DNA of 50,096 bases from Myxococcales bacterium (GTDB taxonomy: Bacteria > Myxococcota > UBA727 > VGSZ01). The notes under the pieces are model-generated. The model had not been told where the DNA came from. It ran no database searches and was given only the letters and a program-made list of their open reading frames with translations. Positions 1-50,096 of this stretch are shown piece by piece; the stretch's first letter is position 1; every line of letters begins with the position of its first letter. The stretch covers positions 1-50,096 of the forward strand of contig JAHFED010000048.1 in the NCBI GenBank assembly GCA_023248635.1. Reading direction: 5' to 3'. The position numbers and the translations under genes were made by a program.

Positions 1-116
1 TCGAGGATCGACCGCTGACGAGGCAGGAGAACAATAACCGGAGAATGGCGCGGCATCCCCGAGGCATGATCCAAGCGTTCGCAGAAGAAAAGCGTCGTTA
101 CTTCAGCCTCGCAGCA

Positions 117-1415
117 CTAGAGCCCGAGCACCCGGGCGAAGACGACATCGGTGTGTTGCAGCTGGTTGTCCAACGAGAACAAGCGATCGAGCGCGCCGAC
201 GTCGACGTAGCGGGTGATGCGCTGGTCTTGCTGCAAGCGCTCTTTCATGCCGGGTCCACCGAGGGCGGCTTGCTGCACCCAGCTGTAGGCCTCGTGTCGC
301 GACGCGCCGCGCTCGACCAAAGCGAGCAGGATCCCACCAGAAAAGACGACGTCGGAGGCGGCGTCGAGGTGACCCTTCATGGCCTGTTCGTCGACGACCA
401 GTCCCCTGACGATGCGTTCGGCGCGCCTCAAGGCAAAGTGCAAGGCCGTGGTAGCGTCGGGCGCGATGATGCGTTCGACGGAGGAGTGGCTGATGTCGCG
501 CTCGTGCCACAGGGCGATGTCCTCGAGGGCGGCGCCCGCGTAGCTGCGCAGCAGGCGACACAGCCCGGTGAGGTTCTCGCTGAGGATGGGGTTCTTCTTG
601 TGGGGCATGGCCGAGCTGCCACGCTGGCCCTTGCCAAAGGGTTCGAAGGCCTCTTTGACCTCGTGGCGCTGGAGGTGGCGCACTTCGACGGCCAGGCGCT
701 CGACGCAGCCACCGATGACCGCGAGGGTGTTGAAAAAGACCGCGTGGCGATCGCGTGGGATCACTTGGGTCGCCACCGGCTCGATGGCCAGGCCCAAGGC
801 AGCCAGCGTGCGGGCTTCGACGTCGGGGGGAATGTTGCCGTAGTTGCCGACGGCGCCCGAGAGCTTGCCGTAGCCGATCTCGACGCCGGCGGCTCGAAGG
901 CGCGCGGCGGCTCGATCGAGCTCGGCGACGAAACCCAAGAGCTTGAGACCAAAGGTGGTCGGCTCTGCGGCTTGTCCGTGGGTTCGTCCCAAGCAAGGCG
1001 TGCGCTTGTGCTCGAGCGCGCGGGTCACGAGAGCCTCGCGCAGACCGCTCACCGCCTGCTCGAGCAGGGTCCCGGCCTCCCGCAGCAGCAGCGCAAAGGC
1101 GCTGTCGACGACGTCGGACGAGGTCATTCCGTAGTGGAGAAAACGCGCGTCGGGGCCCAGCAGCTCTTCGCACGCCGACAGGAAAGCGATGACGTCGTGC
1201 TGCGTCGTCTCCTCGATCTGAAGGGCCCGGGCCGAAAGAGCGCCAAGATCGACGACGTCGGCTCGTTGTTGCAGGCGGGCCGCGGTGCCACCGGGGACGA
1301 TGCTGCGCGTCTCCCACGCCGCCACGCAGGCGATCTCGACCTTGAGCCACGCCCGGGCCCGGCTGGCGTCGGACCAAAGCGCGCTCATCTCGGGCGTCGA
1401 ATAGCGGGGGATCAT
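117..1415 (-). CDS. purB: Adenylosuccinate lyase
   Basis: Adenylosuccinate lyase of the fumarase/aspartase superfamily. It is a cytosolic purine-synthesis enzyme that removes fumarate from SAICAR and from adenylosuccinate. The 432-residue product has the usual family length. Visible motifs are TSSD (98-101), RTHGQ (144-148, the general acid/base His region) and the superfamily signature [10 protein letters not shown] (267-276). The ATG overlaps the stop of the upstream metallo-hydrolase gene as ATGA, and AAGGAG lies four to five bases before it, so translation is probably coupled. That ribosome binding site lies just past a copy of the family A palindromic repeat that forms the end of the upstream gene. 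The 116 bases to the left window edge show no convincing gene. Confidence 0.96.
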
Positions 1416-2440
1416 CGGGGCTCCTTCGACGTCTTGCTGTTCAAGACGCCGGTGCGGCTCGAGACTGGTTGTGACGCCGAAAAAAGCGCCATCTGCTGCT
1501 TCAGGGCGATGGGTTGGGCCGCGCCTCGCGGAGGCGGGGAGACCGCGATCACGGGTCGCGCGGGGAGGGCAAAGGTCGTCGCCGCGACGAGGGGGGGCGC
1601 AGCCACGACCTCCCGTGGGACATCGACGTCGACCACGCGGCGCAGGCGGTGCACGGGACGTCGGCGCACGCGCAGCCAGGGGGTCGGGGAATGCTGGGGA
1701 GCAACGGCAACGTCAACGTCGCGGCCGTCGACGACCTCTCGGGCCTTGTCGAGGGCGAGATCGGGCGTGTTGTTGACCTCGGACAAATGGGCGCAGAGCA
1801 CACGCGAGAGCGCCGTCGACGCCACCATCGAGAGCAGGGTGGCACCGTCGGCGTTGTCCAGGTGTCCAAAGCGCGAGGCGATGCGCCTCTTGAGGTGCGG
1901 GGTGTAGGGCCCGGTCTTGAGCATCAAGGCGTCGTGGTTGAACTCGCACACGAAGGTGTCGACGCCGTGCAAGGCCGCGCCGACCTTCTCGCAGGCAAAG
2001 CCCAGATCCGTGCACACCGCAAAGGCTTCGTCGCCGTCGTCGACGACGTAGCAGACCGATCCCGGCTCATCGTGCGGCGTCTTCACCGCGAGGATGTTCA
2101 GTCGTCCGACGCCGAAGCGCTCGCCGCCGCTGATGGCCACGTGGTTTTTGAAGGTGGTGAACCGGCTGCAGAAGGATCGCGTCGCCTCGGTCGACCAGGT
2201 GCGGATGCCGAGGGAGCCCGCGATCTGGCGCGCGCCCTTGACGTGGTCGCCGTGTCCGTGGGTGATGAGCAAAGCGTTGACATCGGTGAGCTCGAGATCG
2301 AGGCCCCGCAGACGCGCTCGGGTTTCGCGCGGCGAGAAGCCGGCATCGATCAGGACGACGACCCCGCCGCCGTCGATGACGAGGCAGTTCCCTTTGCTGC
2401 CGCTGCCGAGGACCGCGAAACGCACTCGGCCGGCTACCAC
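1412..2440 (-). CDS. MBL-fold metallo-hydrolase (YycJ/WalJ-like)
   Basis: Metallo-beta-lactamase-fold hydrolase of the single-domain YycJ/WalJ type, whose members are thought to be nucleases. The N-terminus reads RFAVLGSGSKGNC, typical of this group. The metal-binding motif HGHGDH is at 61-66, and further metal-ligand regions follow (TDLG, CEFNHD, LSEVNN). I chose the GTG at 2440 because GGGGGA sits six bases upstream; a second GTG at 2425 would also give an intact domain. The family core ends near residue 270. The remaining tail is Arg/Pro/Ala-rich, and its last dozen residues are encoded by a family A palindromic repeat. The gene is 32 bases from the upstream PilZ/J-like gene and overlaps purB by four bases. 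The substrate is unknown. Confidence 0.85.
   Translation of the reverse strand: MVAGRVRFAVLGSGSKGNCLVIDGGGVVVLIDAGFSPRETRARLRGLDLELTDVNALLITHGHGDHVKGARQIAGSLGIRTWSTEATRSFCSRFTTFKNHVAISGGERFGVGRLNILAVKTPHDEPGSVCYVVDDGDEAFAVCTDLGFACEKVGAALHGVDTFVCEFNHDALMLKTGPYTPHLKRRIASRFGHLDNADGATLLSMVASTALSRVLCAHLSEVNNTPDLALDKAREVVDGRDVDVAVAPQHSPTPWLRVRRRPVHRLRRVVDVDVPREVVAAPPLVAATTFALPARPVIAVSPPPRGAAQPIALKQQMALFSASQPVSSRTGVLNSKTSKEPR
1427..1456. repeat. Family A palindromic repeat at the end of the MBL gene
   Basis: On the minus strand this reads CGTCTTGAA, a short spacer, then AAGACGTCG. It matches the repeats at 18546-18647, 35386-35514, 40947-41012 and 41895-41966. Here it encodes the C-terminal tail of the metallo-hydrolase and ends just before the purB ribosome binding site. 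Confidence 0.6.
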
Positions 2441-2472
2441 GGTCGATCCCCCGACACACGCGCTACCGCGAC

Positions 2473-5151
2473 TCAGCTCTTGCGGTTCAAGATCGAGAGC
2501 ATCTCGGCGGCCTCTTGGGATCCCGACATGTCCTGGGCGGCGAGCAAGAGGTTGCGGGCCTCGAGCAGGTCCTTGCGGTAGAGGGCCAGCTTGGCCTGGG
2601 CGACGAGCATCTGGGCTTGGTGGGACCACACCATGTTGAAGGTCGCGCGGCGGTAGGCGCGGCGGGCCTCGGTGTCGTTGAGCACCTTGAAGGCCTCCTC
2701 GAGCCTCTTGACGATCTTGTCGGCTTCGACGGCGTTGGCGGGACGTTTGACGCCGTTGGGCAGGTAGTCCGCGCGCATGCGCTGGTAGGCCGCGGGCACG
2801 TCGGCAGGGGAGCTCGACCAATGCAGGCCCAGGGCGCCGAAGTAGTCCTTGTCGAGGATGCTCGGTCCCCCGCCCATCATCGTCACGCCTTCGGACTGCG
2901 GCGACGACGACAACGACGCGACCACCCGGGCCTCGCCGGCGACGTAGGTGAGCCCGCCGAAAAGATCGAGCACCACGAGCACGTCCCAGGCGACGCGGGC
3001 ACCGCTGGCGCCGCGCGACACGATCTCGATGGTCTCGTTGCCCTGCAGGTTGGTCTTGATCACCCGCGCGTGCGGACCTTGAAAGCCGACGGCGTCGACG
3101 ACGGAGGTGACGGCACGCACCAGCCGCGGATCCTTTGTCGACGGAAAGGCCGCGGCGATGGCCTCGGGCTCGTGAGGGGCCAGGAGCGCACGCACGACCT
3201 CGGCGATGAGGTGCAGGGTGCGACCGGTGTTGGTCAGCTGCGGCGCCCGCGCGAGCTCGGTGACCTCGTAGTAATAGATCTCGTTGCCCAGGGCGCGCCC
3301 CAAGGTCTGCATCGAGACCGGCGATCGCAGCTCGCGGCCGTCGACGCAGATGATGCTGTAGACTGCTTGCCGTTCCGTCGAGAGATCGACCCGCAGCACG
3401 CCCTTGGTGGTGCGCAGCCAGCGCAGCAGCAGGGGAACGGAGGGCCGCGACAGGTCGGCGTCGCTGACGGGGCGGTGCACCGGCAGGCGCATGATCTCGG
3501 CCGGCGTCGTCGGGTTGAAGAGCTTGCCGCGCAGGGGCAAGACCAGCTGTCGGCCGGCGGGTCGCGCAGCCGCCTCGGCCACCGGGGCGCGCTCGGGTGG
3601 ATCGACCTCGTCGAAGGCGGCGGCGATGCGGGCCTTGTCTTCGACCTGCACCACCGCTGTGCCCGGTTGGGCCGCGCTCAGCGTGCAGCGAAGCTTGGTC
3701 TGCGATTGACGGGTGCCGACCACGAGGCGCATGTCGACCGGACGCACCGGAGGCTGTCCATCGCACACGGCCAACACTGCTCCCAAGGTGAAGAGATCCT
3801 GCCGCGCGCCGCGCAGATCGCTCACCGACTGGAAATGCAGAGCGTCGCCGGAGAAGTAGGGAGGCAGAGTGGCCGCCACCACGGCGGGGCCAGGCACGGG
3901 GCCGGCGTCGAAGACTCCTGTGGCGGCCGATGCCATCACTTCAGGCCGCAGGTGGGCCCCCGAAAAAGAGCCCGGTACCCCGGCAAAGCCCGGCGTCGAC
4001 GCCGGAGGCGCTGGGCTCGCCGCCGGCGTCGGCACAGGGGGAGAGGGGGGCAGAGATGCTGCTGCCGCCGGTGTCGGCGCACGGAGAAGGGGGAGCGGAG
4101 CCGCGATGGCGTTCGCAGCTGGGGCCGCCAGCGGTGAGGGCGAGGGCGGCGTCGCAGCGCGGGGCGCAGTTGCCGGCGCGGGGGCGAGGGGAGGAACAAA
4201 GGCCAACGCGGGCGTGGCGGTGCGGGGCAGAGAAGCAGCCGGCGGGGGCGGCTCCAGCTCCGTCGTCGGGGCCGCGAGGGGCGGGGCCAGCACCGGGACC
4301 GCCGCATCGGTCAGGGGGCCGGCGACCGAGGGCGCAGGCACGGGGTCGAGCGCCAAGGGCATCGGCGCGGCGGGCGCCGGAAGGGCCAATGCCGGAAGGG
4401 GGGCAGACGTCGTCGGCAACGGTGCACCGACGTCTTTGCCGTTGGCGCGGCTCTCAGCGGGGAGGTCTGTGCTCTTGGCGCGGCCGTTCGTGTCGAGGTC
4501 TGAGCCGTTGGCCCCGCTGTGCGTCTCGAAGCTCGAACCATGGGCAACGCTCTGCGTGCCGGCGTCTGGGCCGTCGACACCGTTCTTTGTGCCGATGTCT
4601 GGGCCGCTGGCGCGCCTCGACGTACCCAGGCCTGGGCCGATGTCGTTGCCAGGGCTCAGCGTGCCCGTGTTTGGGCCGTTGCCAGGGATCCCATCGGCAG
4701 GCGCAGGCACGATGGTGCTGATGCGGGGGGCAAAGGGGTTGGCGGGCGTGGCGGCGGGGCTGCCCGGCAGCGGGGAGCTGGGCGGGCCGGTGGCCGGGGA
4801 CGGCACGTTGGTGGTGGGACGCGTCGCAAAAGGGTTGATGGGGGTCTTGTGGGGGGTCGCGAAGGGATTGACAGGCGCCGCGTTGAGCGACGCCGGCCGG
4901 GCCACAGGGCCAGCGAGCAGCCGCAGCATGGCGCGTTCGGCGTCGAGGTGAACCACCTCGGCGCGCAACGAGAGGGGAAGGTCGAGACCGGGTCCCTCGA
5001 CGACGACGTCGATGGTCTGCAGGGCCGTGAGGGGGCGGCCGGGGGTCACGATCAGCACGCCGCGTCCGAGCGACTGATCCCAGCTCTGGGACAATGCCTC
5101 TCGCGAGGCGAAGCGGACCGTCGAGCTGTTATCGAGAAGGGGAAGCCCCAT
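2473..5151 (-). CDS. PilZ-like / disordered linker / J-like domain protein
   Basis: Large 892-residue cytoplasmic protein of unknown role. Residues 1 to about 80 resemble a PilZ domain of the myxobacterial type (strands around VDVVVEGPGLDLPLSLRAEV). A Pro/Ala/Thr/Asn-rich linker of several hundred residues follows, with repeated NPFAT/NPFAP motifs. The C-terminal half starts with a region similar to DUF4388/PATAN modules (around PSVPLLLRWLRTTKGVL), then a segment resembling a J domain at about 767-836 (DYFGALGL ... EEAFKVLND.EARRAY), and a final helical hairpin. The J-like segment has no HPD motif, so DnaK stimulation is doubtful. The ATG at 5151 starts the protein at the PilZ fold, but no strong ribosome binding site is visible. 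The gene is divergent from the glutaredoxin fusion. Confidence 0.8.
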   Translation of the reverse strand: MGLPLLDNSSTVRFASREALSQSWDQSLGRGVLIVTPGRPLTALQTIDVVVEGPGLDLPLSLRAEVVHLDAERAMLRLLAGPVARPASLNAAPVNPFATPHKTPINPFATRPTTNVPSPATGPPSSPLPGSPAATPANPFAPRISTIVPAPADGIPGNGPNTGTLSPGNDIGPGLGTSRRASGPDIGTKNGVDGPDAGTQSVAHGSSFETHSGANGSDLDTNGRAKSTDLPAESRANGKDVGAPLPTTSAPLPALALPAPAAPMPLALDPVPAPSVAGPLTDAAVPVLAPPLAAPTTELEPPPPAASLPRTATPALAFVPPLAPAPATAPRAATPPSPSPLAAPAANAIAAPLPLLRAPTPAAAASLPPSPPVPTPAASPAPPASTPGFAGVPGSFSGAHLRPEVMASAATGVFDAGPVPGPAVVAATLPPYFSGDALHFQSVSDLRGARQDLFTLGAVLAVCDGQPPVRPVDMRLVVGTRQSQTKLRCTLSAAQPGTAVVQVEDKARIAAAFDEVDPPERAPVAEAAARPAGRQLVLPLRGKLFNPTTPAEIMRLPVHRPVSDADLSRPSVPLLLRWLRTTKGVLRVDLSTERQAVYSIICVDGRELRSPVSMQTLGRALGNEIYYYEVTELARAPQLTNTGRTLHLIAEVVRALLAPHEPEAIAAAFPSTKDPRLVRAVTSVVDAVGFQGPHARVIKTNLQGNETIEIVSRGASGARVAWDVLVVLDLFGGLTYVAGEARVVASLSSSPQSEGVTMMGGGPSILDKDYFGALGLHWSSSPADVPAAYQRMRADYLPNGVKRPANAVEADKIVKRLEEAFKVLNDTEARRAYRRATFNMVWSHQAQMLVAQAKLALYRKDLLEARNLLLAAQDMSGSQEAAEMLSILNRKS

Positions 5152-5248
5152 GACGATTCGAATCTTCGTCGATATGCCCACGCCAAGGAAGTTTTTCCCG
5201 ACGGATCGCTGGGGTGAACCCCAGCTGCCCGACAGACCCGGAGTGTTC

Positions 5249-6193
5249 ATGGCCCTCGCCCCTGAGACGAAGCTGAAGATCGAGAGCCTGGTCCACAGCG
5301 ACCGAGTGGTCCTTTTCATGAAGGGCACCCGCGAACAGCCCCGCTGCGGCTTCTCTGCCGCCGTCGTCGGCATGCTCGACGAGCTGCTGCCAACCTACGC
5401 CACCGTCGACGTGCTGGCTGATCCAGAAATCCGCGAAGGCATCAAGGCCTTTTCCGATTGGCCGACCCTTCCCCAGCTCTACATCGGCGGCGAATTCGTC
5501 GGCGGCAGCGACATCGCCAAAGATCTCTACGCCTCGGGCGAGCTGCACAAGCAACTGGGCGTGGAGCGAGCGTCGTCGGCGTCGTCGGTGACGGTGACCC
5601 TCACCCTGACCGCGGCGACGGCGCTGGCGGCCGCACGGGAGCAAGAGCCCCCCCACCAGCGTTTCTTGCGCCTGGGCGTCAACCCCCGCTTCCAGCACGC
5701 GCTCAGCTTCGGGCCCGAGCTGCCCGGTGACGCGGCGACGTCGTCGCAGGGCTTCGAGATCCGCGTCGATGCTGCGAGCGTCAAGCGGGCCCAGGGCGTA
5801 GTCATCGATTTCGTCACCCGTCCCCAGACCGGCTTCAAGATCCAAAACCCCAACGAGCCCGCGCGTGTGAAGCAGCTCAAGGTGAAGGATCTCAAGGCCC
5901 GCCTCGACGACGCCAGGGCCAAGGGGTCGCCCTTTCTGCTCTACGACGTGCGCACCAAGGGCGAGCACGAGACCGCGCGCATCGGAGGAGCCAAGCTCGT
6001 CGACGACGTCGTCCGCGCTGAGATCGCTGCCTTGCCCAAGAACACGCCGCTGTACTTTCATTGCCACCACGGGGGCCGCAGCCAAGCCGCCGCTGAGCAT
6101 TGGCTGGCCCAGGGATTCACCGACGTCTCCAACGTCGAAGGCGGCATCGATGCCTGGTCCCTCGAAGTCGACTCCTCTGTGCCTCGGTATTGA
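5249..6193 (+). CDS. Grx4-type monothiol glutaredoxin fused to IscA-like and rhodanese domains
   Basis: Three-domain protein of 314 residues. Residues 1-107 are a monothiol glutaredoxin of the Grx4/GrxD type with the active site CGFS (33-36) and the WPTLPQLYI and GGSDI glutathione-binding regions; this family binds and transfers [2Fe-2S] clusters. Residues about 115-205 read like an A-type (IscA/HesB) fold, including the GF....NPN segment near 200, but all three cluster cysteines are absent. Residues about 215-314 are a rhodanese domain with YDVRTKGE and a CHHGGR active loop, catalytic Cys272. I chose the ATG at 5249 because GGAG lies five bases upstream and it begins at the glutaredoxin fold; the upstream ATG at 5150 only adds sequence shared with the divergent gene. 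Probable role: iron-sulfur or sulfur trafficking. Confidence 0.9.
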   Translation: MALAPETKLKIESLVHSDRVVLFMKGTREQPRCGFSAAVVGMLDELLPTYATVDVLADPEIREGIKAFSDWPTLPQLYIGGEFVGGSDIAKDLYASGELHKQLGVERASSASSVTVTLTLTAATALAAAREQEPPHQRFLRLGVNPRFQHALSFGPELPGDAATSSQGFEIRVDAASVKRAQGVVIDFVTRPQTGFKIQNPNEPARVKQLKVKDLKARLDDARAKGSPFLLYDVRTKGEHETARIGGAKLVDDVVRAEIAALPKNTPLYFHCHHGGRSQAAAEHWLAQGFTDVSNVEGGIDAWSLEVDSSVPRY

Positions 6194-6202
6194 GGCCAGT
6201 GC

Positions 6203-6565
6203 GTGAAGGCCGCAGCCGCAGTAAAACCCCGGTGGCGTGACGACGTGTGGCAGGCAGTTCGCCTGATCCCGCGCGCGCGCGTATGCGCATATTCCGACGT
6301 CGCCGCCTTCTTGGGACATCCGCTGCGGGCGCGGCAGGTCGGCAATGCGCTGGGGGCCCTCGACGACGAAGGCAGCCGCTTGGTTCCCTGGCACCGCGTG
6401 GTGAACGTCAGGGGGTTCATCTCGATCCGCGGACAGATCGTCGGCAAGGACCAGCAGCGGGCCCGCCTGCGCCACGAGGGCGTCGACGTCGACGACGCCT
6501 TTGCCGTGGTGGCCTTCGCGTCGCTGCGCTGGGCTTTTCCGACCCCCGTGCTGCGTCGCAGCTGA
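6203..6565 (+). CDS. Alkyltransferase-like protein (MGMT family, no active Cys)
   Basis: 120-residue protein matching the C-terminal DNA-binding domain of O6-methylguanine-DNA methyltransferase. The active-site PCHRV motif reads PWHRVV here (62-67), so the alkyl-accepting cysteine is Trp63. That is the hallmark of alkyltransferase-like (ATL) proteins, which bind alkylated guanine and are thought to flag it for nucleotide excision repair. The helix-turn-helix (VCAYSDVAAFLGHP....VGNAL) with the Arg finger region is intact. The start is GTG, with GAGG from the preceding stop region seven bases upstream. The stop overlaps the next gene as TGATG. The neighbours suggest cotranscription with the glutaredoxin fusion and the acyltransferase. 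Confidence 0.88.
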   Translation: MKAAAAVKPRWRDDVWQAVRLIPRARVCAYSDVAAFLGHPLRARQVGNALGALDDEGSRLVPWHRVVNVRGFISIRGQIVGKDQQRARLRHEGVDVDDAFAVVAFASLRWAFPTPVLRRS

Positions 6566-7707
6566 TGTCGTCGGCGCGGCTCTTGGGCATCGATGGGCTG
6601 CGCGGCATCGCCGTGCTCGCCGTCGTCGCCTGTCATTGCGTGTTGCGGGGGGGCTATCCAGTGGCGGAGCTCGGGCCGCTGGTGGTGCTGACGCGCGGCT
6701 GGATGGGCGTCGACCTCTTTTTTGTGATCAGCGGGTTTCTCATTACGCGCTTGATTATCGGCGAAGAACGGGTCGATCACCGTTTCAATTTGCGAGCGTT
6801 CTATGCCCGGCGATCGCTGCGGATTTTGCCCCCTTTCTACGTCGTGCTTTTGTTGAACCTCTTTTTGATCGGGAACGCAGCAGCATCGTCGGCGGAGACC
6901 TGGCAAACGCTGTGGGAGTCGTCGCCTCTTGAATCGATGTCTCTTTTTGTCTTCCTGATGAACTACACATCGACCCAGTTTATCATCGCGCTTCCGTTGG
7001 CATATCAGGTATCGTGGTCTCTGTGCGTAGAGGAGCATTTCTATGTGGGATGGTCGCTGCTCTTGTACGGGGTCCGCTCTCAACGCACCAGGGTCATCGC
7101 CGCCACCCTCCTGGTGCTGGCCATCCCGGTGGCGCGCTGGGCGGTGGCCCTGGGGCACGACATCCCGGCGGTCGCCATCCAGTTCGGCAGCCACTTCCGC
7201 ATCGACTCCATCCTGTGGGGTGCCTTGGGCGCCTTGGTCTTGCACGAGCTGTGTGGGCGCGTTCGTCTGAGGCGAGTGGCAGGAGCGGGGGCCGCCGTCG
7301 TCGTCGTCGCCCTCGCCGTGGCCTTCCCCGCCGACGTCGTCCCCCTGGCCCCGATCGCGCTGGCCCTGACCTACTCGGCCCTCTCGCTGCTCGCCCTCTG
7401 CGTGATCGTCGAGGTCGTGGCCGCGCCTGCGGCTGGCCTCACGCGCTGCCTCGAGTTTCCGCCGCTGCGCTTTGTGGGCCGGGTCTCCTACGGCGTGTAC
7501 CTCCTGCACCCCACCGCCATCGACCTGGCGAATTGGGGCATCTTCCGCGTGTTCGCACACCCCAGCCTGCTTCACGTCGCCCTGCAGATCGTGCTCGCCT
7601 CCTTTTTCTCCGTGGGCATGGCCGCGCTGCTCTTCGCCGCACTCGAGCGACCCTTGACGGCCTGGAAGGAGCGCCGCTTCCCGCGCCGGGGCCTCGGCCC
7701 AAGCTGA
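6565..7707 (+). CDS. Acyltransferase 3 family membrane protein
   Basis: 380-residue integral membrane acyltransferase of the OafA/YrhL type, which transfers acetyl or acyl groups to sugars of lipopolysaccharide, exopolysaccharide or lipids. The N-terminus has the family pattern GIDGLRGIAVLAVVACH, then GWMGVDLFFVISGFL, then the Arg-rich loop RAFYARRSLRILPPF. About ten hydrophobic segments follow, with a C-terminal FVGRVSYGVYLLHP motif. The ATG overlaps the upstream stop by one base, so the longer frame that starts near 6247 is not real. Codons between about 6710 and 7060 are noticeably more AT-rich than in the neighbours. The acceptor cannot be told from the sequence. Confidence 0.92.
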   Translation: MSSARLLGIDGLRGIAVLAVVACHCVLRGGYPVAELGPLVVLTRGWMGVDLFFVISGFLITRLIIGEERVDHRFNLRAFYARRSLRILPPFYVVLLLNLFLIGNAAASSAETWQTLWESSPLESMSLFVFLMNYTSTQFIIALPLAYQVSWSLCVEEHFYVGWSLLLYGVRSQRTRVIAATLLVLAIPVARWAVALGHDIPAVAIQFGSHFRIDSILWGALGALVLHELCGRVRLRRVAGAGAAVVVVALAVAFPADVVPLAPIALALTYSALSLLALCVIVEVVAAPAAGLTRCLEFPPLRFVGRVSYGVYLLHPTAIDLANWGIFRVFAHPSLLHVALQIVLASFFSVGMAALLFAALERPLTAWKERRFPRRGLGPS

Positions 7708-7836
7708 CGACGACGGATTCCGCGGACGTACGGTCGTCAAGGAAAAAAAGCCCGCAGCGGCGAACGGCCCGCCAGGGTCTGTCGTATGGTGCGCGCGGCA
7801 TTTGCTTTGGTTGCAGACACGAACAGGGAGAGATGC

Positions 7837-8925
7837 ATGAAACGAACTTCGAGAGCTCTCGCGATCCTCGCGGGTGGGCTCATGACAGTGGGGGCGATCG
7901 GCTGTGGAGGCGCCGGTCCGACAGGCGCCACCGGTGCCGACGGCGCGCCCGGTGCAACAGGCGCTGCCGGCGCTGCCGGCGCGGACGGCGTCGACGGCAC
8001 CAACGGAATCGACGGCACCAACGGCACCAACGGCACCAACGGCACCGACGGCACCAACGGCACCAACGGCACCAACGGCACCAACGGCACCAACGGCACC
8101 GACGGCCTCACGTCGCTGGTGGCGGTCACGCAGCTGCCCCTCGGCGACGCCCTCTGCGAATTTGGCGGCGTGCTCATCGAGAGCGGCATCGACGCCAACG
8201 ATGACGGTGTGCTCGACGCCGCCGAAGTCGACGCTGATGCCGTGGTCTGCAACCAGTTCGGTGTGCCCGTCGAGGTCGCCGATGGCGTGGTCGCTGATCA
8301 AGGTGACGTCGATGACCTCGATGGCACCACGCTGATCACGGGTGATCTTACGGTTGAGGCTTCGGAATCGACCAGCATTGATGTCGCTTCCCTCATTCAG
8401 GTCGAGGGCTCGGTGAGCATCGAGAGCAACGCGGTGCTCACCGAGTTGCGCCTCACCAACCTGCTCAATGTCGGCGGTGATTTCAGCATCGACGACAACG
8501 CGGCGCTCACGCAGGTGAACCTCGGTCGGCTCACCGACGTCGGCGGGACGCTCAGCATTGGGGCCCTACCGACGCTGACGTCGCTCAACCTCTCGTCCCT
8601 CGACGCTGTGGGTGGGGACTTCTTCCTCGAGACCGGCGCCTCCGATGCCCTCTTCAACGTCGATGTCCCCTCGTCGATCGGCGGAGACTTCCTGGCTGCT
8701 GGCAACGGCGGGCTCTCCGCGCTGGTGTTTGAAGACGCCACCATCGCGGGTGACCTGTCCATCGACAGCAACGAGGGTCTCACCGCGCTGATCGTCGGCG
8801 GCGACGTCGTCGTGCTCGGTGACCTGTTCATCACCAACAACCCCACCCTCACCAACGCCGAGGCCCAGGCGTTCGCCGCCGCCATCGACGTCGTCGGCAC
8901 CATCACCATCTCTGGAAACAATTGA
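7837..8925 (+). CDS. Collagen-like repeat lipoprotein with DUF7151-like segment and L-domain-like repeats
   Basis: 362-residue predicted lipoprotein. Signal peptide 1-22, lipidation at Cys23 (VGAIGC). Residues about 27-90 are G-X-Y collagen-like triplets, mostly Gly-Thr-Asn/Asp. A short module with two cysteines and ANDDGVLDAAEVD (a calcium-binding-like Asp loop) follows, as in the DUF7151 modules that often come after collagen repeats in Myxococcota lipoproteins. The rest is a regular array of beta repeats (GDFSIDDNAALTQV, GGTLSIGALPTLTSL, GDLSIDSNEGLTAL) that resembles receptor L-domains. I chose the ATG at 7837 because AGGGAG lies upstream and the signal peptide begins there. It is probably an outer-membrane surface protein. 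It sits eight bases before the DUF4331 gene. Confidence 0.88.
   Translation: MKRTSRALAILAGGLMTVGAIGCGGAGPTGATGADGAPGATGAAGAAGADGVDGTNGIDGTNGTNGTNGTDGTNGTNGTNGTNGTNGTDGLTSLVAVTQLPLGDALCEFGGVLIESGIDANDDGVLDAAEVDADAVVCNQFGVPVEVADGVVADQGDVDDLDGTTLITGDLTVEASESTSIDVASLIQVEGSVSIESNAVLTELRLTNLLNVGGDFSIDDNAALTQVNLGRLTDVGGTLSIGALPTLTSLNLSSLDAVGGDFFLETGASDALFNVDVPSSIGGDFLAAGNGGLSALVFEDATIAGDLSIDSNEGLTALIVGGDVVVLGDLFITNNPTLTNAEAQAFAAAIDVVGTITISGNN
7996..8102 (+). repeat. Tandem 9-bp repeats encoding the collagen-like tract
   Basis: About a dozen near-identical units of GGCACCAAC (Gly-Thr-Asn), some with GAC in place of AAC. Because units are nine bases, slippage would change tract length without a frameshift. 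Confidence 0.9.
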
Positions 8926-8933
8926 GGAACAAC

Positions 8934-10418
8934 ATGAACATCATCAAACCGGCTCTGGTTCTCGCCGCTGCGCTGGGCAGCGTTTCGTCTCTCGCCAGCT
9001 CGCACCGTGAGGCTCCGCTGATCAGCGAAGACCCCACCGCCGACTCCACCGACGTCTATGCGTTCCGATCGCCTGCCGATCCGAGCAAGGTCACGCTCGT
9101 CGCCAACTACATTCCTTTCATGGTTCCGGCCGGGCCGCCGAACTACTACCGGATGTCTGATTCGGCGCTCTATAAAATCAACGTCGACAACACCGGCGAC
9201 GCCGTCGAAGACATCAGCTTCGAGTTCCGCTTCCGCAACGTGACGACCAGCGGCGCCACCTTCCTCTACAACACGGGCCTGCTGAACACGCCCAACGACC
9301 CCGACCGCAACGTCACCCACCGCTACTCGGTGACGCGCGTGAACCTCACGGCGGGTGTCGAGACCAGCCGCCAGATCCTCGTCGCCGACGGCGAGGTCGC
9401 TGGACCGCGCATCGGACCGCGCAGCAACGGCGTCGACCAGGCCGCGTATGAGGCCTACGCCAACCAGTTCATTCTCCCCGCCGGCACCGGCTCCAAGGCT
9501 TTCGTCGGACCCCGTGACGAAGGCTTCTACGTCGACGTCGCCGCCATCTTCGACCTGCTGAACGTCACTCGCGCTGCTGGCTTGGGCACCGGTGATGGCG
9601 TCGATGCGACCAAGGGTTTCAACGTCACCTCCCTCGCGCTCGAGCTGCCCATCACGGCGCTCACGTCAGACGGCCTCGCCCCCGCGCTGGGTGGAAACCT
9701 CGGCGGTGCGAATGCCGTCCTTGGTGTGTGGACCACCTGCAGCCGCCCCAAGCACCACGTGCTGCGCGCCAACGCCAACCCCCGGGACTCCGGTCCCTTC
9801 GTCCAGGTGTCGCGCCTTGGTCTGCCTCTGATCAACGAGGTCGTCGTTCCCCTCGGCTTCAAGGACCAGTTCAACCGCACCGCGCCCAAGGATGACCTCG
9901 CCAACATCGCCGGCTTCGTCACCGATCCCGAGCTCTCGCGCCTGCTGCACGCCCTCTACGCCATCCCGACGCCCAGCGTGCCGCGCGGCGACATGGTCTC
10001 TTTGATCAGCTTCTTGCCCACCATTTTGACCAGCCGCGCCGATCTGCAGCCCGCCGACGTCTTGCGCCTCAACGTCGCCATCGACCAGGATGCCGCCAAC
10101 CTGAACACCGCCAACCACCTGGGCGTCATCGGTGGCTCGCTGGGCGGCTTCCCCAACGGTCGGCGCATCGGAGACGACGTCGTCGACATCGAAGAGCGCG
10201 TGGTCGGTGCCGGCATCCTGTCGGCCGAGGCCTGCGTGGTGAATGCCGCCAACCCGGACGGTTGCAGAGACGCCGCCGCAGCTGCGGTCGCGACCTTCGG
10301 CGCCGCCTTCCCGGGCAACGCGCTCAACGACGGCGTGCAGGAAAACGACGTCCCCTACCTCGGCGCCTTCCCCTATATGGGCACGCCCCACGAGGGCTTC
10401 GTCCACTCGCACGACTGA
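8934..10418 (+). CDS. DUF4331 family exported protein
   Basis: 494-residue exported protein of the DUF4331 family, whose function is unknown. Signal peptide about 1-24 (ALVLAAALGSVSSLAS), then the diagnostic SHREAPLISEDPTADSTDVYAF and repeated segments on the cadherin-like beta pattern. Two Cys pairs in the second half may form disulfides, which fits a periplasmic or secreted location. The ATG at 8934 has GAGGA five bases upstream; an in-frame TTG lies just before it but lacks such a site. It follows the collagen-like lipoprotein by eight bases and precedes a TPR lipoprotein, so it probably belongs to a surface or periplasmic operon. Confidence 0.9.
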   Translation: MNIIKPALVLAAALGSVSSLASSHREAPLISEDPTADSTDVYAFRSPADPSKVTLVANYIPFMVPAGPPNYYRMSDSALYKINVDNTGDAVEDISFEFRFRNVTTSGATFLYNTGLLNTPNDPDRNVTHRYSVTRVNLTAGVETSRQILVADGEVAGPRIGPRSNGVDQAAYEAYANQFILPAGTGSKAFVGPRDEGFYVDVAAIFDLLNVTRAAGLGTGDGVDATKGFNVTSLALELPITALTSDGLAPALGGNLGGANAVLGVWTTCSRPKHHVLRANANPRDSGPFVQVSRLGLPLINEVVVPLGFKDQFNRTAPKDDLANIAGFVTDPELSRLLHALYAIPTPSVPRGDMVSLISFLPTILTSRADLQPADVLRLNVAIDQDAANLNTANHLGVIGGSLGGFPNGRRIGDDVVDIEERVVGAGILSAEACVVNAANPDGCRDAAAAAVATFGAAFPGNALNDGVQENDVPYLGAFPYMGTPHEGFVHSHD

Positions 10419-10425
10419 CGCAGAA

Positions 10426-10453
10426 GGGGGGCGGGCTGCGGCCCGCCCTCCTC
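10426..10453 (+). terminator. GC-rich hairpin after the DUF4331 gene
   Basis: Perfect eight-base stem GGGCGGGC / GCCCGCCC (10429-10436 and 10441-10448) with a four-base loop, eight bases after the stop. No T-run follows, so it may be an mRNA-stabilising hairpin or a weak terminator. Confidence 0.5.
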
Positions 10454-10476
10454 GATCTTCGGCTGGCATCTTCGGC

Positions 10477-11715
10477 TTGAAACACCCGCTCACCTCCTCT
10501 GGCTTCGTCGTCGCCCTCCTTGTGGCCGGGTGCGAAACGCGCACGCCGCCGACGACGACGCCCCAGGCCCCGGTCGCGCCCGTGGCCAATGTCCTCAGCG
10601 AACGCCCAGCGCCCCTGGAGGCTGCTGACGAACGACGGGCGATCCTTGAGCTGCGGCAGGCCCTGGCCAACGCCCGCCTGCACGACGACGTCGCCCTGTT
10701 TCGGGCCCTCGACGAGCAGAGCAAGGCCGCCCTCGACCGGCACCCACGCTCCCCGCAGATTCTCCATGTGAGGGCCGCTGCGCTCCTCGCCCTCGGCCGC
10801 GCCAAAGACGCGCTGCCCATCGCCCAGACCCTCTACAACGCCGACGCCAAAGATCTGGTCGCCGCTGGCCTCTACAGCGACGCCCTCAGCGCGACCGGCG
10901 ATCTTGCGGGTGCTGTGGTCGCTGTGGAGCGCATGATGGACATCGCCCCCGGCTTGCCCGCCTACGCCCGCGCGGCCCAGCTGCGCGCCGCCACCGGCGA
11001 CGTCGACGGCTCCCTCGCGATGTGGCGGGAGGCCTTCGAAGCCGGACATCAGGGCGCGCCCGAGGGCCTCGCGTTTTGCGCCACCAGCACCGCCGACCTG
11101 CTCTTTTTTGGCAAAGGCGAGCGCAAGGGCGCGCAGGCGTCCTACGACGTCGCTCTCCACGCTGTGCCTGGCTATCCGGCGGCCCTCACCGGCCGCGCCC
11201 GGCTGCACCTCGCCCAAGGCCATGCTCCCGAGGCCTTGATCGACCTCGACGCCATCGCCCCCGGTGCCCAAAGCGCCGAGAGCGTCGCGCTGAGGGCCGC
11301 GGTGCTGACCAGCCTGGGTCGCCCTCCCAAAGACGAAGGGCTGCGCGATGAGCTGCTGTCCCTGGCCGACCGTGGACCTCGAGAAACCGCCCTCGCCCTG
11401 GCCACGCTGAAGCTCGATCTGCCCCGCGCCCGCGAGCTTGCCCTGCAGAGCCAGCGCGACGCCGGTGGCCGCGACGACGACGACGTCACCGGCTTCGTGC
11501 TCTGGCGCGCCGGCGATGTTGCGGCCGCCGTCCCCCTGTCAAAGCGTGCGCTCGGCGGCGTCGACGCCCGGGTGCTGGCCCGCGCCGGCCTCGTGCTCGC
11601 TGCCGCCAACGATGCCGGGGGGCGCGGCCTCCTCGAGCGTGCGCTGAAGACGTCCCCTGCTTTCGATCCGATCCTGGCCCCCGAGGCTGTAGCCGCCCTC
11701 GCGGCGTTGCCCTAA
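10477..11715 (+). CDS. TPR lipoprotein
   Basis: 412-residue predicted lipoprotein: signal peptide with lipobox LVAGC, a Thr/Pro/Ala spacer, then helical TPR-like repeats across the rest (ILHVRAAALLALGRAKDALP, GLYSDALSATGDLAGAVVAVERMM, ARAAQLRAATGDVDGSLAMW, LTGRARLHLAQGHAPEALIDLDAI). It is paralogous to the protein at 12500-13771: both close with a line of the form LLERAL..(S/N)PAFDP. The best start that keeps the signal peptide is TTG at 10477; no strong ribosome binding site is visible, so the start is uncertain. Its likely role is a periplasmic scaffold that partners the DUF4331 protein. Confidence 0.82.
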   Translation: MKHPLTSSGFVVALLVAGCETRTPPTTTPQAPVAPVANVLSERPAPLEAADERRAILELRQALANARLHDDVALFRALDEQSKAALDRHPRSPQILHVRAAALLALGRAKDALPIAQTLYNADAKDLVAAGLYSDALSATGDLAGAVVAVERMMDIAPGLPAYARAAQLRAATGDVDGSLAMWREAFEAGHQGAPEGLAFCATSTADLLFFGKGERKGAQASYDVALHAVPGYPAALTGRARLHLAQGHAPEALIDLDAIAPGAQSAESVALRAAVLTSLGRPPKDEGLRDELLSLADRGPRETALALATLKLDLPRARELALQSQRDAGGRDDDDVTGFVLWRAGDVAAAVPLSKRALGGVDARVLARAGLVLAAANDAGGRGLLERALKTSPAFDPILAPEAVAALAALP

Positions 11716-11764
11716 CAGGGTGAGGAAAACTCGCGATGCTCGCTTTTCTCACCCCTGTTGTCTT

Positions 11765-11826
11765 GGGGAGGGGCTGTTTCCAGCCCCTCCCCCTCGTCGG
11801 GCAAGTCGACGAGGGGCCCCCACCCG
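11765..11826. repeat. Family C two-hairpin element
   Basis: Hairpin 1 has a perfect twelve-base stem (11765-11776 with 11781-11792). Hairpin 2 has an eight-base stem CCTCGTCG / CGACGAGG (11792-11799, 11807-11814). It is followed by GGGGCCCCCACCC. The same order is found at 20319-20377 and 24127-24178 with different but complementary stem bases. An imperfect hairpin at about 11718-11755 and a GAAAAACGAAGT-like block (minus strand, near 11849-11863) lie beside it. Confidence 0.75.
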
Positions 11827-11879
11827 AGAACGCATCTGCGGGAAACACTTCGTTTTTCCGCAGCCTGCTAAGGCATTTC

Positions 11880-12500
11880 ATGCACCCGCCCTCGCTCCGC
11901 CCTCTCGCTCTCGTCTGCGTGCTTGCGTTGGTCGTGGTCGTGGCGAGCTGCGAAAAGCCGCGGGCGGCGGGCGCCTTCCTCGACGACTACACCGCCTGGA
12001 CCGCCCTCCCCGACGACGACGCCCAACGCGCCGCCGCCGCCCAGTTGGTGTCGCGCTGGCAGGGCCAGCAGGTACGCTGGCCGGCCCTGGCCATCGCCAG
12101 CCTCTGCGTGAGCAGGGCCCCAAAGCCGGGGACGCCGCCGTCGATCGACTGCGCCATGAACCCCTTTCCGCGCAGCGATCCCAAGGCCCTCGTCCTCGGC
12201 GGCACCTTCCCCCTGTACCGCTTCGACGCCGTTACCTTCGCTGGCTTGAAGGCCCACTGTACCGGGCTCAGCAGCTGCGTCGTCGACGTCGACGCCCGCC
12301 TCAGCGTGCTGCAGCTCGATCCCGATCTGCCCCTGGGCATCACCTTCACGGGGCCCATTGTGCTCGCGGGTCGGGCACCCGTGCCCGAGGATGGGTGGGC
12401 GCGACTGGCACCGCCGCAGCCCGCGCAACCCCTGGCGCTCAAGGTGGATCCCGCGCGCGCCCTGGACAGCGGACTGCAGATCGCCTCGCCGACCTTCTGA
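11880..12500 (+). CDS. Small lipoprotein of unknown function
   Basis: 206-residue predicted lipoprotein not recognised as a known family. Signal peptide LALVCVLALVVVV with lipobox VASC. The mature part holds Asp/Ala-rich helix-like sequence, then a region with paired cysteines (CVSRAPKPGTPPSIDC and HCTGLSSC), which fits an oxidising periplasm. The ATG at 11880 has TAAGG six bases upstream. TGCTAAG at 11867-11873 could also be a -10 element that would make the message start at or near the ATG. The stop overlaps the next gene as TGATG. It lies between two paralogous TPR lipoproteins. Confidence 0.75.
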   Translation: MHPPSLRPLALVCVLALVVVVASCEKPRAAGAFLDDYTAWTALPDDDAQRAAAAQLVSRWQGQQVRWPALAIASLCVSRAPKPGTPPSIDCAMNPFPRSDPKALVLGGTFPLYRFDAVTFAGLKAHCTGLSSCVVDVDARLSVLQLDPDLPLGITFTGPIVLAGRAPVPEDGWARLAPPQPAQPLALKVDPARALDSGLQIASPTF

Positions 12501-13771
12501 TGCGGCTCGTCGTCGTCGTCGCTCTCTGTTGCCTCGCTGGGTGCCAGCGGGCCGCCGCGCCAGCCTTTGCTGAGGGGGAAGCGCGGGCGCTTGCCCTCTT
12601 TCCGCTGCCCGCTCGAGGGCCAGGTTCCCTCGACGCTGCGCTCTCGCGCGCCCAGGCCGTGGCCCGCGACAAGCCGGGCAAGGTCAGCTCGTGGGTCGAC
12701 GTCGGCGAGCTGTGGATCTTGTTGGCCCGTGACCGAGCCGACCCCGGGTTCTACCTGCACGCCGGCGGCGCCGCGGACCTGGCCTTGGCGCTCTCACCGG
12801 ACAACGCCGCCGCGCGCCGGCTGCGCGCGTCGACCCTGCTCAATGCCCATGCCTTTCGCGAGGCGCGCGCTGTGTGCGAGGCCCTGCTCGCCCGAAACCC
12901 CGACGACGACGGCGCCCTGGGGCTGTTGGCCGATGCCCTCTACGAGCTCGGTGACGTCGACGGTGCGCTGCAGGCCACCGAGCAGATGCTGGTGCTCAAA
13001 GACGGTCTCCCCGCGCGCAGCCGACGCGCCTGGCTGCGCTTCATCCTCGGCGACCTTGCCGGCGCACGCACCGACCACGAAGCCGCCCTCACCGACAGCA
13101 CGTCCACAGGCGAGGCCCGAGCCTTCGTCGCCGTCGACGCCGGCAACCTCTCGTTTCTGCAGGGTGACCTGGCATCGGCCGAGCGTGCCTTCGCCTTTGC
13201 CAGCGAGCAGATGCCCGACTTCGGACCTGCTCTCGTCGGTGGCGCCCGCACGGCCTTCGCGCGCGGCGACCTGGCCACCGCCAAATCCCGCGCCCGCACG
13301 GCGTGGGAAAAACGCCGCTCCATCGAAGCGGCGGCGCTGCTCGTCGCTTTGCTCGGCCCAGGCGACGACGCGGTGGCTCTCGAGCGCGAGGTCCTCGCCC
13401 ACGCGCGCCGCGCCGACCCTCGATCCGCCGCTCTCTGGCTGGCGACGCGTTCGACCACAGCAGCCGACCTCGACGAGGCCCGCCGCCTGGTCGATGTGGA
13501 GCTCACGGTGCACGACGACCCCTACACCCACGACGTGGCCAGCGTCGTCGCCCTGGCCCGGGGCGATCTGAGCGACGCACGCCGCCACAGCGACGCGGCC
13601 TTGGCGCACGGCACGCCGGACCCGCGCTTGCTCGCCCGCGCCGGCATCGTTCGCCTGGCCCAGGGGGAGGGGAGCGGCCGCGTGCTCATCGAGCGCGCGC
13701 TTGCTTTGAACCCGGCCTTTGACCCCCTGTGGGCCGCACGCGCACGGGCTGCGCTGGGGTCTCCGCCCTGA
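12500..13771 (+). CDS. TPR lipoprotein, paralogue of the 10477-11715 product
   Basis: 423-residue predicted lipoprotein with a short signal peptide and lipobox CLAGC. The body is helical TPR-type repeats (LGLLADALYELGDVDGALQATEQML, LRFILGDLAGARTDHEAAL, GNLSFLQGDLASAERAFAFA, VVALARGDLSDARRHSDAAL). Its organisation and its closing segment (ERALALNPAFDP) match the TPR lipoprotein upstream, which points to an internal duplication. The ATG overlaps the stop of the small lipoprotein, so the two are translationally coupled. It ends 20 bases before the convergent citrate synthase-like gene. Function is unknown; TPR lipoproteins usually act as assembly scaffolds at the outer membrane. Confidence 0.85.
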   Translation: MRLVVVVALCCLAGCQRAAAPAFAEGEARALALFPLPARGPGSLDAALSRAQAVARDKPGKVSSWVDVGELWILLARDRADPGFYLHAGGAADLALALSPDNAAARRLRASTLLNAHAFREARAVCEALLARNPDDDGALGLLADALYELGDVDGALQATEQMLVLKDGLPARSRRAWLRFILGDLAGARTDHEAALTDSTSTGEARAFVAVDAGNLSFLQGDLASAERAFAFASEQMPDFGPALVGGARTAFARGDLATAKSRARTAWEKRRSIEAAALLVALLGPGDDAVALEREVLAHARRADPRSAALWLATRSTTAADLDEARRLVDVELTVHDDPYTHDVASVVALARGDLSDARRHSDAALAHGTPDPRLLARAGIVRLAQGEGSGRVLIERALALNPAFDPLWAARARAALGSPP

Positions 13772-13791
13772 CGTTCCGCTCCAGGCACCGA

Positions 13792-14787
13792 TCAGAATGA
13801 TCGGGCGGGCGGTCCGTCGTAGCCAGCCTCGGGAGAGATCACGCGGCCGCCTGCGCGCTGCTCGAGAGCGTGGGCCGCCCAACCGAGCACCCGTGCGGCG
13901 AAGAAGAGGGGCGTGTGCAGCGCGACCGGGACGTCGAGGGTGGCGTAGAGACAGGCAGCGTAGAGGTCGACGTTGGGCAAGAGCTTGCCGTCGCTGCGGG
14001 CTGACATGCAGGTCTCGAGGGCCGTGGCGGTGTCGACGAAGCGGCGTTGACCCCGCCGATCGGCCGCCCGCTGCGCCAGAGAGCACAAGAGCCCCGCGCG
14101 GGGATCGCCTCGGCGGTAAATCGGATGCCCAAAGCCGGGGATGCGTCGTCGCTGCGCCCGCTGCACCGCCAACCAGGCGTCGACGTCGTCGGGTCCCTGC
14201 AATTCCTGCTCGAGCACCCGGCCCACGGCGCTCGAAGCTCCCCCGTGCAAGGGACCCTCAAGGGCACACAAGCCGGCGCTGAGGCAGGCGATCAGCGATG
14301 CGCCCGTCGACGCCGCCACCCGGCAGCACAGGGTCCCGGGGTTCAAGGCGTGATCGAGATGCACCAGGAAGCAGCGATCCAGGGCGGCGACGTCGTCGTC
14401 GTCGACAGCGCCGGTGCTCACGCCCCGCAGGATGCGCTCGACGTAGGCCCCGCTCTGCTCGGGCTTGGCTCCTAGGCACCCCACCAAACGGCCGCAAACC
14501 CCAGCCGCAGCCACAGCGTCGCCGTCGTCGTCAATGAGCGCCATGGCCCGGCGCAGCGCGGAGGCCTCCTGGCCCGAGGGCCGCGAATCGATCGGGGGCG
14601 GCGACAAGGCCAACAGACGCGCGGCGACATCGTCCCCTTCAGAAAGGGAGCCCGTGAAGAGCAGGCCGACGGCGGCGGCGTAAGAGACCCCGTGCTGGAC
14701 GAGCTCCTCCAGCGAAAAACCGCGCAGCCGCAGGACGCCGGCCTCGCCGTCGACGAAAGACAGGGCCGTGGTGAGGATCGGGCTCAC
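13792..14787 (-). CDS. Citrate synthase-like protein (short form)
   Basis: 331-residue citrate synthase-family protein. The three catalytic regions are present: GPLHGGAS (first His), GFGHPIYRRGDPRA (second His and substrate Arg) and NVDLYAA (Asp). The family fold starts at SFVDGEAGVLRLRGFSLEEL. The protein is 40 to 100 residues shorter than typical citrate synthases, partly because the N-terminal helix is missing. No ATG fits: the start is either GTG at 14787 or TTG at 14793, and the latter overlaps the stop of the upstream reductase gene. It may be a citrate or 2-methylcitrate synthase, or a paralogue acting on another acyl-CoA. Specificity cannot be read from the sequence. Confidence 0.82.
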   Translation of the reverse strand: MSPILTTALSFVDGEAGVLRLRGFSLEELVQHGVSYAAAVGLLFTGSLSEGDDVAARLLALSPPPIDSRPSGQEASALRRAMALIDDDGDAVAAAGVCGRLVGCLGAKPEQSGAYVERILRGVSTGAVDDDDVAALDRCFLVHLDHALNPGTLCCRVAASTGASLIACLSAGLCALEGPLHGGASSAVGRVLEQELQGPDDVDAWLAVQRAQRRRIPGFGHPIYRRGDPRAGLLCSLAQRAADRRGQRRFVDTATALETCMSARSDGKLLPNVDLYAACLYATLDVPVALHTPLFFAARVLGWAAHALEQRAGGRVISPEAGYDGPPARSF

Positions 14788-14789
14788 GT

Positions 14790-15386
14790 TCAAGCCCGCG
14801 CGGCGCCGAGCTTCTCGGTCTTTTGCAGCCACAGCTGGCGTCGCTGCAGCGTGGACTCCCGCACGATGCCGAAGGCCGTACCTGCGATCGGAGACACCCC
14901 GCAGTAGCCCAGGGTGACCCATTTGAGAGCCATGAAGGCGGGACGTCCCGAAAGCCACCAAAAGAGCCAAGGCGTATCGAGGGTGTAGATGATGCGACCG
15001 GAGCGGCCCTTGAGCAGCTTCTCCCACTGAAAGGCGCTCTTGCCCTTTTTGAAGAAGAAACCAGGCAGCAAGACCCGATCGAAAAAGCCCTTCATGATCG
15101 CGGGATAAGAGCCCCACCACACCGGGTGGACGACGACGATGTGTTCGGCCCAGCGCAGCGCTTCCTGGGCGGCCAGCAGGTCAGGCTCGAGCTCGGTGCG
15201 CTTTTGGTAGCCGTGCTGCAAGTTCGGCGTAAACGCGAGGTCGCGAATGATGACCTCTTTGACCTCAGCCCCCGACGCCAAAGCCCCACGCTTGTAGGCC
15301 TCCCGCAGCGCGGAGACGAAGCTCTGCGCACTGGGGTGGCCTTCGATGATCAAGATGCGGTCACGACCCTTCACGTGCCTCTCCAT
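14790..15386 (-). CDS. NAD(P)H-dependent flavodoxin-fold oxidoreductase
   Basis: 198-residue protein of the NQO1/MdaB/KefF flavodoxin-like family, FMN- or FAD-dependent quinone or NAD(P)H reductases of the cytosol. The N-terminus RILIIEGHPSAQSFVSAL is the phosphate-binding strand-loop-helix. The flavin-contacting segment HPVWWGSYPAIMKGF and the loop DTPWLFWW follow. The start is the ATG at 15386; a GTG at residue 5 is possible. It overlaps or abuts the citrate synthase-like gene downstream, so the two are probably cotranscribed. The 241 bases upstream hold hairpins and no gene. Confidence 0.88.
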   Translation of the reverse strand: MERHVKGRDRILIIEGHPSAQSFVSALREAYKRGALASGAEVKEVIIRDLAFTPNLQHGYQKRTELEPDLLAAQEALRWAEHIVVVHPVWWGSYPAIMKGFFDRVLLPGFFFKKGKSAFQWEKLLKGRSGRIIYTLDTPWLFWWLSGRPAFMALKWVTLGYCGVSPIAGTAFGIVRESTLQRRQLWLQKTEKLGAARA

Positions 15387-15404
15387 TCACGCACCACGCT
15401 TGGC

Positions 15405-15471
15405 GAAGAACGCCTTCGGCGAAGAACGCCTCCGGCGGGGCCAAAGGGGGTCCAGGGGCAACCCCCTTTGG
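15405..15471. repeat. Direct repeat plus perfect GC-rich hairpin
   Basis: GGCGAAGAACGCC occurs twice in a row. It is followed by CCAAAGGGGGT ... ACCCCCTTTGG (15441-15451, 15461-15471), a perfect eleven-base stem with a nine-base loop. This lies between pnp and the reductase gene. Confidence 0.65.
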
Positions 15472-15496
15472 GATCCCTGCCCTTTGGTGATCGCGT

Positions 15497-15560
15497 CCCT
15501 TGAGCAGTTGCCCCCGAAGGTTGTCGTGGTTCGGGCCGCCTCGGGGCAAGTGCTCAAGGG
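15497..15560. repeat. Long inverted repeat downstream of pnp
   Basis: An 18-base arm at 15497-15514 pairs with 15543-15560 with one mismatch. A second stem CCCGAA / TTCGGG lies inside. It may protect or end the pnp message or lead the reductase message. A smaller CCAAG/CTTGG hairpin with an internal T-rich loop follows nearer pnp (15601-15621). Confidence 0.65.
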
Positions 15561-15627
15561 AACGACGGCTTCGATTGCCCCTTGCTGTGCGTTTGGGGAA
15601 CCAAGAGGTTTTCTCCCTTGGCGGTGC

Positions 15628-17847
<2,220 letters not shown>

Positions 17848-18054
17848 AATATTCTCCTGCGTCGACGACTGCTGCTTGCAGTCCATTGTGGGTGAGGAGA
17901 ACGAACAGCGAATGTGACGGCACAGCAACGAATGGTTCTGCGTTGTTGCGGCGTCGCATTCTCCGTTCGGGTCCTCGGGGTGCGGTGGGCGAGCACGGCT
18001 GTGCTCCCCTGGGCTGGCGGTGGACGGTGCCACCGCCGGATGATTCTATGATGT

Positions 18055-18084
18055 TAAAAGACGACCCTCGCGGGTCGCCTTTTG
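18055..18084 (-). terminator. Rho-independent terminator after rpsO
   Basis: On the minus strand a GGCGACCC / GGGTCGTC stem with a GCGA loop is followed by TTTT, eight bases after the rpsO stop. It separates rpsO from pnp, where read-through would give the bicistronic message. Confidence 0.85.
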
Positions 18085-18091
18085 TGTCAGT

Positions 18092-18355
18092 TCACTTGCG
18101 GAGGCCGAGCGAATCGATCAACTTCTTGTAGCGGCCGAGGTCCTTCTTCTTGAGGTAGTTCAAGAGGCTGCGGCGCTTGGACACCAGCTTCATCAAACCG
18201 CGGCGACCATGGTGGTCGTGGGTGTGGACCTTGAAGTGCTCGGTGAGGCTGGCGATGCGCTCGGAGAAAATCGAGATCTGCACCTCGGGCGAGCCCGTGT
18301 CGTTCTCGTGGGTGCGGAACTTCTGAACGAGCTCAATCTTCTTTTCGGCAAACAT
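18092..18355 (-). CDS. rpsO: 30S ribosomal protein S15
   Basis: 87-residue S15, a primary 16S rRNA-binding protein of the small subunit platform. It has the normal length and conserved segments ([37 protein letters not shown]). The ATG at 18355 has AGAAGGG nine bases upstream. The order rpsO-pnp is the classical one, and S15 autoregulation is known in some bacteria, but no operator structure was identified here. Confidence 0.98.
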
Positions 18356-18772
18356 GAAAACAAACCCTTCTGCGAGGTCACCGCCGAAGCAGGACCAGCG
18401 ACACCTTCCGACGAGAACCATTCCCAGCGGAGGTCTGACCCCTGGGGTCTTGGGCCGTCTAGGCGGGGTCCCCACCCCTGTCAACGCCGCAGCGTCGGAC
18501 GGGCCCCGGCCGTCGACGTGAAGTTGTGACGGGCAAGACCCGCCCGCGTCTTGAACATCCAAGCTTCAAGACGCGCCAGCTCTTGATGTTCGAGACACTC
18601 TTGATGTTCTGATGTTGCTCTGCTGTTCAAGACGCTGGCGGTCTCGACGTGTGCCCCGTCAAGGGGCGGACGCGTCTGCTCTGCACGACGGCCCGGCGCC
18701 GCACCCCTTCCTTGACTTCACCGTGCGCGACGGACGAGAACAGTCGGCCGTAGAAGCAGCGAGAATGCCCCG
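18356..18772. other. Intergenic region between rpsO and the FHA gene, no gene seen
   Basis: 417 bases between divergent genes. It must hold both promoters. The part near 18438-18480 has a GACCCC-T-GGGGTC palindrome followed by GGGGTCCCCACCCC, which looks like a degenerate family C element. 18546-18647 holds family A repeats. No open frame with a ribosome binding site was found. Confidence 0.7.
18546..18647. repeat. Family A palindromic repeats
   Basis: Contains CGTCTTGAACATC followed by GCTTCAAGACGCG, then two copies of CTTGATGTTC, then CTGTTCAAGACGCTGGCGGTC. The TTCAAGACG / CGTCTTGAA arms match the other family A copies in the window. Confidence 0.7.
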
Positions 18773-20248
18773 ATGATCAAGTGTCCGAATTGTGGCCGCG
18801 ACAACGCCGTCAACTTCAATTTCTGCCTGGACTGCGGCTACGACTTGAAGGCGTACCGCGAGGCTTTCCCCGACGGGCTCCCCGCCGCGCCGCCCCCGCC
18901 GCCCCCCGCGGTGACGTCGACGTCGATGCCGGCCATGCCCGCTGCGTCGCTGGAGTCCTACGCGCCGTCGGCGCCCTTGCCGCCGGCCCCCATCGCGCTG
19001 CCGCAGTCTCTGACCCCCGCGGCGACCCAATCCCCCCTGCCGCCACCGCCGCGCCAACCCACGCGCCCCCAGGCCATCCTGCCGCCAGAGCCGGGGCCGC
19101 CCTCGTTCCCGCCGCTGCCGCACACCCAGCCTCTGATCCACGCTCCGCCCCAACCGGCGCCCTTGCCGCGGACCCTGACGCCGCCGGCAGCCCTGCCGCC
19201 GCTGCCGCCGCTGGCGAGGTCGCAGGCGCCCGCCGACGCCTTTGGTCCGCCTGCGCTCTCGATGCCGCCGACGCCAGCCCTGGTGATGCCTGCGCCGCCC
19301 ATGGCCGCTCCCTTGCCCCCGCAGCCCGTCGCTGCTCCGATGCCTGTGACCGCGCCTTCGGCCCCGCTCCCCGTCGCTCCGCCTCTCGCGCCCCCGGCCC
19401 CACCCCTGGCGGCCCCACCCCAGGCGGCCCCCGCTGCCAACGCGTGCCCATCGTGCGGCTACGGCAACGCCCCCACCGTCAAATTCTGCGGCAACTGTGG
19501 CAAGCGCCTCGACGTCGCTGGCGCCCCAGGGGCGGTCGAAGCGGGTGGCGCCCAACGCACCATGTTCATGCACGCGGCCGATCTCGCAGCGCCTCCCAAA
19601 GAGAAGCTGTGCAAGCTCATCACCATCGATCAGGCCGGACGCGAAGGGATGACCTTCACGATCAAGTCTGGCGAGACCTTGTGCGGCCGCGTCAATGGCG
19701 TGATCTTGTTCTTCGATGATCCCTTTGTTTCACCAACGCATTGCAAGTTTAGCTTTCTGCAGGGAAAGCTGAAAGTCATCGATCAGGGCTCGCTCAATGG
19801 GGTGTACCTCCGCGTCAAGCAAGAGCAGCGTGTCGTCGACGGCGACCTCTTGCGCGTCGGGCGCCAGCTCTTTCGCTACGAATCACTCGAGAAGGCGGCA
19901 TTTCAAGTCAAGAAAATCCCCGGCGACGACAGCCGCATTTGGGGTTCACCCAATGCTGCATCGTTCGGACGTCTGGTGCAGATTTTGGAAGACGGTCGCA
20001 CTGGCGAAATTCGATTGCTGTCGGGGGAGCGTTGCCAGCTTGGACGCGAAAACGGCGACATCGTGATGCCGACCGATGGCTTCATCTCGGGGCGTCATTG
20101 CGTGTTCACGCAGCAAAATGGCGAGACGATGCTGACCGATCTTGGATCGTCCAACGGGACCTACGTGCGCGTGCGGATCGAAGCCGACGTCGGCCACGGC
20201 GACTTCGTCCTCGTTGGCAACCAGATGCTGCGCATCGAAATCGTCTGA
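18773..20248 (+). CDS. Double zinc-ribbon, double FHA domain protein
   Basis: 491-residue cytosolic protein. A zinc ribbon starts the protein (Cys4, 7, 18, 21). A Pro/Ala linker of about 190 residues follows, then a second zinc ribbon (Cys225, 228, 239, 242) and two FHA domains. The first FHA carries GR, SPTHC and GSLNGVYLRV; the second carries GREN, SGRHC and GSSNGTYVRV. FHA domains bind phosphothreonine, and both here keep the core Gly-Arg, Ser-x-x-His and Asn-Gly residues, though the first is more divergent. It probably reads Ser/Thr kinase signals. The ATG is at the first cysteine module. No kinase gene is in the window. Confidence 0.92.
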   Translation: MIKCPNCGRDNAVNFNFCLDCGYDLKAYREAFPDGLPAAPPPPPPAVTSTSMPAMPAASLESYAPSAPLPPAPIALPQSLTPAATQSPLPPPPRQPTRPQAILPPEPGPPSFPPLPHTQPLIHAPPQPAPLPRTLTPPAALPPLPPLARSQAPADAFGPPALSMPPTPALVMPAPPMAAPLPPQPVAAPMPVTAPSAPLPVAPPLAPPAPPLAAPPQAAPAANACPSCGYGNAPTVKFCGNCGKRLDVAGAPGAVEAGGAQRTMFMHAADLAAPPKEKLCKLITIDQAGREGMTFTIKSGETLCGRVNGVILFFDDPFVSPTHCKFSFLQGKLKVIDQGSLNGVYLRVKQEQRVVDGDLLRVGRQLFRYESLEKAAFQVKKIPGDDSRIWGSPNAASFGRLVQILEDGRTGEIRLLSGERCQLGRENGDIVMPTDGFISGRHCVFTQQNGETMLTDLGSSNGTYVRVRIEADVGHGDFVLVGNQMLRIEIV

Positions 20249-20318
20249 CCTCATCCCCGATCTCGCTGAACTTCGACCGCGGACCGGTCTCGTTCATCTC
20301 CCTCGGGGATGCTCTTCT

Positions 20319-20377
20319 GGGAGGTCTGATGCAGACCTCCCCCCGCGCCGGCGGAGCCGGACGCGGGGCCCCCCACC
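20319..20377. repeat. Family C two-hairpin element
   Basis: Hairpin 1: GGGAGGTCTG / CAGACCTCCC, loop ATG (20319-20341). Hairpin 2: CCCCGCG with CCGGC inside, closed by GCCGG and CGCGGGG (20341-20368). It is followed by GGGGCCCCCCACC. It lies between the convergent FHA and lipoprotein genes. Confidence 0.75.
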
Positions 20378-20465
20378 AACTCCGCGTTCCGCCGGCGCGC
20401 TTCACGCGCATCATCCCGCGTCTTTCCCATCTCGGAACGCGGTCGAACATCAAGCGGACGCGGGA

Positions 20466-21257
20466 TCAGAGCGTTTGGGGAGCATCGAGCAGCGGTGGCA
20501 GATCGCTGGGATCTCGGGAGGGCCCCACCGGAGGCGGCGTCTTCGTCGTCGCCGGCGGCGGCCCCTTTCCGATCCCCGCGCGGATGTCGGTGGCGTGTTG
20601 TTTCAACGCCTGCGCGAAGAGGTCCGACCAGCGTTTCTCCTCCGAGCCGGCGACCAGATACTGCGAGCCCGACTGCACGAGGTTGAGCGCCAGGCCGCCC
20701 AGCAGAGCGCCGATGAAGACGGCCCCCGTGAGAAAGCTCGGCGAAAAGACGAAGAAAATGCTCGAGATGCCGGCGGTGACGTCGAGAATGGTCCCGCCGA
20801 TGCCGAGGCCGGTGATGGCGGCGTATTCGAGCGCGTCGTCGATGTTGCCGGTCATGGGCGCTGACCGCACCACCGATCCATCGGGCAAGGTCGAGATCAG
20901 CGTGATCGTCATTTCTTTCCACGTGCCGATCTGGATCACCGACGGACCCGCCAAATCGAAGGACACCACGGTGTGCGCCGTCGGGGCGTTGTCGTCGGTC
21001 GAGAGCAGCGTGTTCAACGACGTCGCCGTGTGATTGGCCACCTCGCGCTGCCAGGTGCGCGACGGCGACAAGGGCATGCCGGGCTCGCGGATCTGAACTT
21101 CCTCGCCGTCGAAACGCACCCCGGGCAATCCCGCGCGACCATCAGCGCCCAGCGGGTTCGAGGGCCGCGTCGGCTTGATGATGGTCGAGCAGCCCGAGCC
21201 AACAACCACCAGCGCAACGATGACGAGGAGGCGCGACGACGACATGGGCCGGAACAT
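20466..21257 (-). CDS. Lipoprotein with glycine-rich hydrophobic segments
   Basis: 263-residue predicted lipoprotein, family not recognised. Lipobox GSGC after a Val-rich signal peptide. The mature protein starts with a Pro/Arg-rich stretch, then a conserved-looking beta-rich part (SVIQIGTWKEMTITLISTLPDG). Next are two hydrophobic Gly-rich segments (AAITGLGIGGTILDVTAGISSIFF and FIGALLGGLALNLV), and a polar Pro-rich tail. The start is the ATG at 21257 with GGGAG three bases before it, or the ATG at 21245. Only 33 bases separate it from the divergent J-domain gene. Confidence 0.75.
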   Translation of the reverse strand: MFRPMSSSRLLVIVALVVVGSGCSTIIKPTRPSNPLGADGRAGLPGVRFDGEEVQIREPGMPLSPSRTWQREVANHTATSLNTLLSTDDNAPTAHTVVSFDLAGPSVIQIGTWKEMTITLISTLPDGSVVRSAPMTGNIDDALEYAAITGLGIGGTILDVTAGISSIFFVFSPSFLTGAVFIGALLGGLALNLVQSGSQYLVAGSEEKRWSDLFAQALKQHATDIRAGIGKGPPPATTKTPPPVGPSRDPSDLPPLLDAPQTL

Positions 21258-21290
21258 ACTCTCCCGGCCACGGACTGCTAAGAACAAGCC

Positions 21291-21668
21291 ATGAGCGTGA
21301 TGGACCGCCTGGGTCAGGTCGTGAAGTCCGAATGGAACGCGCGCTTTCGCCGCGACGACGACAAGCCCGGCAAAGCAGACCTCGACGCCGCAGCCCACCC
21401 CAGTACCGCGCCCGGTCCCGCCCGCCCCCCCGGCCGCGGACCCACCGTCTCCGACGTCGACGGCGCCCTGCGCGTGCTCGAGCTTGGGGGCAGCCCGACC
21501 CTCCAAGAGGTGAGGGTGCGCCACCGCGATTTGGCGCGCCGCTACCACCCAAAGACCCTGTCCGAAAAGCCCGACGAAGCCCACGCCGCCCACGTGGTGC
21601 TCGAGGCCCTGACCGACGCGCTCGAGCTGCTCGAAGAGCACCTCTTGCCCCTGCCACCCACGTCTTGA
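21291..21668 (+). CDS. Small J-domain-like protein with HPK
   Basis: 125-residue protein with a J-like domain at the C-terminal half: ALRVLELGGSPTLQEVRVRHRDLARRYHPKTLSEKPDE, then helices III and IV. The catalytic HPD tripeptide, needed to stimulate DnaK ATPase, reads HPK here. The N-terminal 50 residues are charged then Pro/Ala/Gly-rich. It may be a scaffold rather than a co-chaperone. TGCTAAG at 21276-21282, eight bases before the ATG, could be a -10 element of a nearly leaderless message, since no ribosome binding site is visible. The neighbours are a divergent lipoprotein and an outer-membrane barrel candidate. Confidence 0.78.
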   Translation: MSVMDRLGQVVKSEWNARFRRDDDKPGKADLDAAAHPSTAPGPARPPGRGPTVSDVDGALRVLELGGSPTLQEVRVRHRDLARRYHPKTLSEKPDEAHAAHVVLEALTDALELLEEHLLPLPPTS

Positions 21669-21735
21669 CCACGATGTCTCGGGTTTCTTCGCTCTCCGCT
21701 TCGGCTATCGATTCGCGGCTGTCGAGCTCGGCAAG

Positions 21736-22770
21736 ATGTTGAACGCCGTCGTCGTCGTCGGCGTCCTGGTGGCGGCCGTCGAGGGTGCAGATGCGCCGGC
21801 TTCCTGGGCCCTCGAGCTTCAACCCCAGGTGGCCCTGTGGGTGGAGGAAGACACCAACCCCAAGCGCTTGCCCGAGGGGCCCGATGCCAAGCTGGCGCCC
21901 GACGGCCTGCTGCGCTTTGCCGCCAGCGTCGGCGTCGACGGCCACGCGCCTGGCAAGGTGTTGCGCCTCGATGCTGCGGTGGGCGGCAAGCTCTTCTTGG
22001 CGTCGAGCACCGAGCGCATGGTGGTCGCCCAGACGCGCGCGGTGGCTGCGGCTTCCCTCGCTCGGAGCTGGACCTTGGCCTCCACGGCCAGCGCGAAGCT
22101 GCGGGGACAGGTGTCGGGAGAGCGCAGCTACGGCTCCTTCCGCGGCGACGTCGTTGTCGAGGACGGGTTGGTGCCAGGGCTCGCCCTGCGCGGTGGGCTC
22201 GAAGGCGCCTCTTTCTTGGCCTTCGACAACGCCCTCTTTTCCTTTGCCGGGGGCGGAGCGGTGCTGGGAGCAAGGGCCAGCCACGACAAAGAGCGGGCGG
22301 ACCTCGTCGTCGATGTCGGCGTTCGGGGCTTCCCCTTTGCTCCTCCGTTGGGCGCCCAGCGTCGACTCGATGTGCCCCTGGTCGCGGGTCTCAGCTTCAG
22401 CAGCGCGCGCAGCCTCTATTTGCAGGCCGGCTACACCTTGGTGCGCAACGGGAGCAACGTCGACGGCGAGGGCTACACCCGCCACCGCGTGCAAATCACG
22501 GCCGGTGTGCGTCTGCCCGCGCTGGTCACCGCGACGACGCAGTTGGCGCTGCAGCTCACTGCCTACGACGACGGCATTTCGGCTGCGCAGTCTTATTTCG
22601 TCGCCGACGACGACGAGACCCAGAATCTGGCCGAGATCGCCGTGCAGCGTCCCTTGTTTGGCGGGCTCAGCGTCGAAGGACGACTCGGCTTTTTGAGCAA
22701 CGAGCTGTCCAACGAGAGCGCCCGCTTCACCCGCGCCACCGCGGCCCTCGGGCTGCGCGCCGATCTCTGA
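21736..22770 (+). CDS. Predicted outer-membrane beta-barrel protein
   Basis: 344-residue exported protein of unknown family. Signal peptide about 1-18 (NAVVVVGVLVAAVEGADA). The rest is alternating polar/hydrophobic strands with aromatic ends (LYLQAGYTLVRNGSNVDGEGYTRHRVQI, LALQLTAYDDGISAAQ, LSVEGRLGFLSNELS, ALGLRADL), a pattern of outer-membrane barrels. The EEDTNPKRLPEGPD segment near the N-terminus resembles the start of known 'outer membrane beta-barrel' entries that sense or form channels, but no specific family is claimed. It ends directly against the stop of the convergent transpeptidase gene. Confidence 0.72.
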   Translation: MLNAVVVVGVLVAAVEGADAPASWALELQPQVALWVEEDTNPKRLPEGPDAKLAPDGLLRFAASVGVDGHAPGKVLRLDAAVGGKLFLASSTERMVVAQTRAVAAASLARSWTLASTASAKLRGQVSGERSYGSFRGDVVVEDGLVPGLALRGGLEGASFLAFDNALFSFAGGGAVLGARASHDKERADLVVDVGVRGFPFAPPLGAQRRLDVPLVAGLSFSSARSLYLQAGYTLVRNGSNVDGEGYTRHRVQITAGVRLPALVTATTQLALQLTAYDDGISAAQSYFVADDDETQNLAEIAVQRPLFGGLSVEGRLGFLSNELSNESARFTRATAALGLRADL

Positions 22771-24015
22771 TCAGCGGGCTGCGACGCGCGAGCTGGGCTG
22801 CAGCGGTCCATGGTTGCGCAGGGCGAGGCGCAGGGACTCTTTGGCCAACCAGGGCGCCTTGATGTGCCATCTCGACGTGTTGACGACGACGGCGGCGACG
22901 ATGAGCTCGGGTGCGTCGGCCGGTGCAAAGCCGATGAACCACGAGGTGTCCAGGCCGGTCTTGTAGTCGGTCAGCGAGCCCGTCTTGCCGGCCGCGCTCA
23001 CCGGCAGCAGGGGCCGCGCGGAGAAGGCCTTGTGACCGGTTCCGTGGGCCACGGTCTCGCCCATCATGCGGCGCAACACGCTGGCGTTTTTCGCCGAGAT
23101 GACGCGCACGGGTGCGGTGACGTCGTCGCCGCCGGCGAAGTCCCGGGCCTGCACCAAGACGCCGTCGTTGGCGACGATGCCGGCGATGGTGGCTCCTTGC
23201 AGGGCGGAGAGCTGTACGTCGCCGAAGCCGGCGGCGGCCTCGGCGAATTCAAAGGGTGCGCTCGGGATGTTCGCCGTCGACGCCACCTCGCTGCGCAGGG
23301 CGCTGGTGGTGCGCCCAAATCCCCAGCGCTCGGCATGGCTGCGCAGGAGCGCGGGGGTCAGGTGTTTTTGCGCGAGCTTGGCGACGGCGACGTTGGCCGA
23401 CAGGGGAACGACGTCGTCGAAGCGCAAACAGGTGTGGTCGCGCCGGGCGTCGTCGTCGAGGTTTTGCTGCTGCATGCGGGTCTTGCCGCCGTGGAAGCAC
23501 ACGCGCTCCGAGGGGTCGACCCCCTGCTCGAGCAAAGCCGATGACGTCACGATCTTGAAGACGCTGGCCGCGGGGGCCATGGGGCGGGTGGCCAGTCCGT
23601 CAGCGCGGCCCCGGGTGGAGTGCTCGGCGACGGCGAGGATGCGACCGCTGTGGGCCTCCAGAACGACGACGGCGGAGAAGGGTGTTTGGCCGTCGCGCAG
23701 GAGTCGGGAGATTTGGGCCTGCAGCTCTTGGTCGCGGGTGCTGCGCCGGGGGGCGAGGTCCGCGACGACGCCCGGTGCGGCCGCGGCAACACCGGGCGCT
23801 GTCGGGGCCGCCACCACGGGCTCGGCCACCGCAAGGGGAGCCGGAGTGCGGGCTGGAGCCGGCAGGACGGCGTCGACGAAGACCGCCACCGCCAGCCCGA
23901 CCACCAGGGGCAGGCCGAGGCGGGCGTACTTTCGGGCCTGGGCAGCGGGGGAGGGACCGCCCACGGAGAAGCGGTGGAGCCTCAGGGAGGAGAAGGGGGC
24001 GCGACGGCTCTGCAC
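22771..24015 (-). CDS. Penicillin-binding transpeptidase
   Basis: 414-residue membrane-anchored transpeptidase domain protein. One N-terminal membrane helix (about 33-50) is followed by a Pro/Ala linker. The three active-site motifs are SVFK (Ser151), SAN (206-208) and KTGS (344-347). There is no glycosyltransferase or PBP dimerisation domain, so it is a bare transpeptidase like some class B-related or sporulation-type enzymes, acting on peptidoglycan in the periplasm. The segment GRILAVAEHS resembles the FtsI/PBP2 pre-Ser region. The start is GTG with GGAG close upstream. It could also be a beta-lactam-resistant variant; that cannot be judged here. Confidence 0.9.
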   Translation of the reverse strand: MQSRRAPFSSLRLHRFSVGGPSPAAQARKYARLGLPLVVGLAVAVFVDAVLPAPARTPAPLAVAEPVVAAPTAPGVAAAAPGVVADLAPRRSTRDQELQAQISRLLRDGQTPFSAVVVLEAHSGRILAVAEHSTRGRADGLATRPMAPAASVFKIVTSSALLEQGVDPSERVCFHGGKTRMQQQNLDDDARRDHTCLRFDDVVPLSANVAVAKLAQKHLTPALLRSHAERWGFGRTTSALRSEVASTANIPSAPFEFAEAAAGFGDVQLSALQGATIAGIVANDGVLVQARDFAGGDDVTAPVRVISAKNASVLRRMMGETVAHGTGHKAFSARPLLPVSAAGKTGSLTDYKTGLDTSWFIGFAPADAPELIVAAVVVNTSRWHIKAPWLAKESLRLALRNHGPLQPSSRVAAR

Positions 24016-24069
24016 GGCTCCAAGGTGCGAGCTGCCCCAGGCGAAAGCAAGAAAACAGCTCTATAGCAG

Positions 24070-24178
24070 CCTTCTGAAAAACGAAGTTTTGAGGCAGACG
24101 CGTCCTTGGGAGGGATTGTGTTTCAAGGGGGCTGCGCCCCCTCCCGTCGTCGAGCACGTCGCCGACGGGGCCCTCCCC
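24070..24178. repeat. Family C two-hairpin element with A/T-rich hairpin upstream
   Basis: Begins with GAAAAACGAAGTTTTGAGGC, a small hairpin block also found (opposite strand) near 11849-11863. It is followed by GGGGGC-TGC-GCCCCC (24127-24141), then CCCGTCG / CGACGGG (24143-24149, 24163-24169), then GGGGCCCTCCCC. It lies between the divergent transpeptidase and zinc-ribbon genes. Confidence 0.7.
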
Positions 24179-24242
24179 ATCCGTGGTCGCTCCGCTCCCG
24201 AAGACGCAGATTCAACTGATCTCTGGATTAGTCTGGGGGGCA

Positions 24243-24863
24243 ATGATCTCCACCGACGAGCCCGTTTCCCCCTCGCCAACGTCGTCGACGGCGTTGCCGC
24301 ATCTTGATCTGGCACCGCCGTCGCCGGAGGAGCGCAGCCCCGTCGGCGTCGTGCTGCGACCCTCGCGCCTCGAGCAGGGTCTGCACACGCGCACTTGTCC
24401 CCAGTGCGGCCTCAACCCCGCCGGCGCACCCGTGAAACGAACCTTCCAATGGGTGCCGCCATGGGTGTACTTTGGGTTGCTGCTGAATATCGTGATATTG
24501 ATGATTCTATATTACGCGGGTCGGCGCATCGTGAAAGGGGAGCTGCCCCTGTGCTCGGACTGCGATGTCGCCGATCGCAGGGGTCGCAGGCTTCGATCGT
24601 TCTCGGTGGCGGGCATCTTTTTGGGCCCCCTGGTGTTTGCCGGCCTGGGCGGCGTGACCCTTGGCTCCGAGGCGGCGGCAGCGGGAGCGCTCATCGGTTT
24701 GGTGTCGGGCATCGTTGGCATCGTGGCCAGCCACCGACGCACCCGCTTCGACGTCATCGGCGTGAAGCACATCGATCGCAAGCGCGACACCATGACTCTG
24801 ACGGCCTCGCCTACCTTTGGGCGTGTGCTCGCGGCGGAGGCGCCTGACGCCCTCCTCGGCTGA
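24243..24863 (+). CDS. Zinc-ribbon membrane protein of unknown function
   Basis: 206-residue protein. A Pro/Ser-rich start is followed by a split zinc ribbon (CPQCG near 55-60, then CSDCD near 103-107) with a hydrophobic helix between the halves (VPPWVYFGLLLNIVILMILYY). Two further membrane segments follow (FSVAGIFLGPLVFAGLGGV and AGALIGLVSGIVGIVA), then a basic C-terminal domain ending DVIGVKHIDRKRDTMTL. I chose the ATG at 24243; the upstream part of the frame overlaps a repeat. The first helix is encoded by unusually AT-rich codons. It is upstream of and in the same direction as galU, 35 bases away. Function is unknown. Confidence 0.8.
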   Translation: MISTDEPVSPSPTSSTALPHLDLAPPSPEERSPVGVVLRPSRLEQGLHTRTCPQCGLNPAGAPVKRTFQWVPPWVYFGLLLNIVILMILYYAGRRIVKGELPLCSDCDVADRRGRRLRSFSVAGIFLGPLVFAGLGGVTLGSEAAAAGALIGLVSGIVGIVASHRRTRFDVIGVKHIDRKRDTMTLTASPTFGRVLAAEAPDALLG

Positions 24864-24898
24864 CGTGGTACCAGGCTGCCCCCCATCCAGGAGCCGGC

Positions 24899-25792
24899 AT
24901 GCCCCCATCTGTAAAGTTCGCCGTCATCCCCGTCGCCGGCCTCGGCACCCGCTTCTTGCCGGCCACCAAGGCTGTCCCGAAGGAGATGCTACCCATCGTC
25001 GACAAGCCCACTCTTCAATACATTGTAGAGGAGGCGTTTTCGGCGGGAATTGAGCATATTGTTCTCATCCAGGGCCGCTACAAAGGCTGCATCGAAGATC
25101 ATTTCGACACCAGCTACGAGCTTGAAGACACGCTGGAGAAGAGGAACAAAACCGCCGACCTCGAGATGGTGCGCAAGATCGCGCGCCTGGGGCCCATCAC
25201 CTCCATCCGGCAGAAGGCCCCGCTCGGTCTGGGGCACGCGGTGCTCTGCGCCCGCCCCATCATCGGCGACGCTCCCTTCGCGGTCTTGCTGGGCGACGAC
25301 CTCTACCGCACCGAGGCCAACAAGCGCTCGGGCATCGGCCAGCTCATCGACGCCTTCGAGGCCACGGGCAAAGGCCAGATCGCCCTCATGCAGGTGCCCC
25401 TCAGCGAGATCCACAAGTACGGCGCCGCCGAAGGCAAGGTCGACGATAAGAACGAGCGCCTTTTTCACATCAGCGACCTCGTCGAGAAACCACCCAAGGG
25501 CACCGAGAAGACCGACCGCGCCGTCGTCGGCCGCTACGTGCTTCCGCCGCGGGTGTGGGGCCTGCTCGAGGCCACCAAGGTCGGCAAAGGGGGCGAAATC
25601 CAGCTCACCGACGCTCTCGATGCGCTGCAGAAAGAGCAGGGGCTCATGGGCGTCACCGTCGACGGCAAAAGGGTCGACGCCGGCGACAAGCTGGGCTTTC
25701 TCGAGGCCAACTTGCGTGAAGCGCTCTCCCGCACCGACCTTAAGAGCGGCACCGTCACGCTGATGCAGGAGCTGCTCGCCGAGCTAAAGTGA
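24899..25792 (+). CDS. galU: UTP-glucose-1-phosphate uridylyltransferase
   Basis: 297-residue GalU, making UDP-glucose from UTP and glucose-1-phosphate for envelope polysaccharides. The nucleotide-binding signature GLGTRFLPATKAVPKEMLP is near the start. VLIQGRYKGCIEDHFD, LGLGHAVLCA, LGDDLY and the late DAGDKLGFLEAN motif are all present. The length is normal. AGGAG lies five bases before the ATG. A strong terminator follows. UDP-glucose made here could feed the surface polysaccharides that acyltransferase 3 enzymes decorate. Confidence 0.97.
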   Translation: MPPSVKFAVIPVAGLGTRFLPATKAVPKEMLPIVDKPTLQYIVEEAFSAGIEHIVLIQGRYKGCIEDHFDTSYELEDTLEKRNKTADLEMVRKIARLGPITSIRQKAPLGLGHAVLCARPIIGDAPFAVLLGDDLYRTEANKRSGIGQLIDAFEATGKGQIALMQVPLSEIHKYGAAEGKVDDKNERLFHISDLVEKPPKGTEKTDRAVVGRYVLPPRVWGLLEATKVGKGGEIQLTDALDALQKEQGLMGVTVDGKRVDAGDKLGFLEANLREALSRTDLKSGTVTLMQELLAELK

Positions 25793-25813
25793 TGCGAAAT
25801 GCTGTGCGATAGA

Positions 25814-25842
25814 AAATGGCGCCGTCGGGCGCCATTTCTTTT
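25814..25842. terminator. Bidirectional intrinsic terminator after galU and mtnD
   Basis: Perfect ten-base stem AAATGGCGCC / GGCGCCATTT with loop GTCG, followed by CTTTT on the plus strand. It lies between the convergent galU and acireductone dioxygenase genes. Confidence 0.92.
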
Positions 25843-25859
25843 GGGTTCTCGACGAGCAG

Positions 25860-26315
25860 TCACCCCGGCGGCGGGTTTTCACGATACACAGGAACCCAGC
25901 CGGCGACGTCCTTGAACAAGCGCACGCAGTGGATGCGGCACATCTCGGTGAGCTCGAAGCGGTGGTGCTTGCCCTTGGGCACCACGATGAGGTCGCCGGC
26001 TTCGACCACGATGCGCATCCATCGCTCGTCGTTGGCTCGGATGTCGAAGACGCCTTCGCCGTCGAGGAGAAAGCGGACTTCGTCGTCTTCGTGCAGGTGT
26101 TCGTCGTCGAACTTTTTCAGCACCCCGGGCAGGTTCGGGGTCTCTTTGCTGAGCTTCACTTCGTCCTGGGTGCTGTAGCCGCGCTTGTGCGAGAGCTCGT
26201 CGAGCACGGGCTGAAACACTGCTTTTTCGAGGCCGAGGTGGCGGTAGTGCACACCGTGCTGCTCAAGGTCGTGGGCGCTGAGGGGCTCGTGGGTGCTTCG
26301 GTAGTGGGCTCGCAT
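25860..26315 (-). CDS. mtnD: Acireductone dioxygenase
   Basis: 151-residue cupin of the ARD family, which cleaves acireductone to the methionine precursor 2-keto-4-methylthiobutyrate (iron form) in the methionine salvage pathway. The metal ligands are visible: EHLHEDDEVRFLLDGEGVFD gives His, His and Glu; GKHHRF gives the last His. It is shorter than typical ARD (about 180 residues). The start is the ATG at 26315; no strong ribosome binding site is seen. The salvage partner mtnB lies 500 bases away on the same strand, with a lipoprotein gene of opposite direction between them. Confidence 0.92.
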   Translation of the reverse strand: MRAHYRSTHEPLSAHDLEQHGVHYRHLGLEKAVFQPVLDELSHKRGYSTQDEVKLSKETPNLPGVLKKFDDEHLHEDDEVRFLLDGEGVFDIRANDERWMRIVVEAGDLIVVPKGKHHRFELTEMCRIHCVRLFKDVAGWVPVYRENPPPG

Positions 26316-26360
26316 GAAAGCAGGGTAGCGCGTGGGCTCGGGGCCTTCTAGCGTTTGGGC

Positions 26361-26822
26361 ATGCGCTTTTCGCTCGTCGCCCTCCCTGTCCTCTGGCTGG
26401 CTGGTTGTGGGGGCGTCGACTTCGCCGCCGACGTCGACGGACACCTGTTTGGACGCGCTGGATCCATCCTCACCAAGAGCGCCCAGGTCGTCGTCGACTT
26501 CTCCGCCGCCGGTGTCGTCACCCTGAACGCCGAGGCCAAAGACGGCGACACCGTCACCGACTCCGCCGACGCCTCCTGCGATCGCCTGGCGCCGGAGCAG
26601 GGCCTCTTCGAGACGCGCTTGCCCGCCGACCACTGTGTCTTCGACTTCGTGGTGACCAGCAGCGACGAAGAGCTGCCCGAGACGCCCACCGAGTTGGTGA
26701 TCGGCTTCAAGAACGTCGACGACGCCGACGGCAGCATCGAGATCGATCCTTCGCTGGAGTTCGAGCTGCCCGACCCCTTCTCCTTCGCCGATACCTATTC
26801 GCGCCTGCAGCGGGTGGATTGA
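26361..26822 (+). CDS. Small lipoprotein of unknown function
   Basis: 153-residue predicted lipoprotein: signal peptide MRFSLVALPVLWLAGC with Cys16 lipidated, then an acidic beta-rich domain (VDFSAAGVVTLNAEAKDGDTV ... CVFDFVVTSSDEELPE). No family was recognised. The ATG at 26361 replaces an upstream TTG because the signal peptide begins there. It is divergent from mtnD by 45 bases and convergent with mtnB, one base apart. It interrupts what would otherwise be an mtnB-mtnD pair. Confidence 0.75.
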   Translation: MRFSLVALPVLWLAGCGGVDFAADVDGHLFGRAGSILTKSAQVVVDFSAAGVVTLNAEAKDGDTVTDSADASCDRLAPEQGLFETRLPADHCVFDFVVTSSDEELPETPTELVIGFKNVDDADGSIEIDPSLEFELPDPFSFADTYSRLQRVD

Positions 26823-26823
26823 G

Positions 26824-27483
26824 TCAGAGGGGGATCTTGAGCCGCGCGAACTCGATCCATTGGGCGAAGAGCTCGTCGTAGCACTCGGCATGGCGCTTCG
26901 CGGCGAGCCAGTCGTCGCCCCAGACGTACATGCCGTGGCGTTTGACGACGACGGCGTGGACTCCGGGATTTTTCTCGATGGCAGCGCGCAGCGAGTCCGC
27001 CAGGTCGCATTCGTGGGCGGTGTTGTCGATGACGGGCACCTGGTGCAGGTCGGCGAAGCCCACGCCCTGCAAGCCTTTGAGCATCTCGAGCCGGGTCAGC
27101 GCGATGTGGGCAGCGCCCATGTGCTCGGCGAGAGCGGCGGCGACGACGGCATGGCGGCTGTGGCTGTGAATGACCGCAAACGCAGCGCGCTGCTTCATGG
27201 CCTCGAGGAAGAGCGGGCGACATTGGGATACAGTGAATCCGTGATCAGCGGGAGGGCCGGAGATGACCATGCCGTCGAGATCCAATTCATAGATCCATTC
27301 GGGCTGTATCATTTCTTTCTGCAACCCTGAGGGCGCCATATATACATGATTGCCGACCCGAATGGAGATGCCCCCGCCCGTGCCCGAGACCCATCCCTGT
27401 TCGTAGAAGCGCTTGCACAGGCTCACGATGACGCGGCGGGCGTCGTCGGCGGTCTTCACAGCTTCGGCGCGCAGCTCGCTCAT
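26824..27483 (-). CDS. mtnB: Methylthioribulose-1-phosphate dehydratase
   Basis: 219-residue class II aldolase-fold dehydratase of methionine salvage, removing water from 5-methylthioribulose-1-phosphate. It matches the MtnB/APIP line closely: GTGGGIS, MAPSGLQKE, QPEWIYELD, the zinc ligands in IHSHSRHAV, and the late KRHGMYVWGDDW.AAKRHAECYD motif. The ATG overlaps the stop of the molybdenum hydroxylase FAD subunit gene as ATGA, so it is at the 3' end of that operon. The residues near NHVYM are encoded by AT-rich codons unlike their surroundings. Confidence 0.94.
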   Translation of the reverse strand: MSELRAEAVKTADDARRVIVSLCKRFYEQGWVSGTGGGISIRVGNHVYMAPSGLQKEMIQPEWIYELDLDGMVISGPPADHGFTVSQCRPLFLEAMKQRAAFAVIHSHSRHAVVAAALAEHMGAAHIALTRLEMLKGLQGVGFADLHQVPVIDNTAHECDLADSLRAAIEKNPGVHAVVVKRHGMYVWGDDWLAAKRHAECYDELFAQWIEFARLKIPL

Positions 27484-28487
27484 GAGGCTTCTCCAATCGC
27501 TTCGTCAAAGGCCCGCTGCACCAACACCCGTACCATCTCCCGGCGCCAGACGACGTCGTCGGCGAGGTTTTTCACCGGCACGCATTTGGCGAAGGCGAGC
27601 TGCTTGAGGCCGTCGACGACGTCTTGTCGCTCTTGCCGGTGTTCGAACGCTCTGCCGATCCACGCGTCGCAGGGAAGCTTGTGGGGCCGGGCCTGCAGCG
27701 CCGAGACCACGCAGCGCATGGCCGAGACGACGCCGCCGTCGACGTCGACGCGCAACCCCACCGAGAGCAAGGGGTAATCGATGGCGTTGCGGTGGCGCAG
27801 CTTGGCGTAGCCCTCGAAGCGGCGACTGGCGGCCTTGGGCACACGCACCTGCACCAACAAATCGACGGCCTCGAGCACAGTGTTCTTGATGCCATTGGCG
27901 ACGTAGAAATCTTCGAGCTTCATTGTCCTGCGACCGGTGGGCGCCTGCAGCACAACTTCGGCGTCGAGGCACAAGAGCATCGTCGCTGTGTCGTTGGATG
28001 CCGCCGCAACGCACTTCTTGCCGCCGGCGACGACGTGGCACAGACTTCCGTCTTTTTTGAGACAAAAACCCAACGCTTCACGCCAGAAATAGGTTTGATT
28101 ATAAAAGAGGCAGCGGGTGTCGAGGGCGAGGTTGCCGCCCAGCGTGCCCATGCGACGCAGCTGAGGACCTGCAACCAGCGAGGCAGCGCGGGCGAGTCCG
28201 GATGCGTGCTGCTGCACCAGCGGATGCACGGACAGGTCGTGCAGCGTGGTCAGTGCCCCGATCAGCAGGTGGCCGCCGTCGTCGACGACGCCCTTGAGCC
28301 CTGGCACCCGGCCGATGTGCACGATCACCTCGGGATCGAAGAGGCCATGCTTGAGGTTGGGGACGACGTCGGTGCCGCCAGCGATGACCTTGGTGCTGCG
28401 ACCAGCGGCCTGGTGCGCGGCGAGCAGGGCCACAGCTTCGTCGACGCTGGTCGGTGTTTCGGTGAGGAAGGGATCCATCCGCAACAT
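27480..28487 (-). CDS. FAD subunit of a molybdenum hydroxylase (4-hydroxybenzoyl-CoA reductase beta type)
   Basis: 335-residue FAD-binding subunit of the xanthine dehydrogenase family. FAD motifs AGGTDVVPNL (36-45) and TLGGNLA (115-121) are clear. A cysteine-rich insertion follows at 126-159 (Cys126, 142, 150 and 159 within RCLFYNQ ... FCLKKDGSLCH ... GGKKCVAA). This loop is the known feature of 4-hydroxybenzoyl-CoA reductase beta subunits, where it binds an additional [4Fe-4S] cluster, and is absent from xanthine dehydrogenase. It is two bases downstream of the large subunit gene and overlaps mtnB. The actual substrate is unproven; a related aromatic acyl-CoA is possible. Confidence 0.9.
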   Translation of the reverse strand: MLRMDPFLTETPTSVDEAVALLAAHQAAGRSTKVIAGGTDVVPNLKHGLFDPEVIVHIGRVPGLKGVVDDGGHLLIGALTTLHDLSVHPLVQQHASGLARAASLVAGPQLRRMGTLGGNLALDTRCLFYNQTYFWREALGFCLKKDGSLCHVVAGGKKCVAAASNDTATMLLCLDAEVVLQAPTGRRTMKLEDFYVANGIKNTVLEAVDLLVQVRVPKAASRRFEGYAKLRHRNAIDYPLLSVGLRVDVDGGVVSAMRCVVSALQARPHKLPCDAWIGRAFEHRQERQDVVDGLKQLAFAKCVPVKNLADDVVWRREMVRVLVQRAFDEAIGEAS

Positions 28488-28489
28488 GG

Positions 28490-30924
28490 CTACTCCGCCG
28501 CCTTCGACGACGACGACGCCTGCTTCTTCAGGGCGGTCAGGACTTTGGCGGGTGTGAAGGGCAGCTCGGTCAGACGCAGTCCCACCGCATCGAAGACGGC
28601 GTTGGCGACGGCGGGGATGCTCGAGTGCAGGGGACCTTCGCCGGCCTCCTTGGCGCCATAGGGCCCGTTTCGATCCGGTTTTTCGATGATGAATGCTTCG
28701 ATGGGTGGGGTGTCCAAGGTGGTTGGAATTCGGTAGTCCAGCAGGCTGGGGCCGAGGAGCATGCCGGCACGCACATGATCTGGGCCCGGGGTCTCACCGT
28801 ATTTTGGATAATTACCGTAGAGCATGTTCTCCATCGAGACCTCGGCGATACCCATGTAGGTCGAGCCCTCGATCTGCCCCTCGACGATGACGGGGCTGAG
28901 GGCGCGGCCGCAATCGTGGGCCACCCACACTTTGACGACGTCGATGCGGCCGCTGCGCTCGCAGACCTTGACCTCGGCGATGTGCGCGGTCGCCGAATAG
29001 GCCGGCGATGCGCCGATGGTGCCGCCGCGATAGTCGCCGCCGCGTTCCCTGGTGCGGTAGCCGCCCACCGCGCCCAGGGTGCCGTAGCGCTCTTCGGCGA
29101 GCACGAAGGCCTCCTTCGTCGACATCGCCTTGCCGGTGTCTTTGGCATGCCACGCCTTGCCATGACCCAAGAGGACGTCGTCGGGCCGGCATTCCCAAAT
29201 GGTTGCGACGGCATCTTGCACCTGCTCTCGCAGCGTGCGGCAGGCCTCGAGGGCGGCGTGGCCCATCATCAACGTGACCCGTGAGGAGTAGGCGCCGAGG
29301 TCGACGGGCGTGAGGTCGCTGTCCGAGAGCACCACGCGCACGTGGTCTTGCAGCACGCCCAGCTCTTCCATGGCGATGACGGCGAGGGCGCTACCGGGCC
29401 CCTGGCCAATGTCGCTGGCGCCAGAGAACATCGTCACGCGTCCGCTGCGATCGAGCTTCACCTGGACGCCGGATTGCGGCATGTCGTTGGGATAAATAGG
29501 ATAATTTGTGCCCGAGATGTACATCGAGCAGGCCACGCCGAGACCATGGCCCCGGGGGAGCTTGCCGCGCCGCTGGTCCCAGCCCGAGGCCGTGCGCACC
29601 GCGTCGAGGCACTCGATGAGCCCCGAGCTGTTCATCTGCTGGCCGTTGATCAAGAGCACGTCGTCGCCGGCGAAATTTCGGCGCCGCAGCTCGATGGGAT
29701 CGATGCCACTTTTCTCGGCGATCATGTCGAGAACGACTTCGAAGGCGAAGCGGGGTTGCACGCTGCCGTGGCCGCGCTTTGGACCACAGGCTGGTTTGTT
29801 CGTGTAGTATCTTGTCGCATTGAAAGCGTAGGAATTAAAGGCGACAGGACCGGTCAAGAGTTGCCCAGCATAATAGGCAGTGATCATGCCGAAGCTGGCG
29901 TAGGCGCCGCCGTCGATGTCGATGGCGCTTTTCACCGCCAGCAGCTTGCCCGTGCGATCGGCGCCGACGGTGTAGTGCATCTGCATGGGGTGGCGGCCGC
30001 GGTGCGCGTAGAAGACCTCCTCGCGCGTGTAGAGCAGCTTCACGGGTCGGCCCGTAATCATCGAGAGCTTGGCGACGACGAATTCCAACGTGAAGGGCTC
30101 GCTCTTGCCCCCAAAACCGCCACCCACCGGCGGTTGCACCACGCGCACCAGGGCCTCGGGCAGCCCGAGCACGTGGGCCAGATCGCGGTGCACGTAGTGG
30201 GGCGTCTGTGTCGACGAAATGACCGTGAGCACCCCGCGCTCGTCCATGGTGCCGATGGCGCAGTGCGGCTCGATGGGTGCGTGGGTGGTGCCCTGAAAGA
30301 AGAAGTCCGCGTCGACGACGACGCCTTCGCTGCGGCAGCGCTCCAGGTTGCCTTCGACGTCGCCGAAGCTGAGCTCGACGCCCTTGGTGATGTTGCCCTT
30401 CTTGGCAAAGGGATTGACCTTGGTGCGCGCGTCTTGGCCTGTGACCTTGGCCGTCTCGGTGTCGAGGATGGCGGGCAGATCTTCGTACTCGACGACAATG
30501 GCTTTGACCGCGGCGTTGGCTGTTTCTTCATCGACGGCAGCAACGGCAGCGATGGCGTCACCGATGTATTTGACGTCGTCGACGGCCAGGGCGGTCTCGT
30601 CGCGGGTCCAGGGGATGATGCCGTACTTCGCCGGCAGGTCGTTGCCGGTGATGACGGCGAAGACGCCCTCCATCGCCAGGGCCGTGCTGACATCGATGGA
30701 GAGGATGCGGGCATGCGCGCGCGTCGAGCGCTTGAGCTTGGCTTGCAGCATGCCGGGGAAGCTGAGGTCGTCGGCGTAGAGCGTGCGGCCGGTGGCTTTG
30801 TCGTGGCCATCGATCTTGCGTCGCCGCATGCCGAGTCCGTGATCGCCATCCTGCCGGCGAAGGGCGGCGTCTTCGAAGGTCGAGCCGTGATCGAAGACGC
30901 GGACAGGTGATGAAATGGGTCGCG

Positions 30925-30928
<4 letters not shown>
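28490..30928 (-). CDS. Molybdopterin-binding large subunit of a molybdenum hydroxylase (HcrA-like)
   Basis: 812-residue catalytic subunit of the xanthine dehydrogenase family that binds the molybdopterin-cytosine (or similar) dinucleotide cofactor. Visible motifs: KATGRTLYADDL, VGGGFGGKSEPF, the GPKRGHGSVQPRFAFE cofactor region, DIGQGPGSALAVIA and the C-terminal GPYGAKEAGEG, whose Glu is the active-site base. The ATG overlaps the small-subunit stop as ATGA. With the [4Fe-4S]-loop FAD subunit next to it, it resembles the alpha subunit of 4-hydroxybenzoyl-CoA reductase. Short AT-rich codon patches occur near 29490-29520 and 29800-29890. No benzoyl-CoA reductase or CoA ligase gene is in the window. 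Confidence 0.93.
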
Positions 30929-31512
<584 letters not shown>

Positions 31513-31555
31513 CAGGGCTGGGTAGAGAACCTCGACGTCGACGTCAAAGGCGTCA

Positions 31556-33406
31556 TCACTGGTAGCCCTTGGCCTGCAGGGCAAACAGGCCAGCGTACTT
31601 GCCGCCCTTGGTCACCAGCTCGTCGTGGCTGCCCTCCTCGAGGATGCGGCCCCCCTCGAGGACCAAGATGCGGTCGGCCATGCGCACCGTCGAGAAGCGG
31701 TGCGAGATCAAAAACGCGGTCTTGTTGCGGGCCAGCTCTTCGATTTTCTCGAAAAGCTCGGCCTCGGAGCGCGCGTCGACGGCGGCGGTGGGCTCGTCGA
31801 GCACCAGCACTTCGGCGTGGTCGCGCATGAAGCCACGCGCCAGGGCCAGCTTCTGCCATTGCCCGCCCGAGAGCTCCTGCCCCTCCTCGAACCAGCCGCC
31901 CAGCATGGCATCGAGGCCGCCGGCCTTTTCGACGACGCCGCCGGCTCCTGCTTGCTCGATCGCTTTGCCAATGGCCTCGAGGTCGTCGATGCGGGCGACG
32001 TCGCCGACGCCGACGTTCTCTTTCACCGGCACCTGGTAGCGCACGTAGTCTTGGAACACGGCGCCAAAGCGGCTGCGCAGATCCTGGGGGTCCATGTCTC
32101 TGATGTTGATTCCACCATATAAAATATCGCCCGATGTCGGTTCGTACATTCTCATCAGGAGCTTCACCAGGGTGGACTTGCCAGCACCGTTGTCGCCAAC
32201 GAGCGCCACCTTCTCGCCGCTCTTCACTTTCAGATTGATGTCGCGCAGCACGAGCTCATCACGGCCAGCATATTGAAAGGAGACATTCTTGAATTCAATG
32301 ATGGCCCCCTCCCCCACGGCGGGTGACAGCGCAGGAACCGAGCGCGGCCGTTCGCCGGCGGCTTCGACGTCGAGATAGCCAAAGAGATTGGACATGAAGA
32401 GGGCGTCTTCGACCATGCTGCCGACTGAGGTCAGGACAGCCTGAAAGGCACCCTGTCCCTGGCGAAAGGCGGCGAGGGCAAAGGCCATATCGCCCAGGGT
32501 GATGGAACCGTGGGCGGCGGCGTTGGCGACCCAGGCATAGCAGCCGTAGAAGGCCGTCACGGCGACCAGGCCGAGGCTCGTGCCCCACAGAGCGCGCTTG
32601 CGGGCCAGCCGTCGATCCTCGTCGATGATCTTGTCGAAGAGCCCGGTGAAGCGCGACAGGATGAGAGGACCGAGCCCAAACACCTTCACTTCTTTCACCG
32701 TCGAATCGCGGGTCAGAATCCACTCGAGATAGTTGAGCCGTCGTCCTTCGGGCGCGCGCCACGTCATTACGCGGAAGCTCTCGCCGGCGAAGCGCAGCTC
32801 GGCGACGAACGAGGGCACGGCAGCGACGATCAACACCAGCAAGGCCCACGGGGCCAGGGTCACGATCAGGGCACCATAGGTGAGCAGGGTGAGCAGGTTT
32901 TGAATGGCGCCGAAGAACTCGAGGGCCAGGCCCAAGGGACGCGTATCGGCCTCGCGCCGTGCGTTTTGCATCTTGTCGTACAGGGTGGAGTCTTCGAAGT
33001 GTCGCAGCTCGAGAGTGAGCGCCTTCTCGAGGACACGCACGCTCAGCGAGCGCTTCAGCCGCGCGCCGATGGACTCGCGCACCAACCAATGGGTGCGCTG
33101 CAGCGTCGTCTGCACAATCACCAGTCCCAGCTCGGCAGCCACGGCAAAAAGCACCCGCTCTCGCGCGGCGACGTCAGCGGTCTGCTGCGCAACGACGACG
33201 CCGTCGACGATGAGCTTGGCCACCCAGGCGATGGCCGCCGGCACCAGCGCGCCAACCAGCGTGAAAGCCAAGAGCACAGCCACGCCGCCTGGCGCTGCGA
33301 CCCACAGCAAGCGCAGCGTCGGCGGGATGTGTTTGACGACGAGGGTGAGCTGCCCGAGGCGCTCGCGCCAGGTCTTTGGCTCCTCGGGTTTTTTCTTCGG
33401 CCGCAC
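31556..33406 (-). CDS. ABC exporter half-transporter (permease plus ATPase)
   Basis: 616-residue ABC transporter with an N-terminal six-helix membrane domain (about 20-320) and a C-terminal ATPase. The ATPase shows Walker A GDNGAGKST, the Q-loop VFQDYVRYQVPV, the signature LSGGQWQ, Walker B VLVLDEPTAAVD and the H-loop SHRFSTVRMAD. It most resembles lipid- or peptide-type exporters that work as homodimers. The start is uncertain: GTG at 33406 or TTG at 33448; the latter lies at the edge of a family B palindrome. Codons between 32100 and 32310 include rare TTA and AGA. It is followed by the molybdenum hydroxylase genes. The substrate is unknown. Confidence 0.92.
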   Translation of the reverse strand: MRPKKKPEEPKTWRERLGQLTLVVKHIPPTLRLLWVAAPGGVAVLLAFTLVGALVPAAIAWVAKLIVDGVVVAQQTADVAARERVLFAVAAELGLVIVQTTLQRTHWLVRESIGARLKRSLSVRVLEKALTLELRHFEDSTLYDKMQNARREADTRPLGLALEFFGAIQNLLTLLTYGALIVTLAPWALLVLIVAAVPSFVAELRFAGESFRVMTWRAPEGRRLNYLEWILTRDSTVKEVKVFGLGPLILSRFTGLFDKIIDEDRRLARKRALWGTSLGLVAVTAFYGCYAWVANAAAHGSITLGDMAFALAAFRQGQGAFQAVLTSVGSMVEDALFMSNLFGYLDVEAAGERPRSVPALSPAVGEGAIIEFKNVSFQYAGRDELVLRDINLKVKSGEKVALVGDNGAGKSTLVKLLMRMYEPTSGDILYGGINIRDMDPQDLRSRFGAVFQDYVRYQVPVKENVGVGDVARIDDLEAIGKAIEQAGAGGVVEKAGGLDAMLGGWFEEGQELSGGQWQKLALARGFMRDHAEVLVLDEPTAAVDARSEAELFEKIEELARNKTAFLISHRFSTVRMADRILVLEGGRILEEGSHDELVTKGGKYAGLFALQAKGYQ

Positions 33407-33440
33407 CGCGCATTGGGATGCACTGGGGCAGGCACCGTTG

Positions 33441-33524
33441 CCAGGCAATTCATCGCCTGGCGGCGATGAATTCTGCTCGTCAGGCCGGGTGGCCCCTACA
33501 GTGCTCTCAGGCCGGGCGGCGGTC
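33441..33524. repeat. Family B palindromic repeats
   Basis: Contains AATTCATCGCC-TGGC-GGCGATGAATT (33447-33472), the same palindrome as at 49174-49198 and 49264-49290, plus two copies of TCAGGCCGGG[T/C]GGC (33480-33494, 33507-33521) related to the GGCCGCTCGGCCTGA module there. It lies between the ABC exporter and the DUF2341 lipoprotein. Confidence 0.8.
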
Positions 33525-34937
<1,413 letters not shown>

Positions 34938-35088
34938 GAGCGCGATTGTACCCGGTCTGTCTGGGCCGCTCCGGGTGGCTTCTCACGGACGCGAAAGCGG
35001 GGGGCCACCTGCGCCACCGGCTGCCGAAGCTCGGGGCGTTGTCCGTCGTCGGGAGGATGCTAAGGACCCTACGCTTCGACGGAGCGCG

Positions 35089-37041
35089 ATGAAGGACATC
35101 CACGGCAAAGTGCAAGGTCTGCGGGCGAGCCAACTGCGCCGCCTCGAGCGCTTGCAGCAGCGCAGCGGCAGCAGCAAGGCGCTGTGTGAGCCCGCCTTGG
35201 CGCGCACGCTCACGGAGTGCTGCGTCGATCTCAGCCGCATGGTGGGATTGCTCCTCGACCGCCGCGGCGGCGTCACCGACGTCATTCTCGGCGAACCCAC
35301 GCGCCTCTACCTGCCCGACATCGGCCGCCTGCGCGCGGGACCCGGTCGGCTGCGCGGGCTGCGCCTCATCGTGGCACGTCCGCAGTTCAAGACGCGCGAG
35401 CGTCTTGAACATCAAGACGTCAAGACGCGCGAGCGTCGTGAACATCAAGACGTCAAGACGGGCGAGCGTCGTGAACATCAAGACGTCAAGACGCGAGAGC
35501 TTCTTGAAGATCAACCCTCAAAAGATCCCCAGCGACCCTGGACCGTCGACCTTGATCTCATCACCGATCTCGAGCGCCTGCAGCTCGACGCCGTCGTCGA
35601 AATCGAAGCCAAAGAGGGCGGCGACGACGACGGGCTGCCGGGCCGCGTGGCGGTGGCGATGTTGGTGCCCTCGGGCAGGACGGTGGGCGACAGCTCGGCA
35701 CCCCGCACCCGCATCGAGCACTGGCGCAGCATCCACGAGGTCGACGTCGACTTCGGCGCTACGGTCACCGCCCTCGAAGCCGAGATGGCAAAGACGGTCG
35801 ACAAACGCCGATCCGCCGCCCTCGTCGGCGAGCGCGGCCGTGCGGTGCTGGTCGGCGTCTACCTCTTGAACGCGCGCCAAGAAGCCGAAGAGCGCATGAA
35901 CGAGCTGCGGGAGTTGGCAAAGACCTCCGGCGTGAGCGTCGTCGACGAAGTCATCAAATATCGCAAGCTCACCGGCCAGAGAGATCACGCCGAGCAGCCC
36001 GGCGGCGCCGTCTTGGACCCGCGTTACGTCGTGGGCAAAGGCCGGCTCGAAGAGATCTGCCTGAGCGCGCTGCACAAGGGCGCTGAGATGGTGATCTTCG
36101 ACGGCGAGCTCACGCCCAGCCAGATGAACGCCATCACCGACGTCACCGACCTGAAGATCGTCGATCGCACCATGCTGATCCTCGACATTTTCGCGCGGCG
36201 CGCCAAGAGCCGCGAAGGCCGCATGCAGGTCGAGCTCGCCCAGCTGCGCTACTCGGTGCCGCGGCTGGCCAAAAAGCAAGAAGGACTGTCGCGGCTCACC
36301 GGCGGCATCGGCGGCCAGGGGCCCGGCGAGACCAAGCTCGAGGTCGACCGACGTCGCGCCAAGGATAAGATCACGCGCCTGGAACGTGAAATCGATCAGT
36401 TCTCCAAAGACCGGCAGCTGCGCCGTCGTCGCCGCGATGAGCGTCAGGTGCCCATCATCGCCATCGTCGGCTACACCAACGCCGGAAAATCCACGCTGCT
36501 CAACCGCCTGACCGGGGCCGACGTCTACGTCGCTGACGAGCTCTTCGCGACCCTCGACACCACCTCGCGACGGCTGCGCTTTCCCCAGGAGCGCGAGGTG
36601 GTGTTGACAGACACCGTGGGCTTCATCCGCGAGCTGCCCAAACCGCTCGTGAATGCCTTTCGCGCCACCCTCGAAGAGCTGCACGAAGCCGATCTGCTCC
36701 TGCACGTCGTCGACGGCCAAGACGCATTGCGCCAGAAGCAGGTCGACGCCGTCTGCTCGGTGCTTGATGAGCTGGGCCTGCTGTCCACACCGCGGCTGCT
36801 GGTGCTGAACAAGGGAGAGGCGGCGGGCTCCTTCGACGACGATGCCGAGGCACGGCGCTGGGGAGCGGTGCGGGTGTCGGCGCTGACGGGTGAGGGATTG
36901 CCCCACCTCGTCAACAAGATGGCCGAGCTCTTGTGGCAGGAAGACGTCGTCCCGCGCCGCGAACAGTGGGCGGTGTCGATCCCCGCCTGCGCCGACGAAG
37001 GCACCGGACCTTTTGCGGCCGACCTGCGTTCCTATCGATAG
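35089..37041 (+). CDS. hflX: GTPase HflX
   Basis: 650-residue HflX, a ribosome-associated GTPase that rescues stalled or heat-damaged 50S/70S ribosomes. The C-terminal two thirds are canonical: [27 protein letters not shown], the [17 protein letters not shown] core, the G1 motif GYTNAGKST (about 461), [10 protein letters not shown] (G3), and a G4 motif that reads NKGE instead of the usual NKxD. The N-terminal 240 residues are an extension beyond E. coli HflX, including an 11-residue repeat (about 100-142) that comes from family A palindromes. GGAG lies before the ATG at 35089. A weak promoter TTGTCC-16-TAAGGA is visible at 35039-35066. Confidence 0.95.
35386..35514. repeat. Family A palindromic repeats in frame inside hflX
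   Basis: Four units spaced 33 bases apart. Each is built on AAGACG...CGTC[TG]TGAACAT and encodes KTRERLEH, then [22 protein letters not shown] and [11 protein letters not shown]. The first unit keeps the perfect palindrome TTCAAGACG / CGTCTTGAA; later units have drifted but keep the frame open. Confidence 0.85.
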
Positions 37042-37118
37042 AGAGAGACTGCGGACACAGGGCCGCTTGGGTGCACGCCACACAGGCCTGGTACGTTGTC
37101 CAAAGGGAGGTAGGAGAC

Positions 37119-37979
37119 ATGGAAGCCGTCGGTGTCCGAGCCTTGGGACTGCTGCAGAACGATCCCTTGCGGGGACCGGTGGCGCTGCGCCTCCTCGACG
37201 GCCTGGTCTCGCTGCCCGTCGACGCCGACGGCCTGGGTACGGCCACTCTCGTCGACGGCAACGCGTTGCTCTCGCGCGCGAAGCTCACGTCGGATCACGG
37301 CGGCCACGCTGCCCAACGACTGTCCGCGCTGGTCGGCACACCGCAGGGTCGCGCCGCCGTGGTCCAGATCGGCACCCGCAGCGAGCTGCGCCCCGCCGGC
37401 CTCGATCAGACGCAGAACCTGGGTCCCTTCCGCGCACGCAGCTACGCCGCCGCCGTCGTCGGCGGCCCCCAGGGCGCCGACGAAGCCGCGGCCTCGCGTG
37501 AGGCCTTGTTGGCGAGCCTGCCGGACTTCCTGCTGCGCTGCGTGTCCGGCAAGAGCGAGGCCGAGGCCTTCTTTCTCGCGGTGCTCGCTGAGCTGCACAA
37601 GAAGGGCGTGCTCGACGCCAACCACGACAACGGCCACTCGCTGCTCGAAGCCGTCCGGGCCGTGCACGACGCCAGTCCGACGCGCCACGTCGCTTTCACC
37701 AACGGCGTCGACGTCCTTCATGTGGCCCGCGGCCTGCCGTCGGCGCTGGTGACCATCAGCGGGCTCCCTGAAGACATCGCTGCGAGCGTGTCTCCGGCCT
37801 TCGTTGATTCGTCGACGGCCCGCGAGCGCAACCGCCGGTACCGCGGGGTCTTCGCCCTGGGAGCGCTCGACCTGACCCTCAAGGCGCATTCGGCAATGCC
37901 ACCCCGCGCGACGCTGCAGGTGCTCCCCGACGCCGCCGCCGTCCTCATCGGCCGGGACCTCGCGGTGCGCGTGCTCTGA
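37119..37979 (+). CDS. Degenerate class II glutamine amidotransferase-like protein
   Basis: 286-residue protein. The order of segments follows class II (Ntn) glutamine amidotransferases: DADGLGTATLVDG in place of HPDGWGVAYY.DG, VVQIGTRSE for VAHVRxAT, NLGPFRARSYAAAVVG for N.HPF..GRW.FAHNG, SGKSEAEAFFLAVLAEL for GDTDSE.lFf.lL.eL, and VAFTNGVDVLHVARG for the late strand. The N-terminal nucleophile Cys2 is Glu, and the HNG and NTHPF residues are lost, so catalysis is unlikely. It is probably a pseudoenzyme with a regulatory or binding role. GGAG lies upstream of the ATG at 37119. It lies between hflX and a receiver-DUF4388 regulator. The family link is my own reading and is not confirmed by a search. 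Confidence 0.6.
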   Translation: MEAVGVRALGLLQNDPLRGPVALRLLDGLVSLPVDADGLGTATLVDGNALLSRAKLTSDHGGHAAQRLSALVGTPQGRAAVVQIGTRSELRPAGLDQTQNLGPFRARSYAAAVVGGPQGADEAAASREALLASLPDFLLRCVSGKSEAEAFFLAVLAELHKKGVLDANHDNGHSLLEAVRAVHDASPTRHVAFTNGVDVLHVARGLPSALVTISGLPEDIAASVSPAFVDSSTARERNRRYRGVFALGALDLTLKAHSAMPPRATLQVLPDAAAVLIGRDLAVRVL

Positions 37980-38021
37980 TCGGCGCTGACGCGGGAAGCG
38001 GGCGTACCGACCCCCGGCGAC

Positions 38022-38048
38022 CGGGCGTTGCGCCTGCTGCGACGCCCG
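38022..38048 (+). terminator. Possible hairpin after the amidotransferase-like gene
   Basis: CGGGCGT / ACGCCCG stem with a 13-base loop, 43 bases after the stop. There is no clear T-run, so its role is uncertain. Confidence 0.35.
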
Positions 38049-38085
38049 TTGTCGTCGTCTCAGGGCAACGGTAGGCGTTGGCGTC

Positions 38086-39474
38086 GTGAGCAGCAGCCCC
38101 GCCCCCTTTCGAGTCCTCGTCATCGACGACTCTCCCACCATCCGCCGGGTGGTTGGTTCGGTGCTCCAGCGGGCGGGACACGAGGTGGCTGTGGCGGAGT
38201 CCGGCGAGCGCGGGCTCGTCGAACTCAAGAGCTTCAGGCCAGATCTGGTTCTCCTCGACGTGGTCATGCCCGGCATGAGCGGCATCGAATTCCTGCAGCG
38301 CGTGGAGGCCGGCCGGGCCGCCACCGACGTCGTTGTCGTGGTCTTGATGTGCACGCGCGGGGCCCAAGCCCCCATCGACGACGCCGGCCTGCGATCCGTC
38401 GGCGTCGTCGACACCATCACCAAGCCCTTCTCCCCCGAAGCGCTCTTGGCGGTCGTGCACCACAGCCTCGAGAAACCCGGTCGCCGGGGCCCGCGCGGCA
38501 TCGCCGGCCGCATCGACGACGAGCTCGCGCCCGAGGAGCTCTTTCCCGCCCCCGCCGTCGGCGAGGAGCGCACGGTCAAGGTTCCCGTGGTCAGCGCAAC
38601 GGGGCGGCAGCGTTCGCCGGCGGATCTTCTGCCCCCGTCGCCGAGCTTTGCGCTCCCCGTCGGCGTGGCCCTGTGTGGCGACCTCACCGTCATCGCCTTG
38701 CCCGAGGTGCTGCAGCTCCTGAAATTCCAGGGGCAGACGGGGCTCTTGCTCGTCGACGCTGCGGGGCTGCGCTTCGACGTCGGCATCGAAGACGGCTGCA
38801 TCGTCGCCCTCTCGGCTCGCGATCCCGACGGGGGACCCGCTCGACGCGGCGAGCTCCTGCTGGGGCGCTACTTCATCGCCGCCGGGCTGCTCAGCGCCGC
38901 CGAGCTCGACCATCACCTGGGTGCCCCCAGCGACGGCCGACCCCTGGGCGAGCGCTTGGTCGCTGCCGGGGTGCTCAACAGTGATCAGCTGCGCCGCGCC
39001 GTCGGCGAGCAGGCCCAGGACCTCATGGTCGAGCTGCTGCGGGCCCGGCGCGGCGTCTTTGCCCTGTCGCCAGGTGCTGCCCAACTGCCCGCCGTCGTGG
39101 TGCGCCCAGGATGGAGCGTGGACCAGCTCATGTTCGAAGCCCTGCGGCAGATCGACGAGTGGGGCGTGATCGAGAGCGAAGTCCCCTCCTTCGAGGCGCG
39201 CTTTGCCATTCGCGGCAACACCATCGACGACAGCGGTCTCTCCGCCGAAGAAGCAGCGGTGTTGCGGGCGTTGGCGGCAGGACCCCTTGTGGTGCGCGAT
39301 CTCGTGGCGCGGGCGACGCTGCGGCCCTTTGATGTGTGCCGCATGTTGTACCGCCTGGCGGTGCTCAAGCGCGTGCGCCGCCTCGACGACGGCGACGCCA
39401 GCCGCTTGGTCAGCGACGACGTCGCCCTGCCTCATGTTCCTCTGCTCTCGATGCCGCCCCGGGCCATGCGATGA
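38086..39474 (+). CDS. Response regulator with receiver and DUF4388 domains
   Basis: 462-residue protein. The receiver domain (about 8-125) keeps Asp14/15, the phospho-acceptor Asp58 (LVLLDVVMPG) and Lys113 (ITKPF). A Pro-rich linker is followed by a DUF4388/PATAN-type region (about 190-370): LTVIALPEVLQLLKFQGQTGLLLVD ... GRYFIAAGLLSAAELDHHL, then a winged-helix-like end (EEAAVLRALAAGPLVVRDLV ... VCRMLYRLAVLKRVRRL). DUF4388 occurs in gliding and cell-polarity regulators of Myxococcota and in cyanobacterial PatA. The start is GTG, with a weak ribosome binding site. The stop overlaps the next gene as ATGA, so the two products likely work together. Confidence 0.9.
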   Translation: MSSSPAPFRVLVIDDSPTIRRVVGSVLQRAGHEVAVAESGERGLVELKSFRPDLVLLDVVMPGMSGIEFLQRVEAGRAATDVVVVVLMCTRGAQAPIDDAGLRSVGVVDTITKPFSPEALLAVVHHSLEKPGRRGPRGIAGRIDDELAPEELFPAPAVGEERTVKVPVVSATGRQRSPADLLPPSPSFALPVGVALCGDLTVIALPEVLQLLKFQGQTGLLLVDAAGLRFDVGIEDGCIVALSARDPDGGPARRGELLLGRYFIAAGLLSAAELDHHLGAPSDGRPLGERLVAAGVLNSDQLRRAVGEQAQDLMVELLRARRGVFALSPGAAQLPAVVVRPGWSVDQLMFEALRQIDEWGVIESEVPSFEARFAIRGNTIDDSGLSAEEAAVLRALAAGPLVVRDLVARATLRPFDVCRMLYRLAVLKRVRRLDDGDASRLVSDDVALPHVPLLSMPPRAMR

Positions 39475-40946
39475 GCGAGCGCGCTCGATCCGGACTCGCG
39501 CTCGGCAGCGGCCTCGCCCTCGTCGTCGTCGGCGCCGTCTTGGTCCCCAGCGCCCAATTGGTGCGCGAGCATGGCTTTGGCGGCGTCGTTGTCCCTGCGC
39601 TCGTCGACGCCGGGCCCGAGCCGGGGGTCGATGTCTCGGCCGCGCGCTTGGCGCTGATCGACGTCGAGAGGGCGATCGCCCGGGCCCAGGCGGCGGCGGC
39701 GCAACTCGAGCTGCGCGCCCGCGAGGCCGAACGCGGAGAACGGCTGCGCCAGCTCGGACGCGCAGTGGCCAAAGCCCGGGAGCTTCGACGCGGACAGGGT
39801 CAGTCCGGCCCGCAGCTCCGCGGTCCCTTTCCGTTGAGCGAGCTCGGGTGGTGGGGCGGCGTCGATGGGAGCCTGAGCCCGGCGAAGGGCGCAAACAAAG
39901 ACCTGCGCTGGGTGTTGGACCGCGATGGCGCGCTGCTGGGGCCCGACGACGTCGTCCCCCTTGGCCCGGACCTCCGCGCGAGCTTGGCCACCAGCGGGCA
40001 CGACGAGGATCCCTTGGTCTTGCGGACCACTCTCGATGGTCAGCCCGCGACCCTGATCCGGCGTTGCGTCCCCGCCGAGGCCTATTGCATCGTCGACGTC
40101 GACGCCCCCACCGCCGTTGTCGTCGATATCGACGTCGCGGCCTTGGGCCGGTCCATCGACGCTCTCGCCCGCCCCCCCCGCCCCGCGCCCGCGCCGTCGC
40201 CGCCGCCGCCGTCGTCTGCGGCGGAGCTGTGGTTGGCGCTCGCCATCGGGGCGGGGCTCGCCGTCGTCGTCGTCGTCCGCCTGCGACGCATCTCAGGGTC
40301 CATCGTCGGGGCCACGCTGCGCCTGCGCGGGGGTCTGGCGGGCCGCCCGGCGCCTGCACCTGAACCGCTCGCGCGCGAGCTGCACGAGCTCGAAGTCGCC
40401 ATCGACGACGTGTTTTCGGCCTTGGGGCAGGGGGCCGGTCACGCCGCTGTCGCCGACGATCGACGGGAGCGATTGACGATGGTGGCCGAGGGCCTCGATG
40501 CCGCCCGCGGTCAGGGAGGGGTCCCGCGCCTGCCGACCAACGACGCCGACGACGCCCTCAGCGCTCGCTTGGTGCAAAGCACCAATGGTCTGCTCGACGC
40601 CCTTGATGAGCGGACCCGCCGTTTCAAGGCGCTGCTGGACGACGCCAGCGACCAGAACACGGTCCTGCCGACTTTGGCCCAGCGGCTGTTGCGCCTGGCC
40701 CGGGTGCAGGGCGTGCCCCCGCCTCTGGTCGACGAGCTCACTTCGCTCGGCAATGCCGTGGCGGCCCGCGTCGGTGGCGACGTCGCCCTCGATTTGTTGC
40801 AGACCGAGCTCACCCGCTTCCTGCCCCGGGGCACCAGCTCCGATGAACGCCTCGCCACCGTCGCTGCGCTGCGGGATCTGCCCGCCGCCGACATCGTCCG
40901 CCACACGCGTGCCGAACCGGCGCTCCCAACGCCTGGGGCGTCCTGA
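39471..40946 (+). CDS. Two-helix membrane sensor-like protein without output domain
   Basis: 491-residue inner-membrane protein. One membrane helix at about 9-27, a periplasmic part of about 220 residues (a coiled-coil of Ala/Arg/Glu-rich heptads, then WVLDRDGALLGPDDVVPLGPDL, similar to the sensory domain layout of chemoreceptors), and a second helix at about 245-275 (AAELWLALAIGAGLAVVVVV). A cytoplasmic helical region of about 210 residues follows. No HAMP, kinase, cyclase or methyl-accepting signature is visible. It is coupled to the receiver-DUF4388 gene by an ATGA overlap and is probably the membrane anchor or input partner of that regulator. Confidence 0.8.
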   Translation: MSERARSGLALGSGLALVVVGAVLVPSAQLVREHGFGGVVVPALVDAGPEPGVDVSAARLALIDVERAIARAQAAAAQLELRAREAERGERLRQLGRAVAKARELRRGQGQSGPQLRGPFPLSELGWWGGVDGSLSPAKGANKDLRWVLDRDGALLGPDDVVPLGPDLRASLATSGHDEDPLVLRTTLDGQPATLIRRCVPAEAYCIVDVDAPTAVVVDIDVAALGRSIDALARPPRPAPAPSPPPPSSAAELWLALAIGAGLAVVVVVRLRRISGSIVGATLRLRGGLAGRPAPAPEPLARELHELEVAIDDVFSALGQGAGHAAVADDRRERLTMVAEGLDAARGQGGVPRLPTNDADDALSARLVQSTNGLLDALDERTRRFKALLDDASDQNTVLPTLAQRLLRLARVQGVPPPLVDELTSLGNAVAARVGGDVALDLLQTELTRFLPRGTSSDERLATVAALRDLPAADIVRHTRAEPALPTPGAS

Positions 40947-41012
40947 AGTTTTAGGTCCAAGACGCTGGCGCGTCCCGACGTTCTGTGATGAAGACGCCTG
41001 AGCGTCACGTGA
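40947..41012. repeat. Family A palindromic repeats (degenerate)
   Basis: Contains TCCAAGACGCTGGCGCGTC and ATGAAGACGCCTGAGCGTCAC, spaced about 35 bases apart. It lies between the membrane sensor and lolA genes. Confidence 0.6.
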
Positions 41013-41057
41013 ATCACCGACCCAAACGCCTCGTCGATCCAGTGAGGCAGGATCCCC

Positions 41058-41807
41058 ATGCAGCTCGCCACCGCCGCCTTCTTCGCCGTCCTCCAGATGA
41101 TGGGCCCCCTCGCCGCTCCCACCGAGCCACCGCCGCCGGCGCCGACACTGACAGCGACGGAAGCATCGGCTCCAGCAGCGGCCGATCCCAAACTCGACGC
41201 CGTCGTCGATGCCGTGCAAAAGACCTACGAGGGCACCAAGGACTTCAAGGGCAGCTTCAAACAGAAGTTCACCTACACCATGCTGCGCCGCTCCCAGGAG
41301 TCGAAGGGCACTGTGACCTTCGAAAAGCCAGGTCGCATGCGCTGGGATTACTTGGTACCCGACCAGAAGAGCTTCATCGTCGACGGCAAAGCGCTGTGGC
41401 TCGTCCAGCCCAAAGACAAGGTCGCCTTCGTCAATGCCTGCTTCCAGCAGGATGGATTGACGGCGTCGGTGGCTTTTCTTTGGGGTGACGGCAAGCTTCG
41501 TGACGAATTTAATATCTCTTGGTTTGATGGGCAATTTGGTGAAAAAACAGACCGCCATCTATTGCTATTGCCAAAGAAATCAAATACGGTCTTTGCCCGA
41601 CTGATTCTGGTGATCGACCCGGTGACGTCAAGGGTGAAGCAATCCGTCGTCGTCGATCCTGCCGGCAATGTGAATCAGTTCATTTTCTCTGACCTGAAGT
41701 TCAACAAAGGCGTCGAGCAGAAGACGTTCACCTACAAGCCAACGGCAGGGATCAACGCGGCGCGGATGCCTGGTTCCTGCAGCGATCCAGTCCCCGGCAT
41801 CAAATAG
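41058..41807 (+). CDS. lolA: Outer-membrane lipoprotein carrier LolA
   Basis: 249-residue periplasmic carrier that takes lipoproteins from LolCDE to the outer membrane. It has a signal peptide of about 20 residues, a Pro/Thr/Ala spacer, then the LolA fold: FKGSFKQKFTY, GTVTFEKPGRMRWDYLVPDQKSFIVDGKALWLVQPKDK, and the late VIDPVTSRVKQSVVVDPAGNVNQFIFSDLKFN. The Arg of the MRWDY segment is the functional Arg. Codons from about 41505 to 41605 are far more AT-rich than the rest of the gene. Many lipoproteins in this window depend on this pathway. Confidence 0.95.
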   Translation: MQLATAAFFAVLQMMGPLAAPTEPPPPAPTLTATEASAPAAADPKLDAVVDAVQKTYEGTKDFKGSFKQKFTYTMLRRSQESKGTVTFEKPGRMRWDYLVPDQKSFIVDGKALWLVQPKDKVAFVNACFQQDGLTASVAFLWGDGKLRDEFNISWFDGQFGEKTDRHLLLLPKKSNTVFARLILVIDPVTSRVKQSVVVDPAGNVNQFIFSDLKFNKGVEQKTFTYKPTAGINAARMPGSCSDPVPGIK

Positions 41808-41894
41808 ACGACATCATCAAGCAGCTGACGGCGTCGCCGCTCGGCCCCCAGCCCCAAGATGGAGGGCCGAGGCGTCGATCTTCACTACCAATTC

Positions 41895-41966
41895 TCCAAG
41901 ACGCCACGTCTTGAACATCAAAACTTCAGGACCGGCCAGCGTCTTGAACCATCAAAACTTCAAGAG
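41895..41966. repeat. Family A palindromic repeats
   Basis: CCAAGACGCCACGTCTTGAACATC followed by AACTTCAGGACCGGCCAGCGTC, then TTGAACCATCAAAACTTCAA. The arms match family A. It lies in the 216-base gap between lolA and the HU/IHF gene. Confidence 0.75.
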
Positions 41967-42023
41967 AATCGCAGCGTTGCCAGGGCCCTGCCGTCCGGGC
42001 TACGAGATGAAGAGAGGCCCGGC

Positions 42024-42323
42024 ATGACCAAAAGCGAGCTCGTCGAAGAAGTCGCCCGGCAAGTGCCCGGCATGTCCAAGCGTGACGTCGAAATCGTCGT
42101 CGACACCATCTTCGACAGCCTCACCGCCGCCCTGGTCCGCCGCGACCGCATCGAGATCCGCGGCTTCGGATCCTTCATCGCCAAAAAGCGCCGCGCCCGC
42201 GAAGGCCGCAACCCGCGCAAGCCAGAGGTCAAGGTCTCGGTGCCGCAAAAGCACGTGCCCTTCTTCACCTGCGGCAAAGAACTGCGCGAGCGCGTCAACA
42301 CCCTCACCGAGCGCAAGACCTAG
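42024..42323 (+). CDS. HU/IHF family DNA-binding protein
   Basis: 99-residue nucleoid protein of the HU/IHF family that bends DNA as a dimer. The beta-arm region RIEIRGFGSFIAKKRRAREGRNPRKP and the closing FFTCGKELRERVN motif fit IHF-beta more than HU, with one cysteine in the C-terminal helix region. The ATG at 42024 has GAGAGG six bases upstream; the longer frame would start inside the family A repeat. The next gene follows by three bases. Confidence 0.94.
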   Translation: MTKSELVEEVARQVPGMSKRDVEIVVDTIFDSLTAALVRRDRIEIRGFGSFIAKKRRAREGRNPRKPEVKVSVPQKHVPFFTCGKELRERVNTLTERKT

Positions 42324-42326
42324 GCG

Positions 42327-42884
42327 ATGGATCGCATGTACGCGCCGTGGCGCCTGGCCTACGTGCATGGCGCCCGCGAAGACGTCATCGAGGCCCCCAC
42401 GGGCTGCATCTTTTGCGACTACATCTTGCCCCGCGGCCAAGCTGTGTCGACGTCGTCAGATCCCACCCGCCGCATCTTCGACCAGCGCCGGCTCGTGGTC
42501 ACAGTGCGCGAGCGGGCCTTCGTCGTCTTGAACAAATTTCCTTATGGCAACGGCCACGCGCTGGTCGTGCCCCGCGCCCACACCGAGCACCTCGACGCCC
42601 TCGACGACCGCACCTTCCACGACACGCAAACACTCTTGCGCGAGACCCTGGCAGCGCTTCGCGAGGTCTACGCCCCCGACGGCGTCAACGTCGGCATGAA
42701 CATCGGTGCCGCCGCCGGCGCGGGCATCGCCGCCCACTGCCACTGGCACGTGCTGCCCCGCTGGAAGGGGGACATGAATTTCCTGCCGGTGTTCGCCGAC
42801 GTCAAAGTGCTCAGCGAGTCCCTCGACGACACCTGGACCCGATTGGCCGCCAAGCTCCGCTCCGTCGACGAAGACGCCACCTGA
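42327..42884 (+). CDS. HIT family protein (diadenosine phosphate-type)
   Basis: 185-residue HIT-domain protein. The catalytic triad motif HCHWHVLPRW (H-x-H-x-H) is intact. A CxxC pair (Cys27 and Cys30, GCIFC) near the N-terminus fits zinc-binding bacterial HIT hydrolases and phosphorylases acting on Ap4A or AMP derivatives. The start MYAPWRLAYV resembles the ATP adenylyltransferase/Ap4A phosphorylase subgroup. The ATG is three bases from the HU/IHF stop, so they are cotranscribed. It converges with the diiron protein gene. Confidence 0.9.
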   Translation: MDRMYAPWRLAYVHGAREDVIEAPTGCIFCDYILPRGQAVSTSSDPTRRIFDQRRLVVTVRERAFVVLNKFPYGNGHALVVPRAHTEHLDALDDRTFHDTQTLLRETLAALREVYAPDGVNVGMNIGAAAGAGIAAHCHWHVLPRWKGDMNFLPVFADVKVLSESLDDTWTRLAAKLRSVDEDAT

Positions 42885-42887
42885 TGA

Positions 42888-43733
42888 TCAGTTCATCCCA
42901 AGACGGCCGAGGTGCATCGCGTGATAGGCGCGCACCTTCTCCATCGGCACCGCGGGATCGACGCCGTGGCGGGCCATGTTGTCGGCGTTCTCCTCGAAGA
43001 TGGCCATCATCTCGTTCGAGAGCTCGCCGACGACGTCTTCGACGTAGGCGCGCTTGTTGGGTTGGTTTTCGAGGAGCCCCCGCAGGCGCATCAACCCGAA
43101 GCCCACATGCCGTCTCTCGTCGAGCAGCACGGTCTTCAGCATCTGGGAGGTACCCGGGTCGATGTCTTCGAGCAGGGCCGCGTTGAACTCGAAGAAACCC
43201 AGGGCGAGGCCTTCGAGGGCCAGGTTTTGGCCGATGACGCCGCCGACGAAATCGCGGCTGTCGACGACGCGGGCCCGCATGTGAGCGTGGAAGGCGAACA
43301 TGCGGGGGTTCACGTATTTGTGCAGGGTGCGGTCGACGTCTTCGCAGCCGAGGCTCTTGAGTCGGTGGGTGAAGACCTCGACATGCCGGGCCTCGTCGAT
43401 CACCTGCGTGGCGAGGAACATGCGCGCATTGTCGTCGGGCGCGAAGGCGCACAGCGCGGCGGAGCACTCGAAGGCGACGCGCTCTCCGGCGAGTCCGCCG
43501 GCCACGGCGCCGACGATGGCGTGGTAGGTGGCCGAGGGCAGGGCCCGCAGCTGCGCCTGCGTGAGCGGTGCCGTGGAATATCCGAAGGTGGTGCCGTCGA
43601 GGTAGGTGCTGCTGCGCTCGCGCCAGTACTGCACCTCGTAGAGCTTGTGGGGGCGCAGCTCCGCCGTCGTCGGCGCATAGGCCAGCGCGTCGTGGGGAAC
43701 ATCAGACAGAGGCCGGCGGGGTTCGAGGGTCAT
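42888..43733 (-). CDS. Ferritin-like diiron protein (R2-like)
   Basis: 281-residue helical protein with the six ligands of a carboxylate-bridged diiron centre: a Glu near 84-89 (GERVAFE), E114-x-x-H117 (DEARH), Glu174 (ALEGLALG) and E206-x-x-H209 (DERRH). Spacing is close to ribonucleotide reductase R2 and R2-like ligand-binding oxidases, but it lacks R2 radical-pathway features that I can identify. The ATG overlaps the TetR gene stop as ATGA, so it is likely controlled by that repressor. Its reaction is unknown; it may be an oxygenase or oxidase acting on a small hydrophobic substrate. Confidence 0.85.
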   Translation of the reverse strand: MTLEPRRPLSDVPHDALAYAPTTAELRPHKLYEVQYWRERSSTYLDGTTFGYSTAPLTQAQLRALPSATYHAIVGAVAGGLAGERVAFECSAALCAFAPDDNARMFLATQVIDEARHVEVFTHRLKSLGCEDVDRTLHKYVNPRMFAFHAHMRARVVDSRDFVGGVIGQNLALEGLALGFFEFNAALLEDIDPGTSQMLKTVLLDERRHVGFGLMRLRGLLENQPNKRAYVEDVVGELSNEMMAIFEENADNMARHGVDPAVPMEKVRAYHAMHLGRLGMN

Positions 43734-44470
43734 CGACGCTCCGGGGCGCTGAGGGAGGAAACGAAAGCGGTGGCGACGTCGCCCAAAGCCTGGCCCAGGG
43801 CTGCTCGGTCGAAAGGCCGCGGCGACGACGCGGCGATGCGCCATTGCAAGAGGCCGCCTTCGACGATGGCCAAGAGCGACGCGCCGTGCGCGCGCAGGGC
43901 GTCGTCGTCGAGGCTGCCCAGCTCAGGTCGCTGCAAGAGCAGCGCACGTCGGCATTGCAGCCGCGCGCCCTCTTGGACCTGAAAGACGACATCGCCGATG
44001 TCCTTGCGCGAGGGAGCCTGGCCCCAGAAGTCCAACCAAACGCCGAGCAAGCGGACGGCTTCGTCGGTGTCACCAGAGAAATGCCATCGCACCAAGGCGT
44101 CGACGGCGTGAACCTTTGGCGAGGCCCCGCGATCTCCGCTTCGCCCCGCTTGGCGATCGAGGAAGGCGGCGAGTCGCACGAGGTAACGGTCGCCGAGGCG
44201 TCGCATGAGCTCGGCGACGAGCTCGTCTTTGCTCTCGAAGTAGTAGTGCAGCGCGCCCCGAGAAATGCCGGCCGCTTCGACGATCTCGCTCACCGAAGCC
44301 CCCGGCCCTCCTGATGACGACATCACTGCAAAGAGGGCGTCGAGGATGCGCGCGCGGCGCTGAAGGCGACCTTCCTTTTTGGAGCGCGACAGGGGCGCGT
44401 CGACGGGGGCGTCGCTGGCCTCGAGGGCCATGGGCGGGGTGAAACGCTGCTGGGCAGAGAGCTGGTGCAA
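43730..44470 (-). CDS. TetR family transcriptional regulator
   Basis: 246-residue repressor with an N-terminal helix-turn-helix (ASVSEIVEAAGISRGALHYYFESKDEL) and a ligand-binding helical domain. I took TTG at 44470 as start because GGAGG lies four bases upstream; an ATG at 44431 would drop 13 residues and lacks such a site. Upstream are two overlapping perfect palindromes (44478-44505), the likely operator. It is cotranscribed with the diiron protein by an ATGA overlap, so ligand binding probably relieves repression of both genes. Confidence 0.92.
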   Translation of the reverse strand: MHQLSAQQRFTPPMALEASDAPVDAPLSRSKKEGRLQRRARILDALFAVMSSSGGPGASVSEIVEAAGISRGALHYYFESKDELVAELMRRLGDRYLVRLAAFLDRQAGRSGDRGASPKVHAVDALVRWHFSGDTDEAVRLLGVWLDFWGQAPSRKDIGDVVFQVQEGARLQCRRALLLQRPELGSLDDDALRAHGASLLAIVEGGLLQWRIAASSPRPFDRAALGQALGDVATAFVSSLSAPERR

Positions 44471-44477
44471 CCGACCT

Positions 44478-44505
44478 CCAACACCGATGTTGGACGAGTG
44501 TCCAA
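44478..44505. promoter_or_regulatory. Probable TetR operator (two overlapping palindromes)
   Basis: CCAACA-CCGA-TGTTGG (44478-44493) and TTGGAC-GAGT-GTCCAA (44490-44505), both perfect. They lie 8 to 35 bases before the TetR start codon and would cover its promoter. Confidence 0.7.
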
Positions 44506-44776
44506 ATCAGCCCCATGGCGCCAGAACGCGATGAATCGGTCAAGGCTGCTCACCATCCCCATAGTGGCGGATGCGACATGTGCCCCGCTGTAGGTGATGC
44601 AGCGCGACAGCCGCGCCGTCGATCCCGAGGTCGTGACGTCGAGCGCGCCTTGGGTCAAAGCGCGTTCTCGACGGTGGACCCCGCTCGGCCCGCGTGTCCC
44701 AGGGCACGCGCGCGTCGCGAGGGGCATTGCGCCCCTTCATCGTCTACACGAAGTGAGTGCACCTCTCGGAGGCCCG
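44506..44776. other. Intergenic region, no gene seen
   Basis: With the operator, the gap between the divergent TetR gene and the exported protein is 306 bases. Apart from short GC-rich palindromes (such as GAGGGGCATTGCGCCCC near 44723) nothing was recognised, and the open frames across it lack ribosome binding sites. Confidence 0.6.
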
Positions 44777-45415
44777 ATGCGCCCAGTTTTCATGTTCTTC
44801 GTCGCCGCCGTCGTCGGCGCCCTGCCTTCTCAGGCCACCGTCGTCATCGTGCCGACCCTGGAGGAAATGACCCACCGCGCCGACGTCATCGTCCACGCCG
44901 TCGTTGCCGATCAGCAGGTGTTCGAGAAGCGCAAAGGCAAGATCGTCACCCACACCATTCTCGAGGTCGTCGACGGCCTGTCGGGAGCCAAAGACGGCGA
45001 GCTCATCACGGTCGAGCAGATCGGCGGCGTCCTGGCAGATCGGCAGATGTGGATCGCGGGCGCCCACCGCTTTCAGGTCGGTGACGAGGTCGTGTTCTTC
45101 GGCGCCCGCATCGATGACTACTACGTCGCCTACGGCATTGGCTTCGGCATCTTCGATGTCAAAGAGGACGTCGACGGCAAGCACGCCATCGAGCGCGGCG
45201 GCGACGTCGTGCAGATGGTGCGAAACGCCGAGGGCCGCATGGAGGGGAAGCCGGTGACGCCGCGCCACTTCCGCTCCCTCGATGCCTTCAAGGCCGACCT
45301 CAGGGCCATCCTCGAGGGACGCAACACCCTGGGCGACGCCGAGAAGAAGAAGTTGGCTCCACGCCTGCCGATCCGCTCGCCGCAGTCGCTTCTCAAGTCC
45401 CCGAAGAAGGGCTGA
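44777..45415 (+). CDS. Exported protein of unknown function paired with the matrixin protease
   Basis: 212-residue protein with a Sec signal peptide (FMFFVAAVVGALPSQA). The mature part is a beta-rich domain: VPTLEEMTHRADVIVHAVVADQQV, THTILEVVDGLSGAKDGELITVEQIGG, GAHRFQVGDEVVFFG. This resembles small OB-like or 'cell-surface' domains often found next to matrixin proteases in Myxococcota, but no family name is certain. It has a basic C-terminal tail (KKKLAPRLP ... LLKSPKKG). GGAGG lies four bases before the ATG. It is three bases from the metalloprotease gene, so the two are probably functionally linked, perhaps as inhibitor, chaperone or substrate. Confidence 0.82.
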   Translation: MRPVFMFFVAAVVGALPSQATVVIVPTLEEMTHRADVIVHAVVADQQVFEKRKGKIVTHTILEVVDGLSGAKDGELITVEQIGGVLADRQMWIAGAHRFQVGDEVVFFGARIDDYYVAYGIGFGIFDVKEDVDGKHAIERGGDVVQMVRNAEGRMEGKPVTPRHFRSLDAFKADLRAILEGRNTLGDAEKKKLAPRLPIRSPQSLLKSPKKG

Positions 45416-45418
45416 GCG

Positions 45419-47461
45419 ATGAACCACCACCGCCGCACCTGGACGTCCGTCGTCGTCGTCGTCGCCGCGCTGGGGGCCCGCGACGCGGCAGCGTTTCGCT
45501 TCTTGTGCAATGGCATCGACGCCGACGGCAGCACCGACAGCGACAACTGCGGCGCCTGCTCCGCCGCCACCGCGTCGCGTTGGGAAGAGTTTCAGGCCGA
45601 CTTCCGCTTCGACGACAACGTGCGGCCTCCCGAGGTGACCCTCGCGGAATGGCAGGCGAACCAGACCGCGACCATCGCGAATTGGAACAACGTACAGGGC
45701 CACGGCCTCACGCTCCGCGACGTCGGCGCCGCCCAGTTCCGCTCCTTCGGCGACGACAACGGCGAAAACTCGATCTTCTGGATCACCAACAGCCAGGAAT
45801 TCAGCCGCGAAGTCGGCGGCGGCGCCGGCTCCATCTTGGGTGTCACGCTCACGCTGCGCGGCGGCTGCAACGGCGGGGGGCGTCGCGGGGCCATCTTCGA
45901 CGCCGACCTCGTCATGAACGGCACGGACTTCGACGGGCAGGGCGGCTTCGATTGGGACGAGAACAGCGTCGTGTCGACCATGGTGCACGAGATGGGTCAC
46001 GCCATCGGCTTTGGTCATCCGTGTGCGGACTGCTCCGACTTCGCCGTGATGTCGGCCACCAGCGGCTTCAACGAGAGCGACACGCCTTTGCTCGACGACG
46101 AAGACGCCATCCGGGCGCTTTACCCCGGCACCCCGGGCGGTCTCGGCACGGCCTGCACCAGCGACGGCAACTGCGACGACAACACCTGCGTCACCGCCAA
46201 CATCAGCGGCACCGATCGCTCCTTCTGCTCCCACAGCTGCACCAACGACGCCTCCTGCGAAAACGGCATGATCTGCGGCGACCTGGCCGGTGAGGGTCGC
46301 GTCTGCGTCTTCAGCAACGCCGGCATCGCTGACGTCGGCGAGAGCTGTGGGCCCCCCGGCTGCGTCGACGAATGCGATGGCTTCAACATCACCGCTGGTT
46401 GCAACGTGTGCCTCGGTGATTGTTTCGCCGGCTGCGTCGCATCCTCGGGTGCTGGCTGTGGGGCCAACGAGACGTGCACCCGCTTCAGCTGCGACCAGGA
46501 CAACCAATGCAGCAGCGGCGAGTGCAGCAACGGCCAATGCAACGACGCCTTCGGCGTGTGCCTGGCCGGTGGGACGGCGCTGCGCGGCGACTCCTGCGGC
46601 GCCGACGCCTTCTGCACCAACGACGTCACCTGTGTCACCGACGGCGCTGGCAACAACGGTTTCTGCCGCGGCTTGTGCAACGCCGCCGGGCAGGGTTGCT
46701 TGCAGAGCGAGAACTGCCTCTTTCTCTTTGGCAACTCCACCGAGGGCGCGTGCTTCCCCGTCGGCATCAAGACCGAGGGCCAGGCCTGCACCGACGTCGG
46801 CGAATGCGCGCATGGGTTGCTGTGCACCGGTACGTGTGAGCAGCGCTGCGATCGTGGCTTTCAGTGTGTCGACGACGCCCAGACCTGCGGCGCATCGGGC
46901 TTCACCAGCAGCGGGATGAACACCTGCCAGGGCGCTGAAGGCGAAGGCGAGGGCGAAGGCGAAGCCAACGAAGGCGAAGGGGAAGAAGGCGAAGGCGAAG
47001 GCAACGAAGGCGAAGGCGACCAGGACTGCGATCCGCGACGCGGCAACTTCGACTGCCCGTCTGGCAAGTCGTGCGACGACGGCGACTGCGTGCAGGGCGA
47101 AGGCCCCAAGAAGAACTTCGAGCTCTGCGGCGGCGACGGGGAGTGCGCCGGCGGCTTGTGCGTCAACGGCGTTTGCTCCCGGCCCTGCGACGTCGTCGAC
47201 GACGCTTGCCCAGGGTCCTACCGCTGCGACGACGAGGCCATCCCGGGCGGGCTGTGCATCCCAGATTCGTGCTTTGAAAATGAGGCGTTGTGCGAGGCCC
47301 CCGAGTTCAGCTGCGCCTACTCGAGCGCGCAGCGCTACGTCTGTGCGAAGGGTGTGGCGGCTCCCTTGTGCGGCTGCACGCAGTCGCAATCCGAAGACGC
47401 CCCCATTGCTGGGCTGGCGGCGGCGGGCCTGCTGGGTCTGCTGCTGCGTCGTCGTCGCTGA
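45419..47461 (+). CDS. Matrixin-type metalloprotease with MYXO-CTERM-like tail
   Basis: 680-residue exported zinc protease. Signal peptide about 1-25. The catalytic motif is HEMGHAIGFGH (190-200), with the Met-turn at Met211 (VMSAT). From about 240 there are Cys-rich modules like those of myxobacterial surface proteins (CTSDGNCDDNTC, CDQDNQCSSGEC, CGGDGECAGGLC), then a Gly-Glu linker (about 506-534), further Cys-rich modules, and a C-terminal Gly-Cys, hydrophobic helix and RRRR tail. The tail fits MYXO-CTERM sorting, in which the protein is lipid-anchored at the surface after cleavage at the Cys. No propeptide switch Cys was identified with certainty. Confidence 0.93.
   Translation: MNHHRRTWTSVVVVVAALGARDAAAFRFLCNGIDADGSTDSDNCGACSAATASRWEEFQADFRFDDNVRPPEVTLAEWQANQTATIANWNNVQGHGLTLRDVGAAQFRSFGDDNGENSIFWITNSQEFSREVGGGAGSILGVTLTLRGGCNGGGRRGAIFDADLVMNGTDFDGQGGFDWDENSVVSTMVHEMGHAIGFGHPCADCSDFAVMSATSGFNESDTPLLDDEDAIRALYPGTPGGLGTACTSDGNCDDNTCVTANISGTDRSFCSHSCTNDASCENGMICGDLAGEGRVCVFSNAGIADVGESCGPPGCVDECDGFNITAGCNVCLGDCFAGCVASSGAGCGANETCTRFSCDQDNQCSSGECSNGQCNDAFGVCLAGGTALRGDSCGADAFCTNDVTCVTDGAGNNGFCRGLCNAAGQGCLQSENCLFLFGNSTEGACFPVGIKTEGQACTDVGECAHGLLCTGTCEQRCDRGFQCVDDAQTCGASGFTSSGMNTCQGAEGEGEGEGEANEGEGEEGEGEGNEGEGDQDCDPRRGNFDCPSGKSCDDGDCVQGEGPKKNFELCGGDGECAGGLCVNGVCSRPCDVVDDACPGSYRCDDEAIPGGLCIPDSCFENEALCEAPEFSCAYSSAQRYVCAKGVAAPLCGCTQSQSEDAPIAGLAAAGLLGLLLRRRR
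46933..47019 (+). repeat. Gly-Glu repeat tract in the metalloprotease
   Basis: Imperfect GGCGAA units encoding the Glu-Gly linker, with Asn and Ala interruptions. It separates two Cys-rich regions and parallels the tract in the DUF2341 lipoprotein. Confidence 0.85.
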
Positions 47462-47479
47462 GCGTCGAGGCGCCTTGGG

Positions 47480-48469
47480 TCAGCGCAAGCGGGGCTTGAG
47501 CGTGGGGCGGATCTTCGCCGCCGGCTTGCCCTCGAGGGTCACCGATCCCGACCAGGGCAGGTGCCCGGGACAATGGATGCGCACCGCATGGCGCGCGCTG
47601 CGATCGAGGCCCGTGACCCGGACGACGCCGTGGCCGCGGTCGACGCCGTTGACGACGACATTGGCTTCGGTCGGGGCCTCGACGACGAGGATGCCGTCGC
47701 CGGCGTCGGCCACGACGTCGTCGTCGTCGGGGGCTTGGGTGGCGTCGTCGAGGGCTTGCACGACCGTGGTCGGTCGCCGGATCCGGGCTTCGGGCAACGG
47801 CTGGGTCTTTTGCAGGCTCTTGACGGCGGTGACCAATTTCTTGGCGTCGATGGAGTCCGGCGGCGAAGTGGTCTCGTCGACGTCGTCGGCGCCGATGGCG
47901 GGGGGCTCGCTGCTGGTCGAGATCACTTGAATGCGCGTGATGCGGGGGATCGATCCGCTGCCGTGCGATCCCGTGGCGCTCTCGTCTGCCAATCGTCGCT
48001 GCGGCAGCGGCCGCGGGGCACGCGGAAGGTTCTCGATGTCGACCATGGGCTCGGTGTTGTCGCGCACCGTTCGCGCGGCCTCGGCGGGAGGGGTGGGTGG
48101 CGTGCTGGTCGGCGCACCCGCGGGCCCAGCACCCAGGGGCACCGCTCGTCCGTGGGCGCGGAGTGCAGGCTCACCCGAAGGCGACGACGTCGACGTGCGG
48201 GGCGGGATGGTCGGCGGCGCCGACGTGGGGCCGGACTTACCGCGGGGCCGCATCGAGAGAAACTCGGTGGCGTCTTCGTCGGATTCGTCATCGACGAGGG
48301 GGGTGGCTCGGGCGGTGTTGGCGGGAGGCTTTTTGGCGCCCCCAGCTGTTTGCGTCGCTCCGGCCGCTTGTACGGCGGCGATCACTTTGCCGGCGGCCGT
48401 CGAGGACCGGAGGTCGATCGCCGTCGCCTCCTCTTCTTCGGAGTCGTCGTCTCGTCGCCGTGAAGCCAT
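47480..48469 (-). CDS. PEGA domain protein with a long disordered N-terminus
   Basis: 329-residue protein. The first 255 residues are Pro/Thr/Ser/Asp-rich and look disordered (acidic start SRRRDDDSEEEEATAIDL). The C-terminal domain, about 260-329, is a PEGA-type beta domain: VEAPTEANVVVNGVDRGHG, VRVTGLDRSARHAVRI, HCPGHLPWSGSVTLEG. PEGA domains occur in surface proteins and in kinase-linked proteins. There is no signal peptide, so it is probably cytoplasmic or the C-terminal end of a scaffold. Its ATG overlaps the ATG of the divergent NTAQ1-like gene at CCATGG. No clear ribosome binding site is seen; TATACG twelve bases upstream might be a -10 for a near-leaderless message. Confidence 0.8.
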   Translation of the reverse strand: MASRRRDDDSEEEEATAIDLRSSTAAGKVIAAVQAAGATQTAGGAKKPPANTARATPLVDDESDEDATEFLSMRPRGKSGPTSAPPTIPPRTSTSSPSGEPALRAHGRAVPLGAGPAGAPTSTPPTPPAEAARTVRDNTEPMVDIENLPRAPRPLPQRRLADESATGSHGSGSIPRITRIQVISTSSEPPAIGADDVDETTSPPDSIDAKKLVTAVKSLQKTQPLPEARIRRPTTVVQALDDATQAPDDDDVVADAGDGILVVEAPTEANVVVNGVDRGHGVVRVTGLDRSARHAVRIHCPGHLPWSGSVTLEGKPAAKIRPTLKPRLR

Positions 48470-49112
48470 GGCGTCGTATAGACTGATCACCCACGCGCAT
48501 GCACCTAGAGCCGAATTCTTGACCAACTTGCACAGCAAGCCAGGCGGCGGGGACTGGAGCGCCGTCGACGTTGACGCGCTGCCCTACGCACCCTTTTTTT
48601 GTGAGGAGAACGTGTGGCGCCAGGCCCACAGCGTCCTGCTGCCGGTCGCAGCGGCACTGCGCCACGTCGTGTTCGTCACCAACCGCGCGCGCGCCGTTGC
48701 CATGTGGAACCAACGCGCCGCCGTCGTTGACCCCGTGCTCTGGGACTACCACGTGGTGCTCTTGGCCGAGGGCGTCGTCGTCGATGTCGACTGCCGGGCA
48801 GGTGCTCTCTTGTCGCTGCCGGGCTGGGCCGCCGCTTCCTTTCGCGATGGGGTGCCCACTGAGGCCCGGCCGCGCTTTCGCGTGGTCGCCGCCGCCGAAT
48901 TCTTGGAGCGTTTTTCGTCGGACCGCTCGCACATGCGCGACGCCCGAGGTGTGAGCAGCAAGCCCGAGCCGCCTTGGGATCCTCCCTGGCAACCCGCGCG
49001 GGGCATGAACTTGATGCGCTTCGTCGACCTCGACGACGACGTCGCTGGCTTTGTCTGTGACCTGCCGGGGCTCTTGGCCTTTGGCGCTGGAGAAAGAGCG
49101 GGCGCCAGGTGA
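48468..49112 (+). CDS. Protein N-terminal glutamine amidohydrolase (NTAQ1 family)
   Basis: 214-residue protein that follows the NTAQ1 (Nt-Gln amidase) pattern along its length: FFCEENVWR (Cys45 nucleophile), VVFVTN.....AMW, DPVLWDYHVVLL (His95), VVDVDCR (Asp106/108), then FRVVAAAEFLERFSSDRSHMRDARG and MNLMRFVDLDD. The human enzyme converts N-terminal Gln to Glu in the Arg/N-degron pathway, and its Cys/His/Asp triad is at the same places. A bacterial Leu/N-degron pathway would not obviously need this step, so the role is open. The ATG at 48468 shares bases with the divergent PEGA gene start. The ribosome binding site is weak. Confidence 0.88.
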   Translation: MASYRLITHAHAPRAEFLTNLHSKPGGGDWSAVDVDALPYAPFFCEENVWRQAHSVLLPVAAALRHVVFVTNRARAVAMWNQRAAVVDPVLWDYHVVLLAEGVVVDVDCRAGALLSLPGWAAASFRDGVPTEARPRFRVVAAAEFLERFSSDRSHMRDARGVSSKPEPPWDPPWQPARGMNLMRFVDLDDDVAGFVCDLPGLLAFGAGERAGAR

Positions 49113-49438
49113 GGGGACAGTCCGACGACGGAGAGCAGCATCGGAGCAATTGGCCGCTCGGCCTGAGGGCAGAGAATTCATCGCCGCCAGGCGATGAACC
49201 TGTAGACAATTGGCCGCTCGGCCTGAGGGCAGAGCATTCACCGGCACGCGAAGCGCTGTCGGTGAATTCATCGCCGCCAGGCGATGAACCTGTAGACAAT
49301 TCACCGACACGCGAAGCGCTGTCGGTGAATTTCGTCGTCGTCACGCCGAGTCGTGATGAATGACGAGACGCCGCGTACGTGGGTGAGCACCGCAGACGAC
49401 GACGCTGCAGCCGCGATCGGACATCAAGGGGATGTGGA
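49113..49438. other. Repeat-rich intergenic region, no gene seen
   Basis: 326 bases between the NTAQ1-like and NUDIX genes. Most of it (49147-49331) is family B repeats. The remainder has no open frame of note. Confidence 0.7.
49147..49331. repeat. Family B modular palindromes
   Basis: Six modules, each opening with AATT or a near match: a (GGCCGCTCGGCCTGAGGGCAGAG), b (TTCATCGCC-GCCA-GGCGATGAA, then CCTGTAGAC), a, c (TTCACCGACACGCGAAGCGC, then TGTCGGTGAATT; first copy diverged), b, c. Modules b and c are perfect inverted repeats with hairpin-forming arms of nine and twelve bases. Confidence 0.92.
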
Positions 49439-49984
49439 ATGAGTGAGGCCGTCGTTCATTCTCGCCGTCATCTGCACCAGACGCGGGTGCTCGACATCGG
49501 CGTCGAAGATGTGACCCTGCCCTCGGGGGTGCGCACTCTGCTCGACGTCGCCCGGCACCCCGGGGCCTCGTGCGTGCTGCCGCTCGACGTCGTGGACGGC
49601 GTCGCCGGCGTCACCCTGATTCACCAATTTCGCCACTGCGCGGATGGCTGGTTGTGGGAAGCGCCCGCGGGCACGCTGAACCAGGGAGAGACGCCCGAGC
49701 AGTGCGCGCTGCGCGAGGTGATCGAAGAGGCGGGGCTCCAGGCCGGTCGCCTGGAGTGCCTCGGCTTCATCTTTCCAGCGCCCGGGTTCACCGACGAGAA
49801 GATCCACCTCTACCTCGCACGGGATTGCACGCCGGCGCCTGTGAACCGCGACGACGACGAAGTCATCACCGAGGTGAAACGCTTCACCTGGCCCGAGCTG
49901 ATGGCCATGCTGGGGCGCAACGAGCTGCAGGACGGCAAGACGTTGGCGGTGTTGCTGCACGCCCGGCGCTTCTTGGGGCTCTGA
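49439..49984 (+). CDS. NUDIX hydrolase (ADP-ribose pyrophosphatase-like)
   Basis: 181-residue NUDIX protein with a complete Nudix box: Gly, five residues, Glu, then CALREVIEEAGLQAG. It resembles ADP-ribose pyrophosphatases (NudF type) that bind QFRH before the box (LIHQFRHCADGWLWEAPAGTL), including the PAG.L segment and Arg-rich substrate contacts. AAGGGG lies seven bases before the ATG at 49439. Family B palindromic repeats flank both sides, running in opposite orientation. Its exact nucleotide substrate cannot be told. Confidence 0.93.
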   Translation: MSEAVVHSRRHLHQTRVLDIGVEDVTLPSGVRTLLDVARHPGASCVLPLDVVDGVAGVTLIHQFRHCADGWLWEAPAGTLNQGETPEQCALREVIEEAGLQAGRLECLGFIFPAPGFTDEKIHLYLARDCTPAPVNRDDDEVITEVKRFTWPELMAMLGRNELQDGKTLAVLLHARRFLGL

Positions 49985-49985
49985 G

Positions 49986-50096
49986 CAGCCTGGCGGCGAT
50001 GAATTCACCGACAGCGCTTCGCGTGTCGGTGAATTGTCTACAGGTTCATCGCCTGGCGGCGACGAATTCACCGACACGAAGCGCTGTCGGCGAATT
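49986..50096. repeat. Family B modular palindromes at the right edge
   Basis: Runs in the opposite orientation to the 49147-49331 block: part of b, then c, then a reversed GTCTACAGG-b block, then c with a two-base deletion in its loop. The array runs to the last base of the window and probably continues. Confidence 0.9.

Follow-up and report, generated by a model that had tools for sequence, protein, structure and literature searches.

A gene for a probable NTAQ1-like N-terminal glutamine amidase in a Myxococcota genome and its possible place in a bacterial N-degron pathway

Eukaryotic NTAQ1, or Nt(Q)-amidase (PF09764; human C8orf32, PDB 4W79), belongs to the Gln branch of the Arg/N-degron pathway (NTAQ1 - ATE1 - UBR), wherein conversion of Gln to Glu is followed by tRNA-dependent aminoacyl transfer and an N-recognin. 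The crystal structure paper gives the catalytic triad of the human enzyme as C28/H81/D97 and shows, in 4W79, that the N-terminus of a substrate runs alongside residues 76-79 and is contacted by W78, D79 and Y80; Y111 contacts D97 (PMC4214742). Bacteria have a Leu/N-degron pathway comprising Aat, Bpt, ClpS and ClpAP, in which Aat attaches Leu or Phe to Lys, Arg or Met, N-terminal Asp and Glu receive Leu through Bpt, and ClpS delivers such proteins to ClpAP (PMC4052509, PMC12493166). Description of this pathway gives primary and secondary destabilizing residues only (PMC4052509), and its residue range is narrower than in eukaryotes (PMC4745127). N-terminal deamidation is treated as a eukaryotic addition, with NTAQ1, NTAN1 and yeast Nta1 thought to have been independently recruited (PMC7022378). 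In our literature search, whose coverage of subscription papers was poor, we found no paper describing a bacterial NTAQ1 and none presenting N-terminal Gln as a bacterial destabilizing residue, which fits a first-pass annotation of the present DNA that called bacterial examples little studied.

Within the window (the whole 50,096-nucleotide stretch of DNA analysed), the open reading frame at 48468-49112 on the plus strand starts with ATG and translates to 214 amino acids followed by a stop codon. The first-pass annotation had proposed that it encodes a bacterial NTAQ1 homologue, and this is borne out by homology, fold and catalytic residues. The Pfam Nt_Gln_amidase profile (PF09764), suggested there as a check, gave a strong match (E 1.5e-32; 113.1 bits against a cut-off of 27) that covers residues 40-198 and profile positions 1-176 of 184, and it is the sole Pfam family of the protein. 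By phmmer, human NTAQ1 entries (3c9q, 4w79) are the nearest solved structures (E 2e-21, residues 35 to 193 aligned), with 52 of 157 aligned residues identical, and the alignment confirms that CEENVW, WDYHV, VVDVD, SDRSHM and MNL occur in the same order in both proteins. On these similarities, chance is excluded as the source of the family match. No NCBIfam model matches the protein, so naming based on that resource would miss it. Structure prediction from the single sequence gave a pLDDT of 32.4; an alignment of 60 sequences was used instead, and the resulting AlphaFold (AF2) model has a mean pLDDT of 88.9 and a pTM of 0.85. It adopts the NTAQ1 alpha-beta-alpha fold, and all 17 of its Foldseek matches to the PDB with E < 0.001, the only confident ones, are human NTAQ1 entries, with TM 0.71-0.75 relative to query length and, for the majority, an rmsd near 2 A.

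To compare the active sites, the window protein was aligned with 59 bacterial homologues (60 bacterial sequences in all) and human NTAQ1. The human triad C28/H81/D97 falls on C45/H95/D106 of the window protein, identical in 60/60 bacterial sequences. This agrees with the earlier placement of Cys45 and His95 and of a Cys/His/Asp triad within the motifs, and refines the triad Asp to the first Asp of DVD. Cys45 lies in the CEEN motif (residues 45-48; 48600-48611, plus strand; invariant in 60/60), His95 in WDYHV (residues 92-96; 48741-48755, plus) and Asp106 in DVD (residues 106-108; 48783-48791, plus), where D108, the counterpart of human D99, is likewise invariant in all 60. The substrate-contacting residues W78/D79/Y80 of the human enzyme correspond to W92/D93/Y94, again identical in 60/60. 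SDRSHM (residues 151-156; 48918-48935, plus) has R153, H155 and M156 invariant and D152 nearly so. At the position of human Y111, half of the bacterial proteins, including that of the window, have Trp and the other half Tyr. Judged by its sequence, the window protein is an ordinary new member of a known family; by enzyme class it is very probably an N-terminal glutamine amidase, the activity predicted from its family. It shares with eukaryotic NTAQ1 the fold, the C/H/D triad, the WDYH substrate strand, SDRSHM and MNL, and differs in having a bacterial host, no downstream ATE1/UBR ubiquitin machinery and, in the window's genus, an N-terminal extension of ~40 residues ahead of the Pfam domain.

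The G+C content of the domain by codon position (0.73/0.50/0.80) and the changes between a pair of congener NTAQ1 genes (57/45/82 at positions 1/2/3, the third changing most) agree with a real coding frame. Two antisense open reading frames on the minus strand (48288-49310 and 48676-49344) were set aside as frame shadows because the plus frame carries the family match. The ATG at 48468 and the start codon of a divergently oriented neighbour (47480-48469, minus) overlap by 2 bp, one CATG serving both start codons with no intergenic promoter space. In the congeners (L009 and L010) an NTAQ1 ATG occupies the equivalent place and the upstream plus-frame sequence is alike; in light of these two ATGs, a start at 48468 is plausible.

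The divergent gene encodes a low-complexity protein of 329 amino acids with a weak PEGA-domain C-terminus (19.2 bits, just below cut-off), and we do not assign it to the N-degron pathway proposed below. Downstream of the NTAQ1 gene, Pfam identifies a NUDIX hydrolase gene. Mosaics of palindromic modules (49147-49331 and 49998-50096) flank this NUDIX gene, with three modules joined at AATT (AATTCACCGACACGCGAAGCGCTGTCGGTGAATT; TTCATCGCCGCCAGGCGATGAA; AATTGGCCGCTCGGCC...); as inverted repeats, the arms 49257-49331 and 50002-50076 match at 99%, one module occurs again at 33449-33470, and the repeats are far above chance. None of the divergent gene, the NUDIX gene and the repeats bears on NTAQ1 function. 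Further away, 45419-47461 (plus) encodes a secreted-looking protein of 680 amino acids for which Pfam gave no match at E 0.001. It carries the metalloprotease motif HEMGHAIGFGH and a linker rich in GEGEGE, and its C-terminal GLAAAGLLGLLLRRRR tail resembles a myxobacterial sorting signal. A TetR-family regulator is encoded at 43730-44470 (minus).

The 6.53-Mb source genome carries a single NTAQ1 gene, and encodes Bpt, Aat and ClpS at separate loci (Bpt G000:C62, Aat C122, ClpS C9). Its Bpt has both domains (ATE_N 56.3 bits, ATE_C 130.3 bits) and matches the NCBIfam arginyltransferase model NF002346 (197 bits, cut-off 170), matches that speak to presence alone, the transferred amino acid and substrates being predicted. 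The N-recognin ClpS scored 110.6 bits, one of two ClpS matches in the genome. A scan of a handful of ORFs around clpS showed neither ClpA nor ClpP. An accompanying N-terminal Asn branch was rejected: NTAN1 (N_Asn_amidohyd, PF14736) had no match in the source genome and none over cut-off in 174 Myxococcota genomes. In 14 control genomes, E. coli among them, the Nt_Gln_amidase family had no match and only Caulobacter matched Bpt.

Since Bpt acts on N-terminal Glu, the product of an N-terminal glutamine amidase is exactly a Bpt substrate. In our main reading, a cytosolic enzyme of the NTAQ1 family would grip the N-terminus of a protein along the WDY strand, and Cys45, aided by His95 and Asp106, would attack the side-chain amide of a first-residue Gln, releasing ammonia and leaving N-terminal Glu. 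Bpt would then take this Glu as its substrate and add Leu from Leu-tRNA, and the Leu-tagged protein would be bound by ClpS and degraded by ClpAP. We put the probability that the bacterium has such a ‘tertiary’ N-degron step, running from Gln through Glu and Leu-Glu to ClpS/ClpAP, at about 0.55. Homology, fold, intact active-site residues, a genome that also encodes Bpt, Aat and ClpS, and the association with Bpt described below are directly supported, and the coupling of the amidase to Bpt and ClpS is what we infer from the pathway. The proposed order is that of the eukaryotic Gln branch, whereas the transferase here would be Bpt (with Leu expected, not Arg), the recogniser ClpS and the protease ClpAP, with no NTAN1; compared to the bacterial Leu/N-degron pathway, of which the source genome has Bpt, Aat and ClpS, the amidase step would be an addition. 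Among the substrates suggested by the first-pass annotation, N-terminal Gln of cellular proteins is favoured by the lack of an obvious signal peptide, the lack of a mobile or toxin context and the presence of Bpt, Aat and ClpS; toxin-like targets are without support, and imported peptides are a live rival.

Co-occurrence data argue for the link to Bpt. NTAQ1 is sparse, occurring in 8/244 Planctomycetota and 11/174 Myxococcota genomes. For Planctomycetota, Bpt was present in 8/8 genomes with NTAQ1 and 48/236 others (Fisher p=5e-6), or in 6/6 with NTAQ1 once two genomes reached via NTAQ1 hits were removed (p=1e-4), although genome kinship makes these values, and those that follow, too small; in the Bpt tree the NTAQ1-bearing genomes are spread over some four branches, and if each of these counts a single time, with a base rate of 23%, the value becomes roughly 0.003. 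For Myxococcota, Bpt accompanied NTAQ1 in 7/9 genera (26/73 others; p=0.02) and 5/7 families (5/24 others; p=0.02), with a weak association by genome (9/11 against 93/163; p=0.09). Among 50 diverse genomes with NTAQ1, 34 had Bpt, 49 ClpS and 49 Aat; ClpS and Aat are also common in Myxococcota regardless of NTAQ1 (156/174 and 148/174, respectively). Genome size varies strongly within the order of the source genome, from only 0.3-1.8 Mb in G008-G015 to 6.5 Mb in the source genome, and profile searches of G008, G010 and G012 found neither ClpS nor Aat. G003 (=G207) has four ClpS-like matches; two are diverged (63-69 bits) and one falls under the cut-off.

The same data leave some room for an amidase that acts outside degradation, in catabolism of Gln-starting peptides or in preventing the pyroglutamate cyclisation that blocks aminopeptidases. 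No partner enzyme would then be needed, in keeping with the missing Bpt match in 16 of the 50 diverse NTAQ1-bearing genomes and 2 of the 11 Myxococcota ones, and with the absence of linkage between NTAQ1 and N-degron genes. When the ORFs within 5 kb of 80 homologues were clustered, no conserved operon with bpt, aat or clpS was found, and an operon logic was rejected, as only generic kinase-like families emerged as common partners; at one locus (L096) aat lies 3 kb from NTAQ1, a proximity most likely due to chance. However, peptidases and transporters did not recur in this clustering either, and a role outside degradation predicts neither the Bpt association in two phyla nor the near-universal ClpS and Aat among NTAQ1 holders. 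On balance we consider this account unlikely, though it is the one we take most seriously after the N-degron reading. In favour of the N-degron reading, the aat, bpt and clpS genes of NTAQ1-bearing Chromatiaceae are clustered within about 6 kb.

Some of the genomes that lack Bpt may be explained if the N-degron role holds and a second, diverged Aat-type transferase handles N-terminal Glu there, which would leave the source genome, with its Bpt, unaffected. Two full-length Aat genes were present in 5/16 Bpt-less NTAQ1-bearing genomes compared to 1/34 with Bpt (p=0.01), and in the Aat tree four second copies and one single copy (that of G222) form a clade (support 96/87), with the copy of G210 outside. 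The diverged transferases of Bpt-less genomes (L134, L136, L138, L139, L142 and L153, from G189, G210, G214, G221, G223 and G222, respectively) mostly have the motifs FPWTGE-HPIPW and DCQQ. Against this proposal, the genomes are few and possibly related, substrate specificity is unreadable from the Aat sequences here, and ten Bpt-less genomes carry a single Aat while another lacks Aat; we give it a small chance. These last Bpt-less genomes, which a second Aat does not explain, keep the role outside degradation alive. Among the matches listed for 174 Myxococcota, only G049 has two full-length Aat copies, and no Bpt is among its listed matches; G049 also has a weak NTAN1 match (L132, G049:C8:88317-88535; 21 bits, below cut-off).

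A further alternative is that the fold has been repurposed for internal Gln deamidation, for free glutamine or as an effector- or toxin-like enzyme. After NTAQ1, the next PDB match of the AF2 model was protein glutaminase, at only E 0.4 (Foldseek). Bacterial protein glutaminase of the Chryseobacterium type is not known to be specific for the N-terminus. The alternative draws on the distantly related fold that this enzyme and several bacterial effectors have in common, the glutaminase also sharing a Cys/His/Asp triad (PMC4214742). Nevertheless, W92, D93 and Y94, predicted to bind the free N-terminus of the substrate, are invariant, the protein has no obvious signal peptide, and no NTAQ1 match was found in the plasmids, phages and viral contigs searched, on which ground a mobile, phage or toxin origin of the gene was also rejected. 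Repurposing thus appears very improbable.

A scan of bacterial genomes, one per GTDB species, gave 177 NTAQ1-encoding stretches. The best 80 of these include sequences from Planctomycetota, many Myxococcota (Polyangium, Minicystis, Plesiocystis, Enhygromyxa), Chromatiaceae (Lamprocystis, Thiohalocapsa), other Gammaproteobacteria, Obscuribacterales, Acidobacteriota, one Lentisphaeria and one Spirochaeta. NTAQ1 is best known from eukaryotes, but eukaryotic contamination or a spurious reading frame is refuted by intact-frame orthologues in both congeners and further Myxococcota, by bacterial neighbour genes, and by a protein that nests with those of Planctomycetota and Myxococcota. In the NTAQ1 tree, the window protein and two congeneric Myxococcota proteins form a group with six proteins from Planctomycetota (SH-aLRT 98), a placement suggestive of transfer between the two phyla. 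The Bpt of the source genome groups with its own order and not with the Planctomycetota that are sisters in the NTAQ1 tree, so co-transfer of NTAQ1 and Bpt was rejected; the Bpt of these Myxococcota did not come from those Planctomycetota, so Bpt was apparently in place in the lineage before the amidase arrived. The comparison of eukaryotic and bacterial members proposed in the first-pass annotation was run with one eukaryotic sequence, human NTAQ1, which fell among bacterial branches without strong support; this leaves the direction of transfer between bacteria and eukaryotes undecided, and a eukaryotic origin of the bacterial gene is not shown by the tree.

Beyond the source genome, we tentatively suggest, at somewhat less than even odds, that scattered bacteria of several phyla run a three-step N-degron cascade, with NTAQ1 acting first, Bpt or a diverged Aat second and ClpS/ClpAP last, that they acquired it more than once, partly by lateral transfer, where a transferase pre-existed, and that eukaryotic NTAQ1 may have been acquired from, or be shared with, bacteria. 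E. coli suits a direct test of the pathway, because neither the amidase nor Bpt had a match in the E. coli control genome. What merits attention in these results is that the amidase is probably wired to Bpt and ClpS; if so, this would make a new version of the N-degron pathway. In such a bacterium N-terminal Gln would rank as a tertiary destabilizing residue, the status it has in animals and plants, but the components acting after it would be bacterial. A bacterial amidase working with Bpt and ClpS in one cell would show three-tier logic in bacteria and would bear on the origin of eukaryotic NTAQ1.
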